NCBI GenBank assembly: GCA_027450185.1
Contig: DAIDKF010000003.1
Coordinates: 62,001 to 126,000 of the forward strand
Direction: 5' to 3'
DNA length: 64,000 bases
DNA from: Granulicella sp.
GTDB taxonomy: Bacteria; Acidobacteriota; Terriglobia; Terriglobales; Acidobacteriaceae
In this document: piece after piece, positions 1-64,000 of the stretch
Numbering within the stretch: the stretch's first letter is position 1
Layout of the letters: each line of letters opens with the position of its first letter
Position numbers and translations under genes: made by a program
Notes under the pieces: generated by a model
What the model was told of the DNA's origin: nothing
Databases searched by the model: none
What the model saw: the letters and a program-made list of their open reading frames with translations, nothing else

Positions 1-120
1 CGGGGGCTTGAGCATCGAGGTGTCCCGGAAGGGAGTTGCGTCCTGCGGTGGCATCGCAATCTGGGCGGTTAGAGGGAGGGCTGCTGACATGAGAATAGCA
101 ATGCCGACATAGGTTTTCAT
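1..120 (-). CDS. Secreted protein, N-terminal fragment
   Basis: Only the first 40 codons are present; the gene runs off the left edge. Reading leftward from an ATG, the product begins MKTYVGIAILMSAALPLTAQ, a typical signal peptide with Lys2, a hydrophobic core and a likely cut after Ala-Gln. The exported part visible here ends in DTSMLKPP. I recall similar N-termini before thioredoxin-fold (DsbA-like) domains in acidobacteria, but nothing in the window confirms that, so no function is assigned. Confidence 0.5.
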   Translation of the reverse strand, partial: MKTYVGIAILMSAALPLTAQIAMPPQDATPFRDTSMLKPP

Positions 121-307
121 GCGTCGGTTATATCAGAATGCAACGTGCGGGTACGGGTGATTTTGGTGGGGCATGCGCGCGTTGAGAGTTGGGTGGAGAA
201 GTAATCGGACTGTTCAATACGAGGGTGTGTGCGGGATAATGGCTGCTTGCCGCGCGGAGCTTTGGCTTGCGGGCTATCTAGCGGGTAGGTTGTGCGCGGA
301 GCTGCCG

Positions 308-1288
308 ATGTTTGTTCCTTCTACGTTTGCTGTGGCGCTGTTAATGACAGTTCTCAGCACAATCTGTTGGGGATCGTTTGCGAATACGTTCAAGGGGACG
401 AAGAACTATCGGTTTGAGTTGTACTACTGGGACTATGCGCTGGGGATTTTTTTGATGGCGTTGGCGCTGGCCTTCACGATGGGCAGCTATAAGGGAGGGC
501 CGACGGCGTTTGTTGCGAATGTGCGCTCAGCCGATGATTTGAATTTGTTGTATGCGGCGCTGGGTGGGTTCATCTTCAATATCGCGAACGTGCTGCTGAT
601 TGCAGGGATCGAGATGGTGGGGCTGGCCGTGGCGTTTCCGATCTCGATTGGGCTTGCGCTGGTGGAGGGCGTGGTGCTGAGTTACGCGCTGCAGCCGAGG
701 GGAAATGCGATGCTGCTTGCGACGGGCGTGTTGATGGCCGTGGTGGCGGTGGTGCTGGTAGGGAAGTCGTATGGGGCGCTGAGGACTGGGTCTGAGGCGG
801 TGTCGAAAAGAGGCGTGTGGGTGTGCGTGGTGTCGGGATTTTTGATGGGGATCTTTGCGCCGTTTGTGACGCGGGCGATGACGCGCGGGAACACTCTGAC
901 GCCTTATACGACGGCGGTGTATCTGACTGGAGGAGCATTTGTGTGCTGCTTCTTCTTCAATACGATTCTGATGCGGCGGCCGATTGTGGGAAGTCCGGTG
1001 GCGGCGGCAGATTATCTTCACGCGCCGGCGGGATATCATGCGCTGGGGCTTCTGGGCGGGGCGATCTGGGGACTGGGGACGGTGCTGAATTTTGTGGCGG
1101 CGAGCCTGGTGGGAGTGGCGATCTCTTATGCGATCGGGCAGGCGTCGCCGATGGTGGCTTGTCTGTGGGGGGTGTTTGCGTGGAAGGAGTTCAGGGGCGC
1201 GGATCACAAAGCAAAGGGATATTTGGCGGCGATGGTGATGTGCTATGTGATGGCGCTGGTGCTGATTGCTCGCGCTTATGCTGGATGA
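308..1288 (+). CDS. GRP/DMT-type sugar permease
   Basis: Inner-membrane permease of about 326 residues and roughly ten hydrophobic segments, with no signal peptide or soluble domain. The N-terminal stretch (TICWGSFANTFKGTKNYRFE) and the glycine-rich helices resemble the glucose/ribose porter branch of the drug/metabolite superfamily and plant ureide permeases. The reading frame is open further upstream, but the ATG chosen has GCGGAG six bases before it and starts directly at the first membrane helix. It lies just upstream of an ABM-domain gene and ribokinase on the same strand, which suggests uptake of ribose or a nucleoside-derived sugar for the kinase. Substrate is inferred from context only. 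Confidence 0.75.
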   Translation: MFVPSTFAVALLMTVLSTICWGSFANTFKGTKNYRFELYYWDYALGIFLMALALAFTMGSYKGGPTAFVANVRSADDLNLLYAALGGFIFNIANVLLIAGIEMVGLAVAFPISIGLALVEGVVLSYALQPRGNAMLLATGVLMAVVAVVLVGKSYGALRTGSEAVSKRGVWVCVVSGFLMGIFAPFVTRAMTRGNTLTPYTTAVYLTGGAFVCCFFFNTILMRRPIVGSPVAAADYLHAPAGYHALGLLGGAIWGLGTVLNFVAASLVGVAISYAIGQASPMVACLWGVFAWKEFRGADHKAKGYLAAMVMCYVMALVLIARAYAG

Positions 1289-1314
1289 GTGCATAGGAAG
1301 ATGGAGGATGGCGC

Positions 1315-1617
1315 GTGGTACTTGAGGCAGCGATTCTAAATGTGATTCCTGGGGAGGAGGCGGCGTTTGAGGACGCAATGCAGGTTGCTCGGCCGCTGAT
1401 TGCAGCTACACCAGGCTTTGTGGCAATCGACGTTCGCCGCTGCATGGAGACGACGAACCGGTATTTGCTGCTGGTTCAGTGGAGAAGCCTGGAGGACCAC
1501 ACGGTGGGCTTCCGTCAATCGGACCGCTTTCCGCGGTGGCGCGAGCTGCTGCATCATTTTTACGATCCGGCTCCTGTGGTGCAGCACTATGGCGATTCGA
1601 TTTTGCCGAAGGACTGA
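1315..1617 (+). CDS. ABM (antibiotic biosynthesis monooxygenase) domain protein
   Basis: 100-residue protein with the ferredoxin-like ABM fold pattern: an N-terminal strand (LEAAILNVIPGEEAAFEDAM), a helix around ATPGF, then the YLLLVQWRSLEDH strand and the RWRELLHHFYDPAPVVQHY tail. Members are small dimeric oxygenases, or isomerase-like proteins of unknown substrate. The start is GTG, preceded by GGAGG at a seven-base spacing; no in-frame ATG fits. It sits 26 bp after the permease and 11 bp before ribokinase, so the three are probably cotranscribed. Its role in sugar use is unknown. Confidence 0.75.
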   Translation: MVLEAAILNVIPGEEAAFEDAMQVARPLIAATPGFVAIDVRRCMETTNRYLLLVQWRSLEDHTVGFRQSDRFPRWRELLHHFYDPAPVVQHYGDSILPKD

Positions 1618-1628
1618 GACGGAGAGGC

Positions 1629-2549
1629 ATGGGGAAAAAGATTGTAGTGCTGGGAAGCTTTGTGGCGGACGTGGCATTTCGGGCGGCGCGGCTGCCGGCC
1701 TGGGGAGAGACGCTGATGGGCAGCGGATTTGCGCTGGGGCCTGGAGGCAAGGGGTCGAACCAGGCGGTGGCAGCGGCGAGGGCAGGCGCGCAGGTGCAGA
1801 TGATCTCGCGGCTCGGTGACGATGCGTTTGGAAGGCTGGCGCGGGAGACATGGGCGGCGGATGGGATCGATGCGTCGTTGGTGGAGAACTGCGACATGGC
1901 GACGGGGTCAGCGGTGATTTTGATTGACGAGGTACGTGGGGAGAACGCGATTATCGTGGTGCCGGGAGCCTGCTTTACGCTGACGGCGGAGGATGTGGAT
2001 GCGGCGGCGGAGGCGATTGGCGCGGCGGGAGTGCTGCTCGCACAGTTGGAATTGCAGGTGAAGACGGTGGAGCGCGGGCTGCGGCTGGCGCGAGCTGCGG
2101 GCGTGACGACGATCTTGAATCCGGCGCCGGCGCAGAGTTTAAGCGATGAGATGTTGGGGTTGGTGGATTTTCTGATTCCGAATGAGAGTGAGGCCGCGCT
2201 GCTGACGGGAAGGGTGGTGGAGACGGCGACGCAGGCGGAGACGGCGGCCAGGGCTCTGATGGAAAGGGGAGCGAGAAATGTGATGGTGACGATGGGGGCG
2301 CAGGGAGTTCTGGTGTGCGAGGCCGGCGCGGAGGCGGTGGTGGTGGCAGCGGTGGATGCGGGGGCGGTGGTGGAGACGACAGGGGCGGGTGATGCATTCT
2401 GCGGAGGGTTTGCGGCGGCGCTGAGCGAGGGGCGGACCGTGCTGGAGGCGGCAAGGTTCGGCTGCGCGACTGCGGGGATTTCGGTGACGCGGGCGGGCAC
2501 GGCGCCATCGATGCCGCGGCGAAATGAGGTCCTGGCGCTGCTGGGATAG
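1629..2549 (+). CDS. rbsK: Ribokinase (PfkB family)
   Basis: Phosphorylates ribose to ribose-5-phosphate with ATP in the cytoplasm. The 306-residue length fits the family. The substrate loop GGKGSNQA is near residues 39-46, and the C-terminal PfkB signature TTGAGDAFCGGF carries the catalytic base Asp255. The first strand KIVVLGSFVAD is typical of ribokinases. ATG was chosen because the nucleotide-fold strand starts at once; GGAGAGG lies just before it. The open frame continues upstream inside the ABM gene but is not homologous. The permease two genes upstream is the likely source of substrate. A related PfkB sugar kinase cannot be fully excluded. Confidence 0.88.
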   Translation: MGKKIVVLGSFVADVAFRAARLPAWGETLMGSGFALGPGGKGSNQAVAAARAGAQVQMISRLGDDAFGRLARETWAADGIDASLVENCDMATGSAVILIDEVRGENAIIVVPGACFTLTAEDVDAAAEAIGAAGVLLAQLELQVKTVERGLRLARAAGVTTILNPAPAQSLSDEMLGLVDFLIPNESEAALLTGRVVETATQAETAARALMERGARNVMVTMGAQGVLVCEAGAEAVVVAAVDAGAVVETTGAGDAFCGGFAAALSEGRTVLEAARFGCATAGISVTRAGTAPSMPRRNEVLALLG

Positions 2550-2607
2550 GGGCAGGTTGCGATGCAGCATGGGCGATTGTGCGACGTCAGGGAGCGGTCC
2601 GATGATG

Positions 2608-2632
2608 GCGGCCTGGCGTTTCTGCAGGCCGC
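2608..2632. terminator. Possible hairpin after ribokinase operon
   Basis: Perfect 8-bp inverted repeat GCGGCCTG/CAGGCCGC with a 9-nt loop, 58 bp after the ribokinase stop. No T-run follows, so it is at best a weak or factor-assisted terminator. Confidence 0.3.
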
Positions 2633-2799
2633 ATGAAGCCGTCTTCACCGCCCGCTTTGCGGACATTTCCTTTGCTATCTCCACCGGACTTTCATGTCAA
2701 AAAATTCATTGGCAGTGTTAACTGGTTGTGGTATTCTTTCGCCACTTCTGGGCCATTCATCGCTATAGCAGTTGCTATTTCGTAGAAGGGAACTTGATT

Positions 2800-3864
2800 A
2801 TGAAGGTTTCTCGCAGGAGTTTATTGCAGGAACTGGCAGGGGTGGGGGGACTGGCTGCCATGCTGGCGCAGCCGGGAGTAGCGGAAGCTCTGAACGCAGT
2901 GCTCCAGGCGAGTCAGGCGGTTCCGGCGGATCAAGAGCCGGGTAACTCAGCGGCGTTCTGGAGTACTTTTTTGCAGAAGCAGCCGGAGGGGCGTGGGCTC
3001 TTTCACAAGTCGCCGGGGATGGACCAGGACCGGCAGGTGAATTTTCTGCACTACAGCGCGACCAAGGGTCTGCGCTACTCGGAGGATGTGCATCGGACCG
3101 AGCTACCGGACTACCCGGGAGACGTGACGGCGAACCTGAATGTAGGTGGAGTGCGGCTGTCAAAGGCGGATCAGCAGGCATTTGAGGATAAGCGCTCGGC
3201 ACAGTTGCGAGTGGATTTGCTGCAGGGGCAGCGGATGTACAACATGATCGATCCGTTGGCGTGGATGGCGCTGGCCGGGATTTTTCCGACCCAGGCGGGG
3301 AAGCTGCCTCCGTTGCAGAACCTGAGCTTCGATCCGGGAACGTCGATGGAGAGCATGAACCATATTGTGCTGCCGGGAGGGGTGGCGCATCTGGCGATGA
3401 ATGTGTCGATGCTGCCACGGGAGTCACCGTTCATGGTGGTGATCAACAAACTGGTGACGGACACGAGCAAAGTGGCGCCAATCCTGGGGCTGCCGGCGAT
3501 CAGCGTGACGGCGCTGAGCGGCTTCAGCAAGCTGTACGGGATGATGGAGAATAGAACGACGTTCTTGTTCCAGTCGCGACCGCAGATGGCGTATACAACG
3601 CAGCAGGCGCGCACAGCGGCGGATACCACGATCGGCATGAACCTGCCGGCGGGGGATTATGTGTTGGTGCCGCAGGTGCACACGGACCAGTTGAAGCCTT
3701 ATATGAATTCGCTGAAGCTGGTGAATGGCTACCTGGTCGATAAGAACGCGCCCACGAACAGTTCAGTGTATGAGCAGGCGCAGAACGCCGAGCCAGACAT
3801 TAGTTACGTAACGATGCATGTTGGAGTGAAGCCGCTGTATGCTGGCGGCCAGAAGTCGTCGTAA
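2800..3864 (+). CDS. Exported protein of unknown function
   Basis: 354 residues. The N-terminus (MKVSRRSLLQELAGVGGLAA) has a twin-arginine pattern followed by a hydrophobic stretch and AQPGVAEA, so Tat export is likely. The rest is soluble, rich in short polar segments, with no motif I recognise. GAAGGGAA lies eight bases before the ATG, which is why this start was preferred to an upstream in-frame one. It is followed on the same strand by another secreted protein and a caspase-fold protein, so the three may work together in the envelope. Function unknown. Confidence 0.65.
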   Translation: MKVSRRSLLQELAGVGGLAAMLAQPGVAEALNAVLQASQAVPADQEPGNSAAFWSTFLQKQPEGRGLFHKSPGMDQDRQVNFLHYSATKGLRYSEDVHRTELPDYPGDVTANLNVGGVRLSKADQQAFEDKRSAQLRVDLLQGQRMYNMIDPLAWMALAGIFPTQAGKLPPLQNLSFDPGTSMESMNHIVLPGGVAHLAMNVSMLPRESPFMVVINKLVTDTSKVAPILGLPAISVTALSGFSKLYGMMENRTTFLFQSRPQMAYTTQQARTAADTTIGMNLPAGDYVLVPQVHTDQLKPYMNSLKLVNGYLVDKNAPTNSSVYEQAQNAEPDISYVTMHVGVKPLYAGGQKSS

Positions 3865-3923
3865 TAATCCGCGCCTGCACTGAGGATGAAGCAGAGAATC
3901 GCGACGGGATGAGATGAGACGCG

Positions 3924-4988
3924 ATGTGGACACATAGATACCGCGTGAGAGTGGTCCAGACGATGGCGGCGGCGGCCGTAACGGTGGGGTTATGGATGGG
4001 CGGCGCAGCCGCGGGCGCACAACACTTCGGCCTGCCGCTGATGAAGAGCAAGGTTACTCTGCAACGCAAGCTCCCGGCGGTGATGCAACTGCCTGGAACG
4101 GCTGTGAAGATCAGCGTGAGCAGTCATGGCGGCCCCGAGTATCTTGCGCAGGACTTCGAGTCTATGCTGGGTGCCGAGTTGCAGAGAGATGATCCGCGGC
4201 TGCGGATCGAGAACAGCGACGCAGACAGCTTGATCGAATGCCAGATAACAGAGTTTGATCATCCCGCGCCAACGGTCACCGTGAGACCGGGGATTCAGAC
4301 GGGACGGACCGTGCCGCCGGATGTCGCGTATACGCGTGTGACGGGCACGATGCGCGTTTCATTCAAGGTGCGCAAGGACTCCGGAGCGACGCTGGGGCAG
4401 GATGACATTGTTGCGCAGTATGACCAGGAGTTTGATACGTCGGGGAATGCGGTCAGCGGCGGACTGCTGGGTGGGATGAAGAACAGCTTTAAACGTGTGA
4501 CGGGCGGAGCGAAGAGCGAGAACATGAATCCCCCGACGGATGCGGAACTGCGCAACGACCTGATGAACGATGCGGTGCAGCAGATAGCTCGGCAATTGGT
4601 GACGACACGGGAGACAATCGAGGTTTTGCTGGCCAAGGGAAAGGGGATGGATGACGGAGTGAAAGATGCTGAGGCGGGCCTGTGGAGCCGGGCGCTAGAG
4701 GCATGGGAGACGGCACCGGCACTGCCGAGGCCAGTCGATGATGCCTATCGGCTATACGATATCGGGGTAGCGTACGAAGCAATGGGTTATGCGGCGGATG
4801 ATGTGCAGATTGCCATGAGATTTCTGGATCAGGCGTCGATCAATTACGGGAAGGCCATCGACAGCGATCCGGCGGAGAAGTATTTTCTGGAGCCGCAGAA
4901 ACGAATCGAAACAGCGCTGGCGCACTATGAGAAGCTCCAGGAGGAAGCAAAACGTCACCCGGGATCTCGCTCGGGGTCTGGACGATGA
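3924..4988 (+). CDS. Secreted protein with C-terminal TPR-like region
   Basis: 354 residues. It has a signal peptide (hydrophobic core TMAAAAVTVGLWMGGAAAGA, cut near GAQ). The middle contains beta-rich sequence with repeated short glycine segments. From about residue 245 it is helical: WSRALEAWETAP, DAYRLYDIGVAYEAMGY and FLDQASINYGKAIDSDP look like two tetratricopeptide-type hairpins. The stop codon overlaps the start of the caspase-fold gene (ATGA), so translation is probably coupled. I do not recognise the N-terminal domain; an accessory or scaffold protein for the downstream peptidase is an inference. Confidence 0.65.
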   Translation: MWTHRYRVRVVQTMAAAAVTVGLWMGGAAAGAQHFGLPLMKSKVTLQRKLPAVMQLPGTAVKISVSSHGGPEYLAQDFESMLGAELQRDDPRLRIENSDADSLIECQITEFDHPAPTVTVRPGIQTGRTVPPDVAYTRVTGTMRVSFKVRKDSGATLGQDDIVAQYDQEFDTSGNAVSGGLLGGMKNSFKRVTGGAKSENMNPPTDAELRNDLMNDAVQQIARQLVTTRETIEVLLAKGKGMDDGVKDAEAGLWSRALEAWETAPALPRPVDDAYRLYDIGVAYEAMGYAADDVQIAMRFLDQASINYGKAIDSDPAEKYFLEPQKRIETALAHYEKLQEEAKRHPGSRSGSGR

Positions 4989-6379
4989 AGACGCATAGGT
5001 TTTGCGATGTGGTTGAGGTGAACGTGAAGCGCTGGTGCTCCTATATGCGATGGCTGCTACTGGTGGTAGCGATAAATTTCATTGCGCTGCCAATTGCTCA
5101 TGGGCAGGGAAGCAGGTGCGGTGCGGGCAAGGATTTAATTGTGCAGGCGCTGGAGCGCGCAGGACCGCAGAGCAGTGTAGAGGATTTTGAGGATGCGCTG
5201 GAGTTGCTCAAGAGCGCCGCGGCGATGTGCAGCGAGTTGGGCGATGCGTGGTACTACCGAAGCCTGGTGGAGGCGCGACTGGGAAATGCCGGTCTGGCGA
5301 GGTTCTCTGCCGACCAGGCACGGCTGGTAGGGTCGGAGGCCCAGAACGAGGGTCTGAATCCGTTTGTGCTGGCGACGCCAGCGGCACCAGGCGGCCGTGG
5401 CATTGGGGCGGCCACAGGGTCGGGCGCAGCTCCTCCAGCGAGCGCGGGTTCAGCGGAGGTTCCGGGGCCGGTGCAGCAGAAGTGGGCGCTGGTGATTGGG
5501 ATCAGCCGTTTCTCCGATCACAATATTCCGGAGCTGAACTTTACAACCAGCGATGCGCAATCGTTCGCGGCTGTGCTTAGCGATCCTGGGATTGGTCGCT
5601 TTCCGAAAGCCAACGTGCATACGCTGCTTGATGAGCAGGCGACGACAGTGCATATCAAGGAGCAGATCAACTGGATTGCGCGGCACGCCCAGCCCAATGA
5701 CATGGTGGTGATCTACATGGCGACGCATGGATCGCCGCGCTCAATCGATACTGTGGGACAACTGAACTATCTGGTGACCTACGATACGGAGATCGATAGC
5801 AGCGACAATCCGAATCAGGATGCGCTGTACGCAACAGCATATCCAATGATCGATTTGACGAATGCGGTTGCGACGCGGATGCGTGCGCTGCGGACGCTGG
5901 TGGTGTTGGATACGTGTTACAGCGGAGGGTCCATCAAAAATGGCGGTAGGATGATGGGCAAAGGGTTGGCCAATGCTTCGCCATCGGCGGCGGCGTTGGA
6001 GCGAATGAGCGAAGGCACGGGACGGATTGTCTTCGCCGCAGCCGGGGTGAATCAGGAGTCGCTCGAGAGCCCCAAGCTGCGCCATGGCTACTTCACGTAC
6101 TTTCTGATGCAGCAACTGCGTCAGAGTAAGGGACTGACGCCATTGACCGACGTCTTTGCTGCAGTGCAGAAGGAGGTTCCGACGCAAGTGGCAGCGGATG
6201 ATCCGGGGGATGACCTGCACCAGAATCCGGTGATGGAGCGAAGCTCGAATCAGGCTGACTTTGCGCTTGGCGAACCGGGGGCAGCGTCGGCTGCGGTGAG
6301 ACGCCCTGCGGCTACGTGGCTACCGGGCGCCGTGCTGGCGGCTTCGGCTACTGTTGCGCTTGGGCCGTCGTCATGGTGA
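4985..6379 (+). CDS. Secreted caspase-fold (peptidase C14) protein
   Basis: 464 residues. A signal sequence (RWLLLVVAINFIALPIAHGQ) is followed by a short helical region, a linker rich in Ala, Gly and Pro, and a caspase p20-like domain from about residue 167 (WALVIGISRFSDHNIPELNF). The catalytic dyad is intact: His248 in YMATHGS and Cys311 in VVLDTCYSGG. The end is a hydrophobic segment that could be a membrane anchor. Bacterial relatives are metacaspase- or paracaspase-like, often Arg/Lys-specific. The start overlaps the previous gene; an ATG at base 5048, directly before the signal peptide, is a good alternative. Substrates are unknown. Confidence 0.8.
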   Translation: MKTHRFCDVVEVNVKRWCSYMRWLLLVVAINFIALPIAHGQGSRCGAGKDLIVQALERAGPQSSVEDFEDALELLKSAAAMCSELGDAWYYRSLVEARLGNAGLARFSADQARLVGSEAQNEGLNPFVLATPAAPGGRGIGAATGSGAAPPASAGSAEVPGPVQQKWALVIGISRFSDHNIPELNFTTSDAQSFAAVLSDPGIGRFPKANVHTLLDEQATTVHIKEQINWIARHAQPNDMVVIYMATHGSPRSIDTVGQLNYLVTYDTEIDSSDNPNQDALYATAYPMIDLTNAVATRMRALRTLVVLDTCYSGGSIKNGGRMMGKGLANASPSAAALERMSEGTGRIVFAAAGVNQESLESPKLRHGYFTYFLMQQLRQSKGLTPLTDVFAAVQKEVPTQVAADDPGDDLHQNPVMERSSNQADFALGEPGAASAAVRRPAATWLPGAVLAASATVALGPSSW

Positions 6380-6702
6380 CATATCGCGTCGAGTAGCTGT
6401 TGTATCGCAGTCAATTTCGGAATTGATTTCACAGCGCTATTTCTCTGTGTGGTCAGCCCTTCACCGTTGCGCTACTCGAATAAAACTCCTGGTACAACAG
6501 ATCGGTCAGGCTAATCTCACCCTCTATAAATCGCTTCTCTTTCCTGGCTCCTTTTGAAGTTGCGATTTTGAGTAGCGTTTCAAACGTGCAGTACTCATGT
6601 GCAACATTCACAGGAAAGGCCGAAAAGTTCGGCGATTTTAGATGCGCGTGCATGTTTTGCGTAGCTATAGAAGTATGTCTTTAAACCACTTACGCGTCTA
6701 AC
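6380..6702. other. Gap between caspase-fold gene and guaA
   Basis: 323 bp, AT-richer than the flanks. It contains one minus-strand open frame of 66 codons (bases 6453-6653) just after guaA, with no homology or ribosome site I can support. No clear hairpin terminator is visible between these convergent genes. Confidence 0.4.
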
Positions 6703-8346
6703 TCACTCCCACTCAATTGTGCCCGGCGGCTTCGAGGTAATGTCGTACACTACGCGATTGATCCCCCGCACCTCGCTCACAATCCTGCTTGAGATCGTGC
6801 GCAGCACCTCATACGGCAGCGCCGCCCAATCCGCTGTCATCCCATCCTCGCTCTCCACCGCACGAATCGCACATGTATACGCATACGTTCTCTGATCGCC
6901 CATCACGCCTACTGTCTTCACCGGAAGCAGCACCGCAAAGCTCTGCCACACCTTCCGATACAGCCCCGCGCGCTTGATCTCCGCCGTACAAATTGCATCG
7001 GCCTCCTGCAGAATCGCAACCCGTTCCGGCGTCACCTCGCCGAGAATCCGCACCGCCAGCCCCGGCCCCGGAAACGGTTGCCGTTCCAGAATCTCCTCCG
7101 GCATCTGCAGGTCGCGCCCAATCCTGCGCACTTCATCTTTGAACAGATCGCGCAGTGGCTCAATCAACTTCAGCTTCATATCCGCCGGCAGTCCGCCCAC
7201 ATTGTGGTGGCTCTTGATCACGTGCGAAGGCCCATGAACACTGGCCGATTCAATCACGTCCGGATACAGCGTGCCTTGCACCAGCCATGCCACCTCTTCA
7301 CCCGCGGACTTCTCCGCCTCAAAGATCTTCCTGGCCTCATCGTCGAACACGGCAATGAATTCATTCCCAATCGCCTTGCGTTTCTTCTCCGGATCGGTCA
7401 CGCCCGCCAGCTTCAAAAGGAATCTCTCGCTCGCATCCACCGCCACCACATTCAGGTGCAACTCATCGCGCATCGTCTGCTGCACCTTCGCAAACTCATC
7501 CTTGCGCAGCACGCCGTTGTTCACAAAGATGCACGTCAGCCGCTCGCCAATCGCCCGTGCCACCAGCACCGCCGCCACACTCGAATCCACACCGCCGCTC
7601 AGCCCGCAGATCGCATGTCCGGTCGGCCCCACCTGCTCGCGAATCTTCGCCACCGTCGACGCAATAAAATGCTCCGGCGTCCAGTCCTGTGCCGCCCCGC
7701 AGATATCCACCGCAAAGTTGCGCAGCAACTCCGTCCCCTGCTTCGTGTGCGCCACCTCCGGATGAAACTGCACCGCCCACATCCTGCGCGACTCATCCGC
7801 AATCCCTGCCACTGCATTCGACGTCCTCGCCGTCACCCGAAATCCCGGCGCCAGCGCCTCGGCATGGTCTCCATGCGACATCCATACCGACATGGTCGCC
7901 GGCAGCCCGCTGAACAGCGGCGTCTCGTCCACCACGGTCACCTCTGCGTGGCCATACTCGCGCGCATCTGCGGGCACCACCCGCCCGCCCAGATGGTGTG
8001 TCATAAACTGCAACCCGTAGCAGATACCGAGAATCGGCAGCCCTGTACTCAGGATCGCCTGATCGGCCTTCGGCGCCGCATCGTCATACACGCTCGACGG
8101 CCCACCCGACAGCACAATCCCCTTCGGCTTCAGAGCTAGAATCGTCTCCAGCTTCGTCGTGCACGGCAGCACCACCGAGAATACATTGAACTCGCGAATT
8201 CGCCGCGCAATCAACTGCGTATACTGCGAGCCGAAATCGAGAATAACAATAATCGACGAGACCGGGGAAAGAGCGGCCGATGAGACCGGGGAAACAATAG
8301 TCGACGAGGCTGCTGCTGTGCTGGTTGATGTACCGAAATTATCCAC
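6703..8346 (-). CDS. guaA: GMP synthase (glutamine-hydrolysing)
   Basis: Converts XMP to GMP with glutamine and ATP, the last step of GMP synthesis. The class I amidotransferase domain starts at [14 protein letters not shown] (residue 32) with nucleophile Cys109 in GICYGLQ and the FHPEVAH histidine/glutamate. The ATP-pyrophosphatase domain has the GLSGGVDSS loop, and the C-terminal dimerisation end KPPGTIEWE is complete. The 547-residue length exceeds the usual 510-525 because of about 30 extra N-terminal residues, low in complexity and containing SPVSS twice. The true start may be later, but no ATG lies between. It is the last gene of a minus-strand run with leuS. Confidence 0.95.
8254..8294. 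repeat. Tandem repeat in the guaA N-terminal extension
   Basis: CGAYGAGACCGGGGAAA occurs twice, 24 bp apart, in frame, producing the duplicated SPVSS peptide ahead of the first GMP synthase strand. Confidence 0.7.
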
Positions 8347-8388
8347 GTATTCAGTGTAAATCGCCAGCCTGTGGGCTTCTCCGCAGCC

Positions 8389-9312
8389 TCATCCTTCCAG
8401 CGTCCGCCACAGCCGCAGGTGAGCCACCTCATGCACCACATGGAAGTAGTCCAGCGCCGCAAGATACACCACGATCACCCCGGCCCACCACCATGCCAGA
8501 AACGTCGGGCTCTCCACATTCGAGAACGGCAGCGGGCACGCCGAAAACACCATCGCCAGTACCAGCACAGCAATCTTCACAATGCACATCACCAGGTTGA
8601 TTTCGATCAACTTCCCACGCGCAGCACCGCAGTTCGACGCCGCCTTCAGGCTCACCACCGCCCCCAGATTCCTCTGCATCGCCAGCAGCGGCGCCAGTTG
8701 AAACACCCAGCCCACCACGGCCCACAGCACGTACACCAGCAGCGATCCGCAGATCAGCATCGCGCTATAGAGCACAACGTTCGCCTCGCCGCCTCGCGCC
8801 GCCGGCCCCGTAATCGCAACCCGTCCCGCCGCCAGCATCATCCACGCCCACACCGCCCACGCCACCGTCAGCAGCACCGCCCGCAGCAAGCCCAGCGCCA
8901 GCAGCGTCACCGGACGAGCTGCCAGCGCGCGATCAAACCGCAGTAGCACCACGCTCCGTCCCACTGCCGCCATCACCACCCACGCCACCGCCGCCACTGG
9001 AAGCAGCCACACCGCCACCGGCATCGCCGCTGGAAGAATCGTCCGCATCGCAGCGCCCATCGCAGCAAACGCCGTCACCGGCCTGAACACCGTCATCGCC
9101 GTCAGCGCTGGCGTATCCAGGCTCACGCTCCGCGATACCAGCAGCGTCTGCCAAGCCGCCAGCGCCAGAATCGGTGCCCCCACCGCCCATCGCCAAAGAA
9201 CCTCCAGCCCCGTCAGCGACGGCCGCCGCCACACCTCCGTCATTACGCCCACAAACGACTGCGCGCCGCGAATCGGTCCACCTGGATGTCGCGCGTCAAC
9301 CACATCACCCAC
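8389..9312 (-). CDS. Polytopic membrane protein, acidobacterial type
   Basis: 307 residues with about six hydrophobic segments and the sequence TEVWRRPSLTGLEVLWRWAVGAP near the N-terminus, an arrangement I associate with uncharacterised acidobacterial inner-membrane proteins. No transporter or enzyme motif is visible. The GTG used here directly abuts the leuS stop codon; an ATG 69 bases further in (base 9243), just before WRRPSLTG, is equally plausible. It lies between leuS and guaA on the same strand and is probably cotranscribed. Function unknown. Confidence 0.6.
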   Translation of the reverse strand: MGDVVDARHPGGPIRGAQSFVGVMTEVWRRPSLTGLEVLWRWAVGAPILALAAWQTLLVSRSVSLDTPALTAMTVFRPVTAFAAMGAAMRTILPAAMPVAVWLLPVAAVAWVVMAAVGRSVVLLRFDRALAARPVTLLALGLLRAVLLTVAWAVWAWMMLAAGRVAITGPAARGGEANVVLYSAMLICGSLLVYVLWAVVGWVFQLAPLLAMQRNLGAVVSLKAASNCGAARGKLIEINLVMCIVKIAVLVLAMVFSACPLPFSNVESPTFLAWWWAGVIVVYLAALDYFHVVHEVAHLRLWRTLEG

Positions 9313-11916
9313 CTATTTCACCACCAGGTTCACCAGCTTGCCCGACGACTTATCAATCACCAGATGTTTCACAATCGTCTTCCCTGCCAGTCGTGCCGCC
9401 ACCTTCTCGTCCGCGAGCGACGCAGCCTTGATTGCCACCTCGTCCGCGTCCGCAGCCAGCTTGATCACGTTCGCAAGCTTCCCATTCACTTGCACCGGAA
9501 CCTCAATCTCATTCTCGCGCGCCAACTCCGCATCGGCCACCGGCCACGGTTGCATAAACACGTCTGACCGCTCGCCCAGCTCCTGCCACAACTCCGCCGC
9601 AAGGAACGGCGCGAAGGGCACCAGCATCAGCGTCAACGTGCGCAGCAGCTCCGCAATCGTCGCGGCCGCCACATCGCCCTTGTCCATCGCCGCTTCCGCC
9701 GCGTAGATCTCATTCACCAGGATCATGATCGCTGCTATGCATGTATTGAAGTGCCAGCGCCCGCTGAAGTCCTCCGTGATCTTTGCAATCGTCTGATGCA
9801 GCGCTCGCAGCAGCGCCGCTCCCTCGACGGTTTGCCCCGCAAACTGCTCCGGTGCAATCTCGTCCCCATGCGTACTCTGCTCCAGCCGTCGCACTACCGG
9901 CGCATACTTCAACGTCAGCCGATACACCCTCGCCAGGAACCTGCTGATCCCCGCAACGCCCTCTTCCTGCCACTCCAGATCGCGATCCGGTGGCGCCGCA
10001 AACAGCGCATACATCCGCGTCGCATCCGCGCCATACTTCTCAATCATCAAGTCCGGGCTCACCACATTGCCTTTGGACTTCGACATCTTCGCCCCGTCCT
10101 TGATCACCATTCCCTGCGTAAACAGCCGCTCCGCAGGCTCCGAATTCGCAATCAACCCGAGATCGCGTATCACCTTCGTCCAGAACCGCGAGTAGATCAA
10201 ATGCAGAATCGCATGCTCCACGCCGCCGATATATTGATCGATCGGGAACCAGTGATTCGCCTTCTCGCTATCGAACGGCGCCGCGGCATTCCGCGCATCC
10301 GTATACCGGTAGAAGTACCAGCTCGAATCGACAAACGTGTCCATCGTGTCGGTCTCACGCCGTGCCGGTCCACCGCACACCGGGCACGTCGTATGCACAA
10401 ACTCCGCCACCTTGCCCAGTGGCGACCCACCCTCCTGCGTAATCTCAATCTGTTCCGGCAGCAGCACGGGCAGCGCGCTCTCGGGCAGCGCCACAACTCC
10501 ACCAGCCTTCACCCCCTCATGCCCACGCTCGCAGTACACCATGGGAATCGGAGTACCCCAATATCGCTGTCGACTCACGCCCCAGTCCTTCAGCCGGTAC
10601 GTCGTCGTCTTTTTCCCGAACCCATGCTCTTCGGCATACCTCGCCATCTTCTCCTGTGCAATCAGCGGCGTCTCGCCCGTCCACTCGCCGGAGTCCACCA
10701 GCACCGCTCCCTCTTCCTCGCCATACGGCAGCGCGTCAGACTCCTCTTTGCCACGCGCCGACACCACGCGCTTCACCGCCAGCCCATACTTCGTCGCAAA
10801 CTCAAAGTCCCGCTCATCATGCGCCGGCACGCTCATAATCGCGCCCGTCCCATAGTCCGCCAGAATATAATTTGCCACCCATATCGGCAGCGTCTCTCCG
10901 TTAAACGGATTGATCGCCTTCATCCCCGTCGCCACGCCGTGCTTCTCGATGTTTCCGATATCGCCGGTCTCGCGCGCAGCCTTCTGTTCGGCAACCATCG
11001 TCGCCACAGCCTCGGCCAGCCGCGCATCCGTCTTCACCCACTCCTTCACCAGCGCATGCTCTGGCGCCAGTTGAATCGACGTCGCACCAAAGATCGTATC
11101 GACCCTCGTCGTAAACACCGTAATCGCCGGAGTATCTGCCATCGCGCTCACGCGGAAATCAACATGCGCTCCTTCACTGCGGCCAATCCAGTTGCGCTGC
11201 ATCGTGCGTACCTTCTCAGGCCAGCCCGGCATCGTGTCGAGCCCGTCCAGCAGCTCATCCGCGTACTTCGTAATCCGCAAAAACCACTGTTCCAACTCGC
11301 GCTGCTCTACGATCTGTTCTTCATGCCGCCAGCAGCACCCGCCAACGACCTGCTCATTCGCCAGCACCGTCGCACACAGCGGGCACCAGTTCACCTTGCT
11401 CGACCGCCTGTACGCCAGCCCTTGCTCCACCATCTTCAAAAAGAACCACTGGTTCCACCGGTAGTACTCCGGCAAACACGTCGCAATCTCCGTCCCGGCC
11501 CAGTCATAGCTGTAGCCGATCCGCCGCATCTGCACCTTCATCTGCTCAATGTTCTTCAGCGTCCACTCGCGCGGCGGCGTATTGTTCTTCAGCGCTGCAT
11601 TCTCCGCCGGCAGCCCGAACGCATCCCATCCCATCGGGTGCAGCACGTTGTAGCCGCGCATCCGCATAAACCGCGCCAGCGCATCGCCGATCGCATAGTT
11701 CCGCACATGCCCCATGTGCAACTGCCCGCTCGGATACGGCAGCATCTCCAGGCAATAAAACTTCGGCTTCTCACTCTTGTGCGGCCCGGTTACAGGCTCA
11801 GCCGCATACAACTCCGGCTGCGCATCCCACTTGGCCTGCCAGCGCGGCTCAATCTCCGCGGGGTTATAGCGAACTACCTCATTCGCCTGCACGTCATTCT
11901 TCTCAATTTCTTGCAT
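9313..11916 (-). CDS. leuS: Leucyl-tRNA synthetase
   Basis: Charges tRNA-Leu with leucine. 867 residues, full length for the bacterial enzyme. Class I signatures are intact: HMGH at residues 67-70 in YPSGQLHMGHVRNYAIGDA, and KMSKS in DGAKMSKSKGNVVSPD. The CP1 editing domain is present between them, with TRVDTIFGAT and YGTGAIMSVPAHDERD, and the C-terminal end has the tRNA-contact region (VPVQVNGKLANVIKL). It starts with ATG, divergently from the carboxylesterase gene across about 115 bp that must hold both promoters. The coding strand is strongly G-skewed. Confidence 0.97.
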   Translation of the reverse strand: MQEIEKNDVQANEVVRYNPAEIEPRWQAKWDAQPELYAAEPVTGPHKSEKPKFYCLEMLPYPSGQLHMGHVRNYAIGDALARFMRMRGYNVLHPMGWDAFGLPAENAALKNNTPPREWTLKNIEQMKVQMRRIGYSYDWAGTEIATCLPEYYRWNQWFFLKMVEQGLAYRRSSKVNWCPLCATVLANEQVVGGCCWRHEEQIVEQRELEQWFLRITKYADELLDGLDTMPGWPEKVRTMQRNWIGRSEGAHVDFRVSAMADTPAITVFTTRVDTIFGATSIQLAPEHALVKEWVKTDARLAEAVATMVAEQKAARETGDIGNIEKHGVATGMKAINPFNGETLPIWVANYILADYGTGAIMSVPAHDERDFEFATKYGLAVKRVVSARGKEESDALPYGEEEGAVLVDSGEWTGETPLIAQEKMARYAEEHGFGKKTTTYRLKDWGVSRQRYWGTPIPMVYCERGHEGVKAGGVVALPESALPVLLPEQIEITQEGGSPLGKVAEFVHTTCPVCGGPARRETDTMDTFVDSSWYFYRYTDARNAAAPFDSEKANHWFPIDQYIGGVEHAILHLIYSRFWTKVIRDLGLIANSEPAERLFTQGMVIKDGAKMSKSKGNVVSPDLMIEKYGADATRMYALFAAPPDRDLEWQEEGVAGISRFLARVYRLTLKYAPVVRRLEQSTHGDEIAPEQFAGQTVEGAALLRALHQTIAKITEDFSGRWHFNTCIAAIMILVNEIYAAEAAMDKGDVAAATIAELLRTLTLMLVPFAPFLAAELWQELGERSDVFMQPWPVADAELARENEIEVPVQVNGKLANVIKLAADADEVAIKAASLADEKVAARLAGKTIVKHLVIDKSSGKLVNLVVK

Positions 11917-12031
11917 ACCTACGATTGTAAAGAAGACTGCAATCTACCGCGTCCCACCGTCTGCGCGTATCCGCATCGACTTCGCAGCAAGCCATCCCCG
12001 CTCCGTGGTAGCTTGTCTCTCGGGAGAAACC

Positions 12032-13621
12032 ATGCGCCTCCGTTGCCTGCCACCGACCTTCGCTCTCATCCTCTTCGCCACCGTCGCCTTCGCCTCGAAC
12101 CCCCTCAAAGTCAAAACCGACAAGGGTAGGGTCCAGGGCTCCTACACCACTGATCACGCCGTCCGCGCCTTCAAGGGAATTCCCTACGCCGCGCCGCCCG
12201 TCGGCAACCTCCGCTGGCAACCACCACAGCCCGCCGCCCGGTGGTTCGGCACCCTCGACGCGAAGGACTTCGGCCACCGCTGCTTCCAGTCCGGCTCCTA
12301 TCCCGACATGATCTTCCACGACCCCGGCCCCAGCGAGGACTGCCTCACCCTCAACGTCTGGACCCCGGCCCACGCCCATCCCGGCAGCCTTCCCGTCATG
12401 GTCTGGATCTACGGCGGCGGCTTCGTCACCGGCGGCACCTCCGAGGCCCGTCAGGACGGCCAGTTCCTTGCCCACCGCAACGTCGTCATCGTCAGCATGA
12501 ACTACCGCCTTGGTATCTTCGGCTTCTTCGCCCACCCCGCCCTCACCGCCGAATCTCCCCACCACGCCTCCGGCAACTACGGCCTCCTCGACCAGGCCGC
12601 CGCCCTCGCCTGGGTCTCCCGCAACATCGCCGCCTTCGGTGGCGACCCTAACAACATCACGCTCTTTGGCGAGTCCGCCGGCTCCTTCTCCGTCAGCTCC
12701 CAGATGGCCTCGCCCCTCTCCAGAAATCTCATCGCCAAAGCTATCGGCGAGAGCGGCGCCGCCTTCCACTCCAGCGGCCTCGGCTACCCCACCCTCGCCA
12801 AAGCCGAGCAGGACGACGCCGCCTTCGCCCAGTCGGCCTTCAACACCTCCAGCCTCGCCGACCTCCGCAAGCTCTCCCCTGAAGCACTCGTTCAGGCTGC
12901 CTCCGCCAAAAAAACTCCTCCGCCCCCGCGCTTCGGTCCCGATGTCGACGGCTACTTCCTGCCTCAATCCGTCCCCGATATCTACGCCGCCGGCCAGCAG
13001 GCCCACATCCCCCTCCTCGCCGGCTGGAACGCCGACGAAGTCCGCGGCATGATCGTCATGAACCCCATCAAACCCACCGTCTCCACCTTTGCCGCCCAGG
13101 CCACCAAGGACTTCGGCGCCAACGCCCAGCAGTTCCTCGCCGTCTACCCCGCCACCACCGACGCCGAAGCCACGCAATCCGCGGGCGACTTCGCCAGCGA
13201 CCGCTTCATCGTCTACTCCACCTGGGCCTGGCTCGAAGCGCAGGTCAAGACCGGCGAAGCCCCCGTCTACCGCTACCGCTTCGACCTCGGCAGCCCCGGC
13301 GACAACTTCCATCCCGCCGCCACCGGCGCCTTCCACTCCGACGACATCGAGTACGTCTTCGGCACCCTCGACTCCCGCCAGGGCGCAACCTGGCGTCCCG
13401 AGGACCGAGCCCTCTCCGACCAGATCCAGCAGTACTGGACCAACTTCGCCCGCAGCAGCGACGGCAACCCCAACGCACCCAGCCTTCCCACCTGGCCCAC
13501 CTACACCCCCGCCACCGGCTGGCAGGTCATGCACCTCAACACCCACTCCGAAGCCCAACCCGACACCCAGCGCACCCGCTACCTCTTCCTCGACAGCGTC
13601 TGGTCCAAACCCCAGCCATAG
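12032..13621 (+). CDS. Secreted type-B carboxylesterase
   Basis: 529-residue alpha/beta-hydrolase of the COesterase family. A signal peptide (FALILFATVAFAS) points to export. The family N-terminus FKGIPYAAPPVGNLRWQPPQ, the EDCLTLNVWTP signature, the oxyanion loop YGGGFVTGG and nucleophile serine in GESAGS are all present; the catalytic histidine is probably in FHSDDIEYVFG. ATG was chosen because GGGAGAAA lies just before it and the signal peptide starts there; an upstream in-frame start would bury it. The coding strand is extremely C-rich, unlike the flanking G-rich coding strands. Natural ester substrate unknown. Confidence 0.9.
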   Translation: MRLRCLPPTFALILFATVAFASNPLKVKTDKGRVQGSYTTDHAVRAFKGIPYAAPPVGNLRWQPPQPAARWFGTLDAKDFGHRCFQSGSYPDMIFHDPGPSEDCLTLNVWTPAHAHPGSLPVMVWIYGGGFVTGGTSEARQDGQFLAHRNVVIVSMNYRLGIFGFFAHPALTAESPHHASGNYGLLDQAAALAWVSRNIAAFGGDPNNITLFGESAGSFSVSSQMASPLSRNLIAKAIGESGAAFHSSGLGYPTLAKAEQDDAAFAQSAFNTSSLADLRKLSPEALVQAASAKKTPPPPRFGPDVDGYFLPQSVPDIYAAGQQAHIPLLAGWNADEVRGMIVMNPIKPTVSTFAAQATKDFGANAQQFLAVYPATTDAEATQSAGDFASDRFIVYSTWAWLEAQVKTGEAPVYRYRFDLGSPGDNFHPAATGAFHSDDIEYVFGTLDSRQGATWRPEDRALSDQIQQYWTNFARSSDGNPNAPSLPTWPTYTPATGWQVMHLNTHSEAQPDTQRTRYLFLDSVWSKPQP

Positions 13622-13627
13622 TTTGGC

Positions 13628-13648
13628 TGGTCAGAGATACGCTGACCA
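13628..13648. terminator. Hairpin after the carboxylesterase gene
   Basis: Inverted repeat TGGTCAG/CTGACCA with a 7-nt loop starts 7 bp after the stop codon. There is no T-run, so termination is uncertain. Confidence 0.35.
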
Positions 13649-13744
13649 ATCCAGCTACTACCCCGCATAAGATGTCATGAGTTGCACGAAATCGTGAGGC
13701 TGGTAGCAAGAAGCAACGCCGGGTCACACCTCACATCTCCGGCG

Positions 13745-13993
13745 TCAAAGGGAGACTCCCTTCTTCTCGAGTTCGGCCTGCAAAAGAGCCACTGTCGTCA
13801 GCTCTGGAACTCGCTGAGGGTCGAACTGCACCCCGTATTCTCCTTCAATCGCCAGCACCGCCTGCAAGTGCCGGAAGGAGTCCCAGTTGTCCAGGGTGGT
13901 GGTGCTCAGCTCCGGTGTCACCTCTTCTGGAGAGATCTCGAAGACGTCGGAGAGAAGTTCACGCAATGAGGGCGGTACTTGCGGAGAGTTCAT
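13745..13993 (-). CDS. Acyl carrier protein
   Basis: 82-residue ACP. The phosphopantetheine attachment serine is Ser39 in LDNWDSFRHLQAV, followed by the usual acidic helix and a final hydrophobic helix (ALLQAELEKKGVSL). Such stand-alone ACPs carry an acyl group as a thioester. The start lies 35 bp inside the 3' end of the FkbH-like gene, so the two are translationally linked. Pairing with FkbH suggests that this ACP is loaded with a glyceryl-type unit rather than serving fatty-acid synthesis. Partner assignment rests on context. Confidence 0.85.
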   Translation of the reverse strand: MNSPQVPPSLRELLSDVFEISPEEVTPELSTTTLDNWDSFRHLQAVLAIEGEYGVQFDPQRVPELTTVALLQAELEKKGVSL

Positions 13994-15908
13994 GTTGTTC
14001 AGTTCCTTCCATAGTGATCCATTCCGGGCTGCTCAGCGTCGCAGCCGTCAAATCAAACTCGTAAAACATTGCGTCCGTTGCAGCAGCTTCGGGCGCAGCG
14101 CAGCGAACAAATCCGTGATCGGGATAGAACGTGGCGCACGGAGTGTTCTTCTTCGTAGCAATGAACTCGCCCACAAGCCGCTTGGCTCCTGTCCGCACCG
14201 CTTGTTCCGCAATGCAGGCAAGTAGCGCAGTCTCCACTCCGCGGCCAATGACGCGGCAGGATAGCAGCAACGAATCGATGAAGCAGGCGTCTCCCCGGTT
14301 GCTGGCCAGCGCCAGTCCGACCACTCCGGCATCTCCAAAGCGGTCGCGCACCCGGACCACTACGGCCTGTCCCCCGGGCGCGGCCAGGAACTGTTCCACC
14401 TCCGCGGCTGACCGTCGCCTCGTCGTCAGGTTGAACTGATTGGTCTTGGCGAGCAGTTGTACCGCTCTTGGGAGCGGAGCCTGCAGGGCGCTCTGGAAGG
14501 TGCAGACGATCTCCATGGAGGCGAGAAACTCCTCGCGGCTTCCCGCAGAGCGAGCCAGATCCACCCTCTGCGCCTGGGCCTTGTACTCCTGCAAGCGGTT
14601 CACGTCGTCGTCCGTAATCTGGGTTGCGTCAAAAAACGGACGCTCAGACAGGAGTTCGACGAGCCTCCATGGTTCGGCAGCGGGCGCTTCCACAACGGCC
14701 ACCTCAGGCAGCTGGGTCCGAATCGCCTCGCACTCTACGGGATTGTCATCTACAAAGACAAAAGAATCCAGGCCCAGCGATAGCTCTTGAGAGAGTTCGC
14801 GCAGCGCATCGGCTTTCTCCCCCCAGCCGATCCTGAGCGCCACAAAGTCATCCAGAGAGAGTGCCAGGTCCGCGGCGCGGGTTTGAAACGCCTCCTGCAC
14901 GTCGGCTGGGTTGTTCTTGGAGACAACGGCCAGCAGGATGCCGCGTTGCGAGAGTTGCTTCAGGTATCGTTGATACTCTAGGAAGCAGTTTCCCGGGAAT
15001 GCACTTCCGGTCATGATCCCGTCCGCTCCGTCTTCTCCCAGGATTCCACCCCAAAGCGTGTTATCCAGGTCGGTGCAGAGAACCTTGCGCGGGGCGCGGA
15101 ACAGGGTTGCGAAGCTGCGCACCAGGCCACGAGCGTAGGCTGGGAAAAACTCTGCCGCAAGGGGTAGCCGTGAAGCCAGGAACATGCGCCTGTCACACCA
15201 CCGTGCTCGCCCATGGCGTGCGGCCAGCCGATCTACATCAAAGAAGACGCAGTCCGGGGTGGCGCGGCACACCTCCGCCAGCCTCTGGTTCAGGCGCAAT
15301 ACGGCGTTCATCAGGCTCTGCGGAAGGTTCGCATCTCCCACCTCGCCAGATGGGGTGATGTCCGGAATCACCAGGCCGTGCAACAGCAGACGAGCTGAGC
15401 TTCTCTCCCGAAAACTCTTCAGCAACTGCTGCATCCGAGCCGCTGCCTCCTGAATCTCCGCCTCCACGCCTGCACCCGTGCCCTCCCCGCACAAGGCCGG
15501 TAAGCGTCCCGCCACCTCTTCCAGATCCAGCGCAATCAACACCAGATCTGGCTGAAAGCGGGCGAGCTCGCTTTCCGGCTGTAGCAGTTCGCTCACATAC
15601 GAGCCGTAACCGCCTGCTTGCAGATCGAGGACGAAGCCGGACAGCACAGCCTCCGTGCTCAGGTAGGGCAATACGGGCTCAAGGGTCACGGAGCGGACCA
15701 GATAGGTTCGCAGCCGTTTCAGGCCGATTTGCTTCACCAGCGTCTCTGCTTCGGACGCAAAGCAATTGGCGCAGTACAGAACATCAGAGGCCTTGGAGGA
15801 GGCAGTCAGCAGATCACGGGCGAGCTGCACGGCGGTGCTGGCATCCCGGTTCGCCAGCGCGTCCTTGATGCACTGGCGTAGTTCGTTGCGTTTCGAATCA
15901 GCCTGCAT
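13959..15908 (-). CDS. FkbH-like HAD-IIIC protein with C-terminal acetyltransferase-like domain
   Basis: 649 residues. An N-terminal helical/SGNH-like region is followed by a HAD domain with motif I DLDNT at residues 280-284 (VLCTDLDNTLWGG), a serine motif in LLAVVSKNN and the FVDDNPVECEAI aspartates, then a GNAT-like C-terminal part (VVVRVRDRFGDAGVVGLAL). FkbH proteins take the phosphoglyceryl unit of 1,3-bisphosphoglycerate, dephosphorylate it and load glyceryl onto an ACP. The ATG chosen has GGAGGGAA five bases upstream; the longer frame reads into the preceding gene. It overlaps the ACP gene and the acetyltransferase gene, forming a tight operon. Final product unknown. Confidence 0.85.
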   Translation of the reverse strand: MQADSKRNELRQCIKDALANRDASTAVQLARDLLTASSKASDVLYCANCFASEAETLVKQIGLKRLRTYLVRSVTLEPVLPYLSTEAVLSGFVLDLQAGGYGSYVSELLQPESELARFQPDLVLIALDLEEVAGRLPALCGEGTGAGVEAEIQEAAARMQQLLKSFRERSSARLLLHGLVIPDITPSGEVGDANLPQSLMNAVLRLNQRLAEVCRATPDCVFFDVDRLAARHGRARWCDRRMFLASRLPLAAEFFPAYARGLVRSFATLFRAPRKVLCTDLDNTLWGGILGEDGADGIMTGSAFPGNCFLEYQRYLKQLSQRGILLAVVSKNNPADVQEAFQTRAADLALSLDDFVALRIGWGEKADALRELSQELSLGLDSFVFVDDNPVECEAIRTQLPEVAVVEAPAAEPWRLVELLSERPFFDATQITDDDVNRLQEYKAQAQRVDLARSAGSREEFLASMEIVCTFQSALQAPLPRAVQLLAKTNQFNLTTRRRSAAEVEQFLAAPGGQAVVVRVRDRFGDAGVVGLALASNRGDACFIDSLLLSCRVIGRGVETALLACIAEQAVRTGAKRLVGEFIATKKNTPCATFYPDHGFVRCAAPEAAATDAMFYEFDLTAATLSSPEWITMEGTEQHELSASTALIA

Positions 15909-16473
15909 CCGTTCCCTCCGTTGCCTTTGGCTTCGCATCGGCCGCTGTTTTGGCAGGCCGCATGATAATTCTCCCGGGTACACCCATCACAGTCGCGCCG
16001 GCCGGAACGTTGCTGATCACCAGGGTATTGGCGGCGATCTTCGCTCCACTGCCCACCTTGATTTTGCCCACCACAGTGGCGCCGGTGCCAATATAGATGT
16101 CGTCGCCGAGAATCGGTGCTCCCTGTCTCCCCATGGCCGACGTTCCAATGGTTACCCGGTGTGCAACGTCGCAGTTTTTTCCTAAAATGGCCTGGGGATT
16201 GATATGGACTCCTCCGATATGCCCAATATACAAGCCGGGTCCGATCGTTGCCTGAGGGTCGATGCACATCTCCATGAACACTTCACACCACTTGTTTGCA
16301 ATATAGGAGATCAGCTTCAACGGAATCCGGATCAGGAAGAACGGCTTTGCGATGTAGAGCCAGTTTCCCAGCCGGTAGCAAGCGATGGACCACACTGCTG
16401 GGTTCAGCCATAGCTCACGGCCACGGTAGCCTCGCGCCCGGTAGCGTGCCATGTCTGCTGAAAACTCGTTCAT
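15898..16473 (-). CDS. Serine O-acetyltransferase-like hexapeptide-repeat enzyme
   Basis: 191 residues with a short helical N-terminal region and a left-handed beta-helix: the hexapeptide repeats run from IDPQATIGPGLYIGH through GKNCDVAHRVTIGTS to GATVVGKIKVGSGAKIAANTLV, closing with VPAGATVMGVPGRII. It is closest in pattern to CysE-type serine acetyltransferases, but it lacks the long CysE N-terminal domain and has an extra Lys/Ala-rich tail. Its stop overlaps the start of the FkbH-like gene by 11 bp. Given the operon, it may acetylate a sugar or the ACP-bound unit rather than serine. The fold is certain, the substrate is not. Confidence 0.75.
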   Translation of the reverse strand: MNEFSADMARYRARGYRGRELWLNPAVWSIACYRLGNWLYIAKPFFLIRIPLKLISYIANKWCEVFMEMCIDPQATIGPGLYIGHIGGVHINPQAILGKNCDVAHRVTIGTSAMGRQGAPILGDDIYIGTGATVVGKIKVGSGAKIAANTLVISNVPAGATVMGVPGRIIMRPAKTAADAKPKATEGTDAG

Positions 16474-16994
16474 TCACTGGGCCTTGGTAGGAAGGTATGA
16501 CATGATGCAAAAGGCGTGTGCGCCTGAGATTATTCTATAAGCTCAAGGCTGGATCGCCGCGAACGCTATCCTGAACATCTTGAGGCCCTGACCGGCTGCT
16601 GAACAGTACCTCATCTCAAAACAGGACAGGGTGAAGCGCCTGGAGCCAACCGCATCCGGCAATCTTTCCAACTCCACATCGTCGCCACCTTCCTTACACT
16701 GCTTCTGGGACCGATTCTGCACAGCATTGCGGTGCTGGATTTGAATGTCGTGCGCAGGGCGCAGAGGCGCGTGAAGAATGAACGCGAGTTGCTGGAGGCC
16801 GCACCCCAAGCCGGCGAGTGAGCGGGAGATCATAATTTTTGCGCCGCGGGCTTGACTCCTGCCTTAATTCTGCCGATAGCCAAAAGACGATAGCTCCTCT
16901 GCCGCAGCCATCTCTTCGAGAGGGCTGCTTCTGCCGGGAGTTTTTATCTTGAGATGCTATTCGACGGGAGTGGCATAGAAAGGCGGTCGATCCG
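16474..16994. other. Gap with a gene relic
   Basis: 521 bp between the divergent acetyltransferase and PilZ genes. Apart from the relic at 16603-16821 it must hold both promoters. No -35/-10 or -24/-12 pair is convincing; TGGC...GGC at about 16972-16985 has the GG and GC one base too close for sigma-54. Confidence 0.4.
16603..16821 (+). pseudogene. C-terminal relic of a membrane protein
   Basis: An open frame with no usable start, bounded upstream by a stop, encodes a tail that looks protein-like: IRQSFQLHIVATFLTLLLGP, a membrane-type helix, then a charged helix (VVRRAQRRVKNERELLEAA) before its stop. This resembles a decayed gene end rather than random sequence, but I cannot name the family. 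Confidence 0.35.
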
Positions 16995-17738
16995 GTGGAA
17001 GAGCAGAAAGAGGAGAGGAATCAACAGCACCTGAACGACCCTGGCACCATCCTCTCTTCCTTCGAGATCGAGAGCATCATTCGGGGCCTGCAGAAGGCGC
17101 AGAGCTTTGTCACCGTGGGCGTGAACGACGGCTGGAAGATGGGCTCGATGATCCTCGAAGTGGATGGAAAGAACCGGCAGTTCATCTACGATGCAGGGCT
17201 ACAGGACCAGGCAGAGGTGCTCCTTTCCAGCCCCAGGGTCTTCTTCTACTCCACCCTGCGTGGCGCAGGGGTGCGTTTCTACGTGAGGTCCGCGACTGCG
17301 ATCACCTTTGAAGGACATCCTGCGTTGCGCTCCCCGATGCCGGAGACGCTCAAGTATATGCAGCGGCGCGATAACTTCCGAGTGCCCGTCAACAGATTAT
17401 TTCAGGCAATTGTGAAGCTGCCGGAGAGCGAGCCGGCGGTCCTTGACCTGAAGGACATCTCGGTTAGCGGCGTAGGCCTCTCCTCCCCCGCGATACAAAC
17501 CGGGATGCTGCCGCTGGAGAGTGTGGTGGACGCAAGTCTGGACTTTGCAGAGCTGGGAAGGTTGGATGTCACGCTGAAGATCATGACGCACCGCAAGGTT
17601 GAGATGCGAGGACTGTCCACGCACTTCTACGGATGCTCCTTTTGCAACGTGGACCATAAGATCGAAGGCAAGCTACAGCAACTGGTCTTCACGCTGGATC
17701 AACAGAACCGGGGAAACACCCGGAGCCGGTTGAGATAG
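16995..17738 (+). CDS. YcgR-like PilZ domain protein (c-di-GMP receptor)
   Basis: 247 residues. An N-terminal YcgR-type beta domain (SFVTVGVNDGWKMGSMILEV to FYSTLRGAGVRFYVRSAT) is followed by a PilZ domain. The c-di-GMP motif is present: the RxxxR element as QRRDNFRVPV and the D/NxSxxG element as DISVSGVGL. Such proteins slow flagella or control surface-polysaccharide machinery on binding c-di-GMP. The start is GTG. Its place next to the exopolysaccharide region, with a GGDEF-EAL enzyme at the far side, suggests c-di-GMP control of matrix production; that link is inferred. Confidence 0.85.
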   Translation: MEEQKEERNQQHLNDPGTILSSFEIESIIRGLQKAQSFVTVGVNDGWKMGSMILEVDGKNRQFIYDAGLQDQAEVLLSSPRVFFYSTLRGAGVRFYVRSATAITFEGHPALRSPMPETLKYMQRRDNFRVPVNRLFQAIVKLPESEPAVLDLKDISVSGVGLSSPAIQTGMLPLESVVDASLDFAELGRLDVTLKIMTHRKVEMRGLSTHFYGCSFCNVDHKIEGKLQQLVFTLDQQNRGNTRSRLR

Positions 17739-17762
17739 AGCAAACTAGGTGTACGGTCCTGA

Positions 17763-17990
17763 AGGCTCAAAGGCTTCCGCAGAATTTTCTCGCGTTTCGA
17801 GAAGCTCCGCATACTCTTCCTCGCCTTCCTCAACTTCGCGCTCATCGTTGAGGCCCTTAGATGGTGTGAACACTACCTGGACGCATTGCCCCTGCATTCG
17901 AGAGTTGTTCAGAGCTTCCTTATGCGTTCCGCGATGGATGTCAGGGTGACCAAGACTTACCTGCTTGCTGCCCTGCGCAAGCTGCGCTGA
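17763..17990 (+). pseudogene. IS5-type transposase C-terminal relic
   Basis: The frame after a stop at 17760-17762 reads LKGFRRIFSRFEKLRILFLA then FLNFALIVEALR. FRRI-x-RFEKL plus a hydrophobic helix is the characteristic C-terminal end of IS5-family DDE transposases. The conserved part ends near base 17865 and an unrelated run of about 40 codons follows to a stop. The catalytic domain is missing and no terminal inverted repeats were found, so the element is dead. It marks an old insertion at the edge of the exopolysaccharide region. Confidence 0.6.
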
Positions 17991-18173
17991 AAGTTTCGGA
18001 GAATGCAAGTAGCATCAACTGACTTGTCGCAACTGCACTGCTCGCGCAAGGATTGATGTCAGCATGGTTACTGTTGAATATCTATGTTCATTTTCTTATT
18101 CCATTATTGTTGCTTGTCGCAAGGATGCCCCCTTTCGAGTTGAAGACACTATAATCGGTTGGGCGAGGGATTC

Positions 18174-19112
18174 ATGGCACGTTATCTCATCACTGGAATT
18201 GCTGGCTTCATCGGTTCTTCTTTGGCGCAGGCCTTGGTTGATCAGGGCCACGAAGTTAGCGGGTTCGATAACCTATCGACTGGAAACCTGGAGAACATCG
18301 CTGGAATCCGTGAGTCCATCAACTTCCAGGTCATGGATTTGCAGGATAAGGATGGAGTAAAAGATGCTTGCAAGGGGATAGATTTTATCCTGCATCAGGG
18401 GGCTCTGGCGTCCGTACCTCGGTCGGTGAAGGATCCTCTTGGTTCGCACGAGTCGAACATCGATGGAACGTTGAATCTGCTTCTCGCCGCAAGAGATGCA
18501 GGGGTGCGCCGCATCGTGTATGCGGCCTCGTCGTCCGCCTATGGGGATCAGCCGACGCAGCCGAAGCATGAAGACATGCTGCCCATGCCGTTGTCCCCTT
18601 ATGCAGTACAGAAATTGACCTGCGAATACTATATCCAGGCGTTCTATCGAGTGTATGGCCTGGAGGGCGTCTGTCTTCGGTACTTCAATATCTTTGGCCC
18701 GCGCCAGGCAGCAGATTCACCTTATTCAGGCGTTATTGCTCAATTCATCTTCAAGATGTTGGCAGGACAGACGCCAACGATCTTTGGTGATGGCAGCACG
18801 AGCCGTGATTTCACTTACATTGATAACGCTGTCAGCGCGAATCTCCTTGCGTGTCAGGCTCCTCGAGAGGTAGCGTCCGGCCGTGTATTTAATATTGGGA
18901 CAGGAAAGAGCAAAACCCTCAACGAGGTCTATGCGGGTATTGCGAGTATTCTAGGGTTCTCGGACAGTCCCATCTATGGTCCTCCGCGGGCTGGGGACAT
19001 CGCCCACTCGTTGGCCAGCATTGAACGAGCGAGCAACGAGCTCGGCTACAGCCCGAAGGCGGACTTCTATGAAGGTCTACAGAAGACGGTCGCGTGGTAC
19101 GCCGCAAAGTAA
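18174..19112 (+). CDS. NAD-dependent UDP-sugar 4-epimerase (GalE/WbpP type)
   Basis: 312-residue extended short-chain dehydrogenase. The Rossmann motif GIAGFIG is at residues 8-14, the catalytic triad has SSSAYG and Y143-x3-K147 in SPYAVQKL, and the RYFNIFGPRQ motif of UDP-sugar epimerases is present. The sequence is closer in pattern to UDP-GlcNAc/UDP-GlcNAcA epimerases of polysaccharide loci than to housekeeping GalE. ATG was chosen because GAGGGA lies just before it; an ATG five codons earlier lacks a site. A TATAAT hexamer at 18150-18155 could be its -10 element. It probably supplies a nucleotide sugar for the exopolysaccharide. Confidence 0.85.
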   Translation: MARYLITGIAGFIGSSLAQALVDQGHEVSGFDNLSTGNLENIAGIRESINFQVMDLQDKDGVKDACKGIDFILHQGALASVPRSVKDPLGSHESNIDGTLNLLLAARDAGVRRIVYAASSSAYGDQPTQPKHEDMLPMPLSPYAVQKLTCEYYIQAFYRVYGLEGVCLRYFNIFGPRQAADSPYSGVIAQFIFKMLAGQTPTIFGDGSTSRDFTYIDNAVSANLLACQAPREVASGRVFNIGTGKSKTLNEVYAGIASILGFSDSPIYGPPRAGDIAHSLASIERASNELGYSPKADFYEGLQKTVAWYAAK

Positions 19113-19261
19113 GGTTGTTCCCCTGCATTGGCCCGCGTTATAGCTCTTCTGTTCATTCCGCCGCGCGACATCACCAGGGGTCCTGGATAGAGGGTAGTAT
19201 CCAGAATAATTCGCACCTTGTTTTTGGTTGAGTTCTTTTACAAGTTTGTTGGGTGGGGTTG

Positions 19262-19297
19262 TTTTGCTCTTGCCCCGTGGAAGGGACAAGAGCAAAA
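19262..19297. terminator. Bidirectional intrinsic terminator
   Basis: Perfect 11-bp arms TTTTGCTCTTG/CAAGAGCAAAA flank a G/C-rich loop with further CCC/GGG pairing. It lies between the convergent epimerase and TPR genes, with A- and T-runs at the ends, so it can serve both strands. Confidence 0.75.
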
Positions 19298-19324
19298 GTT
19301 CAGACGATAGAGGCAATCTGTTGG

Positions 19325-21622
19325 TTAGCCAAGTGCCTGCAAAGCCTTATCTGCATCTTTCTGCGTTTGCGTGTTGGGTGCAAGGGCTGCCGCCTTCTTT
19401 AGATGTAAGATCGCATTCGCCTTATCTCCTAGCTTGCTGTAGGTCATTCCTAGATGGTATTGAATGGAGGCGTTATCGGGAGAGATCTTGAGGGCGCTCT
19501 CCAGAAGATCACGGGCAGAGCCGTAGGTTCCCTTGTAGTAGTATGCCCACGCCAAGGTGTCGGCAGTGTTGGGAGAGTTAGGCATACCGCGATGCGCTGC
19601 TTCGGCAAGTGAAAGAGCTACATCGATGTCCTGACCACTCTCCATCATTATGTAGGCAAGATTGTTCGCAGCAACTGGCTGATCAGGCTGAATTGCAAGC
19701 GCTTTCTTGTAGTCGTTCGTGGCCGATTGAGTATCCCCCCGGGCTTCCTCGAGGGCTCCCAGAATTGAGTCAGCACGTGCGTCATTCGGATGGCTGGCAG
19801 TCCAACTCTTCCATTGGTTGACCGCCGCCTGAACGTTTCCCTGCATCATCTCGGCGCGCGTGTAGTCGATGACCGCGGCACCATCTGCCGGGTTCAACTG
19901 CATCGCCTTTTGAGCCGCTGCAATCGCCTCAGGAGCATTTCTCGCTCGAATCTGCAACTCCGAGAGGAGGTCATACATGTCGCTGTTGGATGGGGCCTTC
20001 GCAATCTGTTGCTGCACTCTGGCAAGTGCCGCTCCAGGCTGATTTTGATGCAGGTCATACGCAACAAGAATGCGTAGCGCACGCGCCGCGTTCGGGTTCG
20101 AAGTGAGCGCTTGCTCCAGCAATGCCTTGCCTTGGGGAATGTGATTCTGGGTCAGTCGCATGGCTCCTAACTCTTCAGCGGCAGAGGAGTTATTCGCGTC
20201 TTTTTGTAGTGCCATCTGAAAGTCGGCGTCAGCTTTGTCTTCCTGCTGCTGATGAAGTTCAGCCAAGCCCCTCCAGAAGTAGGCGTCGGATAAATCAGGA
20301 TGATTTCCGAGAGTAGTGTTCGCGACCTGCGTCAGCAGGTTGTAGTCTCCAAGCTGATTCGCAACGCTGGCCAATCCTCTTGCTGCGTTGATGTTGGATG
20401 GATCAATATGCGCTGCTGCCTGAAAGCTCTTCTCTGCAACGCCCATATCTCCTTTTGCCTGCGCGGCCTGCCCCAGCCAGAGCTGAATCGTTAGATTATC
20501 CGGAGCATTTTTTTCTGCCTTTTGTAGGGCGATGTAGGCATCATTGACCTTCCCCGCCTGTAGCAGCAGTACGCCGTTCAATACCTCAACCTGAGGATCA
20601 CTTCCATTGGACTTCATCAACTCATCTACGACAGCGGTTGCTTGTGAGAAGTTCTTCTGTTGCATCAGAATGTGCACATAGGTCACCTTGAGAGGAATGC
20701 TCTTCGGATGTTTGGCCACCAGTGCGGAATAAACGGAAGCGGCTTTATCAACCTGTCCCGTACGCGCATAGTAGTTCCACAGCAGATCAGCGCCCTGGGT
20801 TGTGTCTGCGAGCAGCTCAGTACCCTGCAGGAGAGTGGACTCTGCCGCCGTTTTGTTGTCCGACCTGTAATACATTCCTACCAGGGTCATCCTTGCCCGA
20901 AGATTGGTTGGATCAAGGTCTAGGGCTGTCTTCGCCTGCTGTTCTGCCCCCTGTAGGTCACCCTTTTTCTCCAGCATCGAGGACAATACAAGATGCGCCG
21001 TTATGTTCTTGGGGTCGAGCGCGATGGCCTTCTGCAGTTGATCCTCCGCCGATTGCTCCTGCGCCGGATCTGAGCCCAGGATCAACGCAAGCGAGGTGTG
21101 GAAGTTGGAGCGGTTCGGATCGATGGCTAACGCGTGTTGTATCTGCGCAAGCGCTGCCTGGCGGTCCCCCTGCGCAAGAGCGATACTTGAAAGCAAGGCA
21201 AATGCATCCGGATTATTTGCCTGGAGCGCCAAAACCGCCTTGGCCTGATCCATACTTCGAGGATATTGGCGGGCCGCCAGCAGTAACGTTCCAAGATCCA
21301 GATGGGCCTGAACATTTTTAGGATCTAAATCCACTGTCTTCTGTAGTTCCGCATAAGCACCTGAAAAAGCCCCTAGTTTCATATAGGCCTTGGCCAGATC
21401 GTAGTGCGCCGCTGCATAGTTGTGATCCACCTTGATTGCATTGGAAAATTGGATGACTGCTTCCTGCTGCTTTCCCTCGGCAGCATAGTGCTCCCCGCTC
21501 TTCAGGTACTTCAGCTTCTTGACGTTGGGATCCCGCGAGCACCCCTGAAGCAGCCCCACGCTGATGGATAAGACCAATAGTGCCGAACACCGAACCGCTC
21601 CCTGTCTATGTAGCATCGTCAT
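19325..21622 (-). CDS. TPR-repeat lipoprotein of the exosortase locus (PrsT-like)
   Basis: About 765 residues. The N-terminal lipoprotein signal ends in the lipobox LLQGC, so it is probably outer-membrane anchored. The rest is tetratricopeptide repeats along the whole length, with units such as AAHYDLAKAYMKLGAFSGAY and VAANNLAYIMMESGQDIDVA. Giant TPR lipoproteins of this kind accompany exosortase/PEP-CTERM systems, where they likely help polymer secretion. The ATG chosen has GGAAGGAAG before it; an in-frame ATG five codons earlier would overlap that site. It follows epsI on the same strand with a 130-bp gap and has a strong hairpin after it. Confidence 0.85.
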   Translation of the reverse strand: MTMLHRQGAVRCSALLVLSISVGLLQGCSRDPNVKKLKYLKSGEHYAAEGKQQEAVIQFSNAIKVDHNYAAAHYDLAKAYMKLGAFSGAYAELQKTVDLDPKNVQAHLDLGTLLLAARQYPRSMDQAKAVLALQANNPDAFALLSSIALAQGDRQAALAQIQHALAIDPNRSNFHTSLALILGSDPAQEQSAEDQLQKAIALDPKNITAHLVLSSMLEKKGDLQGAEQQAKTALDLDPTNLRARMTLVGMYYRSDNKTAAESTLLQGTELLADTTQGADLLWNYYARTGQVDKAASVYSALVAKHPKSIPLKVTYVHILMQQKNFSQATAVVDELMKSNGSDPQVEVLNGVLLLQAGKVNDAYIALQKAEKNAPDNLTIQLWLGQAAQAKGDMGVAEKSFQAAAHIDPSNINAARGLASVANQLGDYNLLTQVANTTLGNHPDLSDAYFWRGLAELHQQQEDKADADFQMALQKDANNSSAAEELGAMRLTQNHIPQGKALLEQALTSNPNAARALRILVAYDLHQNQPGAALARVQQQIAKAPSNSDMYDLLSELQIRARNAPEAIAAAQKAMQLNPADGAAVIDYTRAEMMQGNVQAAVNQWKSWTASHPNDARADSILGALEEARGDTQSATNDYKKALAIQPDQPVAANNLAYIMMESGQDIDVALSLAEAAHRGMPNSPNTADTLAWAYYYKGTYGSARDLLESALKISPDNASIQYHLGMTYSKLGDKANAILHLKKAAALAPNTQTQKDADKALQALG

Positions 21623-21752
21623 CGTACTTCCTTCCATCCTAATAAATAAACTCTGCGCTTTGCTGCAAACTATTCGTCCTGCCAGAGTGTTTAATTTTAT
21701 TAATTGCGTACTGCAAGATAATTTTTTTAGTAAGCCATGGCTGATGGCTTGG

Positions 21753-22409
21753 TTAGTTAGGAATAAATCGTGGCAGTATCGGTGCTAACTTGTCGGCAAA
21801 CGTGATGAGCCTTGCCTGCGCAGTTGGCAGAGACTCATCTGGCTGAAGTGGTGTTACCAACCGGACTAGCGCTCCATCCGTCCGATTCCAGCGCACTGCA
21901 TCGGCCATCATATAAGCCTTGGCCAGATAATCATTCGCAATACTGCGGCCGTGCGCAAGGTACCAGTAGAGAACAACCTGCTTGTATGTTCCATTCGTGA
22001 TCACGTACTCACCTACCGCGTAGTTCTTAAGTCCTGGTCTTTCCAGATAAATCGTTCGGGCGGAGGCAAAGGTCCAGCCCGCCCCTGGAAGACAGTTTTG
22101 CGGAGAGTGGATGGATTGTCCCGTGCGTTGCGTTGGGAAGTAGCCGATGAAGAGCGAGATGGGCGGACTGGGTATGTTACTGGGTGGTGTCGAGTGATTA
22201 TAGATGCGATTGAGGAAGCGTCCATCTCCCAGCACAAGCAGCGTGTCCTGTGTAATCGGAACATCTTCCCCAATCCACGTGCCAATGGTCTGTGGCAGCA
22301 GACTGAGCTCCTGGCTGGGAGGTACGCGATCCACATTGCCACGCAGGCGCAGAGTCGTAAGCGTAGCTAACAAGAGAACAATAACAACCCAATAGCGAGG
22401 CGACTTCAT
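21753..22409 (-). CDS. epsI: EpsI, exosortase-associated protein
   Basis: 218 residues. A membrane-spanning N-terminus (YWVVIVLLLATLTTL) is followed by the EpsI domain: LPQTIGTWIGEDVPI, then SPQNCLPGAGWTFA and the VLYWYLAHGRSIANDYLAKAYMMADA stretch. EpsI is found fused to, or directly after, exosortase in exopolysaccharide loci and is thought to act in export or processing; its activity is unknown. The start overlaps the exosortase stop (ATGA), giving translational coupling. Confidence 0.92.
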   Translation of the reverse strand: MKSPRYWVVIVLLLATLTTLRLRGNVDRVPPSQELSLLPQTIGTWIGEDVPITQDTLLVLGDGRFLNRIYNHSTPPSNIPSPPISLFIGYFPTQRTGQSIHSPQNCLPGAGWTFASARTIYLERPGLKNYAVGEYVITNGTYKQVVLYWYLAHGRSIANDYLAKAYMMADAVRWNRTDGALVRLVTPLQPDESLPTAQARLITFADKLAPILPRFIPN

Positions 22410-23323
22410 TTGGTCTTCCTGCTTGCTGAGGGGATGAGGTTCATCGCAGTATGAACGAGATATAGACAGCTAAGCGACACGATAAACATGAGCCAGCCGG
22501 AAAATTCATGGAAGAATCCTACGGCTTTGTCCGGATTCCAGTACTGCACACACAATCCTGTACCAACAATCCGTGCAGCATTGGCAATCACGGCGATCGG
22601 AATGCTCGCGAGCGCCAATATAACTCTTCGCCATGTGCGTCGTTCCAGAAAATATCCATAGAAGATCGCGATGGCAAACAGGCTCATCAGCGAACGGATA
22701 CCGCTGCACGCCTCAGCAACTTCGAGTTGCATCGTTGGCAATTGAATAATATTCCCATCCCGTAGGACCGGAACGCCGAAAAGAGGCAGGAGCAAACTCG
22801 CCATTCTTGAGGCCAGCAGCTGCAATGGAAACGTAATTTGATTAAATATGACGGCTGGAATCGGAATCGCGAGTAAGAGGACAAGAATGGCAAACCGAAC
22901 TTCCCGCAGGATGGCCCTTCCAAAGAGTGTCCAGACTACCCCCCCGAAGAGCATCACCAGCGAAAGTCGGGAGAGAAACAACTCGGCTCCATAGATTCCA
23001 AGAAACAGAACCATGATCGCAGCCAGAACCAGCCAGATGCCTGTCCAACTTTGTTGTATCGGAGTCTCGCGGAGAATCTTCCGCTTGTCCCACAGTAGAA
23101 ATGCTGCAAATGGAGGTACGAGAAAGCCATGCGAGAAGTCAGGATTGCTGTACCAGTCCAGTACTAACTTGCCAATAACTTGATAGTAAACAGCCAGGAC
23201 GACGAGAATGAGAAGGACATGAGGCAACCATGAGAGCAATACCCCAGGCTCTGACGTTGAAGAGGGCGACCGATTGCAGTCGAGGGAGCGGGTTGGATCA
23301 GGTGCGAGTTGAGCATCTGTCAT
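22406..23323 (-). CDS. xrtA: Exosortase (XrtA/EpsH family)
   Basis: Membrane transpeptidase-like enzyme that recognises PEP-CTERM tails and processes them at the cytoplasmic membrane. 305 residues with about eight membrane helices. The invariant residues are Cys206 in EACSGIRS, Arg251 in IANAARIVGTG and His272 in FHEFSGW. The start ATG begins MTDAQLAP; a longer frame upstream has no site. A sigma-54-type promoter lies 30 bp upstream. Two proteins with PEP-CTERM tails, encoded 11-13 kb away, are likely substrates. The subfamily symbol is by resemblance and by its neighbours; another Xrt class is possible. Confidence 0.93.
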   Translation of the reverse strand: MTDAQLAPDPTRSLDCNRSPSSTSEPGVLLSWLPHVLLILVVLAVYYQVIGKLVLDWYSNPDFSHGFLVPPFAAFLLWDKRKILRETPIQQSWTGIWLVLAAIMVLFLGIYGAELFLSRLSLVMLFGGVVWTLFGRAILREVRFAILVLLLAIPIPAVIFNQITFPLQLLASRMASLLLPLFGVPVLRDGNIIQLPTMQLEVAEACSGIRSLMSLFAIAIFYGYFLERRTWRRVILALASIPIAVIANAARIVGTGLCVQYWNPDKAVGFFHEFSGWLMFIVSLSCLYLVHTAMNLIPSASRKTK

Positions 23324-23352
23324 GCTGAAAAGTATCCTTCGCCGATAACTCC

Positions 23353-23368
23353 AGCAATTCCGCTGCCA
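23353..23368 (-). promoter_or_regulatory. Sigma-54 (-24/-12) promoter of the exosortase operon
   Basis: Read on the minus strand the site is TGGCAGCGGAATTGCT. It matches the consensus TGGCACG-N4-TTGCW except at two positions (GC for CG), with exactly 10 nt between GG and GC. Transcription would begin near 23342, about 19 nt before the exosortase ATG. Confidence 0.7.
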
Positions 23369-23883
23369 CAATGAAAGACCGATGAGGTTTATCTGTCAAG
23401 GCTTTGAGAGTTCTTAGGTGTGAGGCTCCGCATCGATCGGCAACTCCCTCTATTGCCGCGTTAGAGATCATTCCGCGGTACGGAAAGCGCTGCATCGAGG
23501 CCATGCTGCGGAGACAATATGCTGGGCATCGTGGATCAGAACGATTGCAAGCAAGAGGCTTGCCCTAGTACCGCCATCCTGCAAATCTGCGCTTGCGATC
23601 ATTGTGCCCTTGGCCGGATAGCATTGTAAGACATTGAAAATAAATGGCGTATGAAGAATTTGGATAGCTTCGCAGGCCTCTGAGAGGATGCACCGCTTGC
23701 TCGCTCCTTGCTGAACGAGCTGCTGAACAAAAAATAGATATAGATATAGAGGTGATCCGTCTGTCCTGAGTGCGAGGCAGAGCCCGTGCTGCCTCAGCGG
23801 GCGACTCATTGCGTGCGGGCCGCACTTCCCGGTATGCGGTTGGAAAGAATCCGAGACCAGAGAGAGGAAGTCTCCTAGCCAAT

Positions 23884-23937
23884 ATGGAAAAGTTTTTCCA
23901 TCTTTTACAGCGTCGTGCATCACTTTCTTGTAAAAGA
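23884..23937. promoter_or_regulatory. Two overlapping dyads, candidate activator sites
   Basis: ATGGAAAA-GT-TTTTCCAT (23884-23901) is a perfect palindrome with 8-bp arms. TCTTTTAC/GTAAAAGA (23901-23937) is a perfect 8-bp inverted repeat sharing its edge. They lie 140-170 bp upstream of the -24 element of the Wza-like operon, the usual range for enhancer-binding proteins. Confidence 0.45.
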
Positions 23938-24010
23938 GTTCAGCCTCTTACGCATTCTGCAGCGCGGCTACTCCGTTTTATGACGGTAATAATCAGAAAA
24001 TAATAGGCTT

Positions 24011-24045
24011 GATACTCTTTCCCTCATTTTCATCAAAAGAGTATC
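24011..24045. promoter_or_regulatory. 10-bp dyad upstream of the Wza-like operon
   Basis: GATACTCTTT and AAAGAGTATC form perfect 10-bp arms around a 15-nt spacer, ending 17 bp before the -24/-12 promoter. It could be an operator or a terminator-like hairpin; its position favours regulation. Confidence 0.45.
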
Positions 24046-24061
24046 TGCAACTTTTTGCGTT

Positions 24062-24077
24062 TGGCCCGTGTCATGCA
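24062..24077 (+). promoter_or_regulatory. Sigma-54 (-24/-12) promoter of the exopolysaccharide operon
   Basis: TGGCCCGTGTCATGCA matches TGGCACG-N4-TTGCA except at two positions, with 10 nt between GG and GC. The predicted start near 24088 leaves a short leader containing TAAGGAG before the ATG at 24103. Confidence 0.65.
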
Positions 24078-24102
24078 ACAGGTTTGAGCCTAAGGAGTTC
24101 TC

Positions 24103-24768
24103 ATGAGTGTAACGCTACAGAAAGAGCGATCGATCCCCCGGCTGTCTGCCTACGCTCAGGTCTGGGGTGTCCTTCTGTTGTCGGCATCTGCCGGCATGGC
24201 CCAGACGCTTGCGAAGCCGGTATTAACCCAGACGGTACCGCCGACCGAGAGTAGTCCGCAGGTTGCCCCTGTAGCGGACACGGACGGTTCCCGCTATGTG
24301 ATCGGAGCGGATGACTCGCTACAGATAACTGTATGGCAGGAGCCGAGCCTCTCTGGAACCTTTCCGGTTCGTCCGGATGGGATGATTTCTCTCGTTTTGC
24401 TGGGAGATATCCCCGCAGCCGGGCTCACGCCCATGCATCTTGCGCATGACATTACTGTGAAGCTGAAGAAGTTCATTCAGGACCCGGTCGTCTCTGTGGT
24501 TGTGGCAGCGGTAAATAGCCAAAGAATTTATCTGGTGGGCGAGGTTCTTAAGGCTGGCCCCATTGTGCTGTCTCCGGGCATGACGCCGCTGCAGGCGATT
24601 GCACAGGCGGGCGGGCTTTCCCCCTACACGAATGGCAAGCATATCTATATTCTGCGCGGACCTCAAGGGAAACAGCAGAAGATACCGTTCAACTATCGCC
24701 TGGCCCTCAAGGGCGATAACCGTCAGGACGTGCCCCTCCTTCCAGGGGACACGATCGTGGTCCCATGA
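24103..24768 (+). CDS. Polysaccharide export protein (Wza-like, Poly_export/SLBB)
   Basis: Periplasmic or outer-membrane export component, 221 residues. A signal peptide (VWGVLLLSASAGMAQ) without a lipobox cysteine is followed by a Poly_export domain (YVIGADDSLQITVWQEPSLS, FPVRPDGMISLVLLGDI) and one SLBB domain (RIYLVGEVLKAGPIVLSPGM to GGLSPYTNGKHIYILR). The length is typical of the short exporters in exosortase loci. TAAGGAG lies five bases before the ATG. It is the first gene of a six-gene operon read from the sigma-54 promoter just upstream, and its stop overlaps the next start. Confidence 0.9.
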   Translation: MSVTLQKERSIPRLSAYAQVWGVLLLSASAGMAQTLAKPVLTQTVPPTESSPQVAPVADTDGSRYVIGADDSLQITVWQEPSLSGTFPVRPDGMISLVLLGDIPAAGLTPMHLAHDITVKLKKFIQDPVVSVVVAAVNSQRIYLVGEVLKAGPIVLSPGMTPLQAIAQAGGLSPYTNGKHIYILRGPQGKQQKIPFNYRLALKGDNRQDVPLLPGDTIVVP

Positions 24769-26066
24769 GGATATCCATGAAAACCCGCCTTGTGGTGCCT
24801 CTCCTCTTCTTGGTGCTCGGCTCGCTTGCTTGCGCCCAGATGCAAGGCCCAGCAACATCGCCCTCTCCCGGGTTTGGCTTCTCCCTTCCTACCGTGGAGG
24901 GAACACTAACCTATGCGCTGACGGGCTCTGAGTCGGCTGCAAGTGGAGCTGGTTATGGAAATACGGTAGCAAGCGAAACTATCCTGAGCGGGGATCTGGC
25001 CTATCTGTCATCGAGCCAGACGAAGCCCTTCAGTCTCGTATATTCCGGTGGCTACATGTATACCAATATGCCCGGATACCCAGCGTCCTCGACGTTTCAG
25101 AATCTTGCGCTCTCACAGGTGGTCGCAACCAAGAACTGGAACTTTGTGGCGAGCGACGCAGTGAGCTATCTTCCGCAATCCCCCATCGTAGGGTTTTCCG
25201 GAATCCCTGGTATTGGAGACATCGGTGTTACTCCCGTGCAGTTGGGAGACCAGCCGGCTCAAAGCATCCTCACCGATTATGGAGTCAGCGTATCCAATGG
25301 ACTTAGCGGGGGAGTTACTCGCCAGATTACTGGCAGCACGTCCATCGTAGGATCGGCATCGTGGCAGATCCTTCACTACTTTAATAATGTAGGCATCAAT
25401 TCTACGGGAGAGTATGCGACGCTTGGCCCTAATCACCGCATCGATGCCCGCAGCTCGGTCGGTGCCAGTGTCACCTATGGCTATACCTCGGAGCAGTTTC
25501 AAAACATCAATCTCCCTTTCACCACGGAAGGGCTGATGCTTCAATATCAGCGCCAATGGTCGCGTACTCTCAGCATGAGTGTCTCTGCCGGCCCTCAAAG
25601 AACCTACGGTACGGGGGCCTCTGAAGCCTTCATGCCGGCCCAGATCGATTTCGTCGCTAACGCTGCACTCACCTACACCAGGAAAGTGACGAGTGCCAGC
25701 CTCATCTATAGCCGTGCTACAAACGGAGGTTCGGGTGTCGTCTATGGAGCACTAACAGATACCGTGTCGCTTTCCGCGCAGCGTCAAATGGGCCGCAAGT
25801 GGCAGGCAGCAGTAACTGGCTCCTATTTCAGGAGTATCGCGTTGGCGCAGGTTCCTGGCTTCAACGAGAATTACCAGGGCACCGACGGCAGTGTTCAGAT
25901 ATCTCGACAAATCAGCCGATCTTTATCTGGTTATGTCAGCTATACAGCCCTCACTCAATCCGCTTTGACCCCGGGAGTCTCGCAAAATGTCTTCAGCGGG
26001 TTCGGGCAAGTCTTTGCGGCGGGAATCACCTATTCACCCGGGGCTATTCATCCCGGCCACTTCTAA
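24765..26066 (+). CDS. Outer-membrane beta-barrel protein of the exopolysaccharide operon
   Basis: 433 residues with a signal peptide (LVVPLLFLVLGSLACAQ). The body alternates polar and hydrophobic residues in many short strands, ending in ...IHPGHF, where a terminal aromatic residue is typical of outer-membrane barrels. The first ATG overlaps the previous stop; a second ATG four codons on is as likely. Barrel proteins in this position in exosortase loci are thought to help polymer or protein passage through the outer membrane. No subfamily is assigned. Confidence 0.75.
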   Translation: MRISMKTRLVVPLLFLVLGSLACAQMQGPATSPSPGFGFSLPTVEGTLTYALTGSESAASGAGYGNTVASETILSGDLAYLSSSQTKPFSLVYSGGYMYTNMPGYPASSTFQNLALSQVVATKNWNFVASDAVSYLPQSPIVGFSGIPGIGDIGVTPVQLGDQPAQSILTDYGVSVSNGLSGGVTRQITGSTSIVGSASWQILHYFNNVGINSTGEYATLGPNHRIDARSSVGASVTYGYTSEQFQNINLPFTTEGLMLQYQRQWSRTLSMSVSAGPQRTYGTGASEAFMPAQIDFVANAALTYTRKVTSASLIYSRATNGGSGVVYGALTDTVSLSAQRQMGRKWQAAVTGSYFRSIALAQVPGFNENYQGTDGSVQISRQISRSLSGYVSYTALTQSALTPGVSQNVFSGFGQVFAAGITYSPGAIHPGHF

Positions 26067-26075
26067 GGAAATCGC

Positions 26076-27602
26076 ATGCTTGGTCATCGTCCACTGATTT
26101 TTGAAGACTACATCACAATCCTGAAACGTCGTGGCTGGATGCTGGTGATTCCTGCGTTGATCTTTCCGCTCATCGCGGTTGTGATCACCTACCGTTTGAC
26201 GCCTACCTATACTTCGCAGACGCTTGTGCTGATTGAGCCGCAGACGGTGCCCGATACGTACGTCAAACCGATCCTCGCTCAGGATATTGATAGTCGCCTG
26301 TCTTCCATGAAGGAGCAGATCCTCAGCCGCTCGAGGCTCGAGCCTATCATCGATCGATTCAATCTGGGCGGGGCCGGCATGAACATGGATGACAAAGTCA
26401 CCATGACACGGAAGAACATTGGCATCACCCCCATCCATTCGGAGATTCAGGGATCGGGCGGATTACCGGGATTTTTCATCTCGTTTACGGCGTCTGACCC
26501 GCACACCGCGCAGCTGGTTTGTCGTGAGATCACCTCCCTTTTCGTCAGTGAAAATCTGCAGGCAAGAGAACAGTCGGCTGAAGGAACAACCCAGTTTCTG
26601 AAGGGCCAGCTCGATCAGGCTAAGAGCAATCTGGACTCTCAGGACGCAAAGCTGGCAGCCTTTCAGCGCGAATATATGGGGTCGCTTCCCGAGCAGCAGC
26701 AAACGAATATGCAGATGCTGAATACGCTGAGCACACAGCTGGATGCTACGACGCAGGCTCTGGCCCGAATGGAACAGGATAAGTCACTTGAAGATGCTTT
26801 ACTCGCTCAGCAATCCCACCAGAGCCTGGCCCCGGGACTGAAGGCATCACCGCAAACCCAGCAACTCGAATTGCAGAAGCTGGAAGCTCAGGCAGCTGAT
26901 CTCACCACGCGCTATACGGCCGAGTACCCCACGGTTGTTTCCATCCAGCGCCAAATCGCTGACCTGCGCGCGCAGATGGCTCAATCAGCAAATACCCCGG
27001 CCGTTGCCGCTGCCAGTTCTGCAACACAGTATGACTCCCCCGGAGTAATGCAACTTCGCGCACAGATCGCAGCGCTTAATAACTCCATCGTGCTGAAGAG
27101 ACGTGACCAGGCTGCAATCCAGGCACAGATACGGTTGTATCAGGGCCGCATTCAATCTACGCCGATGATCGAGGCGAAGATGAAGGATCTTACGCGTGAT
27201 CATCAGACGGCACAGGACTTCTATGACAGCCTGCAGGCGAAAATGAACCAATCGCAGATGGCAACGGACCTTGAGCGGCGCCAGGAAGGAGAGCAGTTTC
27301 GAGTGATGGACGACGCGAATCTGCCCGATGCCCCCACCTTCCCCAATCGCACCGTATTCGCCGCAGGCGGTCTGGTCCTTGGCCTTGGTCTCGGCCTGCT
27401 GCTCGTGTCCCTGCTGGAGTATCGAGACAAGTCTCTGCGCTCAGAGCGCGATGTCTGGGCATTTACGAAGCTGCCAACTCTTGCCACTATCGCTCTCGTA
27501 CCTGAGGCCAATGGGGCGAAAAGCAGAGGTCTCCTTGGTAGACGCCATCGCCACGAAGCCATTTCTTCTACGAGCAAATCGCTCGCGAATGCGGGTAGCT
27601 AA
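26076..27602 (+). CDS. Wzz/chain-length determinant protein (GNVR type)
   Basis: 508-residue polysaccharide co-polymerase. The Wzz N-terminal domain starts at FEDYITILKRRGWMLVIPAL with the first membrane helix; a long periplasmic coiled-coil region follows (KSNLDSQDAKLAAFQREYMG). The GNVR-type segment before the second helix reads DANLPDAPTFPNR, then LVLGLGLGLLLVSLLEYRDK. It sets chain length and connects to the tyrosine kinase two genes downstream. Spacing of 9 bp from the barrel gene and 3 bp to the ATPase gene supports one operon. Confidence 0.9.
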   Translation: MLGHRPLIFEDYITILKRRGWMLVIPALIFPLIAVVITYRLTPTYTSQTLVLIEPQTVPDTYVKPILAQDIDSRLSSMKEQILSRSRLEPIIDRFNLGGAGMNMDDKVTMTRKNIGITPIHSEIQGSGGLPGFFISFTASDPHTAQLVCREITSLFVSENLQAREQSAEGTTQFLKGQLDQAKSNLDSQDAKLAAFQREYMGSLPEQQQTNMQMLNTLSTQLDATTQALARMEQDKSLEDALLAQQSHQSLAPGLKASPQTQQLELQKLEAQAADLTTRYTAEYPTVVSIQRQIADLRAQMAQSANTPAVAAASSATQYDSPGVMQLRAQIAALNNSIVLKRRDQAAIQAQIRLYQGRIQSTPMIEAKMKDLTRDHQTAQDFYDSLQAKMNQSQMATDLERRQEGEQFRVMDDANLPDAPTFPNRTVFAAGGLVLGLGLGLLLVSLLEYRDKSLRSERDVWAFTKLPTLATIALVPEANGAKSRGLLGRRHRHEAISSTSKSLANAGS

Positions 27603-27605
27603 GCT

Positions 27606-28541
27606 ATGTACAGAAAGTTCTTCAATCTACAAGCCAGCCCATTCGGAGCGAGCCCCGATCCTCGCTTTCTGTATATGATGCCGCATACCAGGGAAGCTCT
27701 CGCTGGGCTGGAATACGGCATATCGGAGCGTAAGGGCTTCACTGTGCTCACAGGCGAGGTCGGCACAGGCAAGACCACGCTACTGAGGTGTGCCCTCGGG
27801 TCTCTTGGGCAACGCCGTGTTGCCACTTCCTTCGTCTTTAATCCTCTTCTTGACCCACTTGATTTTCTCGAGTTTGTACTTTCGGATTTTGGTCTCACTC
27901 CGGCTTCGCGAACCAAGTCCGGAATGCTCCTTCAACTCAATCGCTGGCTGATCGAACGCTTTCGTATGCAGGAGACATGTGTCGTTGTTGTAGATGAGGC
28001 GCAAAATCTCTCCTGGGAGCTGCTGGAAGAGATACGTCTGCTCACAAATCTGGAATCTTCGTCCGAAAAGCTTCTGCAAATTGTTCTATCCGGTCAACCT
28101 GAGCTTGAAGAGAAGTTGCGCCATCCGAGTGTTCGACAACTGCGTCAGCGTATTTTTCTATGGTGTCGCACCCAGCCTTTGACCGTAGATCAGACTGGCG
28201 AATATATAGTTGAACGCTTGCGAATCGCTGGCACATCTAATCCTGTTTTCTCGCCGGAGGCAACGCAGCTTATCCATAAGTACAGCCGTGGCATTCCGCG
28301 CATTATTAATTTGATTTGCGAGCATTCACTTATCCTCGGCTACGTCGAACAAATTCACCTGATCCCGGGGTCGCTTGTTGCTCGGGTTGCAGTTGACTTG
28401 GAGCTCGACGTGCAGTCATTCCTGATAGCTCCTTCTCAACAGGAACCTATAGGAATGCATACCCCACATCATCCTATAGACGCCAACACAGGGAAACTTA
28501 TGAATGCTTTCAATCGGGAACCAGGAGGAAGCGGTCGATGA
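27606..28541 (+). CDS. ExeA-like AAA ATPase of the exosortase locus
   Basis: 311 residues. The opening MYRKFFNLQASPFGASPDPRF is typical of ExeA/secretion ATPases and of the exosortase-associated ATPase family. Walker A is GEVGTGKT at residues 50-57; Walker B is CVVVVDEAQN; the sensor region IVLSGQPELEEKLRH and arginine-rich LRQRIFLWCR follow. It lacks the peptidoglycan-binding C-terminus of GspA/ExeA. The stop overlaps the tyrosine-kinase start. Likely role: energising assembly of the export machinery. Confidence 0.9.
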   Translation: MYRKFFNLQASPFGASPDPRFLYMMPHTREALAGLEYGISERKGFTVLTGEVGTGKTTLLRCALGSLGQRRVATSFVFNPLLDPLDFLEFVLSDFGLTPASRTKSGMLLQLNRWLIERFRMQETCVVVVDEAQNLSWELLEEIRLLTNLESSSEKLLQIVLSGQPELEEKLRHPSVRQLRQRIFLWCRTQPLTVDQTGEYIVERLRIAGTSNPVFSPEATQLIHKYSRGIPRIINLICEHSLILGYVEQIHLIPGSLVARVAVDLELDVQSFLIAPSQQEPIGMHTPHHPIDANTGKLMNAFNREPGGSGR

Positions 28542-29461
28542 GTCATATATACGAAGCACTCCAGCGAGCAGAAGCTGAGCGCAAGTCGGCAACTCATGAA
28601 CTTGTCGACAGCTCCAGTTCACTCAATTCGACTATTGCGTTTCAGCCTTCAGCCGAGCCATCCGACGGCGTAATGGTTCTAGCCGAGACGGCTCCCGCGT
28701 CCGCGGTCGAAGCATTATTTTTGCAGGATATTCCGAGAAGGCCATGGCATCCGTCATTTGACCGTCTCCCCGGCCTGCAAAAGAATGGAGCGGGGGTGGA
28801 GCAGTTTCGGAGCCTCAGATCTCGGCTTCAGGAATTTCGCGATCTCAAGAGCCTTAAATCACTCCTAGTCAGCAGTGGGATGCCCCAGGAGGGCAAAAGC
28901 TTCATTGCTGCCAATCTTGCACTCAATTTAGCGCGCCACAAAAACAGCAAAGTGCTGTTGATCGATGGAGATATGCGATGCTCAAGCCTGCATCAGTACC
29001 TTGGATGTGATTGCAACCCCGGTCTTGCCGACTATCTATCCGGAAAAGCCAGCCTTGTAGAAGTCATGCAATATGCCGAAGAGGTAAAAGACCGCGATCC
29101 CATGATCTCTGCCGTACTTAATAATCTTGCATTTATTCCAGGAGGCGATGGCGGGGATAGAGCCGCTGACCTTTCAGGGAGCAAGCGATTTGATGAGTTG
29201 CTTACTACGGCCGCGCCATATTTTGACTGGATTGTGGTTGACTCTCCCCCTGTTCTGCTGGTGTCTGATGCGGTGAACCTTGCTCGGTCCTGCGATGCTG
29301 TGTTATTGGTGGCGCGTGCTGGTGTAACCACTTTTCCAGTAGCTCAGCGTGCGCAATATGAACTGAAGGCATCGAATATTATCGGGTTTGTGCTTAATGC
29401 GGTTGACAAGCCGGCAATTACTGAAAGCTATTACTACCGCTACGATGGTAAGACAGAGTAA
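28538..29461 (+). CDS. BY-kinase (tyrosine kinase), exosortase type
   Basis: 307-residue bacterial tyrosine kinase of the CpsD/EpsG class without its own Wzz domain. Walker A is SGMPQEGKSF (residues 113-122), Walker A' LLIDGDMR, Walker B DWIVVDSPPVLL, and the C-terminus carries the autophosphorylated tyrosine cluster ESYYYRYD. The N-terminal MSHIYEALQRAEAER is shared by the family. It phosphorylates itself and, with the Wzz protein encoded two genes upstream, cycles polymer export. It overlaps the ATPase gene by 4 bp. Confidence 0.92.
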   Translation: MSHIYEALQRAEAERKSATHELVDSSSSLNSTIAFQPSAEPSDGVMVLAETAPASAVEALFLQDIPRRPWHPSFDRLPGLQKNGAGVEQFRSLRSRLQEFRDLKSLKSLLVSSGMPQEGKSFIAANLALNLARHKNSKVLLIDGDMRCSSLHQYLGCDCNPGLADYLSGKASLVEVMQYAEEVKDRDPMISAVLNNLAFIPGGDGGDRAADLSGSKRFDELLTTAAPYFDWIVVDSPPVLLVSDAVNLARSCDAVLLVARAGVTTFPVAQRAQYELKASNIIGFVLNAVDKPAITESYYYRYDGKTE

Positions 29462-29480
29462 TTCGTGGCTTGGTGCATAA

Positions 29481-30857
29481 ATGATACGACTGCTGAATGT
29501 ATATTATCCAACGCGAACGGTCATACTGATTTTGTGTGAAGCCATGATTGTTGGTGGGTCTTTCGTGCTTGCGTCAGCGCTGGTGCTTGGTTCTGATACG
29601 ATTGCAATCCTTGGGCATAATCATGGCATGCTCAAGATTGCGGCTTTAACGGTGAGTACGATCCTATGTGCTTATTACTTTGACCTTTACGAGCCGAGAC
29701 ATATTTCTGCACGCTGGGAGATTTATTTCAGGCTGTTACTGATCATTGGATTTCTGGCATTTGCGCTGTCAGCCATTGTCTACATATTTCCTCAAGCCGC
29801 GATTGCGCGATTCGTCTTTCTTCTTGGCCTGATTCTGGTCGTAGCATCACTCATTGCCTGGCGCAGCGCCTTTGAATGGATCAGCGGCCATGCGATCTTT
29901 CAGGAACGGGTGTATGTGCTCGGCGGAGGAGAGCGCGCCAACTCCATCATGGAGACGATCAGAGAGCATCGCGAGGCAGGTATGGTGGTCGTAGGCTCGG
30001 ATGCTCCGGTGGCGGACAAGGCCGAGCGCAAGAGAACGTTTGCTGCCGCAGTTGAGCAGATGGCTTCCGTAGAGTCTTCCGTCGATCGTATCGTGATTGC
30101 GCTCGACGATCGCCGCGGAGAACTTCCTGTCGATGGTCTGTTATCCATGCGTTTTCGTGGTGTCACCATTGAAGAGGTAGGCAGTGTTCAAGAACGGCTC
30201 ACGGGCAAGTTGCAACTCGACGGACTTCACCCAAGTGATCTTCTTTTCTGTGAGGGCTTCAGGATGAAACCATCGCAACAGTTCCTGCTCCGCATCGCTT
30301 CGACCTTGGTAGCAGCGATTGTTCTTATGCTCTTTCTTCCAATCTTCCCGATCGTTGTTCTGCTGGTAAGGTTGTCTTCACCTGGCCCTATCTTTTTTGG
30401 CCAGAAGCGCGTTGGTCTCAATGATCGAATCTTCACGGTATATAAGTTCCGTACGATGGTGGTCGATGCGGAGGCCGATGGAGCGAAGTGGGCGACCAAA
30501 AATGACCCCAGAGTCACCCGTATTGGGAGGTTTATGCGGAAAACCCGTCTAGATGAAGTCCCACAACTCTGGAATGTATTGCGCGGTGATATGAGTTTTG
30601 TGGGACCTCGTCCGGAGCGCCCTGAGTTTGTCTCCTGGCTGTCACAGGAGATCCCTTTCTATCATGTGCGGACGTTGATCCGTCCAGGTCTCACAGGATG
30701 GGCGCAGATCCGTTATGGATATGGAGCTACACTCGCCGAGAGCCGCGAAAAGCTGGCCTATGACCTCTACTATGTGAAGCATCAAACTCTGGGACTTGAT
30801 CTGCTCATCATGTTCGAGACGATCAAGACCATCCTTCGACGTCGTGGCGCACAATAG
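29481..30857 (+). CDS. Priming polyprenyl-phosphate sugar transferase
   Basis: 458 residues. Four or five N-terminal membrane helices lead into a CoA-binding-like domain (VYVLGGGERANSIMETIREH) and a C-terminal bacterial sugar transferase domain. That domain holds SSPGPIFFGQKRVG, VYKFRTMVVDAE, TRLDEVPQLWNVLRGDMSFV and GPRPERPEF, the hallmarks of undecaprenyl-phosphate sugar-1-phosphate transferases of the WcaJ/EpsB type. It adds the first sugar of the repeat unit to the lipid carrier. It is the last gene of the operon; no other glycosyltransferase, flippase or polymerase is encoded in the window. Confidence 0.9.
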   Translation: MIRLLNVYYPTRTVILILCEAMIVGGSFVLASALVLGSDTIAILGHNHGMLKIAALTVSTILCAYYFDLYEPRHISARWEIYFRLLLIIGFLAFALSAIVYIFPQAAIARFVFLLGLILVVASLIAWRSAFEWISGHAIFQERVYVLGGGERANSIMETIREHREAGMVVVGSDAPVADKAERKRTFAAAVEQMASVESSVDRIVIALDDRRGELPVDGLLSMRFRGVTIEEVGSVQERLTGKLQLDGLHPSDLLFCEGFRMKPSQQFLLRIASTLVAAIVLMLFLPIFPIVVLLVRLSSPGPIFFGQKRVGLNDRIFTVYKFRTMVVDAEADGAKWATKNDPRVTRIGRFMRKTRLDEVPQLWNVLRGDMSFVGPRPERPEFVSWLSQEIPFYHVRTLIRPGLTGWAQIRYGYGATLAESREKLAYDLYYVKHQTLGLDLLIMFETIKTILRRRGAQ

Positions 30858-30993
30858 CGAGCATAACTGTATCATCCTGCTCTCAGGGTAAGTTCCGAAA
30901 GAGTGGTTTGAATCCGATACCTACTTCTTAAGTGCTACAGTAATTGCGCCGTTGATCGGCCAGGAGTGCCTCAGTCGATGCACCCTCCTGCAA

Positions 30994-31464
30994 TTAGACG
31001 TTACGCGCACTTCTGGAGCGATGGAGGGTCTTAACCCTCGGCCGCAATCCAAGAATCTCAAAGCCCGTGAGCTTGTTTTTGGATACATAGATCAACCAAT
31101 TGTTGCCAATGGGATCTGCTGGAGCCATAAAGAAACCTGGCCCCATGATGTGGTCTTGCGTGTTCTCAATGATCCCTTCGATCGTCTCGCCATCGTCGAA
31201 TCGGATACGGATCCACAGACATTCCATGGCCGGCAGTCGATCGTGGAAGAGAAGATCGACATGGCTCGTTTGGCCGGAAAAGTCCTTCACAAAGAAAACA
31301 GCCTTGACATTGTCCAGAGACACGTCTTCCACCGTGCCTGACCCCAGATGTGTAAGACGAATGGAACTCAACCCCTGCGTGTGTACCCCATCCGCATCCG
31401 TTGGCCACTGACTGCGGTCCGCATAGCCCTTGAGCGTTTGCTCTTCTCCGCGAATCACCACCAT
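30994..31464 (-). CDS. Conserved hypothetical protein downstream of the sigma-54 regulator
   Basis: 156 residues from an ATG with GGAAG eight bases upstream; the frame is open further upstream but would overlap the regulator by 100 bp. The core VEDVSLDNVKAVFFVKDFSG, then CLWIRIRFDDGETIEGIIEN and FMAPADPIGNNWLIYV, resembles a small beta-rich domain recurrent in acidobacterial proteins, sometimes next to PilZ-like regions. It is probably cotranscribed with the regulator (38-bp gap). Function unknown. Confidence 0.6.
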   Translation of the reverse strand: MVVIRGEEQTLKGYADRSQWPTDADGVHTQGLSSIRLTHLGSGTVEDVSLDNVKAVFFVKDFSGQTSHVDLLFHDRLPAMECLWIRIRFDDGETIEGIIENTQDHIMGPGFFMAPADPIGNNWLIYVSKNKLTGFEILGLRPRVKTLHRSRSARNV

Positions 31465-31502
31465 GTACGGATCTTCCGTCACCTCTTTGGGGGGGAAGTG
31501 GT

Positions 31503-32921
31503 TCAAGCTCTCCGTCTTGGCGCGAGGTCGTACTGCTTGATCTTGTAAAGCAACGCCTTGTAACTGATCTGCAATTCGTTTGCTGCTGCTTTCCGGTTCC
31601 ATCCATTCCCCTCCAGAATCCGTTCAATTGCTGCCGCTTCTGCATCGCCCTTCAAGCTGCGGACCAGTTGCTTGAGCCCCGCACCCTTGAATTGATCCTG
31701 GGACGTACTCGCTTCAGCGTGGAGATTAGAGAAGGGGCTCAAGTCAGCTAGAATTGCCATTTCATCGCCCAGAATGAGAAAGCGATTAATAACGTGTTCT
31801 AGTTCTCGGCTGTTACCGGGCCAGGAATAGCAAGTCAGTGCATCAAGAAGGTTATGCGAAAGTGTCAGCGGCTTGTTCCCATATTTCGCTGCCCCTTTGC
31901 GAATGAAGTGGGATGCAAGGATGGGAATCTCGTCGCGGCGATCACGTAAAGGTGGGATAACAAGGGAAAAACCGTTCAGTCTGTAGTACAGGTCTTCGCG
32001 AAAGCTCTTCTGTGCGATTGCCGCTTTCATATTAATGTTCGTTGCAGCAATCACTCGGACGTCTACCTTCATCGGCGCTCGGCTCCCGAGCCTCGAAAAC
32101 GTTCCGTCCTGCAAGACTTGTAGGAGTTTGGCCTGCAGGATCGCGGGCATCTCGCCAATCTCATCGAGAAAGATGGTGCCACCGCTGCAAACCTCGAACT
32201 TTCCCGGTTTTGCCTTGTTCGCTCCGGTAAAAGCCCCTTGCTCATATCCGAAGAGTTCACTCTCCAGAAGGTCTGCGGGCATGGCCGCACAATTTACCTT
32301 CAGGAACATGCGCTCGCTGCGAAGCGACATCTTGTGGGTGTACATTGCCAGGATCTCTTTACCGGTCCCGCTTTCGCCCATAATCAGCACGGGGATATCG
32401 GACTTTGCCACCAGCGAAGCCTGCGCCTGCAACTCCCGCATCCGCTTGTTAGACCAGACGAACGAATGCGAGTCGTCCAGTCGAATCTCCTGTGGTTCTG
32501 CCGAAGTGTCGCGATCCACACACGCCAAATGCTCTTCAATAGCGGTTTCAAGGTTCCCGTCCACAAACGGCTTCAACACGACGCCTCGAGACCCAATCCG
32601 CGTTACGATCTCGAGATTTTTAACCTCAGCGGAACACGACAGGATGATGATGGGAACATCAGACAGTGAAGCCCGCACATGAGACAGAATGGGAAGGGAT
32701 TGCTCAATACTCTCCCACGCAAGCAAGACAAGGTGGGGCTCCGGTCCCGCTGCGCACTGGTTCAGTAACGACCGTTCGTCGGAGAAAAGATTCAGATTGT
32801 ATTGACTGCTAAGAACTTCCCGAAGGTATTCGAGGACCGCAAGATTCGAGTCCAGGACGAAGAGTCGAGGCTTTGGTGGCTGCGCGATTTTTGGAACACC
32901 AAATGGCAATGCGATAGACAT
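31503..32921 (-). CDS. Sigma-54 activator with degenerate receiver (PrsR-like)
   Basis: 472 residues. A receiver-like domain (1-130) is followed by an AAA+ domain with Walker A GESGTGKE (182-189), the sigma-54-contact loop GAFTGA (229-234) and Walker B FLDE (251-254), and by a Fis-type helix-turn-helix (GWNRKAAANELQISYKALLYKI). The receiver keeps the beta5 lysine (Lys117) but has Ala68 where the phospho-acceptor aspartate should be, in HLVLLAWES, so phosphorylation control is unlikely. ATG was chosen because GGAG lies eight bases upstream. It resembles the response regulators of PEP-CTERM loci and probably drives the nearby -24/-12 promoters. Confidence 0.88.
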   Translation of the reverse strand: MSIALPFGVPKIAQPPKPRLFVLDSNLAVLEYLREVLSSQYNLNLFSDERSLLNQCAAGPEPHLVLLAWESIEQSLPILSHVRASLSDVPIIILSCSAEVKNLEIVTRIGSRGVVLKPFVDGNLETAIEEHLACVDRDTSAEPQEIRLDDSHSFVWSNKRMRELQAQASLVAKSDIPVLIMGESGTGKEILAMYTHKMSLRSERMFLKVNCAAMPADLLESELFGYEQGAFTGANKAKPGKFEVCSGGTIFLDEIGEMPAILQAKLLQVLQDGTFSRLGSRAPMKVDVRVIAATNINMKAAIAQKSFREDLYYRLNGFSLVIPPLRDRRDEIPILASHFIRKGAAKYGNKPLTLSHNLLDALTCYSWPGNSRELEHVINRFLILGDEMAILADLSPFSNLHAEASTSQDQFKGAGLKQLVRSLKGDAEAAAIERILEGNGWNRKAAANELQISYKALLYKIKQYDLAPRRRA

Positions 32922-33262
32922 CAAAGAACTCCAACCCACGACAGCCGTTACCTGCATCTAAGCTGGCAGCAGTTTTTCGCATCTGGGTGCTGCTGCCGTT
33001 TCAACGAAGTTAAATAGCTCCTCGTCGACAGATGCCTCTAAGGTGGATTCAGTCTAGCCGAACCTAGTCATAAATGGAAGAACTTTGCAGTCAAAAAGAG
33101 AAAAAAAGTTCCACATTTTGGCAGTTAATCAGTAAGTTAACCAACTCATCCAGAAGCATTCGTAAACGCAATGATAGATATATCAGGGTAACAAGGGCGT
33201 ATGCCTGCCACGCAGGCCGCTTGGTCTCATATGGCCTTTCACGTGCTTATTCATAGCTAGAT
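32922..33262. other. Divergent gap between two sigma-54 activator genes
   Basis: 341 bp, AT-rich on the right. It holds a perfect 8-bp inverted repeat GGCAGCAG/CTGCTGCC (32965-32997, 17-nt spacer) just upstream of the minus-strand activator. No clear promoter was recognised. Confidence 0.4.
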
Positions 33263-34387
33263 TTGCTAAATCGAGCACCCCTGGCAGGATATCCCTTGGA
33301 CCATTACGTGAATTCGGCAGCCTTTCTGGATCTCCCTCCTTTAGACATTGTCTTTGGGCGAACAGCCGCCATGCAGGCTATCCGTCAAAAGTTGGAGCGC
33401 GTTGCCACCACCGACGTCCCCGTTCTTCTCCAGGGAGAGACCGGGACGGGGAAGGAAATATGTGCGCGTCTGCTACACGCCTTCTCCCGGCGTTCCAAGG
33501 ATTCTCTGGTCAAAGTGAGTTGCCCTTCGATTCCGCAAACGCTTCTTGAGACCGAACTCTTTGGATACGAAAAAGGTGCCTTCACCGGAGCCCACTCCAC
33601 CAAGCGGGGCAGGGTGGAGCAAGCCCACATGGGAACCCTGTTTCTCGATGAAGTCGGCAGTCTGGATCTCATGGTGCAATCCAAACTGCTCCAGGTGTTG
33701 CAGGATGGCACATTCGTTCGCGTTGGCGGACATACAACTCAGGCCATCGAGACGCGCTTGGTCTCGGTTGCGAACCGCGATCTCCGAGCTCAGGTCGATG
33801 ATGGATCCTTCCGCCTGGATTTTCTCTACCGTATTAATGCGGTTACGATTAACCTGCCTCCGTTGCGCGGACGTAAAGAAGATATCCCGCAACTGGTTGA
33901 TTACTTCATTGAGCAGCACGCGCGGACCTTCAGCCTGTCTCCTAAGCCACTCTCTCGTAACGCAATCGAATTGATGCAGCGCTACGACTGGCCCGGTAAT
34001 ATTCGCCAGCTTGAGAATATTATCCGAAGCTATGTGTTGATAGGGAACGAGGATCTTCTGGCCGATGAGCTATTGCCTCCGCAGCATCAAAACGACAACA
34101 TTATCCCGGATATTGATCTCAGTGAGCCTATATCGTTACGGCATATTACGAAAAAGGCAACGCTAGACCTGGAGCGCCATATTATCTTGAAGGCCCTGCA
34201 GGCAAATAGCTGGAATAGACAAAAGACCGCAAAATGGCTTCATATAAGTTACAGGTCATTACTCTACAAGTTGAGCGAAGAAAGTGCTCCTGTCCTTCTT
34301 ATGCCTTCTTCGCAAAAGCATGGTCCCACAAAGGCGACCATAGATGATCCAGCACGGCGTAAGTTAGGCATCCCAACCCGTATTTAG
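33263..34387 (+). CDS. Sigma-54 activator lacking a sensory domain
   Basis: 374 residues: a short N-terminus of about 30 residues, then an AAA+ domain with Walker A GETGTGKE (58-65), GAFTGA (105-110) and FLDEVG, then a C-terminal Fis-type helix (SWNRQKTAKWLHISYRSLLYKL) and a basic tail. There is no receiver, GAF or PAS domain, so it may be constitutively competent or controlled by a partner. The start is a TTG with no good ribosome site; a GTG 45 bases on (33308) is possible. It is divergent from the receiver-containing activator and upstream of a PEP-CTERM gene. Confidence 0.85.
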   Translation: MLNRAPLAGYPLDHYVNSAAFLDLPPLDIVFGRTAAMQAIRQKLERVATTDVPVLLQGETGTGKEICARLLHAFSRRSKDSLVKVSCPSIPQTLLETELFGYEKGAFTGAHSTKRGRVEQAHMGTLFLDEVGSLDLMVQSKLLQVLQDGTFVRVGGHTTQAIETRLVSVANRDLRAQVDDGSFRLDFLYRINAVTINLPPLRGRKEDIPQLVDYFIEQHARTFSLSPKPLSRNAIELMQRYDWPGNIRQLENIIRSYVLIGNEDLLADELLPPQHQNDNIIPDIDLSEPISLRHITKKATLDLERHIILKALQANSWNRQKTAKWLHISYRSLLYKLSEESAPVLLMPSSQKHGPTKATIDDPARRKLGIPTRI

Positions 34388-34460
34388 TTCCGGACATTTT
34401 TAGATGCCGCATAGTTTCATCGACTGACTATCGATACCTGGAATCAATTAAAGGAATCTG

Positions 34461-35129
34461 ATGAAAATTAATTATCGAGTTCCGCTCTTCATCACACTGA
34501 TTGCAGCCAGCGCAGGTGTCGGTACGGTGGGAGTTCATGCATCGACGGACTGCCAGCAGCTTTTCCACGTGTACCAGCAGCAGCTTGCGAAGGAATTTCA
34601 CCAGCAATACCTTGCCAGGCACCGTCATCATAAGGTGAGTCCAGAGACCTTGGCACGCTGGGCAGCATGGAATAAGGCTCACCCAAACTACCATCCTCAC
34701 CCAACTGCGAAGGAATCGATGGCAAAAATCGACTTCGCCTGCCAGGTTCCGATGGATAACTCTGATGTCGCGCAGGACCTTCCCCCCGTGGAACTCCCCC
34801 CGCTGCTTCCCTCAATGGGCGACACGTTCCCTCCCCCGAGCGAGCCAAATATCACCGCAAGCAATGTAGTCCCGCCGGATTCCTCGCTGCAATCCCCTCC
34901 AGGGGATCCAGCCTATCCCCCAGTATATTACCCGGGCATTCCGACCATCTTCGGTGGGGGAGGGGTACCTTCTTCACCACCGACGCCGCCCTTAGCTCAG
35001 ACTCCGGAACCATCTAGCCTGATCCTGGTGATGACTGCTTTGGGGGTGCTGTCAGGCTTAGTTCTTGCCAAGAGATCCGAACTCGCTGATCGAGAGTGTC
35101 AACTCACACTCACTCGTCGAAGCATGTAG
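34461..35129 (+). CDS. PEP-CTERM protein, Pro-rich
   Basis: 222 residues. A signal peptide (VPLFITLIAASAGVGTVGVHA) is followed by a His/Gln-rich helical region (FHQQYLARHRHHK) with two cysteines. A long proline-rich stretch leads to a sorting tail: TPEPSS, a hydrophobic helix (LILVMTALGVLSGLVLA) and a basic KRSE. That tail is an exosortase substrate signal. About 25 residues follow the basic patch, which is longer than usual. AAAGGAA precedes the ATG. It is 73 bp after the second sigma-54 activator and may be read from the same promoter. A surface or matrix-associated role is inferred. Confidence 0.8.
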   Translation: MKINYRVPLFITLIAASAGVGTVGVHASTDCQQLFHVYQQQLAKEFHQQYLARHRHHKVSPETLARWAAWNKAHPNYHPHPTAKESMAKIDFACQVPMDNSDVAQDLPPVELPPLLPSMGDTFPPPSEPNITASNVVPPDSSLQSPPGDPAYPPVYYPGIPTIFGGGGVPSSPPTPPLAQTPEPSSLILVMTALGVLSGLVLAKRSELADRECQLTLTRRSM

Positions 35130-35177
35130 TTTTCGAGAGTGAGATCATCGCATCGCCCATCGATTACAAATAAGAAA

Positions 35178-35205
35178 GGCTGCCCGACGGCAGCTCTTTA
35201 TTTTT
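35178..35205 (+). terminator. Intrinsic terminator after the Pro-rich PEP-CTERM gene
   Basis: A GCTGCC/GGCAGC stem with a CGAC loop, followed by TCTTTATTTTT, lies about 50 bp after the stop codon. Confidence 0.8.
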
Positions 35206-35490
35206 GGTGAACCTTCCAACAGTTCGTAAGACCATCTCCAACGCTTTTTCATCAATGATGCAGGTGGCGTGGCATGCCGCCGCCCTTCATTAGCGTCGAT
35301 CGTCAGTGCAACAAGCTGGTGAGCGCCAACATCTGAGCCCTACTGCATGACAGTCGGCAAGATACTCTGCGCTTGACGATTACTGACTTCACCCCTCGAA
35401 GTCCTATAGCTGACTCTGTTCAAAAGATCACTACCGAGCGCACCGTAGTTATGTGCCGCACTATCGACAAGGGAATGTTGGTAGGACACA

Positions 35491-35512
35491 GCTATGCAAA
35501 TACTTGCATAGC
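35491..35512. promoter_or_regulatory. Enhancer-like dyad (TGCA-N6-TGCA)
   Basis: GCTATGCAA-ATAC-TTGCATAGC is a perfect 9-bp palindrome with a 4-nt centre, centred 60 bp upstream of the -24 GG. The core TGCA-N6-TGCA recurs at the same distance before a second sigma-54-type site at 38.2 kb. Confidence 0.6.
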
Positions 35513-35559
35513 GCCTGGAGATATATCCAGTAAGTAGTTGATTTTATGGGGACATAGTT

Positions 35560-35575
35560 TGGTCACCGAGGTGCA
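35560..35575 (+). promoter_or_regulatory. Candidate sigma-54 promoter of the PEP-CTERM gene
   Basis: TGGTCACCGAGGTGCA has GG and GC exactly 10 nt apart and TGCA at -12, but a poor -24 end (TGGTCA). The dyad at -60 raises confidence. Predicted start is near 35586. Confidence 0.45.
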
Positions 35576-35722
35576 TCTATCAAATCGTATGGGAACTTAG
35601 CAATCGGTAGGTCGGACGTGTCATCGAACAGACCGTCTCCGCGATGAGAAAGTTCACTACTACTACAGCCTGCCGCAATGTAAACAGCTCGGCCCGCGAC
35701 CACAGCAATTCCAGGAGGAAGT

Positions 35723-36307
35723 ATGAAATCATTTACAAAGTTAATTGTCTTAGGCGCAGCACTCGCAGTTTCAACTTCATTGGCCTATGCCGACACACTA
35801 GGCGTTGGCACGATCAACTTTATCGGAAGTGATACATATAGTTCGAACTCGCTGACCTTCTGGGGAACTCAGTATGTCGGAGGCACATCCACGGGCAGCT
35901 TGGCCAGCTTCTCTTCCGGTGAAGTTGCAGACTTCTCCAACCTTAGCTCGTTCACGGTCACCTCTCCTGAACTATTTTTCTCGGTGTACAACGGAACCAA
36001 TACCCTGGAGTATTATTTGACCTCCCTTACTCCGATCGTAAGTTCGGGGCTGACCCTCCTGGGGTCAGGTTATTTTATGGAGACAGCAGGCATGGGTACT
36101 AGCGGTTCTGTCGTATTCTCTGACACACCGGGCAGCGACATTTTCACAACTCAGTATGCCTCAGGCGCTAATCAAAATCTTTCAACGACGTTTTCGGCAA
36201 GTGCATCGGTCACTCCGGAGCCCAGCAGCCTATTCCTGCTTGGTACCGGTCTGCTTGGCGCAGCCGGAATCGCACGCAGAAAGTTTACCGCGAAGTTCGT
36301 CTCGTAA
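35723..36307 (+). CDS. PEP-CTERM protein, secreted beta-rich
   Basis: 194 residues. A signal peptide (LIVLGAALAVSTSLAYA) is followed by a domain rich in Ser, Thr, Gly, Phe and Tyr, with no cysteines, typical of PEP-CTERM substrates. It ends with TPEPSS, a hydrophobic helix (LFLLGTGLLGAAGIA) and RRKF. The exosortase encoded 12 kb away is the likely processing enzyme. GGAGGAA lies directly upstream of the ATG. It stands alone between a regulated promoter and a strong terminator, so it is a single-gene unit. Low sequence complexity prevents a more precise call. Confidence 0.88.
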   Translation: MKSFTKLIVLGAALAVSTSLAYADTLGVGTINFIGSDTYSSNSLTFWGTQYVGGTSTGSLASFSSGEVADFSNLSSFTVTSPELFFSVYNGTNTLEYYLTSLTPIVSSGLTLLGSGYFMETAGMGTSGSVVFSDTPGSDIFTTQYASGANQNLSTTFSASASVTPEPSSLFLLGTGLLGAAGIARRKFTAKFVS

Positions 36308-36496
36308 GGCCCTAATGGGGATATCTGGGGAGCCTCAAGTCGGGCCTCCTTGTTGTCCCGGATTAAATCCTGTGTTTGCGTGCGTCTTTGCCGTGAGCGA
36401 GCCATACGGCGAAGTTCGCAGGCTGAATTCCATGCGGCTGTTGGGCAGTGAAAGAAGGCTGTGGCAATAGCTTGTAAGAGTTATTGCCGGAATCAT

Positions 36497-36530
36497 GAAA
36501 GAGCCGCCTATATCAACAGGCGGCTCTTTC
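36497..36530. terminator. Strong bidirectional terminator
   Basis: Perfect 13-bp arms GAAAGAGCCGCCT/AGGCGGCTCTTTC with an 8-nt loop lie between the convergent PEP-CTERM and UDP-sugar dehydrogenase genes. Confidence 0.85.
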
Positions 36531-36591
36531 AGTTTCAAGCAAACCAACGCTTCATTCGTCTTACGCCGGAAGTATCAGCGGCCCAGGACCC

Positions 36592-37959
36592 TTAGCATCG
36601 CACAATCTTATCCGAAATAATCCCCTTGGTGGCATTGCGCGAATCCACTACTAACTGCGACTCCCTCACAATTTCTTTGTAGTCATAGTCAGAGTGGTCC
36701 GTGACAATCAGCACGCAGTCGTACTGTTCCAACTTCTCCAGAGGAGTACACGTCATATTGAGGTTATAGTGTCTACCTCGTCCGACTGTTGGGAAATACG
36801 GATCGTTGTAAAGCACTTCGGCACCCTCTTTGCGCAGAAGTTCGATGATTGTTAACGAGGGTGACTCGCGCAAATCATCGATATCCTTCTTGTAGGCCAT
36901 CCCCAGCATTAAAACCTTTGCCCCATTCAACGACTTCTTGTGTTTATTAAGTGCCTGACCTACTGTTTGGGCGACAAACTCCGGCATGGCTCCGTTCACT
37001 TCTCCAGCCAGTTCGATAAACCTGGTATTGAAGTCATATTCCTTCGCCTTCCAACTCAAATAAAAGGGATCAATCGGGATGCAATGTCCGCCGAGCCCGG
37101 GCCCGGGATAGAACGGGTGGAAGCCGAACGGCTTCGTCGATGCGGCATCGATAACTTCCCAGATATCCACGCCCATGCGCAACGAGAGCACCTTCAATTC
37201 ATTCACCAGCGCAATATTGACGCAACGATAGATATTTTCCAGAAGCTTTGTCATCTCCGCCGCACGCGTCGTGGAGACGCGAACTGCGCGCGTAAAGATG
37301 CCTTCATACAACGTTGCCGCCAACTCCGTTGCAATCGCATCATGGCCGCCGACGACCTTCGGAATATCATGGCGGGCCACGGTCGTATTACCCGGATCCT
37401 CGCGCTCGGGAGAGAACGCCACATAAAACACGCCCTGATCGACAGCCCGACCATTACCCTGAGCCGCCAGTCCGCGTTGATTCTCTGCCTCCAGGATTGG
37501 GATCAGCAGATCTTCCGTAGTTCCTGGATAGGTGCTACTCTCCAGCACCACCAACTGTCCCTCACGAATCCACGGCGCAGTGGATTTGGCAGTCTTCTCG
37601 ATGAAGCTAAGGTCGGGTTCACGATGGTCCGTCAGCGGGGTAGGAACGCACATGATCACGACGTCCATATCCGAGATATTCGAAAAATCAGTGGTTGCCT
37701 GTAGTCCTTGACTGCGCGCGGTCTGAATCTCTGCCTGCGGAATTTTGAAGATGTATGATCGGCCGGCTTCGAGATCCGCCACCTTCTTCTCATCAATATC
37801 AAAGCCTGTCACCTTGAAGCCAGCACCGCACAGTAGAAGAGAAAGTGGCAATCCTACATATCCAAGACCGATCACGCCAATCTTGGCATTGCGAGCTTGC
37901 AGGCGCTCTAGGCGTTCTCGAGCGATATTGGGCATGGAGAGGTTTTCGTTAGTCGTCAT
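36592..37959 (-). CDS. UDP-N-acetylglucosamine 6-dehydrogenase-like enzyme (WbpA/UDP-sugar dehydrogenase)
   Basis: Oxidises a UDP-hexose at C6 to the uronic acid with NAD. 455 residues. The Rossmann motif GLGYVG is at residues 31-36 and the catalytic Cys293 is in GPGLGGHCIPIDPFYLSWKA, the WbpA-like version of the motif. SSTYPGTTED and the C-terminal MLGMAYKKDIDDLRESP are also present. The start ATG begins MTTNENLS; the frame is open for 64 more codons upstream but that part is not homologous. It would feed the epimerase and exopolysaccharide pathway with a uronic acid. UDP-GlcNAc versus UDP-glucose specificity is not proven. Confidence 0.88.
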   Translation of the reverse strand: MTTNENLSMPNIARERLERLQARNAKIGVIGLGYVGLPLSLLLCGAGFKVTGFDIDEKKVADLEAGRSYIFKIPQAEIQTARSQGLQATTDFSNISDMDVVIMCVPTPLTDHREPDLSFIEKTAKSTAPWIREGQLVVLESSTYPGTTEDLLIPILEAENQRGLAAQGNGRAVDQGVFYVAFSPEREDPGNTTVARHDIPKVVGGHDAIATELAATLYEGIFTRAVRVSTTRAAEMTKLLENIYRCVNIALVNELKVLSLRMGVDIWEVIDAASTKPFGFHPFYPGPGLGGHCIPIDPFYLSWKAKEYDFNTRFIELAGEVNGAMPEFVAQTVGQALNKHKKSLNGAKVLMLGMAYKKDIDDLRESPSLTIIELLRKEGAEVLYNDPYFPTVGRGRHYNLNMTCTPLEKLEQYDCVLIVTDHSDYDYKEIVRESQLVVDSRNATKGIISDKIVRC

Positions 37960-38134
37960 ACTAAGAATTATTGCATCTCGTCCACGGGCGCCTTCACCAT
38001 GTTCGCGCTCTTCGACATTACTAATTGAGAACCCATACCCGGGGAAGCATCGTCTTCTCTCCAGGCATAGAGTGCCACTGGCTTCGACCCTCCGTCTGCC
38101 CACCCTCAAAGTGGTAGTGAACGCTCCTGTGGCA

Positions 38135-38148
38135 TGCAAACTTCTGCA
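38135..38148. promoter_or_regulatory. Second TGCA-N6-TGCA site
   Basis: TGCAAACTTCTGCA shares its TGCA-N6-TGCA core with the dyad before the PEP-CTERM gene. Its centre lies 60 bp upstream of the -24 GG of the next promoter, the same distance. Confidence 0.5.
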
Positions 38149-38200
38149 CACTGCTCTCTCGTTGAAGCCTGTAAGTCACTGATAAAAAACATTATGTGGT

Positions 38201-38216
38201 TGGCGATGCAGTTGCA
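38201..38216 (+). promoter_or_regulatory. Sigma-54 (-24/-12) promoter
   Basis: TGGCGATGCAGTTGCA matches TGGC at -24 and TTGCA at -12 with 10 nt between GG and GC. Predicted start is near 38227. Confidence 0.65.
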
Positions 38217-38300
38217 TTCTTATGCGTGTAGCCGAGATCTGGTCGCCAGTGCAGCATCGTTTTTTGGTAGGTGACTTGGCCGCAGATCGGCGAGGGCAAT

Positions 38301-38534
38301 ATGGCATTCAAGACCGCGTGGATCAACAACACGACGACCAGAAGACTTCATAAGAGTCCCTGTGCCAGCGCACGTAGCTGGCATTGCCGGGTCCGGATTC
38401 CTCTGTATGTCTCTGCCGGTCACCGTGCCCGTGTAATGCCTTACCTTGTCTCTCCTTTGCATGATCTCTGTCGCCAAAGCTGGATCCGGCGAGTCGACCT
38501 CAACCACTTACTTATTAAGAAAGGTACTTTATGA
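38301..38534 (+). CDS. Possible small ORF on a sigma-54 transcript
   Basis: 77 codons beginning MAFKTAWINN, with GAGGG six bases before the ATG. The stop overlaps the ATG of the following small membrane-protein gene (ATGA). The Arg/His/Cys-rich product has no recognisable domain, so it may be only part of a leader RNA. A perfect TGCCAGC/GCTGGCA hairpin (38363-38383) lies inside it. Confidence 0.25.
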   Translation: MAFKTAWINNTTTRRLHKSPCASARSWHCRVRIPLYVSAGHRARVMPYLVSPLHDLCRQSWIRRVDLNHLLIKKGTL

Positions 38535-38653
38535 AGCCCCTGCATAACTTCTTCTCTGATAACGGCCCATTCCTCTTCATCAGCGGCCTTGTTCTCAGCA
38601 TCGCTGCCAGCCTCTTGACCTCGACCGCTGCTTACATTCATGCTTCGTTCTAA
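38531..38653 (+). CDS. Small single-pass membrane protein (40 aa)
   Basis: A 40-residue product: a polar N-terminus (MKPLHNFFSDNGP), one membrane helix (FLFISGLVLSIAASLLTS) and a short tail. AAAGG lies six bases upstream of the ATG. It sits about 300 bp downstream of a good sigma-54 promoter that shares its enhancer motif with a PEP-CTERM gene, so it probably belongs to the same regulon. No family recognised. Confidence 0.45.
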   Translation: MKPLHNFFSDNGPFLFISGLVLSIAASLLTSTAAYIHASF

Positions 38654-38834
38654 TCTCTGGGCGTCGAGAACGTCGCTGGCAAGCCGCGGAGCTCTCTATA
38701 TTGGGTTGCTTGGCAAGCGCGGGACGCTGCGTCCCCCGTTTGCTCCGCCAGATCGATATGCCTCAATCTGCTGATCGAATAGTGACATATGCTTCCCGTT
38801 CTCCATTCGCGGCTTGCTTCGACTCTTTCGTGCG

Positions 38835-38885
38835 CAAACACAAACGGCGAGCACGGCAACTCCCCGGGCTCGCCGCTTGTGTTTG
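38835..38885. terminator. Long hairpin after the GGDEF-EAL gene
   Basis: 18-nt arms (38835-38852 and 38868-38885) pair with one mismatch around a 15-nt loop. It lies 38 bp after the minus-strand GGDEF-EAL stop and about 180 bp after the small membrane-protein gene, so it could stop both transcripts. Confidence 0.65.
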
Positions 38886-38922
38886 CAGCGTGCGGGTCGG
38901 CGGTACTGAATGTAGCTCCTGT

Positions 38923-40698
38923 TTATGCGCTTAGGGACCGGCTATGCCGAGCAATACCCGGCTGCCGAATCGAGGCAGGCGTAACCCTGTGAGTCGTGTC
39001 CATCCCACCGTGGAGTGCTCCCAGAAGTTTTGTGATCTCTTCTGGAGAAGTAGGCTTGGCAAATAGATAGCCTTGCATGCCATCGCATCCTAGCCGGTCC
39101 AGAATCAATCGCTGATCTTCCTGCTCCACGCCTTCCGCAATCACTTCCATCTTCATGCTATGGCCCACGGCGATGATTGCTTTCACGATGGGATAACTAC
39201 TCGAAACATCGCATAAACGCTGCACAAAAGAGCGGTCAATCTTCACCGTGGAAATAGGAAGGCGATGCAGATGTTGCAGCGATGAGTATCCCGTCCCAAA
39301 GTCATCCACTGCAAAGCGAATCCCCATAGCAGAGAGCTCCAGCATCTCTTTACTGATCTCGTCAAAGTTCAGAATCGCTCGCTCTGTAATCTCCATCTCC
39401 AGGCATGCGGGATCGATATTCCACTTCGACAAAGAGTCGCCTACCTCAGACGCAAACTCCTTGCGCATTAATTGCGCGGGCGAAACATTGACCGCGATGC
39501 GCAGTGACGATGAAGTTACTTTTTTCCACTGGTCGAGCTGGCGGCATACCTCTTCCACCACGCACCGTCCCACGGGATAGATCATCCCGTTATCTTCTGC
39601 GCGCGCAATCATTCGATCCGGGCTCACATAGCCCTGACCCGTGTCCGGAAGACGAAGAAAGGCCTCCATCCCGCGGAGTTTGTCCGTCGGGATGTACTGC
39701 AGTTGGTAATGCAGCAGCAGTCTCTCCTTCTCCAGAATGACTCGCAAATGCTGGTCAAGGGAAATGTTGTCGTCGGCAGCGCTGGATGAGTCAGGCCCGG
39801 CGACAATATAGCGATTTCCTCCGGCACGTTTCGCGCGGTACATGGCAGCGTCAGCGCAACGCCACACCTCGTCCATATCTGCGCCATGATCAGGGAAGAT
39901 TGCAATGCCAAGGCTGCCTCGCGGCTGAATCGTATACCCGCCGATCACAGTGGGCTTGTTCAATGCCTGTAGCAGCATCTTTCCGACCAGGCCAGCCGAT
40001 TCCACCGTGCTGATCTCCCCGAGGACAATCGCAAACTCGTCTCCGCCCATGCGCGCCACGGTATCCATGCCCCGCAGTCGGCTAGTCAACAGCCCCGCCA
40101 CATGTTTTAGATAAGCATCCCCGATGGCGTGTCCATACCAGTCGTTCACCTTTTTGAAGTGGTCCAGGTCAATGGAAATTACCGCCGTCTTGTGCTTCAG
40201 CCTTTGCGCGGTTGTCAGGGCCTGGGCCATGCGGTCGCTCAGTAGGGTCCGATTCGGCAACCCTGTCAGTGCATCATGGTGGGCCATCTGCAGCAGTTCT
40301 GCGTCCACATGCCGACGCTCGGTGATATCTTCCGCGATCACCAGCTTGCACGGTCTGCCCCGGTGCAAGACATCGTTGGATCGAACCGCTACTTCTATTT
40401 GAGTTCCATCGCTTCTCAAATGCCGATGAACCGCATTCGCACGGTGGTCCCCGCCAGACGCTTCGCTCTCCGGGCAGTGCTCCCCGGGCAGAATGATGTC
40501 TGTCAGCGTCAGGTTCAGAAAGCTTTCCCGCGAATAGCCGTACTGCGAGAGCGCACTCTCATTGGCGTCCAGAAATTGCAGCGACTCGGCGTCATAGATC
40601 CAGATCGCCAGTGGATTTCCATTGAATAAAATACTCACTTCAGAGATGGGAGTCTCGGCTGTGAGCTTGTCGCCTTCATACTGCACTTCGGATCGCAT
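38923..40698 (-). CDS. PAS-GGDEF-EAL cyclic-di-GMP enzyme
   Basis: 591 residues. A PAS domain (VSILFNGNPLAIWIYDAESL to HRGRPCKLVIAEDITERRH) is followed by a GGDEF domain with RMGGDEFAIVLGE and by an EAL domain. The EAL signature reads EAF (RGMEAFLRL), but the other catalytic and metal residues are kept: AVNVSPAQL, EMEITE, DDFGTGYSSL, VKIDRSFV and IAEGVEQ. Both diguanylate cyclase and phosphodiesterase activity are therefore possible. It lies beside the exosortase region, opposite a PilZ protein at the far end. No signal peptide or membrane helix is present, so it is probably cytoplasmic. Confidence 0.92.
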   Translation of the reverse strand: MRSEVQYEGDKLTAETPISEVSILFNGNPLAIWIYDAESLQFLDANESALSQYGYSRESFLNLTLTDIILPGEHCPESEASGGDHRANAVHRHLRSDGTQIEVAVRSNDVLHRGRPCKLVIAEDITERRHVDAELLQMAHHDALTGLPNRTLLSDRMAQALTTAQRLKHKTAVISIDLDHFKKVNDWYGHAIGDAYLKHVAGLLTSRLRGMDTVARMGGDEFAIVLGEISTVESAGLVGKMLLQALNKPTVIGGYTIQPRGSLGIAIFPDHGADMDEVWRCADAAMYRAKRAGGNRYIVAGPDSSSAADDNISLDQHLRVILEKERLLLHYQLQYIPTDKLRGMEAFLRLPDTGQGYVSPDRMIARAEDNGMIYPVGRCVVEEVCRQLDQWKKVTSSSLRIAVNVSPAQLMRKEFASEVGDSLSKWNIDPACLEMEITERAILNFDEISKEMLELSAMGIRFAVDDFGTGYSSLQHLHRLPISTVKIDRSFVQRLCDVSSSYPIVKAIIAVGHSMKMEVIAEGVEQEDQRLILDRLGCDGMQGYLFAKPTSPEEITKLLGALHGGMDTTHRVTPASIRQPGIARHSRSLSA

Positions 40699-41317
40699 GA
40701 GAGATACCTCAGATTACGATGAAACCAATTGAGTGGCAGCTGACCATGCGATGGAGATGCATCCGCATACAAAACGTCAGACCCGATGTGATCGCCACAC
40801 CCAGCCCGGGCACTGGAAGGATAAAACTTTCAATCGATACAATTGCGAGACCGCATGGGCGATAGGATGCACACGCACGACTCGGCGGCTACACACTCTG
40901 CCCGTGTTGTTTAGAGGGCATGAAGCGAGTTTCTGAATAGCTTACCCCTAAAACCAATACAATGGCGACAACTTTTTGCTGTTTTTTAGAGCTTCTCATG
41001 TCCTTGTAGCAGGCAGGTCAAGGGCCAATTAATTCAAAGAAGTGGAAGCCCCCCTGTGCCCGGCACCCGGCTCAGCCCTCCCTCACTTGCAGCCGACACG
41101 GACGCGCCAACGCACCGGGCCCTGACACCCTCAACCGGGCCTCAGCATCACCTGAGGCTCAACGGTTGCCATTTCCATCGGACAACGACAGATTGACGGG
41201 CGAACGTACACTCCCGCGCAACCCAGAACCATGCTGAGAGTGCCGTTTTGCTACTCAAAATTGCGTTGAGAGTAACTTGAAATCGACAAGAAAAGCTTCA
41301 CGTTGCGTCTCTGCGTG
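40699..41317. other. 619-bp gap before the GGDEF-EAL gene
   Basis: No credible gene. It holds a GCCTCAG/CTGAGGC hairpin (41139-41158, no T-run) and one copy of a conserved two-repeat element (41227-41273). Confidence 0.5.
41227..41273 (-). repeat. Conserved intergenic element, copy 1
   Basis: On the minus strand, ACTCTCAACGCAATT and ACTCTCAGCATGGTT occur 32 bp apart, with CGGC just before the second. About three quarters of the 47 bp match copy 2 before sucC, which has the same period. Confidence 0.6.
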
Positions 41318-42949
41318 TCAGTTTGACACCGTCGGCGGTGCCGGAGGAGCAGGCGGATGCGGAACCCTTGGAGTCCTGGGTGCAGGTGGCGTCAAGGTAA
41401 TGCGCGGCGAAGGCGGTGGAGCCGGGGCCAATGGTACAACCGTACTCCGACGCACGGTAACATCTCCGTCCGTTGTCGTAATGGTCACCGTCGGCCCACC
41501 GCCGGCTATCCGCCCTCGCAGCGTACGATTACCCTTGTCCCCCTCTGCCACCAGGCCAAAGTCATTCTCCATGTCGCCATTGCGGGTCTCCGCATCCAGC
41601 ACAAACCCGGCATTTCCCGGTAATCCGACGTCCACCGACCCGTGCTGATTCTCAATGGAGATGGCATCCGCCGGTGTCGTATGAGTCAACTCCACAGATC
41701 CATTGCGGTTCGACACATCAACGCTGCCCTGGACTCGATCCAGCGTGATGTTCTTGTTTTGTGTCTTCAGGGTCACGGGGCCCAGCAACTGACTTGCGTT
41801 CAGATTGTCGTTGTCTACACTGAACTCATCGTCCAGCCGTTCTGCGCTGAATTGCGTCCGGCTGGTGTTGAAGTGAATGGCTCCGTTCACGTGTTCCAGA
41901 TCGGTCGACCCGAAGAAGTCTCCCTGCAGTGTGAGGTCGCCGGTCACGTCGGAGATATCGATGTCGCCGCTGTGCCCTTCGACCGACACGGGCCCCTGGA
42001 TACTGTGCAGCGTGACACTCGCATCGTCGTCATTCATGTGCAGCGCAACGCTATTGTGGACGGCGCTCACGTTTACATCGCCATGGTTGGCGGAAATAAT
42101 GACCGGGGCCGACATCTCATTGACTGTGATGTCGCCATGGTCCGCTTGAATGGTGATCGCCGCAGAACGTGGAATCTCCAGGGTGAGATCGTCCGCACCA
42201 CCCTGCACGGGGTTCACGCTCAACGTCGATACTCCGCCACTGGTTGAGAACGTTGGCTGTAGCTGCTTCGCCATTCGCTCCGCGTCCGAGTCCTTCCACG
42301 AATACGTCTGCGTGTGGACATTCACATGAATCTGACCGTCGCTGCTTGAACCGCAGGCGGTCACATCACCACGCGGGTTGTGAATGACCAGGGTTGACCC
42401 GCTGGGTATCGTCCAACTCAAGGCGCTTTCGGTGTCGTGGTGGTCGCCCAGAAGGTAATCCAGCTTGGTGTATTCACTTCCGAGGGTCTGGTCGCGCCAG
42501 GACAGACCGTAGTGCAGGGCTCGCGAGGAAAGTCCGGCCAGCACCAGCAGAAGCAGTAGAAATACCACGCCTCCGCCCATGACGCGCACCTGATCTGTTG
42601 TATTTGCCCGGCGTTGATCCAAAGCCCACTCGAGCAGGAGAATGACACCGGCGGCGATCAGCACCGCTGGCCACCACCGACCATACCACTCCAGCGACTG
42701 CGCCCAGGAGAGCCTGCCCATCTGGGCCAGCAGAAACACCACGCCCACGGCGAGAATGATCAGCGGGCCGACGACCGACCCGCGCCGCAGACTACGCTGC
42801 TGGGCCTGCATCTGGCGGCGCAGGGCACGTTGCTGGGCCTGCTGCGCTCTGGCCTGGGCGCGCAGCATCTGTCGCTGCACTCGCAGACTCCTGCGGTCGT
42901 ATACCGGTGGGTACTGACCCTGCGGCGGAGGCGGCGGATAGGAGCTCAT
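41318..42949 (-). CDS. Membrane protein with DUF4097-like beta-helix domain
   Basis: 543 residues. A Gln/Arg-rich coiled N-terminal region (RAQARAQQAQQRALRRQMQA) is followed by three membrane helices and then a long repetitive beta domain with units such as ITIQADHGDITVNEMSAPVI and VSVEGHSGDIDISDVTGDLT. This is the DUF4097/adhesin-like right-handed beta-helix found with anti-sigma modules. The C-terminus is Pro-rich. ATG was chosen because it is one base after the preceding stop codon; the longer frame is not supported. It is the last gene of an ECF-sigma operon. Function unknown; envelope-stress sensing is inferred. Confidence 0.75.
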   Translation of the reverse strand: MSSYPPPPPQGQYPPVYDRRSLRVQRQMLRAQARAQQAQQRALRRQMQAQQRSLRRGSVVGPLIILAVGVVFLLAQMGRLSWAQSLEWYGRWWPAVLIAAGVILLLEWALDQRRANTTDQVRVMGGGVVFLLLLLVLAGLSSRALHYGLSWRDQTLGSEYTKLDYLLGDHHDTESALSWTIPSGSTLVIHNPRGDVTACGSSSDGQIHVNVHTQTYSWKDSDAERMAKQLQPTFSTSGGVSTLSVNPVQGGADDLTLEIPRSAAITIQADHGDITVNEMSAPVIISANHGDVNVSAVHNSVALHMNDDDASVTLHSIQGPVSVEGHSGDIDISDVTGDLTLQGDFFGSTDLEHVNGAIHFNTSRTQFSAERLDDEFSVDNDNLNASQLLGPVTLKTQNKNITLDRVQGSVDVSNRNGSVELTHTTPADAISIENQHGSVDVGLPGNAGFVLDAETRNGDMENDFGLVAEGDKGNRTLRGRIAGGGPTVTITTTDGDVTVRRSTVVPLAPAPPPSPRITLTPPAPRTPRVPHPPAPPAPPTVSN

Positions 42950-42950
42950 C

Positions 42951-44309
42951 CTACTGACCACCCTTCGCGTCATCGGCGCTACTGTTAGTCGCACCGCTAT
43001 TGGGCACGTCGGGCACTGTCCAGACGGCGCGGGAACGAACTTCTCCAGGCGGCGTATCAGCCACGCTGGGTGTTACTGGATAGGTCGGAGCTGATGCGGG
43101 CGTATACGTCTGGCTTGCACCTATCGTGCGCTCCAGCAGGAGCAGGGCACCGAGCACAATCAGCAGCACTGAGCCCGTCAACCCAGCCGTTACCGGCAGG
43201 TATGCCGCATGCAGGGCGAGCATCAACGCCAGCACCATCAGCATCACTGGCCAGCGAAGTATGCAGATCCGCCTTGTGCCTGACCGCATCCGCCGCGTGA
43301 ATGTCCACGCAGCAAGACCTGCAACCAACACGGGCGGCCACCACCGCTCCGTGAGTTTCCAGTCCGGGAGCAGATTTGCGATGAGGATCAGCACGCCGAG
43401 CCCGATCAGCCATAGGGCGCCTGTTGGGAACCGTCGTCCACCCAGATCCGCGGCAGGCACTGGAGCCGCAGCGCTGAAAGCCGGTGGAGCACCTGTGTAG
43501 GTCTCGACATATGGCGTGTGACTCCAGGATGTTCCTGGCCGTGCCGCCGCTGCAAAGGGTTCGGCCGCGGGGGGAGGAGTTCCCACGAAAGCTGCCGGAG
43601 GAACGTATCCCACCCAATCCGGCGCGGTGCTGACGGGAACCGGATTCACCGGCACATAGCCTGATCCCGGAGCGGGCACGGTTCCGGGGGATGGGGTGGC
43701 GGGCGGCGGCGGCGGTGCAGTCCCATTTCCTCTAGCAGAACCTACCCCTGCCCAACTCTTGCCAAAGCCCATGCGATCGCCAATGTCGTTGAAGCCAAAG
43801 GCGTTTGGAAGCGGCAGGCCGTCGCGACGGGCGACCGCCGTGTGGTAGGCCTCGAAGGCCATATAGAAGATCCATCCAGTCACAAAGAGGCCGAAAATAC
43901 CATTGACGTTGTCCGCCAGAGATACCAGGGCGGCAAAGATGAGCAGATGGACAATGCCCTTGGCGAACTGGCCGTTGTACATGGCGCCAACGCCTGGAAT
44001 GAATCCGAGGATAGCGGCCAGTACGGGGCTCGGCTCGCCTGCGGTGGAAGGCTGCGGCGGAACCGCGGCGTAATACGGTGGAGCGGTTGCATAGCCTGAA
44101 TCGGGCGAGGTCGCTCCCACCCGGGCAGTCAGGCAGGGCTCGCAGAAGACGCCTGTGCCGACCGTTCGAACCGTCGCCTGGGTCAGCGGCCTTCCGCAGT
44201 CCTGGCAGAAACCCACCCGCGGCGCGTCACTGGGGGCCGCACTCCCAGGTGTTCCGCCCGGCATCTCCGGCGAGTTCCATTCATCCGTTCTTGTTGTATC
44301 GTCGTTCAT
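42951..44309 (-). CDS. Membrane protein with N-terminal zinc ribbon
   Basis: 452 residues. A two-CxxC zinc-ribbon or B-box-like motif near the N-terminus (FCQDCGRPL...FCEPCL) is followed by a Pro-rich linker, membrane helices (SPVLAAILGFIPGVGAMYNG; FAALVSLADNVNGIFGLFV) and a second Pro/Ala-rich linker. Four more helices of the LiaF/DUF5668 type end it, with LPDWKLTERWWPPVLVAGLA. It is flanked by the anti-sigma gene (17 bp) and the DUF4097-like gene (1 bp), so cotranscribed. Its role is unknown, but such proteins are commonly regulated by, or act with, envelope ECF sigma factors. Confidence 0.7.
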   Translation of the reverse strand: MNDDTTRTDEWNSPEMPGGTPGSAAPSDAPRVGFCQDCGRPLTQATVRTVGTGVFCEPCLTARVGATSPDSGYATAPPYYAAVPPQPSTAGEPSPVLAAILGFIPGVGAMYNGQFAKGIVHLLIFAALVSLADNVNGIFGLFVTGWIFYMAFEAYHTAVARRDGLPLPNAFGFNDIGDRMGFGKSWAGVGSARGNGTAPPPPPATPSPGTVPAPGSGYVPVNPVPVSTAPDWVGYVPPAAFVGTPPPAAEPFAAAARPGTSWSHTPYVETYTGAPPAFSAAAPVPAADLGGRRFPTGALWLIGLGVLILIANLLPDWKLTERWWPPVLVAGLAAWTFTRRMRSGTRRICILRWPVMLMVLALMLALHAAYLPVTAGLTGSVLLIVLGALLLLERTIGASQTYTPASAPTYPVTPSVADTPPGEVRSRAVWTVPDVPNSGATNSSADDAKGGQ

Positions 44310-44326
44310 TGCTGCCACATCCTTCC

Positions 44327-45007
44327 CTACCGATGCCCGGACGACGGTGCATCATTCGACGCGTCATCATTATGCAGTTCACTCAGCCGCGATTCCACCT
44401 GATAAACCGCTCGATTATTCTGGAACATCCGTGTTGCCGACGCGTCCACATTGGCCGCCGTCCGCCGCAGCGCTGAGGGGGTAAAGTTTGACGCCCGCAG
44501 ATCGCGCAACCGCACGCCGGTGAGATTCAACGTTAGTGCGATCGAGAAGAATGCCATCGCTGCGGTCATTGCGAAGCGCGGCTGAAAGATGATCCGCGCA
44601 CTTTCGGTCAGGAGCAGATCGCTGCACTGCTTGCGAAGGGCTGCCCATTGGCCAGCAAATCCGCGCTGCGGCGCTGTGACGAATGGATGCGGCTGGGGCT
44701 GCCATGCGGGCAGCGAGGCAGCGGGAGCCGCGACGGCGTCTGGCTGAATGCCTCCTGTGGTCTCGGCTAGAATCCTCGCCAGTAGTCCGGCTGGAGGCTC
44801 TGGGGACTGACTCTTCAACATGCTCAGCCAGGCTGCTCCGCGCTTCGCCTCGGCCAGCTCCCGAGCGCATTCCCTGCAGCCTGCAACGTGCTTGTCGAAC
44901 GCACTCTGCTCGCCCTCGCTCAATAGCCCATCAACCGCCTCGGGCAGCATCGTTTCGCACACCGCACAGGCTGCTGGACGTTCCTCAAATCCCTCGAATT
45001 GGCTCAT
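44327..45007 (-). CDS. Zinc-finger anti-sigma factor
   Basis: 226 residues. The N-terminal zf-HC2 motif is H-x3-C-x2-C (FDKHVAGCRECARELAEA) with further upstream cysteines (CAVCETM). One membrane helix (FAMTAAMAFFSIALTLNL) lies in the second half. Such proteins hold their cognate ECF sigma factor at the membrane. Either a GTG abutting the sigma stop or the ATG nine bases later can serve as start; I chose the ATG. Cotranscribed with the sigma gene upstream. Confidence 0.82.
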   Translation of the reverse strand: MSQFEGFEERPAACAVCETMLPEAVDGLLSEGEQSAFDKHVAGCRECARELAEAKRGAAWLSMLKSQSPEPPAGLLARILAETTGGIQPDAVAAPAASLPAWQPQPHPFVTAPQRGFAGQWAALRKQCSDLLLTESARIIFQPRFAMTAAMAFFSIALTLNLTGVRLRDLRASNFTPSALRRTAANVDASATRMFQNNRAVYQVESRLSELHNDDASNDAPSSGHR

Positions 45008-45016
45008 GTTTGCCAC

Positions 45017-45673
45017 TCACATCACCTGCCCTTCTAAACGTTTCAAAAGCCTTGCCAGTTCACCTCTCCCGCGGCTGATCCGACTCTTCACGGTGCCCTG
45101 CGGAACCCCCAGAATCTCGGCAATCTCTTTGTAATCCATATCTTCCAGATCGCGCAAAATCACTGCTTCCCGCAGATCGGGGGAGACCTGCTTGAGCGCT
45201 TCCTGGATCTGTGCGCGCAGTTCGAGGCCCGAGACATGCTGCTCCTGAGTCTTGCTGTCGTCGGTCAACCGCTCCGCCCTGGTGGGACCGTCATCGTCGC
45301 CATCGTAGCCCTCATCGAGCGAATCGCTGGCACGCTCCAGCCGCGACCGGCGGTAGTGGTCCACCAGCAGATTGCGCGTCAGTGTCGTCAGCCAGGTCGT
45401 AAAATTGCCCTTTTCCGGATCAAAGCTGGCCAGATTACGGTACATCTTCAGGAAGGCTTCCTGGGCCAGATCCTCCGCGTCGCTCTGCGATCCGGTGAAA
45501 CGGTAGCATATCCCATAGATTCTCCGATGCTGTGTCCGGGCGAGATGCTCCCATGCCTGCGCATCTCCAGCAAGACACCGGGCAGCTAGATCGGCGAGCG
45601 TCTTCTGCTCGGCAGTTGCCGCAGTTCGATCCCCCTGCAACTGTGGCCGTGTTTGTGGCACTTCAGGCGGCAT
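45017..45673 (-). CDS. ECF sigma-70 factor
   Basis: 218 residues. Region 2 is complete (IYGICYRFTGSQSDAEDLAQEAFLKMYRNL, then GNFTTWLTTLTRNLLVDHYR), an acidic linker follows (YDGDDDGP), and region 4 ends with VILRDLEDMDYKEIAEILGV and a PQGTVKSRISRGRGEL helix. The frame is open 54 codons further upstream but that part is unlike sigma factors, so the start at MPPEVPQT was preferred although its ribosome site is weak. It directs transcription of an unknown stress regulon, probably including its own operon of four genes. Confidence 0.85.
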   Translation of the reverse strand: MPPEVPQTRPQLQGDRTAATAEQKTLADLAARCLAGDAQAWEHLARTQHRRIYGICYRFTGSQSDAEDLAQEAFLKMYRNLASFDPEKGNFTTWLTTLTRNLLVDHYRRSRLERASDSLDEGYDGDDDGPTRAERLTDDSKTQEQHVSGLELRAQIQEALKQVSPDLREAVILRDLEDMDYKEIAEILGVPQGTVKSRISRGRGELARLLKRLEGQVM

Positions 45674-45957
45674 ATGCGCCTCTGCGAGGCGTATCTCCTT
45701 GGAAAGCGAAAGCGGTTGCTGCAAGCCCAGGGTTTTGTCCCTGCGCAGCGGGGACATTCCACGCCGTGCCGTCGAGACCGTCAGTGGCGCCTTTGCGCTC
45801 CGTCTCAACATCGCCGGAATGGTCGCAGTTGCCATAGAAGGGCATACGCGCGTCCTGCCTTCTCAGTTCCATTGCGCCTCTGGCGGCCAGGCCTATCGGT
45901 ATCAGCCCATCCTATCCGGCGTTCCTGCTCGCTGTGCGTATTCCCGGCATTACTGGC

Positions 45958-46494
45958 TTACCGCTGGATGATGCCGCACGCAATCCGGTTCCCTGAATCG
46001 CCGCTGGGGTTGGTCTTCTGGTCGTCAGGCTTGGCATGCACGACGATGGACGTTCCACCATGCAGAAAGAGGGAGTTGGGCGCGCCGGGGTCCAGCGAGA
46101 TCGACTGCAGCACAAACGTCGCCTCGCCTGCGTGATCCTCGCCGATGGAGATGCCGCCGGGGAAGTCTCCGTTATGGTGCCCCATCGGGTTCAGGAAGCC
46201 GTGCTGCCTGCCATCCGGATTGAAGTGGCCGCCAGCGCCGGCAAAGTCTGGCGCATCACAGACGGGGTTCTCGTGAATATGCACAGCGTGCATCCCGAAC
46301 CGCAGGTTCTTCAGCTCGAGCTTCACTTTGACGCCATTCTTCACGGTCTTGAACGTGGCCACACCTGCGTCCTCTCCAGCCGAGTTCACAAGGTGTACCT
46401 TGATCTGCTTCGGAGCAGTGGAAGCCGGTCCCTGTGCTGCCGCCGCCGTGATTCCCCCTATCAGGACTACAATCGCCAACCATCCCAAACGCAT
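45958..46494 (-). CDS. sodC: Cu/Zn superoxide dismutase, secreted
   Basis: 178 residues with a signal peptide (LAIVVLIGGITAAAAQ). Metal ligands are present: His72, His74, bridging His90, His98, His107, Asp110 and His153 (HAVHIHE, GGHFNP, QHG, HHNGD, VVHA). Cys79 and Cys173 can form the conserved disulfide. It removes superoxide in the periplasm. ATG before RLGWLA was chosen because the signal peptide starts there. It stands apart from the ECF operon by 280 bp and diverges from tdk. Confidence 0.92.
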   Translation of the reverse strand: MRLGWLAIVVLIGGITAAAAQGPASTAPKQIKVHLVNSAGEDAGVATFKTVKNGVKVKLELKNLRFGMHAVHIHENPVCDAPDFAGAGGHFNPDGRQHGFLNPMGHHNGDFPGGISIGEDHAGEATFVLQSISLDPGAPNSLFLHGGTSIVVHAKPDDQKTNPSGDSGNRIACGIIQR

Positions 46495-46571
46495 CGCAAG
46501 CTCTCCATACGACACCGTCAGAATACGCCAGTTTATCCACCGCTTCGCGGCGATTTACGATAAGGCCAAGC

Positions 46572-47198
46572 ATGTCCTCTCATCCCACTCCCGGCGTCCT
46601 CGAAGTCATCACCGGCCCCATGTTCTCCGGTAAGAGCGAGGAGCTGATTCGCCGCCTCAAGCGGGCCCGCATTGCGCGCCAGCGGGTCGCGTGCTTCAAG
46701 CCGGACATCGATCTCCGCTACCATCGCACGGCCATCGCCAGCCACAGCTCGCAGACGCATGAGGCCATCACGGTCGCCAACGTTGAACGCCTCCGCGAGG
46801 CGCTGTATCCGCAACTGGATAGCATCGATGTTGTGGGTGTCGACGAGGTCCAGTTCTTCGATCCCGACATCGTTCCGCTCGCGGTCGAGCTGATCGCGCT
46901 GGGCAAGCGAGTGATCGTGGCGGGGTTGGACACCACCTTCGCCGCCGAGCCGTTCGGGCCGGTTCCGAACCTCATGGCGATCTCGGACACGGTCACGAAG
47001 CTCTCGGCGGTCTGCATGGTTTGCGGTGCGGCGGCGATTCATACGCAGCGACTCGGGCAGAGCCAGGAACTCGTCGTGGTGGGTGCGGCGGGACTCTACG
47101 AAGCCCGCTGCCGCGCCCACTTCCGCCCGTTCTTGGACGAGCATGCTTCCGAGCAATTGGAGCTGGCTGCTGTGCTCGAAAGGCCCGGGATGAGCTAA
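46572..47198 (+). CDS. tdk: Thymidine kinase (type II)
   Basis: Phosphorylates thymidine with ATP for salvage. 208 residues. The P-loop GPMFSGKS is at residues 15-22, the Walker B aspartate in VVGVDEVQFF, the lasso region AGLDTTFAAEPFGPV, and a zinc site made by CMVC and, near the C-terminus, CRAHF, where His replaces the last Cys as in many bacteria. It starts with ATG, divergent from sodC, and its 3' end overlaps the convergent permease gene by 4 bp. Confidence 0.93.
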   Translation: MSSHPTPGVLEVITGPMFSGKSEELIRRLKRARIARQRVACFKPDIDLRYHRTAIASHSSQTHEAITVANVERLREALYPQLDSIDVVGVDEVQFFDPDIVPLAVELIALGKRVIVAGLDTTFAAEPFGPVPNLMAISDTVTKLSAVCMVCGAAAIHTQRLGQSQELVVVGAAGLYEARCRAHFRPFLDEHASEQLELAAVLERPGMS

Positions 47199-48460
47199 AG
47201 TCGCGCCATCAGGATGGTTCCGCCCAGAGCCGCTGCCAACGCCATCGGCATCGCGATCATCCCCAGTTTCAGGAACTCCCACACGCTCACTTCCAGGCCT
47301 TCCCTGCGCAACGCCAGAAGCCAGAGAATGGTTGCCAGCGAACCTGTGACCGAAAGATTCGGACCAAGGTCCACGCCGATCATCACCGCATGGGTGAGCA
47401 GACCCTGAACATGAGCAGCTTGAATCGTGCCGCCCACGATCAGCCCCAGCGGCAGGTTGTTGACGAGGTTGTTTGCCACGCCCACGAAAAATCCGACGAC
47501 CAACGCTCCGGTCGCAGGCTCCAGCCTTTGCGCCCAGGCCAGCCATGCCTGCGTCACATGCAATGCGCCCTGGCTTTCCATGGCATTAACCATCACGAAG
47601 AGACCCGCAACCAGTAGAATCGTGCCCCAGCTTATCTCGCGCAGCAGTTTGAGTGGATTGCTTCTGGAGGTCACCATGGAGACCGCCGTAATGACCAGCG
47701 CGGCCAGGCAGGTGGGCAGGCCAAGGTCCTTTCTCCTTGCGGAAGCGGCCAACAGTACCGCAACTATCAGCGCCAGTCCAATCAGCACCAGTTTTCCGCC
47801 GGAGGCAAGCTGTACCGGAGCAACCTCACACTCGATCTGCTGGCAGAGGTCCTTGCGGAAGTACCAGCGCATCGCCGCGTAGGTTGCGGCAACCGACAGC
47901 ACGGAGGGCACGCCAAAGGCGAACAGCCACTGCGCGAGAGGCGGCATTCCTGCGTGAAACACCACTAGATTCGCGGGGTTTGAGATGGGCAACACGAAGC
48001 TGGCAGCGTTGGCAATGAGTGCGCAGGCGAACAGGTAGGGCAACGGCGAGATCTTTGCCTTTCGGATGACGGCCAGGATCGCGGGGGTCAATACGACCGC
48101 CGTTGCGTCGTTCGACAGGAAGATGGTCACGACCGTTCCGACGGCGTACACCAGCAGAAACAGGCGTAAACACGAGCCTTTTGCGCCACGAACCGCCGCT
48201 GCGGATACCCAGTCGAAGACGCCCTGCTCGCGCGCAAGCTCGGCCAGCAGCATCATTCCGGTGAGGAACAGGTAGACATCGGCGCCCTCGGCGACCGCTC
48301 GACCGGCAAGTTGCAGTGGAATGAGTCGTAGAACGACTAAAAACAAGGCTCCGCCTGCAATCCACCAGACCTCCGCAATGCCGCGCGGCCGCACCAGCAT
48401 CAGGACGATGCTGAAGGCGACGATTGCTGGCAGAAGGATGTGGGCAACGGGTATCGGCAT
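47195..48460 (-). CDS. ArsB/NhaD-type ion permease
   Basis: 421 residues with about eleven membrane helices of the ion-transporter superfamily. The sequences AEGADVYLFLTGMMLLAELA, TIFLSNDATAVVLTPAILAV and VLPISNPANLVVFH resemble the arsenite pump ArsB and the related SLC13/NhaD carriers. No arsR, arsC or arsA gene is nearby, so arsenite export is not established; citrate-like anion or sodium transport is possible. ATG before PIPVAH was chosen because a longer N-terminus is polar and unlike the family. It is 48 bp downstream of the MFS gene. Confidence 0.75.
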   Translation of the reverse strand: MPIPVAHILLPAIVAFSIVLMLVRPRGIAEVWWIAGGALFLVVLRLIPLQLAGRAVAEGADVYLFLTGMMLLAELAREQGVFDWVSAAAVRGAKGSCLRLFLLVYAVGTVVTIFLSNDATAVVLTPAILAVIRKAKISPLPYLFACALIANAASFVLPISNPANLVVFHAGMPPLAQWLFAFGVPSVLSVAATYAAMRWYFRKDLCQQIECEVAPVQLASGGKLVLIGLALIVAVLLAASARRKDLGLPTCLAALVITAVSMVTSRSNPLKLLREISWGTILLVAGLFVMVNAMESQGALHVTQAWLAWAQRLEPATGALVVGFFVGVANNLVNNLPLGLIVGGTIQAAHVQGLLTHAVMIGVDLGPNLSVTGSLATILWLLALRREGLEVSVWEFLKLGMIAMPMALAAALGGTILMARL

Positions 48461-48508
48461 TATTACGCAATCATGGTCCGGCAAACCTCCGGGGAGTGTG
48501 AGTCTTTT

Positions 48509-49789
48509 CTAAGATGCAGCAGGAGAAGGGGTTGGCTGTCGGGACAAGAGCCACATGGCCGCGGCCATCAGGGCGCAGGCCGATAGACTTAAGCCGCCAT
48601 CAACCAGATACATGCGCGTGAGGCCGTGGCCGCCGTAGACTCGGCCATCCAATACACCCATGTAGAGGATCGGGATTACGGTGGCTGAGGTCAACAGACT
48701 GAACTGCGTCGCTGCAAGAGGGTTATTGCGGCCAATGGTAGCAAAACAGATGGCCACGGCCGCGGTAAAACTCAAGGCCTGGACCACATTTTCGCCGAGG
48801 AAAGCTAGTGCGAAGGTGGCGGGGGAGCGTGGGAGCAGGAGGAGGGTGAGGGTGAAGAGACTACCTGTTGTACCGATCAGTAAATAAAGCGGCAGGGCTT
48901 TGGACCAACGCGCAAGAACTGGGAGGAGGAGGCAGGCGGAGGCTCCGGCGAGGGAGAGAACGACCCCGCCCATGCGGCCGACGAAGGCGTCGGATGCGTG
49001 GAAGTCGCGGGCTACACCGCCGAGCTGGTTGGTGAGGGCGAAGGATCCGGTTGGAGCCGTAAATAGAAGCAACGTAAGGAGTACTTCGCGTTGCTTGAAG
49101 AGAGCGCGGAGTTCGAGAAAGAGCTGCCGGAAGCCGGCGCGAGCCAGATGGAGCGGGGATTGAGGGGCATTGGGCGAAGCTGCCTGGGGTACCGGAATCC
49201 ACGGGAAGACAGCGGCTGGCAGGACGACCAGCGCGCCGAGGAGTGGAGCGATGGCCCATAAAGGCAGGGTTCGGAGGCCCTCGGCGGCGAATCCTGCCAT
49301 GAGGCCATTGCCGAGAAAGAGGCCTACCTGGGTCCACGCGCTTAGGCGGGCACCTTCGTGGTTAGGCTCGTCGCCCTCGGCGGCGGCGACGTCGGGGATG
49401 ACGCCGGCGAGCCATCCGCCGAGAGCATTAGAGCTGAGGACGGACGCCGCGTAGGCGATGATCAGCGTGGTTTCAAGCATCAGCAGATGGCCCCGCATGA
49501 GCACGGCGAACATGAGGCCAAGTCCTGCAAGTGCTGCAAATACAGCGGCATAGAGGCGACGGGTGAAGCGGATATCGAGTACCGGGCCAAGCAGGAAGAC
49601 CCAGAACCCGGGGGAGAGACAGGCGGCGCTGATGGCCGCGATCCTGAGCTCGGGCACACCCTGGGCGGCGAGCATCTGCGGCAAGGGGAGCACGATGAAG
49701 CCTCCTACCAGGCCGATGGTGGCGTTGGAGAGGCCCATCAACCAGACGGGTGCCCGGAACGGGTGGGTGGTGCGGGGCGGCATCGCCAC
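48509..49789 (-). CDS. Major facilitator superfamily permease
   Basis: 426 residues and twelve hydrophobic segments. The N-terminal half has VWLMGLSNATIGLVGGFIVL, then the loop GPVLDIRFTRRLYA in the position of the MFS signature; it resembles AmpG/PAT-type permeases, which carry acetyl-CoA or muropeptides. No substrate can be assigned. It lies between the VOC gene (21-bp gap) and the ArsB-like permease and is probably cotranscribed with them. Confidence 0.72.
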   Translation of the reverse strand: MAMPPRTTHPFRAPVWLMGLSNATIGLVGGFIVLPLPQMLAAQGVPELRIAAISAACLSPGFWVFLLGPVLDIRFTRRLYAAVFAALAGLGLMFAVLMRGHLLMLETTLIIAYAASVLSSNALGGWLAGVIPDVAAAEGDEPNHEGARLSAWTQVGLFLGNGLMAGFAAEGLRTLPLWAIAPLLGALVVLPAAVFPWIPVPQAASPNAPQSPLHLARAGFRQLFLELRALFKQREVLLTLLLFTAPTGSFALTNQLGGVARDFHASDAFVGRMGGVVLSLAGASACLLLPVLARWSKALPLYLLIGTTGSLFTLTLLLLPRSPATFALAFLGENVVQALSFTAAVAICFATIGRNNPLAATQFSLLTSATVIPILYMGVLDGRVYGGHGLTRMYLVDGGLSLSACALMAAAMWLLSRQPTPSPAAS

Positions 49790-49810
49790 AGTGTACGGCA
49801 GCGGGCGGAT

Positions 49811-50197
49811 TTATTCTTCGATTTTCAGGGGCTGCCAGAGCTCGAGGCGGTTGCCGTCGCAGTCTTTGATCCAGGCGAAATGGCCGTAGGCGTAGCTTTC
49901 GCGGCTGGGGTCGATCCATATACCTGACGCGCTAAGTGTTGCAAGTAAAGCATCTAAATCGTCTACGCGGTAATTGATCATGACCTGCTGATGGGTTTCG
50001 CCGAGGTAGGTGGTGTCTGCGGGGAAGGTGGACCAGGCGGTCATGCCGGTGTTGGCGGGGAGTTCGTCGGCCCACTGGAAGGCGGTGCCGTTGAAATCGC
50101 TGAGCCGGATGCCGAGGTGCTGGGCGTACCACCGCGCCAGTGCGTTTGGATCGGGGGAGCGGAGAAAGACGCCGCCTATGCCTGTAACTTTCGCCAT
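49811..50197 (-). CDS. VOC/glyoxalase-fold protein
   Basis: 128 residues in the vicinal oxygen chelate fold. The first beta-alpha unit is GGVFLRSPDPNALARWYAQH and the second ends DCDGNRLELWQP; the ELW glutamate is a likely metal ligand. Its ATG is one base after the trpD stop codon; the longer frame overlaps trpD and is spurious. Substrate unknown; glyoxalase, dioxygenase and resistance proteins share the fold. Confidence 0.82.
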   Translation of the reverse strand: MAKVTGIGGVFLRSPDPNALARWYAQHLGIRLSDFNGTAFQWADELPANTGMTAWSTFPADTTYLGETHQQVMINYRVDDLDALLATLSASGIWIDPSRESYAYGHFAWIKDCDGNRLELWQPLKIEE

Positions 50198-50198
50198 A

Positions 50199-51236
50199 TC
50201 AATAGCTTTCGGGTGGAGGTTCGATGCTCTGGAGGGTTGCAATGAGGCGGGTGACAGCCCCGGTGTCGATGGTTTGGGCAGCAAGGGTGACGCCGGCCTG
50301 CATGTCGGGGGCGAGGCCCGCGGTGACCAGGACGGCGGCAGCGTTGAGCAGGACCACGTCGCGGCGGGGTCCGGTTTCGCCTGCAAATATAGACTTTAGA
50401 ATCAATGCGTTGGAAGATGCGTCGCCGCCGGCGAGGACAGCGAGAGGGGCACGCTGGAAGCCAAATTGCTCGGGGGTGATGAGGTATTCGGAGATGTTGC
50501 CGTCGCGGATTTCGGCGATTTCGGTGGGGCCGGAGAGTGCGATTTCATCGAGACTTCCATCCCCGTGGACGACCATGGCGTGGTGTATGTCCAAGAGCAG
50601 CATGGCTTTAGCAACGAGGGGCAAGAGTCTGGACTGGTAGACGCCCATGACCTGGCGGCGAGCCCCGGCGGGGTTGAGCAGAGGGCCGAGGACGTGCAGG
50701 ATGGAGCGTACGCCGAGGGCTTTGCGGACGGGCATAACTGCTTTTAATTGAGGATGATGCGAGGGGGCGAGGAGAAAGGCGAAGCGTTGGGTGCGGAGGG
50801 CCTGGGCAGCGGCGGAAGGGGAGAGATGGATGGGGATGTGGAGGGCTTCGAGGACGTCGGCGGAGCCGCAGCGGGAGGTGACGGCGCGATTGCCGTGCTT
50901 GGCGACCGATGCCCCGGCGGCGGAGGCGACGAGGGCGGCGGCGGTGGAGATGTTGAAGCTGCCACTGGCATCGCCGCCGGTGCCGCAGGTATCAACCAGA
51001 TTGTTCCGCTCTATATTGCTGATGGGTATTGGGTTAGAGGCTGAGCGGAGGGTGGCGGCGAAGCCTGCGATCTCGGCTGCGGTCTCGCCGCGACCGGCCA
51101 GAGCACCGAGTAATGCGGCGAGCTCGACGTCGCTGGCCTCGCCGGCAAGGATCTGCTGCATGAGGGTGGAGGCGTCCTGAAGAGAGAGGGTTTCGCGCTG
51201 TTCGAGGATGCGGCGGAGTTGATGCTGGATGGGCAT
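50199..51236 (-). CDS. trpD: Anthranilate phosphoribosyltransferase
   Basis: Second step of tryptophan synthesis from anthranilate and PRPP. 345 residues. The PRPP loop DTCGTGGDASGSFNIST (GTGGD at 85-89), the KHGNRAVTSRCGSADVLEAL region and the GPLLNPAG anthranilate-site motif are complete. No other trp gene is present, so the pathway is dispersed in this genome. It is the first gene of a minus-strand run with VOC, MFS and an ArsB-like permease. No Trp-codon leader was found upstream. Confidence 0.95.
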   Translation of the reverse strand: MPIQHQLRRILEQRETLSLQDASTLMQQILAGEASDVELAALLGALAGRGETAAEIAGFAATLRSASNPIPISNIERNNLVDTCGTGGDASGSFNISTAAALVASAAGASVAKHGNRAVTSRCGSADVLEALHIPIHLSPSAAAQALRTQRFAFLLAPSHHPQLKAVMPVRKALGVRSILHVLGPLLNPAGARRQVMGVYQSRLLPLVAKAMLLLDIHHAMVVHGDGSLDEIALSGPTEIAEIRDGNISEYLITPEQFGFQRAPLAVLAGGDASSNALILKSIFAGETGPRRDVVLLNAAAVLVTAGLAPDMQAGVTLAAQTIDTGAVTRLIATLQSIEPPPESY

Positions 51237-51263
51237 GGCCTGTCTGAGCGTATCAAATAAATC

Positions 51264-51307
51264 GGGGCGATGAGCCGGTGTTTAAGTAGGGGGCGATGAG
51301 CTGGTGT
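51264..51307. repeat. 18-bp direct repeat upstream of trpD
   Basis: GGGGCGATGAGCCGGTGT and GGGGCGATGAGCTGGTGT, 26 bp apart with one mismatch, lie 28-71 bp before the trpD start. Confidence 0.65.
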
Positions 51308-51335
51308 CTGGGCTGGATCGTGTTCCGCAGGTGCG

Positions 51336-51382
51336 ACTCTCAACACGATTATGGGTTGCAATTCGGCACTCTCAGCACGATT
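51336..51382 (+). repeat. Conserved intergenic element, copy 2
   Basis: ACTCTCAACACGATT and ACTCTCAGCACGATT, 32 bp apart with one mismatch. The 47-bp element matches copy 1 at 41.2 kb in sequence and period and points toward sucC. Confidence 0.6.
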
Positions 51383-51620
51383 TTAAGATGTCGGGGATGC
51401 GGTTTCAGGTGGGAGGAGTTTACGGCAGGGACGAGAGCCGTACGGGACAAAGGCAGGCCATGGGAGGACGGAGAGGGTCCAGGATGAACAGGCATTAATC
51501 GAACGCGATGCGCGATTATCGCCATTATGACTTGCTAGGGATGATCCTCACTCATTTACCATGAACAGCGAAGGTGGGACGACTGACCACCGGAATTGAA
51601 ACCGCGAGGCTGGAGCCAGC

Positions 51621-52811
51621 ATGAAGATCCACGAGTACCAAGGTAAAGAGATTCTGCGCAAGTACGGAGTTGCCGTTCCCCAGGGGGAGATGGTGACGAC
51701 GCTGGAAGAGGCGGACACGACTGCCAAGCAACTTTTCTCGAGTGGGAATGCGGTGGTGGTGGTGAAGGCGCAGATCCATGCGGGCGGGCGTGGAAAGGGC
51801 GGCGGGGTGAAGCTGGCGAAGACGCTGGACGAGGCCAACGCAGCGTCGAAGGCGATTCTGGGGATGCAGTTGGTGACGCACCAGACGGGGCCGCATGGAC
51901 AGAAGGTGCGGCGGCTGCTGGTGGAGGCGGGATCGGCGATTGACCGCGAGCTGTATCTGGGGCTGGTGCTGGATCGCGCGACGGCGCAGGTGGTGTTCAT
52001 GGCGTCGCAGGCGGGCGGCATGGAGATTGAAGACGTGGCGCGGGAGACGCCGGAGAAGATCTACAAGGAGTATGTGGACCCGGCGATCGGGTTTCAGGCA
52101 TACCAGGCGCGCAAGCTGGCGTTCAAGCTGGGGCTGGCGGCGACGCAGATCAGCGAAGCGGTGAAGTTCATGATGGGGATGTACAAGGCGTTCATGGACA
52201 CGGACTCGACGCTGATGGAGATCAACCCGTTCATTACGACCAAGGATGGGAAGCTGCTGGCGCTGGACTGCAAGATGAACTTCGACGATAACGCGATGTT
52301 CCGGCACCGCGGGTTGAAGGAGTTCCGGGACATTACCGAGGAAGATCCGCTGGAGGTGGAGGCCAGCAAGTATGCGCTGAACTACATCAAGCTGGATGGA
52401 TCGATTGCCTGCATGGTGAATGGCGCCGGGTTGGCGATGGCGACCATGGACATCATCAAGTATGCGGGCGGAGCGCCGGCGAACTTTCTGGATGTGGGCG
52501 GCGGCGCTACGCAGGAGCAGATTGAGAATGCGTTCGGGATTCTGCTGAGCGATCACAATGTGAAGGCGATCTTCATCAATATTTTTGGCGGGATTCTGAG
52601 AGTGGATGTGCTGGCGCAGGGCGTGGTGAATGCGGCCCGCAACCTGAATGTGACGGTCCCGATCGTGCTGCGGCTGGAGGGCACGAATGTGGAAGAGGGA
52701 CGGCAGATCATCGCGGCGTCGGGGCTGAATTTTCAGGTTGGCGACACGATGGAGGAGGCGGCGAACCTGGTGGTTGCGGCGGCAAAGGATACGCTGCGGA
52801 GAGAGGATTAG
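51621..52811 (+). CDS. sucC: Succinyl-CoA synthetase beta subunit (ADP-forming)
   Basis: TCA-cycle enzyme converting succinyl-CoA to succinate with ATP formation. 396 residues. The ATP-grasp domain has [38 protein letters not shown], and the C-terminal CoA-ligase domain has [18 protein letters not shown], then [14 protein letters not shown] and GTNVEEG. It starts at [12 protein letters not shown], the family N-terminus. Paired with sucD 157 bp downstream. Confidence 0.96.
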
Positions 52812-52968
52812 CTTACAGGCGCGGGTTGTGATTGCGGGAAGGCTGAAGCGGGGCGATAGGGCGCTGCTGCATGAAGCCGAAGAGACGAGCGTGGATGTTG
52901 GCAGGATGCTCAGTTTGACCATGGCAAAGTTTGAGGCTAGTTGAGGCTAAGAGATAGGAGTTTTAACG

Positions 52969-53841
52969 ATGTCAGTATTGGTTGGTAAGGGAACGCGGCT
53001 GGTTGTGCAGGGAATTACGGGGCGTGAGGGATCGTTTCATGCCAAGGGTTGCGCGGAGTATGGGACCAAGGTGGTGGGCGGTGTGACGCCGGGTAAGGGC
53101 GGAACGACGTTCGAGGGCTGGCCCGTATTCAACACGATGGAGGAGGCGGTGCGCGAGACCGGGGCTAACGCGACGATGATCTTCGTTCCTCCTCCGGCAG
53201 CGGCCGATGGCATACTGGAGGCGACGGCGGCAGGAGTTCCGCTGATTGTGTGCATCACGGAAGGGATTCCGGTGCTGGACATGGTGAAGGTGTGGGAGGT
53301 GGTGAAGGGGTCGAAGTCGCGGCTGATCGGGCCGAATTGCCCGGGCGTGATCTCGCCGGGGAAGGCAAAGATCGGGATCATGCCGGGGCTGATCCACAAA
53401 GAGGGTTCGGTGGGGATTATTTCGCGGTCGGGGACGCTGACGTATGAGGCGGTGTACCAGTTGACGCAGCGGGGGATTGGGCAGTCGACGGCGATAGGGA
53501 TTGGCGGCGACCCGATTGTGGGGACCAGCCATATCGACGCGCTGCAACTGCTGAATGAGGACCCGGACACGGAGGCGATCATCATGATCGGCGAGATCGG
53601 CGGAACGGCGGAAGAGGCTGCGGCGGATTTCATCAAACAGCATGTGAAGAAGCCTGTGGTCGGATTCATCGCCGGACAGACGGCTCCTCCGGGACGACGG
53701 ATGGGCCATGCGGGCGCGATCATCTCCGGCGGGGAAGGAACGGCGGCGAGCAAGATGGAAGCGATGCGGGCCGCAGGGATTCATGTGGTGGTGTCGCCGG
53801 CGGAGATTGGCGCGACCATGCAGCGGGTGATGGGAAAGTAG
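52969..53841 (+). CDS. sucD: Succinyl-CoA synthetase alpha subunit
   Basis: Partner of SucC. 290 residues. The CoA-binding Rossmann start [15 protein letters not shown], the [11 protein letters not shown] motif, [10 protein letters not shown] and the phosphorylated His247 in RRMGHAGAI are all intact. It starts at ATG with AGGAG upstream. The 157-bp gap from sucC contains no gene, and a hairpin terminator follows the stop, so sucC and sucD form the operon. Confidence 0.96.
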
Positions 53842-53869
53842 AGCAGAAGGCAGAGGATTGGAGAGAAGA

Positions 53870-53896
53870 GGCTCGGGCTGCGGCCCGGGCCTTTCT
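53870..53896. terminator. Terminator after sucD
   Basis: A 9-bp G/C-rich stem (53870-53878 with 53883-53891, one G:T pair) and a TGCG loop are followed by TTTCT, 29 bp after the sucD stop. It lies between sucD and a convergent small gene. Confidence 0.65.
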
Positions 53897-53904
53897 GCTG
53901 GGGT

Positions 53905-54069
53905 TTAGTAAGGCTGCTGGCGAGAGTAGAAGGCCCAGGCGATGGCGAACATGACGGCAACCATGAAGGCCAGCTCGGCGTGGGGGCGGTTGCGGTAGTA
54001 GAGGTTGACGATGGCGTCGAAGGTCCAGGCGGCGGAGCCTACGGCCCATATCCATGCGGTGCGGCGCAT
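53905..54069 (-). CDS. Small membrane protein (54 aa)
   Basis: 54 residues: MRRTAWIWAVGSAAWTFDAI, then VNLYYRNRPHAELAF and a second hydrophobic stretch (MVAVMFAIAWAFY). AGGAGT lies five bases before the ATG. Two membrane helices are likely. Conserved-looking but function unknown; it is convergent with sucD and divergent from ndk. Confidence 0.6.
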   Translation of the reverse strand: MRRTAWIWAVGSAAWTFDAIVNLYYRNRPHAELAFMVAVMFAIAWAFYSRQQPY

Positions 54070-54194
54070 TGGGACTCCTGTCCGGTGGGGATCGCGAGGG
54101 GGCGCGTAGAGGGTATTTTATGCGCGGGAGGGGTTGGCGGGCGCGCGGGGAGAGGGCGTTACACTGGTAGAGCAGTCCAGATAAGGAGAATTAC

Positions 54195-54611
54195 GTGTCA
54201 CAACGCACTTTCAGCATCATCAAGCCGGACGCCGTCAAGAAGGGCGATGCCGGAGCTATCCTGGCCGAGATTGTGAAGGCGGGATTCAAGGTAGTTTCGA
54301 TCAAGAAGATTTCGATCTCGAAGGCGCAGGCCGAGGGGTTCTATCACGTGCATGCGGCACGGCCGTTCTTTGGCGAGTTGACGGAGTTCATGAGCTCGGG
54401 GCCGATCTTTCCGATGGTGTTGGAGAAGGAGAATGCGATTGCCGATCTGCGCAAGCTGATGGGCGCGACGGATCCGGCCAAGGCGGAGGCAGGAACGATT
54501 CGCAAGATGTTTGCGGCGTCGATTGGGGAGAACGCGATTCATGGCTCCGACGCGGAGGATACGGCTGCGTTTGAGATTGGGTACTTCTTTGCGGGATATG
54601 AGCTGAAGTAA
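54195..54611 (+). CDS. ndk: Nucleoside diphosphate kinase
   Basis: Balances NTP pools by phosphate transfer through His116 in ENAIHGSDA. 138 residues, the usual length, with the family start [14 protein letters not shown], the [11 protein letters not shown] region and the end [13 protein letters not shown]. The start is GTG with AAGGAG six bases before it. Single gene between two divergent or convergent minus-strand units. Confidence 0.96.
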
Positions 54612-54864
54612 GCGGATCGCTGGCAGGTTGCGGAAAAAATAGGGGCGGTCGCTGCATCTCCTTGCGGAGGTTCGGCGGTCGCCCCTGATGTTGAAGGGTT
54701 CCAAGTTAGTTATCGGCAGTGTGCGGAGAGGCTTTAGGACAGGGCTGCGGATGATGCAAGGGGATGAGCCGCGGTAAGGGCGGGAGGGAGGTTCTGCGGG
54801 CTCGAGGCGGCGACTCGATCGGCGTCATCTGCGGAGCCCAGCAGGGATGGGAGGTTTTGGCAGG

Positions 54865-56091
54865 TTAATGGCGAAAGATGTCGAGGTTGATGGCGTCGCC
54901 CATGGATTTGTAGCCGGCGTCGCCGGGGTGGAGGTGGTCGCCGGAGTCGGCGGCGGGGGAGAAGGAGGAGGGGTGGGCGGGGTCGCGGGTGGCCTGATCG
55001 AAGTCGATGAAGCCGTCGAGGTCCGGGGTGGTGCGAATCCAGTGGTTGAGGGCCTGGCGGACGGCGTCGCCGGCGGGCGAGGAGTAGCCGCAGCCGAGGT
55101 AGGGCGTGAGGGTGGCGCCGAAGACCTTGATGCCGTGGGTGTGGGCACGGCGGGCGAGCTGGGATAGGCCGGTGATGAGGTCGTCGGCGGTGACGACGTC
55201 GTAGGGTTTGGTGGAGTCGTAGGCGTGGCCGATGTCGTTGATGCCTTCGAGGAGGATGAGGTATCTCACACCGGCGGGTGCGAGGACGTCGCGGTCGAAG
55301 CGGGCGAGGGCGTTGGGGCCCCAGCCGTCGTGGAGGATGCGGTTGCCGCTGATGCCCATGTTGAGGACGCCGAGGTCGCGGGTGGAGTGGCCGGCGTGGA
55401 GGCGGGCGGCGAGGATGTCGGGCCAGGTGGAGTTGGCGCCGGTGGTGCTGCGCCAGCCGTCGGTGATGCTGTCGCCGAAGGCTACGACGGAGGCGCCTTT
55501 GGGGGCCTGGACGTCAACCTCTTTGAGGAAGCTCCAGGTGGCGATGTTGTGAGCGCCGGTGAAGGCGGCGGCGGCGAGTTGATTGCCGGGGGCAACAAGG
55601 TTGGTCTGGAGGGCGAGGCCGTGGCCGGTGATTGTGGTGAGGGTCTGAGCGGGGAGAAAGAGGGTGATGGCGAGGTTGGAGAGCGGCGGGGTGGTGAGGT
55701 TGACGGGGTCGCTGACGGCGACGGCTCCGGCGGGAATGACGATGGAGGGATGGCCGTTGAAGGCGAGGGGGAGCGAGGTGGCGGGCTGGATGGCGGCGGG
55801 GGTTGCGTCGGTTGTGGAAGGGAGGGCGATGGAGGCTCCGCCGATGGTGAGGGAGCCGGTGCCGAGCTCGTTGGTGAGGACGACGCGGAGGGTGGAGCCG
55901 CCGAGAGAGAGGTGGACGATCTGGCGGAGGGTGGTGTCTGCGGTGAAGTCGTGCTGTTGGTTGGCGACGGCGACGGAAGCGGTTCCCCAGGTGCCGATCC
56001 AGTGGGCGTCGGACGCAAGGGCGGGGCAGGCGGTGAGGGCGAGCACGGCGGCGGCGAGGGTGAGGCGCAGGGAGGGTTGGAACAGGCGCAC
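54865..56091 (-). CDS. Secreted SGNH/GDSL hydrolase
   Basis: 408 residues. A signal peptide (LTLAAAVLALTACPALA) is followed by an N-terminal beta-sandwich-like region and a SGNH hydrolase domain. Block I has Ser208 in VAFGDSITDGW, block II Gly in NMGISGNRILHD, block III Asn in LLEGINDIGHAYD, block V Asp/His in SGDHLHPGDAGY. Such enzymes deacetylate polysaccharides or hydrolyse esters. The start is a GTG with no strong ribosome site; other codons nearby are not better. Natural substrate unknown. Confidence 0.85.
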   Translation of the reverse strand: MRLFQPSLRLTLAAAVLALTACPALASDAHWIGTWGTASVAVANQQHDFTADTTLRQIVHLSLGGSTLRVVLTNELGTGSLTIGGASIALPSTTDATPAAIQPATSLPLAFNGHPSIVIPAGAVAVSDPVNLTTPPLSNLAITLFLPAQTLTTITGHGLALQTNLVAPGNQLAAAAFTGAHNIATWSFLKEVDVQAPKGASVVAFGDSITDGWRSTTGANSTWPDILAARLHAGHSTRDLGVLNMGISGNRILHDGWGPNALARFDRDVLAPAGVRYLILLEGINDIGHAYDSTKPYDVVTADDLITGLSQLARRAHTHGIKVFGATLTPYLGCGYSSPAGDAVRQALNHWIRTTPDLDGFIDFDQATRDPAHPSSFSPAADSGDHLHPGDAGYKSMGDAINLDIFRH

Positions 56092-56222
56092 GGCGGGGAG
56101 ACTCCTGGATGGGATGGACGGCGATGCGGCGGTGGCCGGGTTCGGCGTCGACCACCAGCATACGACGAGCGGGGAGGTGCGTGTGTTGGCGGGATGAGAG
56201 GTGGCGCGAGAAGGAGGCGGGT

Positions 56223-56675
56223 TCAGCCGGGGTAGCTGCTCTTAATGTAGCCCTCGAGTTCCTGAATGGCGTTGGCCTGGCTGGAGATGACCCACTTGAC
56301 GAGGTCGCCGATGGAGATGATGCCGATGACGGCGTCGTGGTCGAGGACGGGGAGATGGCGGATGTGGTGCTCGGTCATGATGGCCATGCACTCGTCGACG
56401 GTGTGGCGGGGGGTGACGGAGATGACGGGGCTGGTCATGATCTGGCGGACGAGGGTCTGGCGGGAGTCGTGGCCGATGAGGATGCCTTTGCGGGCGTAGT
56501 CGCGCTCGGAGAGGATGCCGACGAGGTGGTCGGCGGAGAGCACGAGGAGAGCGCCGACATCGAACTCGGCCAGCTTCTCGATGGCCTGATGGACGGTGTG
56601 GTTGGGGGAGATGGAGAAGACGTTGTGGCTGGCTTTGCTCTGGAGCACGAGGGCAATCATGTCGGTGCAGTTCAT
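56223..56675 (-). CDS. Two-CBS-domain protein
   Basis: 150 residues made of two CBS modules: VHQAIEKLAEFDVGALLVLS to GILSERDY, and MTSPVISVTPRHTVDECMAI to GIISIGDLVKWVI. Pairs of CBS domains bind adenosine nucleotides and act as energy sensors. AGGAGG lies six bases before the ATG; the longer open frame is spurious. No enzyme domain is attached, so a partner protein is likely. Confidence 0.9.
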   Translation of the reverse strand: MNCTDMIALVLQSKASHNVFSISPNHTVHQAIEKLAEFDVGALLVLSADHLVGILSERDYARKGILIGHDSRQTLVRQIMTSPVISVTPRHTVDECMAIMTEHHIRHLPVLDHDAVIGIISIGDLVKWVISSQANAIQELEGYIKSSYPG

Positions 56676-57030
56676 CGAAACCTCCTGAGGCTTGCGGGCT
56701 GCGTGAGGAGCGTGAAACAGATGTGCCGTGGCGCCGGTTGAGAGCGGCAAACGGGGTGGATACGGCACGTGGAGACTATAGACCATTTGACGCCAGGCGA
56801 ACAGGGGCGGCGAATGAGAGGGGCGGCGGGGAAGGGTGGAAGGACGGAGGCCGGTGGGCGAATAGCGATGTTCCGGTTCGAAAAAAATGCAGTGCGGTGC
56901 AAAATGCACTGCCCATGGTGTGCGAACTGGACTATGATGCCAGCCAACGGTGTTCCCTACCTTACGAGCCCGGGAGACCAGACTTGCTCGGTATCGATGC
57001 CGGACCAAATTCGAGTCCTGAGGTGTCGTT
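56676..57030. other. Divergent gap with a dyad
   Basis: 355 bp between the CBS gene and a small membrane-protein gene. GCAGTGC/GCACTGC (56889-56912, 10-nt spacer) is a perfect inverted repeat and could be an operator. Nothing else was recognised. Confidence 0.4.
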
Positions 57031-57303
57031 ATGGATGTGATCCTTGTACTTTGGGTTGCATGGGGAGTGGTTGCTGCTGTTCTGCTGGTACTGCTGGGGT
57101 ATCGCGGGACGCTGACGCGTTATGAGGAAGACCAGATTTTTCTTGACGAGACAGGCAGCATCGAGGCGCAGCAACAGAGCGAGATCCAACGCAAGCTGGA
57201 GAAGATCCGGCCGTTCCTGGTGACGACGGTCTGGGCGATTGGCGCGCTGACGGTGGTTATTCTGGGCCTGTATGTGCGCACTGCGGTTCAGAACCTGATG
57301 TAG
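57031..57303 (+). CDS. Small two-helix membrane protein
   Basis: 90 residues: a membrane helix (VILVLWVAWGVVAAVLLVLL), a cytoplasmic or periplasmic helical loop (TRYEEDQIFLDETGS, IEAQQQSEIQRKLEKI) and a second helix (VTTVWAIGALTVVILGLYV). GAGGTG lies upstream of the ATG. No family recognised; it is followed by galM on the same strand after 186 bp. Confidence 0.65.
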   Translation: MDVILVLWVAWGVVAAVLLVLLGYRGTLTRYEEDQIFLDETGSIEAQQQSEIQRKLEKIRPFLVTTVWAIGALTVVILGLYVRTAVQNLM

Positions 57304-57489
57304 CGAGAGGTTCCGAGGGCGGAGGATGTGTGGGAGACGCGCCGGAGCGGGGAGAGGCTCTGGCGACGCCTTCGCAGCAGAGCACCCGCCGGAGGATGGG
57401 GCCGGTGCAGGCGGGGGGGATTGAGACGAAGGGGGCGGAGTGGGGTATCCTGAGCGTCTGGGCCGACGGACGAGTCGGCGGATGGGACG

Positions 57490-58575
57490 ATGAACAGGAT
57501 GATGGACGCGGCGATGGATGGTGCGAGCACAACGGTGCGCTCGGAGAGGTTTGGGACGCTGGCGGATGGCAGCGTTGTGGAGGCGTTTACGCTGCAGAGC
57601 CCGGCGGTGGAGCTGCGGCTGATTACGTATGGCGCGCGCGTGGTGGAGCTGCGGACGGCGGACCGGGAGGGACGGAGGGCCGATGTGACGCTGGGGTATG
57701 ACGCGCTGAAGCCGTATGTCGAGAACGCGAATGCGTATCTGGGGACGATTGCGGGGCGGTTTGCGAACCGGATTGCGCAGGGGCGTTTTGTGCTGGGGGG
57801 CGAGACGGTGCAGACCACGATTAACGATGGTGCGAATATGCTGCATGGCGGGGCGGAGGGGTTCGACCGGCGCAACTGGAGCGCGGAGGTGGTGCCCGGC
57901 GGGGTGGTGTTTACGCTGGTGAGCGCGGATGGGGACCAGGGGTTTCCGGGGACGCTGACGGTGCGGGTGAGGTATACGCTGCGGGACAACGTGGTGCGGA
58001 TGGACTATGCAGCGACGACCGACAAGACGACGGTGGTGAACCTGACCAACCACGCGTACTTCAACCTTGCGGGCGAGGGCCATGGGACTGTGCTGGACGA
58101 GATGTTGACGCTGGAGGCGGACTTCTACACCCCGGTGAGCGATGCAGCCGCGATTCCGACGGGGGAGATTGCGGCCGTGGCGGGAACGCCGTTCGACTTC
58201 AGGCGGGCGACGGCGATTGGGGAGCGGATTGGGGCGGAGAACGACCAACTGCGGTTCGGACGGGGGTATGACCACAACTGGGTGGTGCGGGGGAAGGCTG
58301 GGGAGTTGCGACCGGCGGCGAGGCTGTATGAGCCGAAGAGCGGACGCGTGCTGCGCGTGGAGACGACCGAGCCCGCAATCCAGTTCTACTCGGGGAATTT
58401 TCTGGACGGGACGCTGGTGGGCAAGGCGGGCGTGGCCTATGCGCAGCGCAGCGGGCTGTGCCTGGAGACGCAGGGGTTTCCCGATGCTCCGAATCAGGCC
58501 GGGTTTCCGAGTACGGAGCTGCGGCCGGAGGGGATGTACCAGAGCGTGACGACGTGGACGTTTGAGGTGGAGTAG
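57490..58575 (+). CDS. galM: Aldose 1-epimerase (mutarotase)
   Basis: Interconverts alpha and beta aldoses. 361 residues. Substrate-binding His119 is in NMLHGG, catalytic His188 in NLTNHAYFNL and catalytic Glu326 in LETQGFPDAPNQ, all intact; NANAYLGTIAGRFANRI is also characteristic. The ATG chosen begins MNRMMDAAMDG; other in-frame ATGs within the first ten codons are possible. No other sugar gene is adjacent. Confidence 0.93.
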   Translation: MNRMMDAAMDGASTTVRSERFGTLADGSVVEAFTLQSPAVELRLITYGARVVELRTADREGRRADVTLGYDALKPYVENANAYLGTIAGRFANRIAQGRFVLGGETVQTTINDGANMLHGGAEGFDRRNWSAEVVPGGVVFTLVSADGDQGFPGTLTVRVRYTLRDNVVRMDYAATTDKTTVVNLTNHAYFNLAGEGHGTVLDEMLTLEADFYTPVSDAAAIPTGEIAAVAGTPFDFRRATAIGERIGAENDQLRFGRGYDHNWVVRGKAGELRPAARLYEPKSGRVLRVETTEPAIQFYSGNFLDGTLVGKAGVAYAQRSGLCLETQGFPDAPNQAGFPSTELRPEGMYQSVTTWTFEVE

Positions 58576-58611
58576 GGGGCGGATCGATCGGGTTGGTGGA
58601 GGGAAAATAGT

Positions 58612-59199
58612 CTAGTGGGCGCTGGCGATGGCGCGGTCAAGGGCTTCGAGTTGCTGCGGCGCCAGTTGCTGGCGGATCTGGAGGAGGATGTGGACGTTTT
58701 CCTTCTCAAGGTCGTTGCGCGCGTGGGCGACACGGTCGATGGCGGCGAAGACCCGGGTTTCGTCGCGCAGATCGGCGCGGGAGATGGAGGCGAGGTTGGC
58801 CTCTTCGTGCTGGAGGTTGGTGTAGAGGCTGGTCAGGGCGGGGCGGTTGGCCTCGAAGATGTTGTCCATGCGGTGCTGCTGATCGGAGCTCAGGTTGAGC
58901 TTGCGGACGGTGGCGTAGTCGTCCCACCAGCGGCCGCCGAGGCCGAGACGAAGGCCCATGTGCGGCTGGGAGTGGGAGGCGGATGAGGGGCGATCGAAGC
59001 CGGTGCCGGCGCGGCGGGCGACGGCCGCCGACGGTGCGGCCGCGGAACCGGCGACGCTGCCACGTGCGCCAGAGGCAGCGGCCGAAGGATGCTGGGCTGC
59101 TCCAAGATGGGCGGCGCAGACGAGGCCGAGGCACAGGACGGCGATTGCCGACAGGTTGAAGCGCCCGGCGACACGGCGTCGAGATGTGCGGTTCGGCAT
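58612..59199 (-). CDS. Spy/CpxP-like periplasmic protein
   Basis: 195 residues with a signal peptide (FNLSAIAVLCLGLVCAAHLG). An Ala/Ser-rich segment is followed by a helical region: VRKLNLSSDQQHRMDNIFEA, then LTSLYTNLQHEEANLASI, and a coiled end (DLEKENVHILLQIRQQLAP). The LxLSSxQ start followed by long helices fits the LTxxQ/heavy-metal-resistance family. AGAGG lies upstream of the ATG chosen. It is downstream of an ECF sigma/anti-sigma pair, so it is a likely regulon member. Confidence 0.7.
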   Translation of the reverse strand: MPNRTSRRRVAGRFNLSAIAVLCLGLVCAAHLGAAQHPSAAASGARGSVAGSAAAPSAAVARRAGTGFDRPSSASHSQPHMGLRLGLGGRWWDDYATVRKLNLSSDQQHRMDNIFEANRPALTSLYTNLQHEEANLASISRADLRDETRVFAAIDRVAHARNDLEKENVHILLQIRQQLAPQQLEALDRAIASAH

Positions 59200-59209
59200 C
59201 ACGCGACCT

Positions 59210-59842
59210 CTAATCCTGAAGCGCAGTGGGCGGTGCGGCGGGCTGGTCGTTCGGAGCCTGGAGGCCGAGGGCAGAAGGGGTCTCGGCGGAGGTGTCAAGC
59301 GCGGAGTCTATGTCCTGCAACATCTGGTTGTCGGCAGAGACCTGGTCGACGTGGGGGTTAGATGCGGGGGCGTGCTGGTTGGCGTTCTGCTGCGCAGCGT
59401 CCTGCGGGGTGGCGTCCGGCAGGGTGGTCTGTTGCGTTGCCTGCTGCGAGGCCGAGGGAAAGAAGACGAGCCAGCCCTGACTGGTGGTGGTGAGCGCGAT
59501 GCCCACGGCCAGAGTGAGGCAGGCCGTCGCCCAGCCGATATGGCGGTGCCAGAGGGGGCGATGCTGAGCGCGGAGGGGGACGGCGAGGGTGGCGGAGCGG
59601 CGCTCGCTCCAGGCGGTGGTGACGCGGCGGAAGCTGGAGAGGGGGTCGGCGACGGTGGTGACGCGGCGGGTGCAGAGGGGGCAGGCGGCGAGATGGGCGG
59701 CGGGCTCGGCGGCGAGGCAGCCAATGAGGTAGTCATCGAGCTGGTCGGCGGAGAGATGACCGGACGCGGCCTGGGTGCTGGCTGCCGTACTGGGTGCAGG
59801 GTCTGGTGCGGGGGTGGGGTGGAGATCCGGGGAGGAGTTCAT
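59210..59842 (-). CDS. Zinc-finger anti-sigma factor
   Basis: 210 residues. A zf-HC2-like motif (HLAACPLCTRRV) follows a short disordered N-terminus rich in Ala and Pro; a membrane helix (WATACLTLAVGIALTTT) follows. The C-terminal region is Gln/Ala/Pro-rich. The start overlaps the sigma stop by 4 bp, giving coupled synthesis and sequestration of the sigma factor. A 10-bp gap separates it from the Spy-like gene. Confidence 0.8.
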   Translation of the reverse strand: MNSSPDLHPTPAPDPAPSTAASTQAASGHLSADQLDDYLIGCLAAEPAAHLAACPLCTRRVTTVADPLSSFRRVTTAWSERRSATLAVPLRAQHRPLWHRHIGWATACLTLAVGIALTTTSQGWLVFFPSASQQATQQTTLPDATPQDAAQQNANQHAPASNPHVDQVSADNQMLQDIDSALDTSAETPSALGLQAPNDQPAAPPTALQD

Positions 59843-60564
59843 GCTGACACTCCGACAGGCTGGGGTCGTCCAGTGGCGAGGGTGCGGCGGGAGGAGGAGG
59901 ATTTGGGGGGAGCAGCCGGGTGGGAGGCTGGCGGATTGGCTGCCTGAGCGGCACGGACCTCTGCCTGAGCCGCACGGACCTCGGCCTGAGCGGCACGGAC
60001 CTCGGCCCGCACGGACTTGAGGGCGCGGTGGAGGTGGGTCTTGACGGTGTTGACGGGGATGCCGGTGATGGCGGAGATCTCGGAGAGTTCGAGTTCCTCG
60101 GAGAAGCGCATGAGGAAGACGTTGCGCTGATTGGGGGAGAGATTGAGCAGAGCAGCCTGGACCTGAGCGGCCTTCTCCTTGACGAGGAGGCGGGACTCGG
60201 GGGAGCTTTCGTGGCTGGGAAGGAAGTTGGCGGCGTCGGTGATGTCGATGGCGGTGGCGCGGGCCTGACGCCAGAAGCGGAACTTCTGGAGGCGCTGCTG
60301 GTCGCGGATGAGATTGACGGCGATGCTGGTGAGCCAGGTGTTGACGGAGCAGTCGCCGCGGAAGCGGTCGCGGGCGTTGTAGGCCTTGAGGAAGCAGTCC
60401 TGGGTGATGGACTCGGCGAGGTCGGCGTCACCGACGGAGAAGGCGACGAAGCGGAGCAGCCGGGGCCGGTAGGTGCGGACCAGGGTCTCCATGTCGTCGA
60501 GCTCCGTGGCGGTGCGCTCGGCGGTGGGGAGATTCGCGATGGATGCGTCAAGGGTCAGCTGCAT
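59839..60564 (-). CDS. ECF sigma-70 factor with a repetitive C-terminus
   Basis: 241 residues. Region 2 (LLRFVAFSVGDADLAESITQ, then VNTWLTSIAVNLIRD) and region 4 (LSPNQRNVFLMRFSEELELS, then IPVNTVKTHLHRALK) are complete. After region 4 the heptad EVRAAQA occurs three times, ending in a Pro/Ser-rich tail. The expansion is encoded by a 21-bp tandem repeat. ATG starts MQLTLDA. Function of the tail unknown. Confidence 0.85.
   Translation of the reverse strand: MQLTLDASIANLPTAERTATELDDMETLVRTYRPRLLRFVAFSVGDADLAESITQDCFLKAYNARDRFRGDCSVNTWLTSIAVNLIRDQQRLQKFRFWRQARATAIDITDAANFLPSHESSPESRLLVKEKAAQVQAALLNLSPNQRNVFLMRFSEELELSEISAITGIPVNTVKTHLHRALKSVRAEVRAAQAEVRAAQAEVRAAQAANPPASHPAAPPKSSSSRRTLATGRPQPVGVSA
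59942..60004. repeat. 21-bp tandem repeat (3 copies)
   Basis: Three near-identical 21-bp units (59942-59962, 59963-59983, 59984-60004), followed by a degraded fourth, encode the EVRAAQA heptads of the sigma-factor C-terminus. One or two base differences separate the copies. Confidence 0.85.
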
Positions 60565-60678
60565 ATAGTTGGAGACGTGCGTCCCTCCAGTACAGATTAC
60601 ATACTGGATGAGGATTGTGCGGGCAAAGTTGCCAGAAGACGGAGCGGCCCGGAGAGGTGGGGGGACGTTGGCGGGGGA

Positions 60679-61692
60679 CTAAATGGGAGGGGTGGGGGGA
60701 TTGGCGGTGGCCAGGGCAGCGGCAGCGGCATCCTTCTGAACGAAGTACTCGTCCATGAGGACGGCGATGAGTGCGGCGGTGGGGACTGCGACGAGGGCGC
60801 CGACGACGCCGGCCAGCTCCGCACCGACGAGCAGGGCGATGAGCACGGAGAGGCCCATGAGATGGACACGGCTGCGCATGATGCGGGGGACGAGGAGGCC
60901 GTTTTCGATCTGCAGGTAGATGGCGTAGAAGATGAGGACGCCGGCCATGCGGGTCCAGGATTCGGTGGCCGCGACGACGGCCGCGAGGGTGATGGTGATG
61001 ATGCCGCCGGCGACGGGAATGATGTTGAAGAGGCCCATGAGGACGCCCAGAAGGAAGAAGTAACGGACGTGCAGAGCGGCGAAGACGATGGTGCTGCAGA
61101 GGCCGAGGATGAGCATGAGGGAGAGCTGGCCGAGGAGCCAGCGGCTCATGCGCAGTTCGGCGACGACGAGGGTTCTGGCCAGACGCTCGCGGGATTCGGG
61201 CTCGATGAAGGAGAGCAGGTAGTAGTAGACGAACTCGCCTTCGAGCATGAAGTAGATGCAGAGGACGAGAGAGGTGATGAGGGCGAGGAAACGGCTGATC
61301 CAGAGCGGGGCGGTGGCCAGCATGTACTGGGCGGTGGAGGCGATGACGTCTTCGCTTTTGGCGGCGAGGGAGTCGAAGCCGAACTTGTCGGCCAGGGGCA
61401 GGCGCTTGAGGTGGTCGATGAAGCCGGGGACACGGCGGGGAAGTTCGGCGGCGAAGTGCTGAACGTCATGCATGACCGGCGGCAGGGCGAAGATGAGGAA
61501 GAGGGTGAGGGTGATGAAGACGGCGAGCACCAGGGCAATGACCGCCAGGGGACGCGAGGGCGACCAGTTGCGGATGCGCAGACGCATGATGTTCTGCACC
61601 ACGGGCATGAGGACGACGGCGAAGAGAGCGCTGACGTAGACCAGTTGCAGGACAGGTAGAAGCCGCCAGGCCAGGAGCAGGGCCAGAGCCAC
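60679..61692 (-). CDS. AI-2E family membrane protein
   Basis: 337 residues (367 if the CTG at 61782 is used) with about eight membrane helices: LVYVSALFAVVLMPVVQ near the N-terminus, LFNIIPVAGGIITITLAAVV and GALVAVPTAALIAVLMDEYF near the C-terminus. The family contains putative permeases such as TqsA, once linked to AI-2 export, and some Na+/H+ exchangers. The GTG listed is the first standard start, but it falls inside the first hydrophobic segment; an upstream CTG with AAGGAG eight bases before it would give the whole helix. No neighbours hint at substrate. Confidence 0.82.
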   Translation of the reverse strand: MALALLLAWRLLPVLQLVYVSALFAVVLMPVVQNIMRLRIRNWSPSRPLAVIALVLAVFITLTLFLIFALPPVMHDVQHFAAELPRRVPGFIDHLKRLPLADKFGFDSLAAKSEDVIASTAQYMLATAPLWISRFLALITSLVLCIYFMLEGEFVYYYLLSFIEPESRERLARTLVVAELRMSRWLLGQLSLMLILGLCSTIVFAALHVRYFFLLGVLMGLFNIIPVAGGIITITLAAVVAATESWTRMAGVLIFYAIYLQIENGLLVPRIMRSRVHLMGLSVLIALLVGAELAGVVGALVAVPTAALIAVLMDEYFVQKDAAAAALATANPPTPPI

Positions 61693-61888
61693 GGCGAAGG
61701 CAAAGAGGATGTGCCCGCGAATGGCGGCCGAGTGCCGGGAGCGATCTTCGGCGAGATTGGACTGGCGAGGGTCTGGCGACAGCGGGCACGCTCCTTAGCA
61801 GATGGATGGGATGCTCTCACTTGGATGCGGCGAGAGGCAAATGGGCTGGCCGCAGAGGCATTGCGGGGGGAGAGCAGCCGGGTTGAGT

Positions 61889-62539
61889 TTAGCGCGCGCC
61901 GGGGCGCAGGGCGGAGTGGAGCAGGCCGAGGATGGCGTCGGCGGTTTGATCGAGGTTGAGGTGAGCGGTGTCGAGGGTGTGGGCGGCGATGCGCTCGTAG
62001 TGGGGGCGGCGGAGATGGAAGCGGCGCTCGGCGAGAGCGAGGTCGGCGAGGTTGGGGCGGGCGGTGGCGGCGGGGTCGGCGGCCTGGGCGGAGCAGCGGT
62101 CGACGAGGGTGCGGAAGGGAGCGGCGAGATAGATGACGGCGGTGTGCGGAGTCTGCTCAAGGAGGAGACGGTTGCCGAGAGCTTCGGGGGCGCCGCCGCC
62201 GAGGGCGAGGACGATGTTGCGCTGGCCAAGAAGGGAGGCAAGGGCGGCGGACTCGATGTGGCGGAAGTGAGCTTCGCCGTGCTCGGCGAAGATCTGGGGG
62301 ACGGTGCGGTGGTGGCGGGCTTCGATCTCGCGGTCGAGATCGAGGAAGCGCCAGCCGAGGCGGTCGGCGAGGAGTTTGCCGGCGGTGGTCTTGCCCGAGC
62401 CCATGAAGCCGGTGAGCACGATGCGATGGAGGACTGCGCGTCCAGCGAGGGCTGAACCTTCGCCGGGTTGCAGGCCTTCGCGGGGTTTCGGTTTGGTGGG
62501 CATGTCCTGGACTGGTAAAGGCAGTGTTGCTGTACTCAT
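61889..62539 (-). CDS. aroK: Shikimate kinase
   Basis: Phosphorylates shikimate in the common aromatic amino-acid pathway. 216 residues: a 38-residue extension (Pro/Lys-rich) precedes the kinase core, which usually starts the protein. P-loop GFMGSGKTT (44-52), shikimate/Mg ligands Asp67 and Asp69 in LDLDREIE, Arg93 and Glu96 in FRHIESAAL, and GGGAP (114-118) are intact. GGAG lies seven bases before the ATG. No aro neighbours. The upstream 230 bp form an apparent aromatic-amino-acid attenuation leader (see findings). Confidence 0.93.
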   Translation of the reverse strand: MSTATLPLPVQDMPTKPKPREGLQPGEGSALAGRAVLHRIVLTGFMGSGKTTAGKLLADRLGWRFLDLDREIEARHHRTVPQIFAEHGEAHFRHIESAALASLLGQRNIVLALGGGAPEALGNRLLLEQTPHTAVIYLAAPFRTLVDRCSAQAADPAATARPNLADLALAERRFHLRRPHYERIAAHTLDTAHLNLDQTADAILGLLHSALRPGAR

Positions 62540-62584
62540 TGTCGTCTCCGTTGGGGTTTCGGTGAAGCGAAGTTGTTTGGGGGC

Positions 62585-62618
62585 AAAAGAAAAACCGCAG
62601 ACCTTGGGGGCTGCGGCT
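62585..62618 (-). terminator. Intrinsic terminator in the aroK leader
   Basis: On the minus strand CCGCAG/CTGCGG (extended by A:U and G:U pairs) with a 10-nt loop is followed by TTTTTCTTTT. It stands between the aromatic leader peptide and aroK, with the T-run ending 45 bp before the aroK ATG. It would stop transcripts before the kinase gene unless an alternative fold prevents it. Confidence 0.8.
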
Positions 62619-62640
62619 CGGGGCTTGATTGGGTTCTCTA

Positions 62641-62733
62641 CTAGGTGGGATCAGAGAAGCGCACAACGCCGCCGGGCCGCTGGGGATACCAGAAGCAATA
62701 GGTAAATCGGCCGGTGGTGGGGCGCAGGTTCAT
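62641..62733 (-). CDS. Putative aromatic leader peptide of aroK
   Basis: 30 codons followed by a tandem stop (TAGTAG). Codons 10-16 read Phe-Thr-Tyr-Cys-Phe-Trp-Tyr (bases 62686-62706): five aromatic residues in seven, covering all three aromatic amino acids. No ribosome site precedes the ATG, but a candidate -10 hexamer lies seven bases upstream, so the mRNA may begin at the AUG (leaderless). A terminator begins 23 bp after the first stop codon. Stalling at the aromatic run for lack of charged tRNA would favour aroK expression. A conserved small protein of other function is the alternative. Confidence 0.65.
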   Translation of the reverse strand: MNLRPTTGRFTYCFWYPQRPGGVVRFSDPT

Positions 62734-62740
62734 TGAGATG

Positions 62741-62769
62741 ATGGTAACGCGAAGCGGGGGTGGTTGCAA
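62741..62769 (-). promoter_or_regulatory. Candidate promoter of the aroK leader
   Basis: On the minus strand TTGCAA (-35) and TACCAT (-10) are separated by 17 bp, each matching the sigma-70 consensus at four of six positions. Transcription would start at or near the leader-peptide ATG at 62733. Confidence 0.45.
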
Positions 62770-62816
62770 GCGGTGCTTGCGGAGGTGTTGTACGGGGGAT
62801 GCCGGGTGGCGGAGGG

Positions 62817-63104
62817 TCAGCTCTCGTCCCCGTCGTTGTGGATGCCGTCCTTGAGGCGGCTGGCGATGTTGGACCAGACGGCGTCGCTGGGGTCGTGGAT
62901 GGGCTCGAAGAGGCTTCTGGCCTGCTCGGCGATGGCTTCGAGGTCGCGGACGAGAGCGGCGCAGTTGGGGTTGGCGGCGAAGAAGGTGGCGAAGCGCGGG
63001 TCGTTGCTGATGGCGCCGCCGCCGGCTTCGAAGAGCTCGGGGAGAGATGCCTCGAACTCTTCCGGGGTCATGTGGTCGAGGTTGCGGGAGATGAGGTCCT
63101 TCAT
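62817..63104 (-). CDS. Small protein cotranscribed with an ECF sigma factor
   Basis: 95 residues, acidic, no membrane helix. It begins [20 protein letters not shown]; a single Cys and no zinc-finger pattern is seen. Its start overlaps the sigma stop by 4 bp. It occupies the position of an anti-sigma factor but lacks the usual HxxxCxxC, so an unusual soluble regulator is possible. Function not assigned. Confidence 0.6.
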
Positions 63105-63799
63105 CGCGCCACCTCCTTCTGGCCAGCGGCCACGGCGTGGGCTGCGGGCTGGGCCGATCCGTCGTGTGGAGCAAGGGCCTGGGGGTTGCGCAGGAGTTCG
63201 CGCAGTTTGAGGCGGGCCTTGTGGAGCTGGGATTTGCTGTTACCGGTGGAGCACTCAAGCATGGTGGCAATCTCATTATGCTCGAAGCCTTCGACGTCGT
63301 GAAGGACGAAGACCATGCGGTAGCCCGGGGGAAGCAGAGCTACGGCGCGTTCGAGGGTGACGCGGTCGACGGAGCCGGTGAGGGTCTGATCGTGGGAGCC
63401 GAAGTCGCGCCGGGGAGCGTCGTCCTCGGAGGGGCTGATGGTCTCTTCGAGGGAGACGAGCTGGAGGCCCTTCTTGCGCAGATGCATGAGGACGAGGTTG
63501 ACGGTGAGGCGGTGCAGCCAGGTGGAGAAGGCGCTCTCGCCGCGGAAGCTGCCGAGCTTGCGGAAGAGATGCAGGAAGGCGTCCTGGGTCATGTCCTCGG
63601 CCTCGGAGACGTTGCCGAGCATGCGGAGGCAGAGGGTGTAGACGCGGCGTTTGTGGAGAGCGTAGAGCTGTGCGAAGGCGTCGGGGTCGCCATTTCTGGC
63701 GCGCTCGATGGCATCAGCTTCGCCAGCGATGGGAGCGTTCCGCTTGAAGAAGCCGGGGTTCGGTTTCGTCTGCATTCTGAGTGGGCCCTGGAGTTGCAT
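63101..63799 (-). CDS. ECF sigma-70 factor (RpoE-like)
   Basis: 232 residues. Region 2 ([20 protein letters not shown], then [20 protein letters not shown]) and region 4 ([20 protein letters not shown], then [20 protein letters not shown]) are intact. The N-terminal start is uncertain between two ATGs eight codons apart (63799 and 63775). The Ala-rich C-terminus is followed directly by the overlapping small gene. It likely controls an envelope-stress regulon including the pair itself. Confidence 0.85.
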
Positions 63800-64000
63800 A
63801 GGTGAGTTTATCCGCTCTTGGCCCTCAACATCGAATGGCGCAGCATGTGGAAGTACTGAATGAATGGCGCTGCGCGCTGGATGAAGGTTGCAAGGAGTTG
63901 GACTCAGGAATGGGCCGGAGGGTTGTCCGGCCGAGTGGAGGAGAGGCGTAAGCCGCGCCGGGTGCGAGAGCTGCGCTTATGGAAGAGGGTACACCGGAAG
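63800..64000. other. Right-hand edge upstream of the ECF sigma gene
   Basis: 201 bp with no coding sequence I can support; it should include the sigma-gene promoter. Confidence 0.4.

Follow-up and report, generated by a model that had tools for sequence, protein, structure and literature searches.

The question raised by this locus is whether the shikimate kinase gene aroK is controlled through a short reading frame that precedes it and, if so, to which signal that frame would respond. The locus lies on the minus strand of the window, the stretch of 64,000 nucleotides from Granulicella sp. analysed here. The initial annotation had listed a promoter pair, an ORF, a TAGTAG double stop, a hairpin and aroK, all of which are present base for base, and had read them as an attenuator. 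On the comparative grounds set out below, the element is very likely a ribosome-mediated transcription attenuator of the trpL/pheL type that would sense charged Phe-, Tyr- and Trp-tRNA, and it probably belongs to an aromatic leader family of the Acidobacteriaceae that serves aroK, trpB, DAHP synthase and chorismate mutase/prephenate dehydratase genes.

Organisation of the leader and aroK

All features of the locus are on the minus strand. The most 5' of them is a -35-like hexamer, TTGCAA (62764..62769), whose TTG begins 36 nt 5' of the leader ATG; after a 17-nt spacer comes a -10-like hexamer, TACCAT (62741..62746), with 7 nt to the ATG. The leader ORF (62641..62733) starts with the ATG at 62733, comprises 30 codons and a TAG, lacks a Shine-Dalgarno sequence, is predicted to be leaderless and has the translation MNLRPTTGRFTYCFWYPQRPGGVVRFSDPT. 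Its codons 10-16 (62686..62706), which are the putative control codons, specify Phe-Thr-Tyr-Cys-Phe-Trp-Tyr (F10, T11, Y12, C13, F14, W15 and Y16), and the frame closes with the double stop TAG TAG (62643-62638). Three RNA segments and a terminator can be assigned to the same region. Segment 1, GCTTCTGG (62689..62696), is the 5' arm of a control-codon hairpin, as judged from covariation of the homologous stem in 53 leaders, and in the window's own leader it pairs with 62683-62676 at 7 of 8 positions. Segment 2, CCAGCGGCCCGG (62672..62683), contains the 3' arm of this hairpin and the 5' side of a candidate antiterminator, while segment 3, CCGAGCCGC (62613..62621), supplies the 3' side of the antiterminator and the 5' arm of the terminator. 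The predicted intrinsic terminator (62585..62618) is formed by AGCCGCAG/CTGCGGTT, with the stem CCGCAG/CTGCGG, and is followed by the T-rich tract TTTTTCTTTT (62594-62585). The gene aroK (61889..62539) has its ATG at 62539 and a Shine-Dalgarno sequence, GGAG, at 62546..62549; by eye, a GGAG is similarly placed in many loci of the genus. Its product matches the shikimate kinase family PF01202 of Pfam with 131.1 bits (cut-off 22.1), and its top NCBIfam matches are also shikimate kinases, yet below their cut-offs (103.5 of 186 bits).

The region immediately 5' of the leader (62817-63799, minus strand) contains a gene of the sigma-70 family (Pfam Sigma70_r2 and r4) and then a 95-residue ORF with no Pfam match. 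Sequence similar to this region was seen by eye 5' of aroK in some other loci of the genus.

Two single-sequence approaches were uninformative here: a scan for promoter and terminator patterns picked up neither element of the leader, and single-sequence folding found it no more stable than shuffles (z -0.88). The case for the leader is thus comparative, not thermodynamic.

Conservation before aroK within the genus

A search for AroK in 61 genomes (the window's own and 60 relatives) yielded 26 aroK loci from 28 genomes of the window's genus. The leader is more than a chance arrangement, since the same element precedes aroK at 21 of these 26 loci; it is absent from the other five (L021, L022, L024, L025 and L026). 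In a second collection, the final joint covariance model (R3) detected a leader at 11 of the 80 AroK loci, and these are the 11 closest ones (L031-L041).

Alignment of the aroK leaders, a check proposed together with the attenuator reading, finds the aromatic run conserved. Up to the control codons, the ORFs of the genus differ in length by multiples of three (by eye). After these codons the frame is not kept: L001, L002, L004 and L012 read QRPGG or QRPAD from the RNA that gives PAARR in most others. Because the length differences come in threes and are then followed by frame shifts, the alignment indicates that the stretch through the aromatic run is kept as codons and the part downstream of it as RNA.

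A wider family across the Acidobacteriaceae

The first covariance model was built from the 21 aroK leaders of the genus, and in most genomes of the genus it revealed a second copy, located before trpB (for example MQFFFSPRFTPSFRYWPIVAASVE). This copy could be read in 22 of the 28 genomes, in one of them (L227) with a masked start, and it is present in all five genomes whose aroK has no leader. The assembly of the window's own genome is 54% complete; a TrpB search of it gave a distant match only, and no trpB leader was found. Later models were built from trpB leaders and then from combined aroK and trpB sets with their relatives, the last of which is R3. With covariance models, leader matches were obtained in 141 of 300 genomes of the family at an E-value of 1e-3, and in 210 of 398 sampled Acidobacteriaceae genomes at 1e-4; under these strict filters the remaining 188 of 398 gave no covariance-model match. 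A survey of the phylum gave matches in 32 of 297 genomes, six of which belong to two families outside the Acidobacteriaceae. Five of these six matches were read: they are rich in Phe and Tyr, as in MRKSFNNFSFYFYFSGKAAEVCVRIG and MFVDDRSRFYFYFYFPPSRGRGSMRAD, and the gene that follows is chorismate mutase or prephenate dehydratase.

Among the matches fetched, collapsing identical leaders and dropping repeat loci left 154 distinct leaders, with L227 (masked start, before trpB) and L300 (at the end of a contig, where no ATG was found) set aside. Downstream genes were assigned by their similarity to a single reference per gene, except for chorismate mutase, which had two; they are trpB in 55 cases, aroK in 46, DAHP synthase in 34 and chorismate mutase/prephenate dehydratase in 19. 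Every one of the 154 leaders read contains aromatic codons and is followed by an aromatic-pathway gene; the models were trained on aromatic leaders, which makes the aromatic richness partly a matter of construction, and the downstream genes are not part of the models. Representatives of trpB and of both DAHP synthase types pass the NCBIfam cut-offs, as does one of two prephenate dehydratases, and those of aroK and chorismate mutase pass the Pfam cut-offs and not the NCBIfam ones. The element is therefore wider than the initial annotation proposed, occurring also before trpB, DAHP synthase and chorismate mutase/prephenate dehydratase.

In two groups of loci chorismate mutase comes first after the leader, and the next gene encodes DAHP synthase in one (L209, L217, L265, L283, L284 and L286) and prephenate dehydratase in the other (L212, L216, L295, L270, L271 and L273). 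The weak matches of the R1 model (L137, L138 and L154-L158) showed no leader of this type before an aromatic gene. At 16 hisG and trpE loci of eight genomes the R3 model found no match, and inspection by eye of about 370 nt upstream, limited to attenuators of this kind, found no combination of leader and terminator. Upstream of trpE, genomes of the genus (L328 and L329, similar to a stretch of L327) carry a short His-rich, lipoprotein-like ORF, which resembles a small protein gene rather than an attenuator leader.

Codon content and the downstream gene

The aromatic fraction 5' of the conserved GCGG is 0.34-0.41 in the frame of the ORF and 0.03-0.14 in the other two frames. Within the ORF, the type of aromatic codon follows the gene that lies downstream. 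Trp codons are found in 55/55 leaders of trpB, 45/46 of aroK and 29/34 of DAHP synthase, and in 1/19 of chorismate mutase/prephenate dehydratase; the difference between the first and the last of these classes has a Fisher p of 2.6e-16, uncorrected for relatedness, and counting by genus (8/8 against 1/8, with genera assigned and tallied by hand) gives p 0.0014. The codon about 12 nt 5' of segment 2 is TGG in 51/55 trpB leaders and in 0/18 chorismate mutase/prephenate dehydratase leaders, 13/18 of which have Phe or Tyr there. Judged by their codons, trpB leaders are not specific for Trp, because Phe and Tyr codons are also present. A codon-phase substitution test gave no clear excess at third positions, with positions one, two and three differing about equally, partly because exchanges among Phe, Tyr and Trp alter the second base, and it is not used as support.

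In 80/154 leaders the first 60 nt contain the heptamer CGATTTA, which encodes Arg-Phe and is in the leader frame in every case; shuffles give fewer than 0.2 per class. Its distance to the hairpin varies among leaders, and the copy of the window is at 62703-62709 on the minus strand.

These data bear on whether the leader could act as a nascent-chain arrest peptide of the TnaC kind, which would sense free aromatic amino acids and stall independently of uncharged tRNA. A frequent Tyr-Trp pair and the Pro/Val-Ala-Ala tail of many aroK and trpB leaders would suit such a peptide. In many leaders, however, the tail is read in other frames, like RNA giving VAA, SSG or RPGG, and the aromatic residues vary with the downstream gene, which fits a codon-by-codon supply better; an arrest peptide is thus considered improbable.

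Control-codon hairpin, candidate antiterminator and terminator

Attenuators of the trpL/pheL type follow a scheme of alternative 1:2, 2:3 and 3:4 pairings. In an alignment of 53 leaders, the control-codon hairpin (1:2) appears as CCGCTAC/GTAGCGG or as variants such as CCGCTATTG/CAATAGCGG, with 85.9% of cells paired and 12 double-change cells; for the terminator (3:4) the corresponding figures are 95.5% and 43. For each of the two structures the covariation score, although inflated by related rows in the alignment, was reached by 0/500 shuffles, whereas the count of pairs showing a double change was reached by 35/500 (hairpin) and 48/500 (terminator). When the hairpin was slid by -3 or -1, as many double-change cells resulted (13) with a lower covariation score, so that its score exceeds all shuffles and all slides. 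Covariation of mutually exclusive hairpins had been named as a check on the attenuator reading; the structures that covary are the control-codon hairpin and the terminator. An outer stem round the control codons of the aroK leaders (columns 28-33 with 71-76), with 79.4% of cells paired, was dropped in favour of the inner stem, as two of its six pairs are broken in about half of the rows.

For the proposed antiterminator (2:3), the GCGGC:GCCGC contact that the initial annotation had guessed proved to be conserved, being complementary in 99.2% of cells, without covarying, as it is invariant. Invariance is expected if 1:2, 2:3 and 3:4 must all pair, and it leaves no room for a covariation test. 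The extension of the antiterminator in aroK leaders has four double-change cells, a number that a slid control equals or exceeds. GCGG is kept across species while its reading frame changes.

Promoter spacing and a predicted leaderless start

In the 154 leaders, a TANNNT ending 7-10 nt 5' of the ATG was found 108 times (9.2 in shuffles) and a TTG beginning 36-40 nt 5' of it 110 times (11.9 in shuffles), both spacings occurring together in 100 leaders (0.8 in shuffles). The Shine-Dalgarno core is not enriched (11/154 against 14.75 in shuffles). This promoter spacing and the absence of Shine-Dalgarno sites suggest leaderless mRNAs, and a start like that predicted for the window agrees with the spacing of most of the 154 leaders. 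The 7-10 nt spacing is rarer in leaders of DAHP synthase (9/34) and of chorismate mutase/prephenate dehydratase (10/19), and because it fits less often there, some leaders of these classes may have short untranslated leaders.

The initial annotation had held an attenuator on a leaderless RNA to be unusual. This is less so than supposed, since the leader RNA of trpL from Sinorhizobium meliloti begins at its ATG and is thus a known leaderless attenuator (PMC7298713). The same precedent invites a further explanation: like rnTrpL/peTrpL of Sinorhizobium, the leaderless RNA released at the terminator, or the peptide it encodes, would work chiefly in trans, and attenuation in cis would be secondary. 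The end of the peptide is conserved in neither sequence nor frame, and every copy read adjoins a pathway gene, both of which argue against a main role in trans; this is the least probable of the explanations weighed here.

Ribosome position and folding models

The effect of a ribosome was modelled by keeping the RNA on both sides of a footprint assumed to extend 15 nt from the P site in each direction, in 150 of the 154 leaders; the other four were dropped, as the search pattern did not locate their segment 2 or segment 3. In the nascent RNA, a ribosome at the next-to-last aromatic codon gives the antiterminator a P>0.5 in 136/150 leaders, as compared with 34 for a ribosome at the stop and 47 in the ribosome-free state; the antiterminator is favoured in 111/150 when the A site holds the first aromatic codon and in 56/150 when it holds the last. 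The trpB leaders show the switch most clearly (52/55 at the next-to-last aromatic codon, 3 at the stop and 15 ribosome-free), and in 45/55 of them a ribosome at the stop covers GCGGC, which is the case in 0/46 aroK leaders. Among the latter, the antiterminator is favoured in 41/46 when the ribosome is at the next-to-last aromatic codon, in 9 when it is at the last, in 20 when it is at the stop and in 21 when it is absent; the window's own leader gives values of 0.60, 0.07, 0.95 and 0.95, respectively. As modelled, then, the switch is clear in trpB leaders and not clean in aroK leaders, including that of the window. When the complete RNA is folded at equilibrium, the terminator is favoured in 139-149 of the 150 leaders at every ribosome position; a switch would therefore have to be kinetic and co-transcriptional. 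The footprint model leaves the default to termination in aroK leaders unexplained, fast 1:2 folding behind a moving ribosome being one possibility.

Conserved hairpins, the CGATTTA heptamer in about half of the leaders and the lack of a clean ribosome switch for aroK could all be taken to indicate a metabolite-binding RNA, either a riboswitch or of the T-box type, in which the ORF is incidental. The window has no Rfam match at the gathering threshold, however, and a lax threshold applied to seven loci returned one weak snoRNA match, below its cut-off. Aromatic codons are moreover enriched in the frame of the ORF only, and a ligand pocket leaves the gene-matched codon content unexplained. Such an RNA is accordingly very unlikely.

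Proposed mechanism

Under ribosome-mediated attenuation, the transcript would begin at the leader AUG or close beside it, and its leaderless 5' end would be loaded with a ribosome. With charged tRNA-Phe, -Tyr and -Trp in plentiful supply, the ribosome would clear the control codons, segment 2 would be covered or held in the 1:2 hairpin, and the 3:4 terminator would form. If any one of the charged tRNAs became scarce, the ribosome would stall within segment 1 and segment 2 would pair with segment 3 before segment 4 is synthesised, so that the RNA polymerase would read into aroK. The attenuator reading is supported by the conserved aromatic run, by the covariation of hairpin and terminator, and by codons that match the downstream gene; it is from the codons that a response to all three amino acids is deduced. 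A broader proposal, held to be somewhat more probable than its opposite, is that acidobacteria have a pathway-wide set of leaderless attenuators in which aroK, DAHP synthase and trpB leaders would work as a three-input OR gate for Phe, Tyr and Trp, the choice of leader codons setting which end products are sensed at each step, with Trp absent before chorismate mutase/prephenate dehydratase.

Relation to known leaders

The Sinorhizobium trpL leader senses one amino acid. One amino acid each is likewise sensed by the Escherichia coli trpL and pheL leaders (PMC11802643). All of these share with the acidobacterial element a leader ORF, control codons and a terminator before the structural gene, and differ from it in that a single acidobacterial leader carries three aromatic codon types. 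Closer in its target is aroR of Corynebacterium glutamicum, a Phe-Tyr-Phe leader peptide before the aroF (DAHP synthase) operon, where stalling raises transcription and Tyr availability has no effect (PMC11802643). As in acidobacteria, a leader peptide there precedes a gene of the shared pathway, but aroR has Phe and Tyr codons only and belongs to another phylum (PMC11802643). Acidobacterial leaders, in contrast, also precede aroK, trpB and chorismate mutase/prephenate dehydratase, have a predicted leaderless start and contain Trp codons in nearly all aroK and trpB copies. The trp attenuators of Actinobacteria resemble them in their complementary triples, with conserved positions common to antiterminator and terminator, and differ in relying on Trp codons; the same study reports no conservation of RNA structure upstream of operons for Phe or Tyr (PMC1262725). 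Finally, the uORFC-13-1 motif (Acholeplasma and environmental sequences) combines an upstream ORF that contains one or more Phe codons with a terminator, both in front of aroF; unlike the acidobacterial leaders it has a ribosome-binding site, and its 24 representatives precede only aroF (PMC8632094). The word Acidobacteria was not found in the main text of that paper (PMC8632094).

Acidobacteria are covered by a census of short leader genes from 2016, which in its accessible text names no such gene (PMC4833913). In the open-licence literature on leader peptides and attenuation in acidobacteria, Granulicella, shikimate kinase and aromatic genes, as far as its text was accessible, the element is not described. 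An aromatic leader at a shared step is less unusual than the initial annotation supposed, since a Phe-Tyr leader that controls aroF was already known in Corynebacterium (PMC11802643). Believed to be new are the three aromatic codon types within one leader, the phylum, the gene set with shikimate kinase, and a codon content that follows the downstream step.

Significance

The analysis assigns a likely function to a family with members in 210 of the 398 Acidobacteriaceae genomes sampled. The family supplies many instances in which attenuation would act on what appear to be leaderless RNAs, and a natural series in which one RNA frame bears different control codons before different enzymes, so that codon choice can be tested directly against the pathway branch. 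The RNA switch before aroK probably gauges how quickly ribosomes move over Phe, Tyr and Trp codons, and in many soil acidobacteria further copies precede other genes of this pathway.
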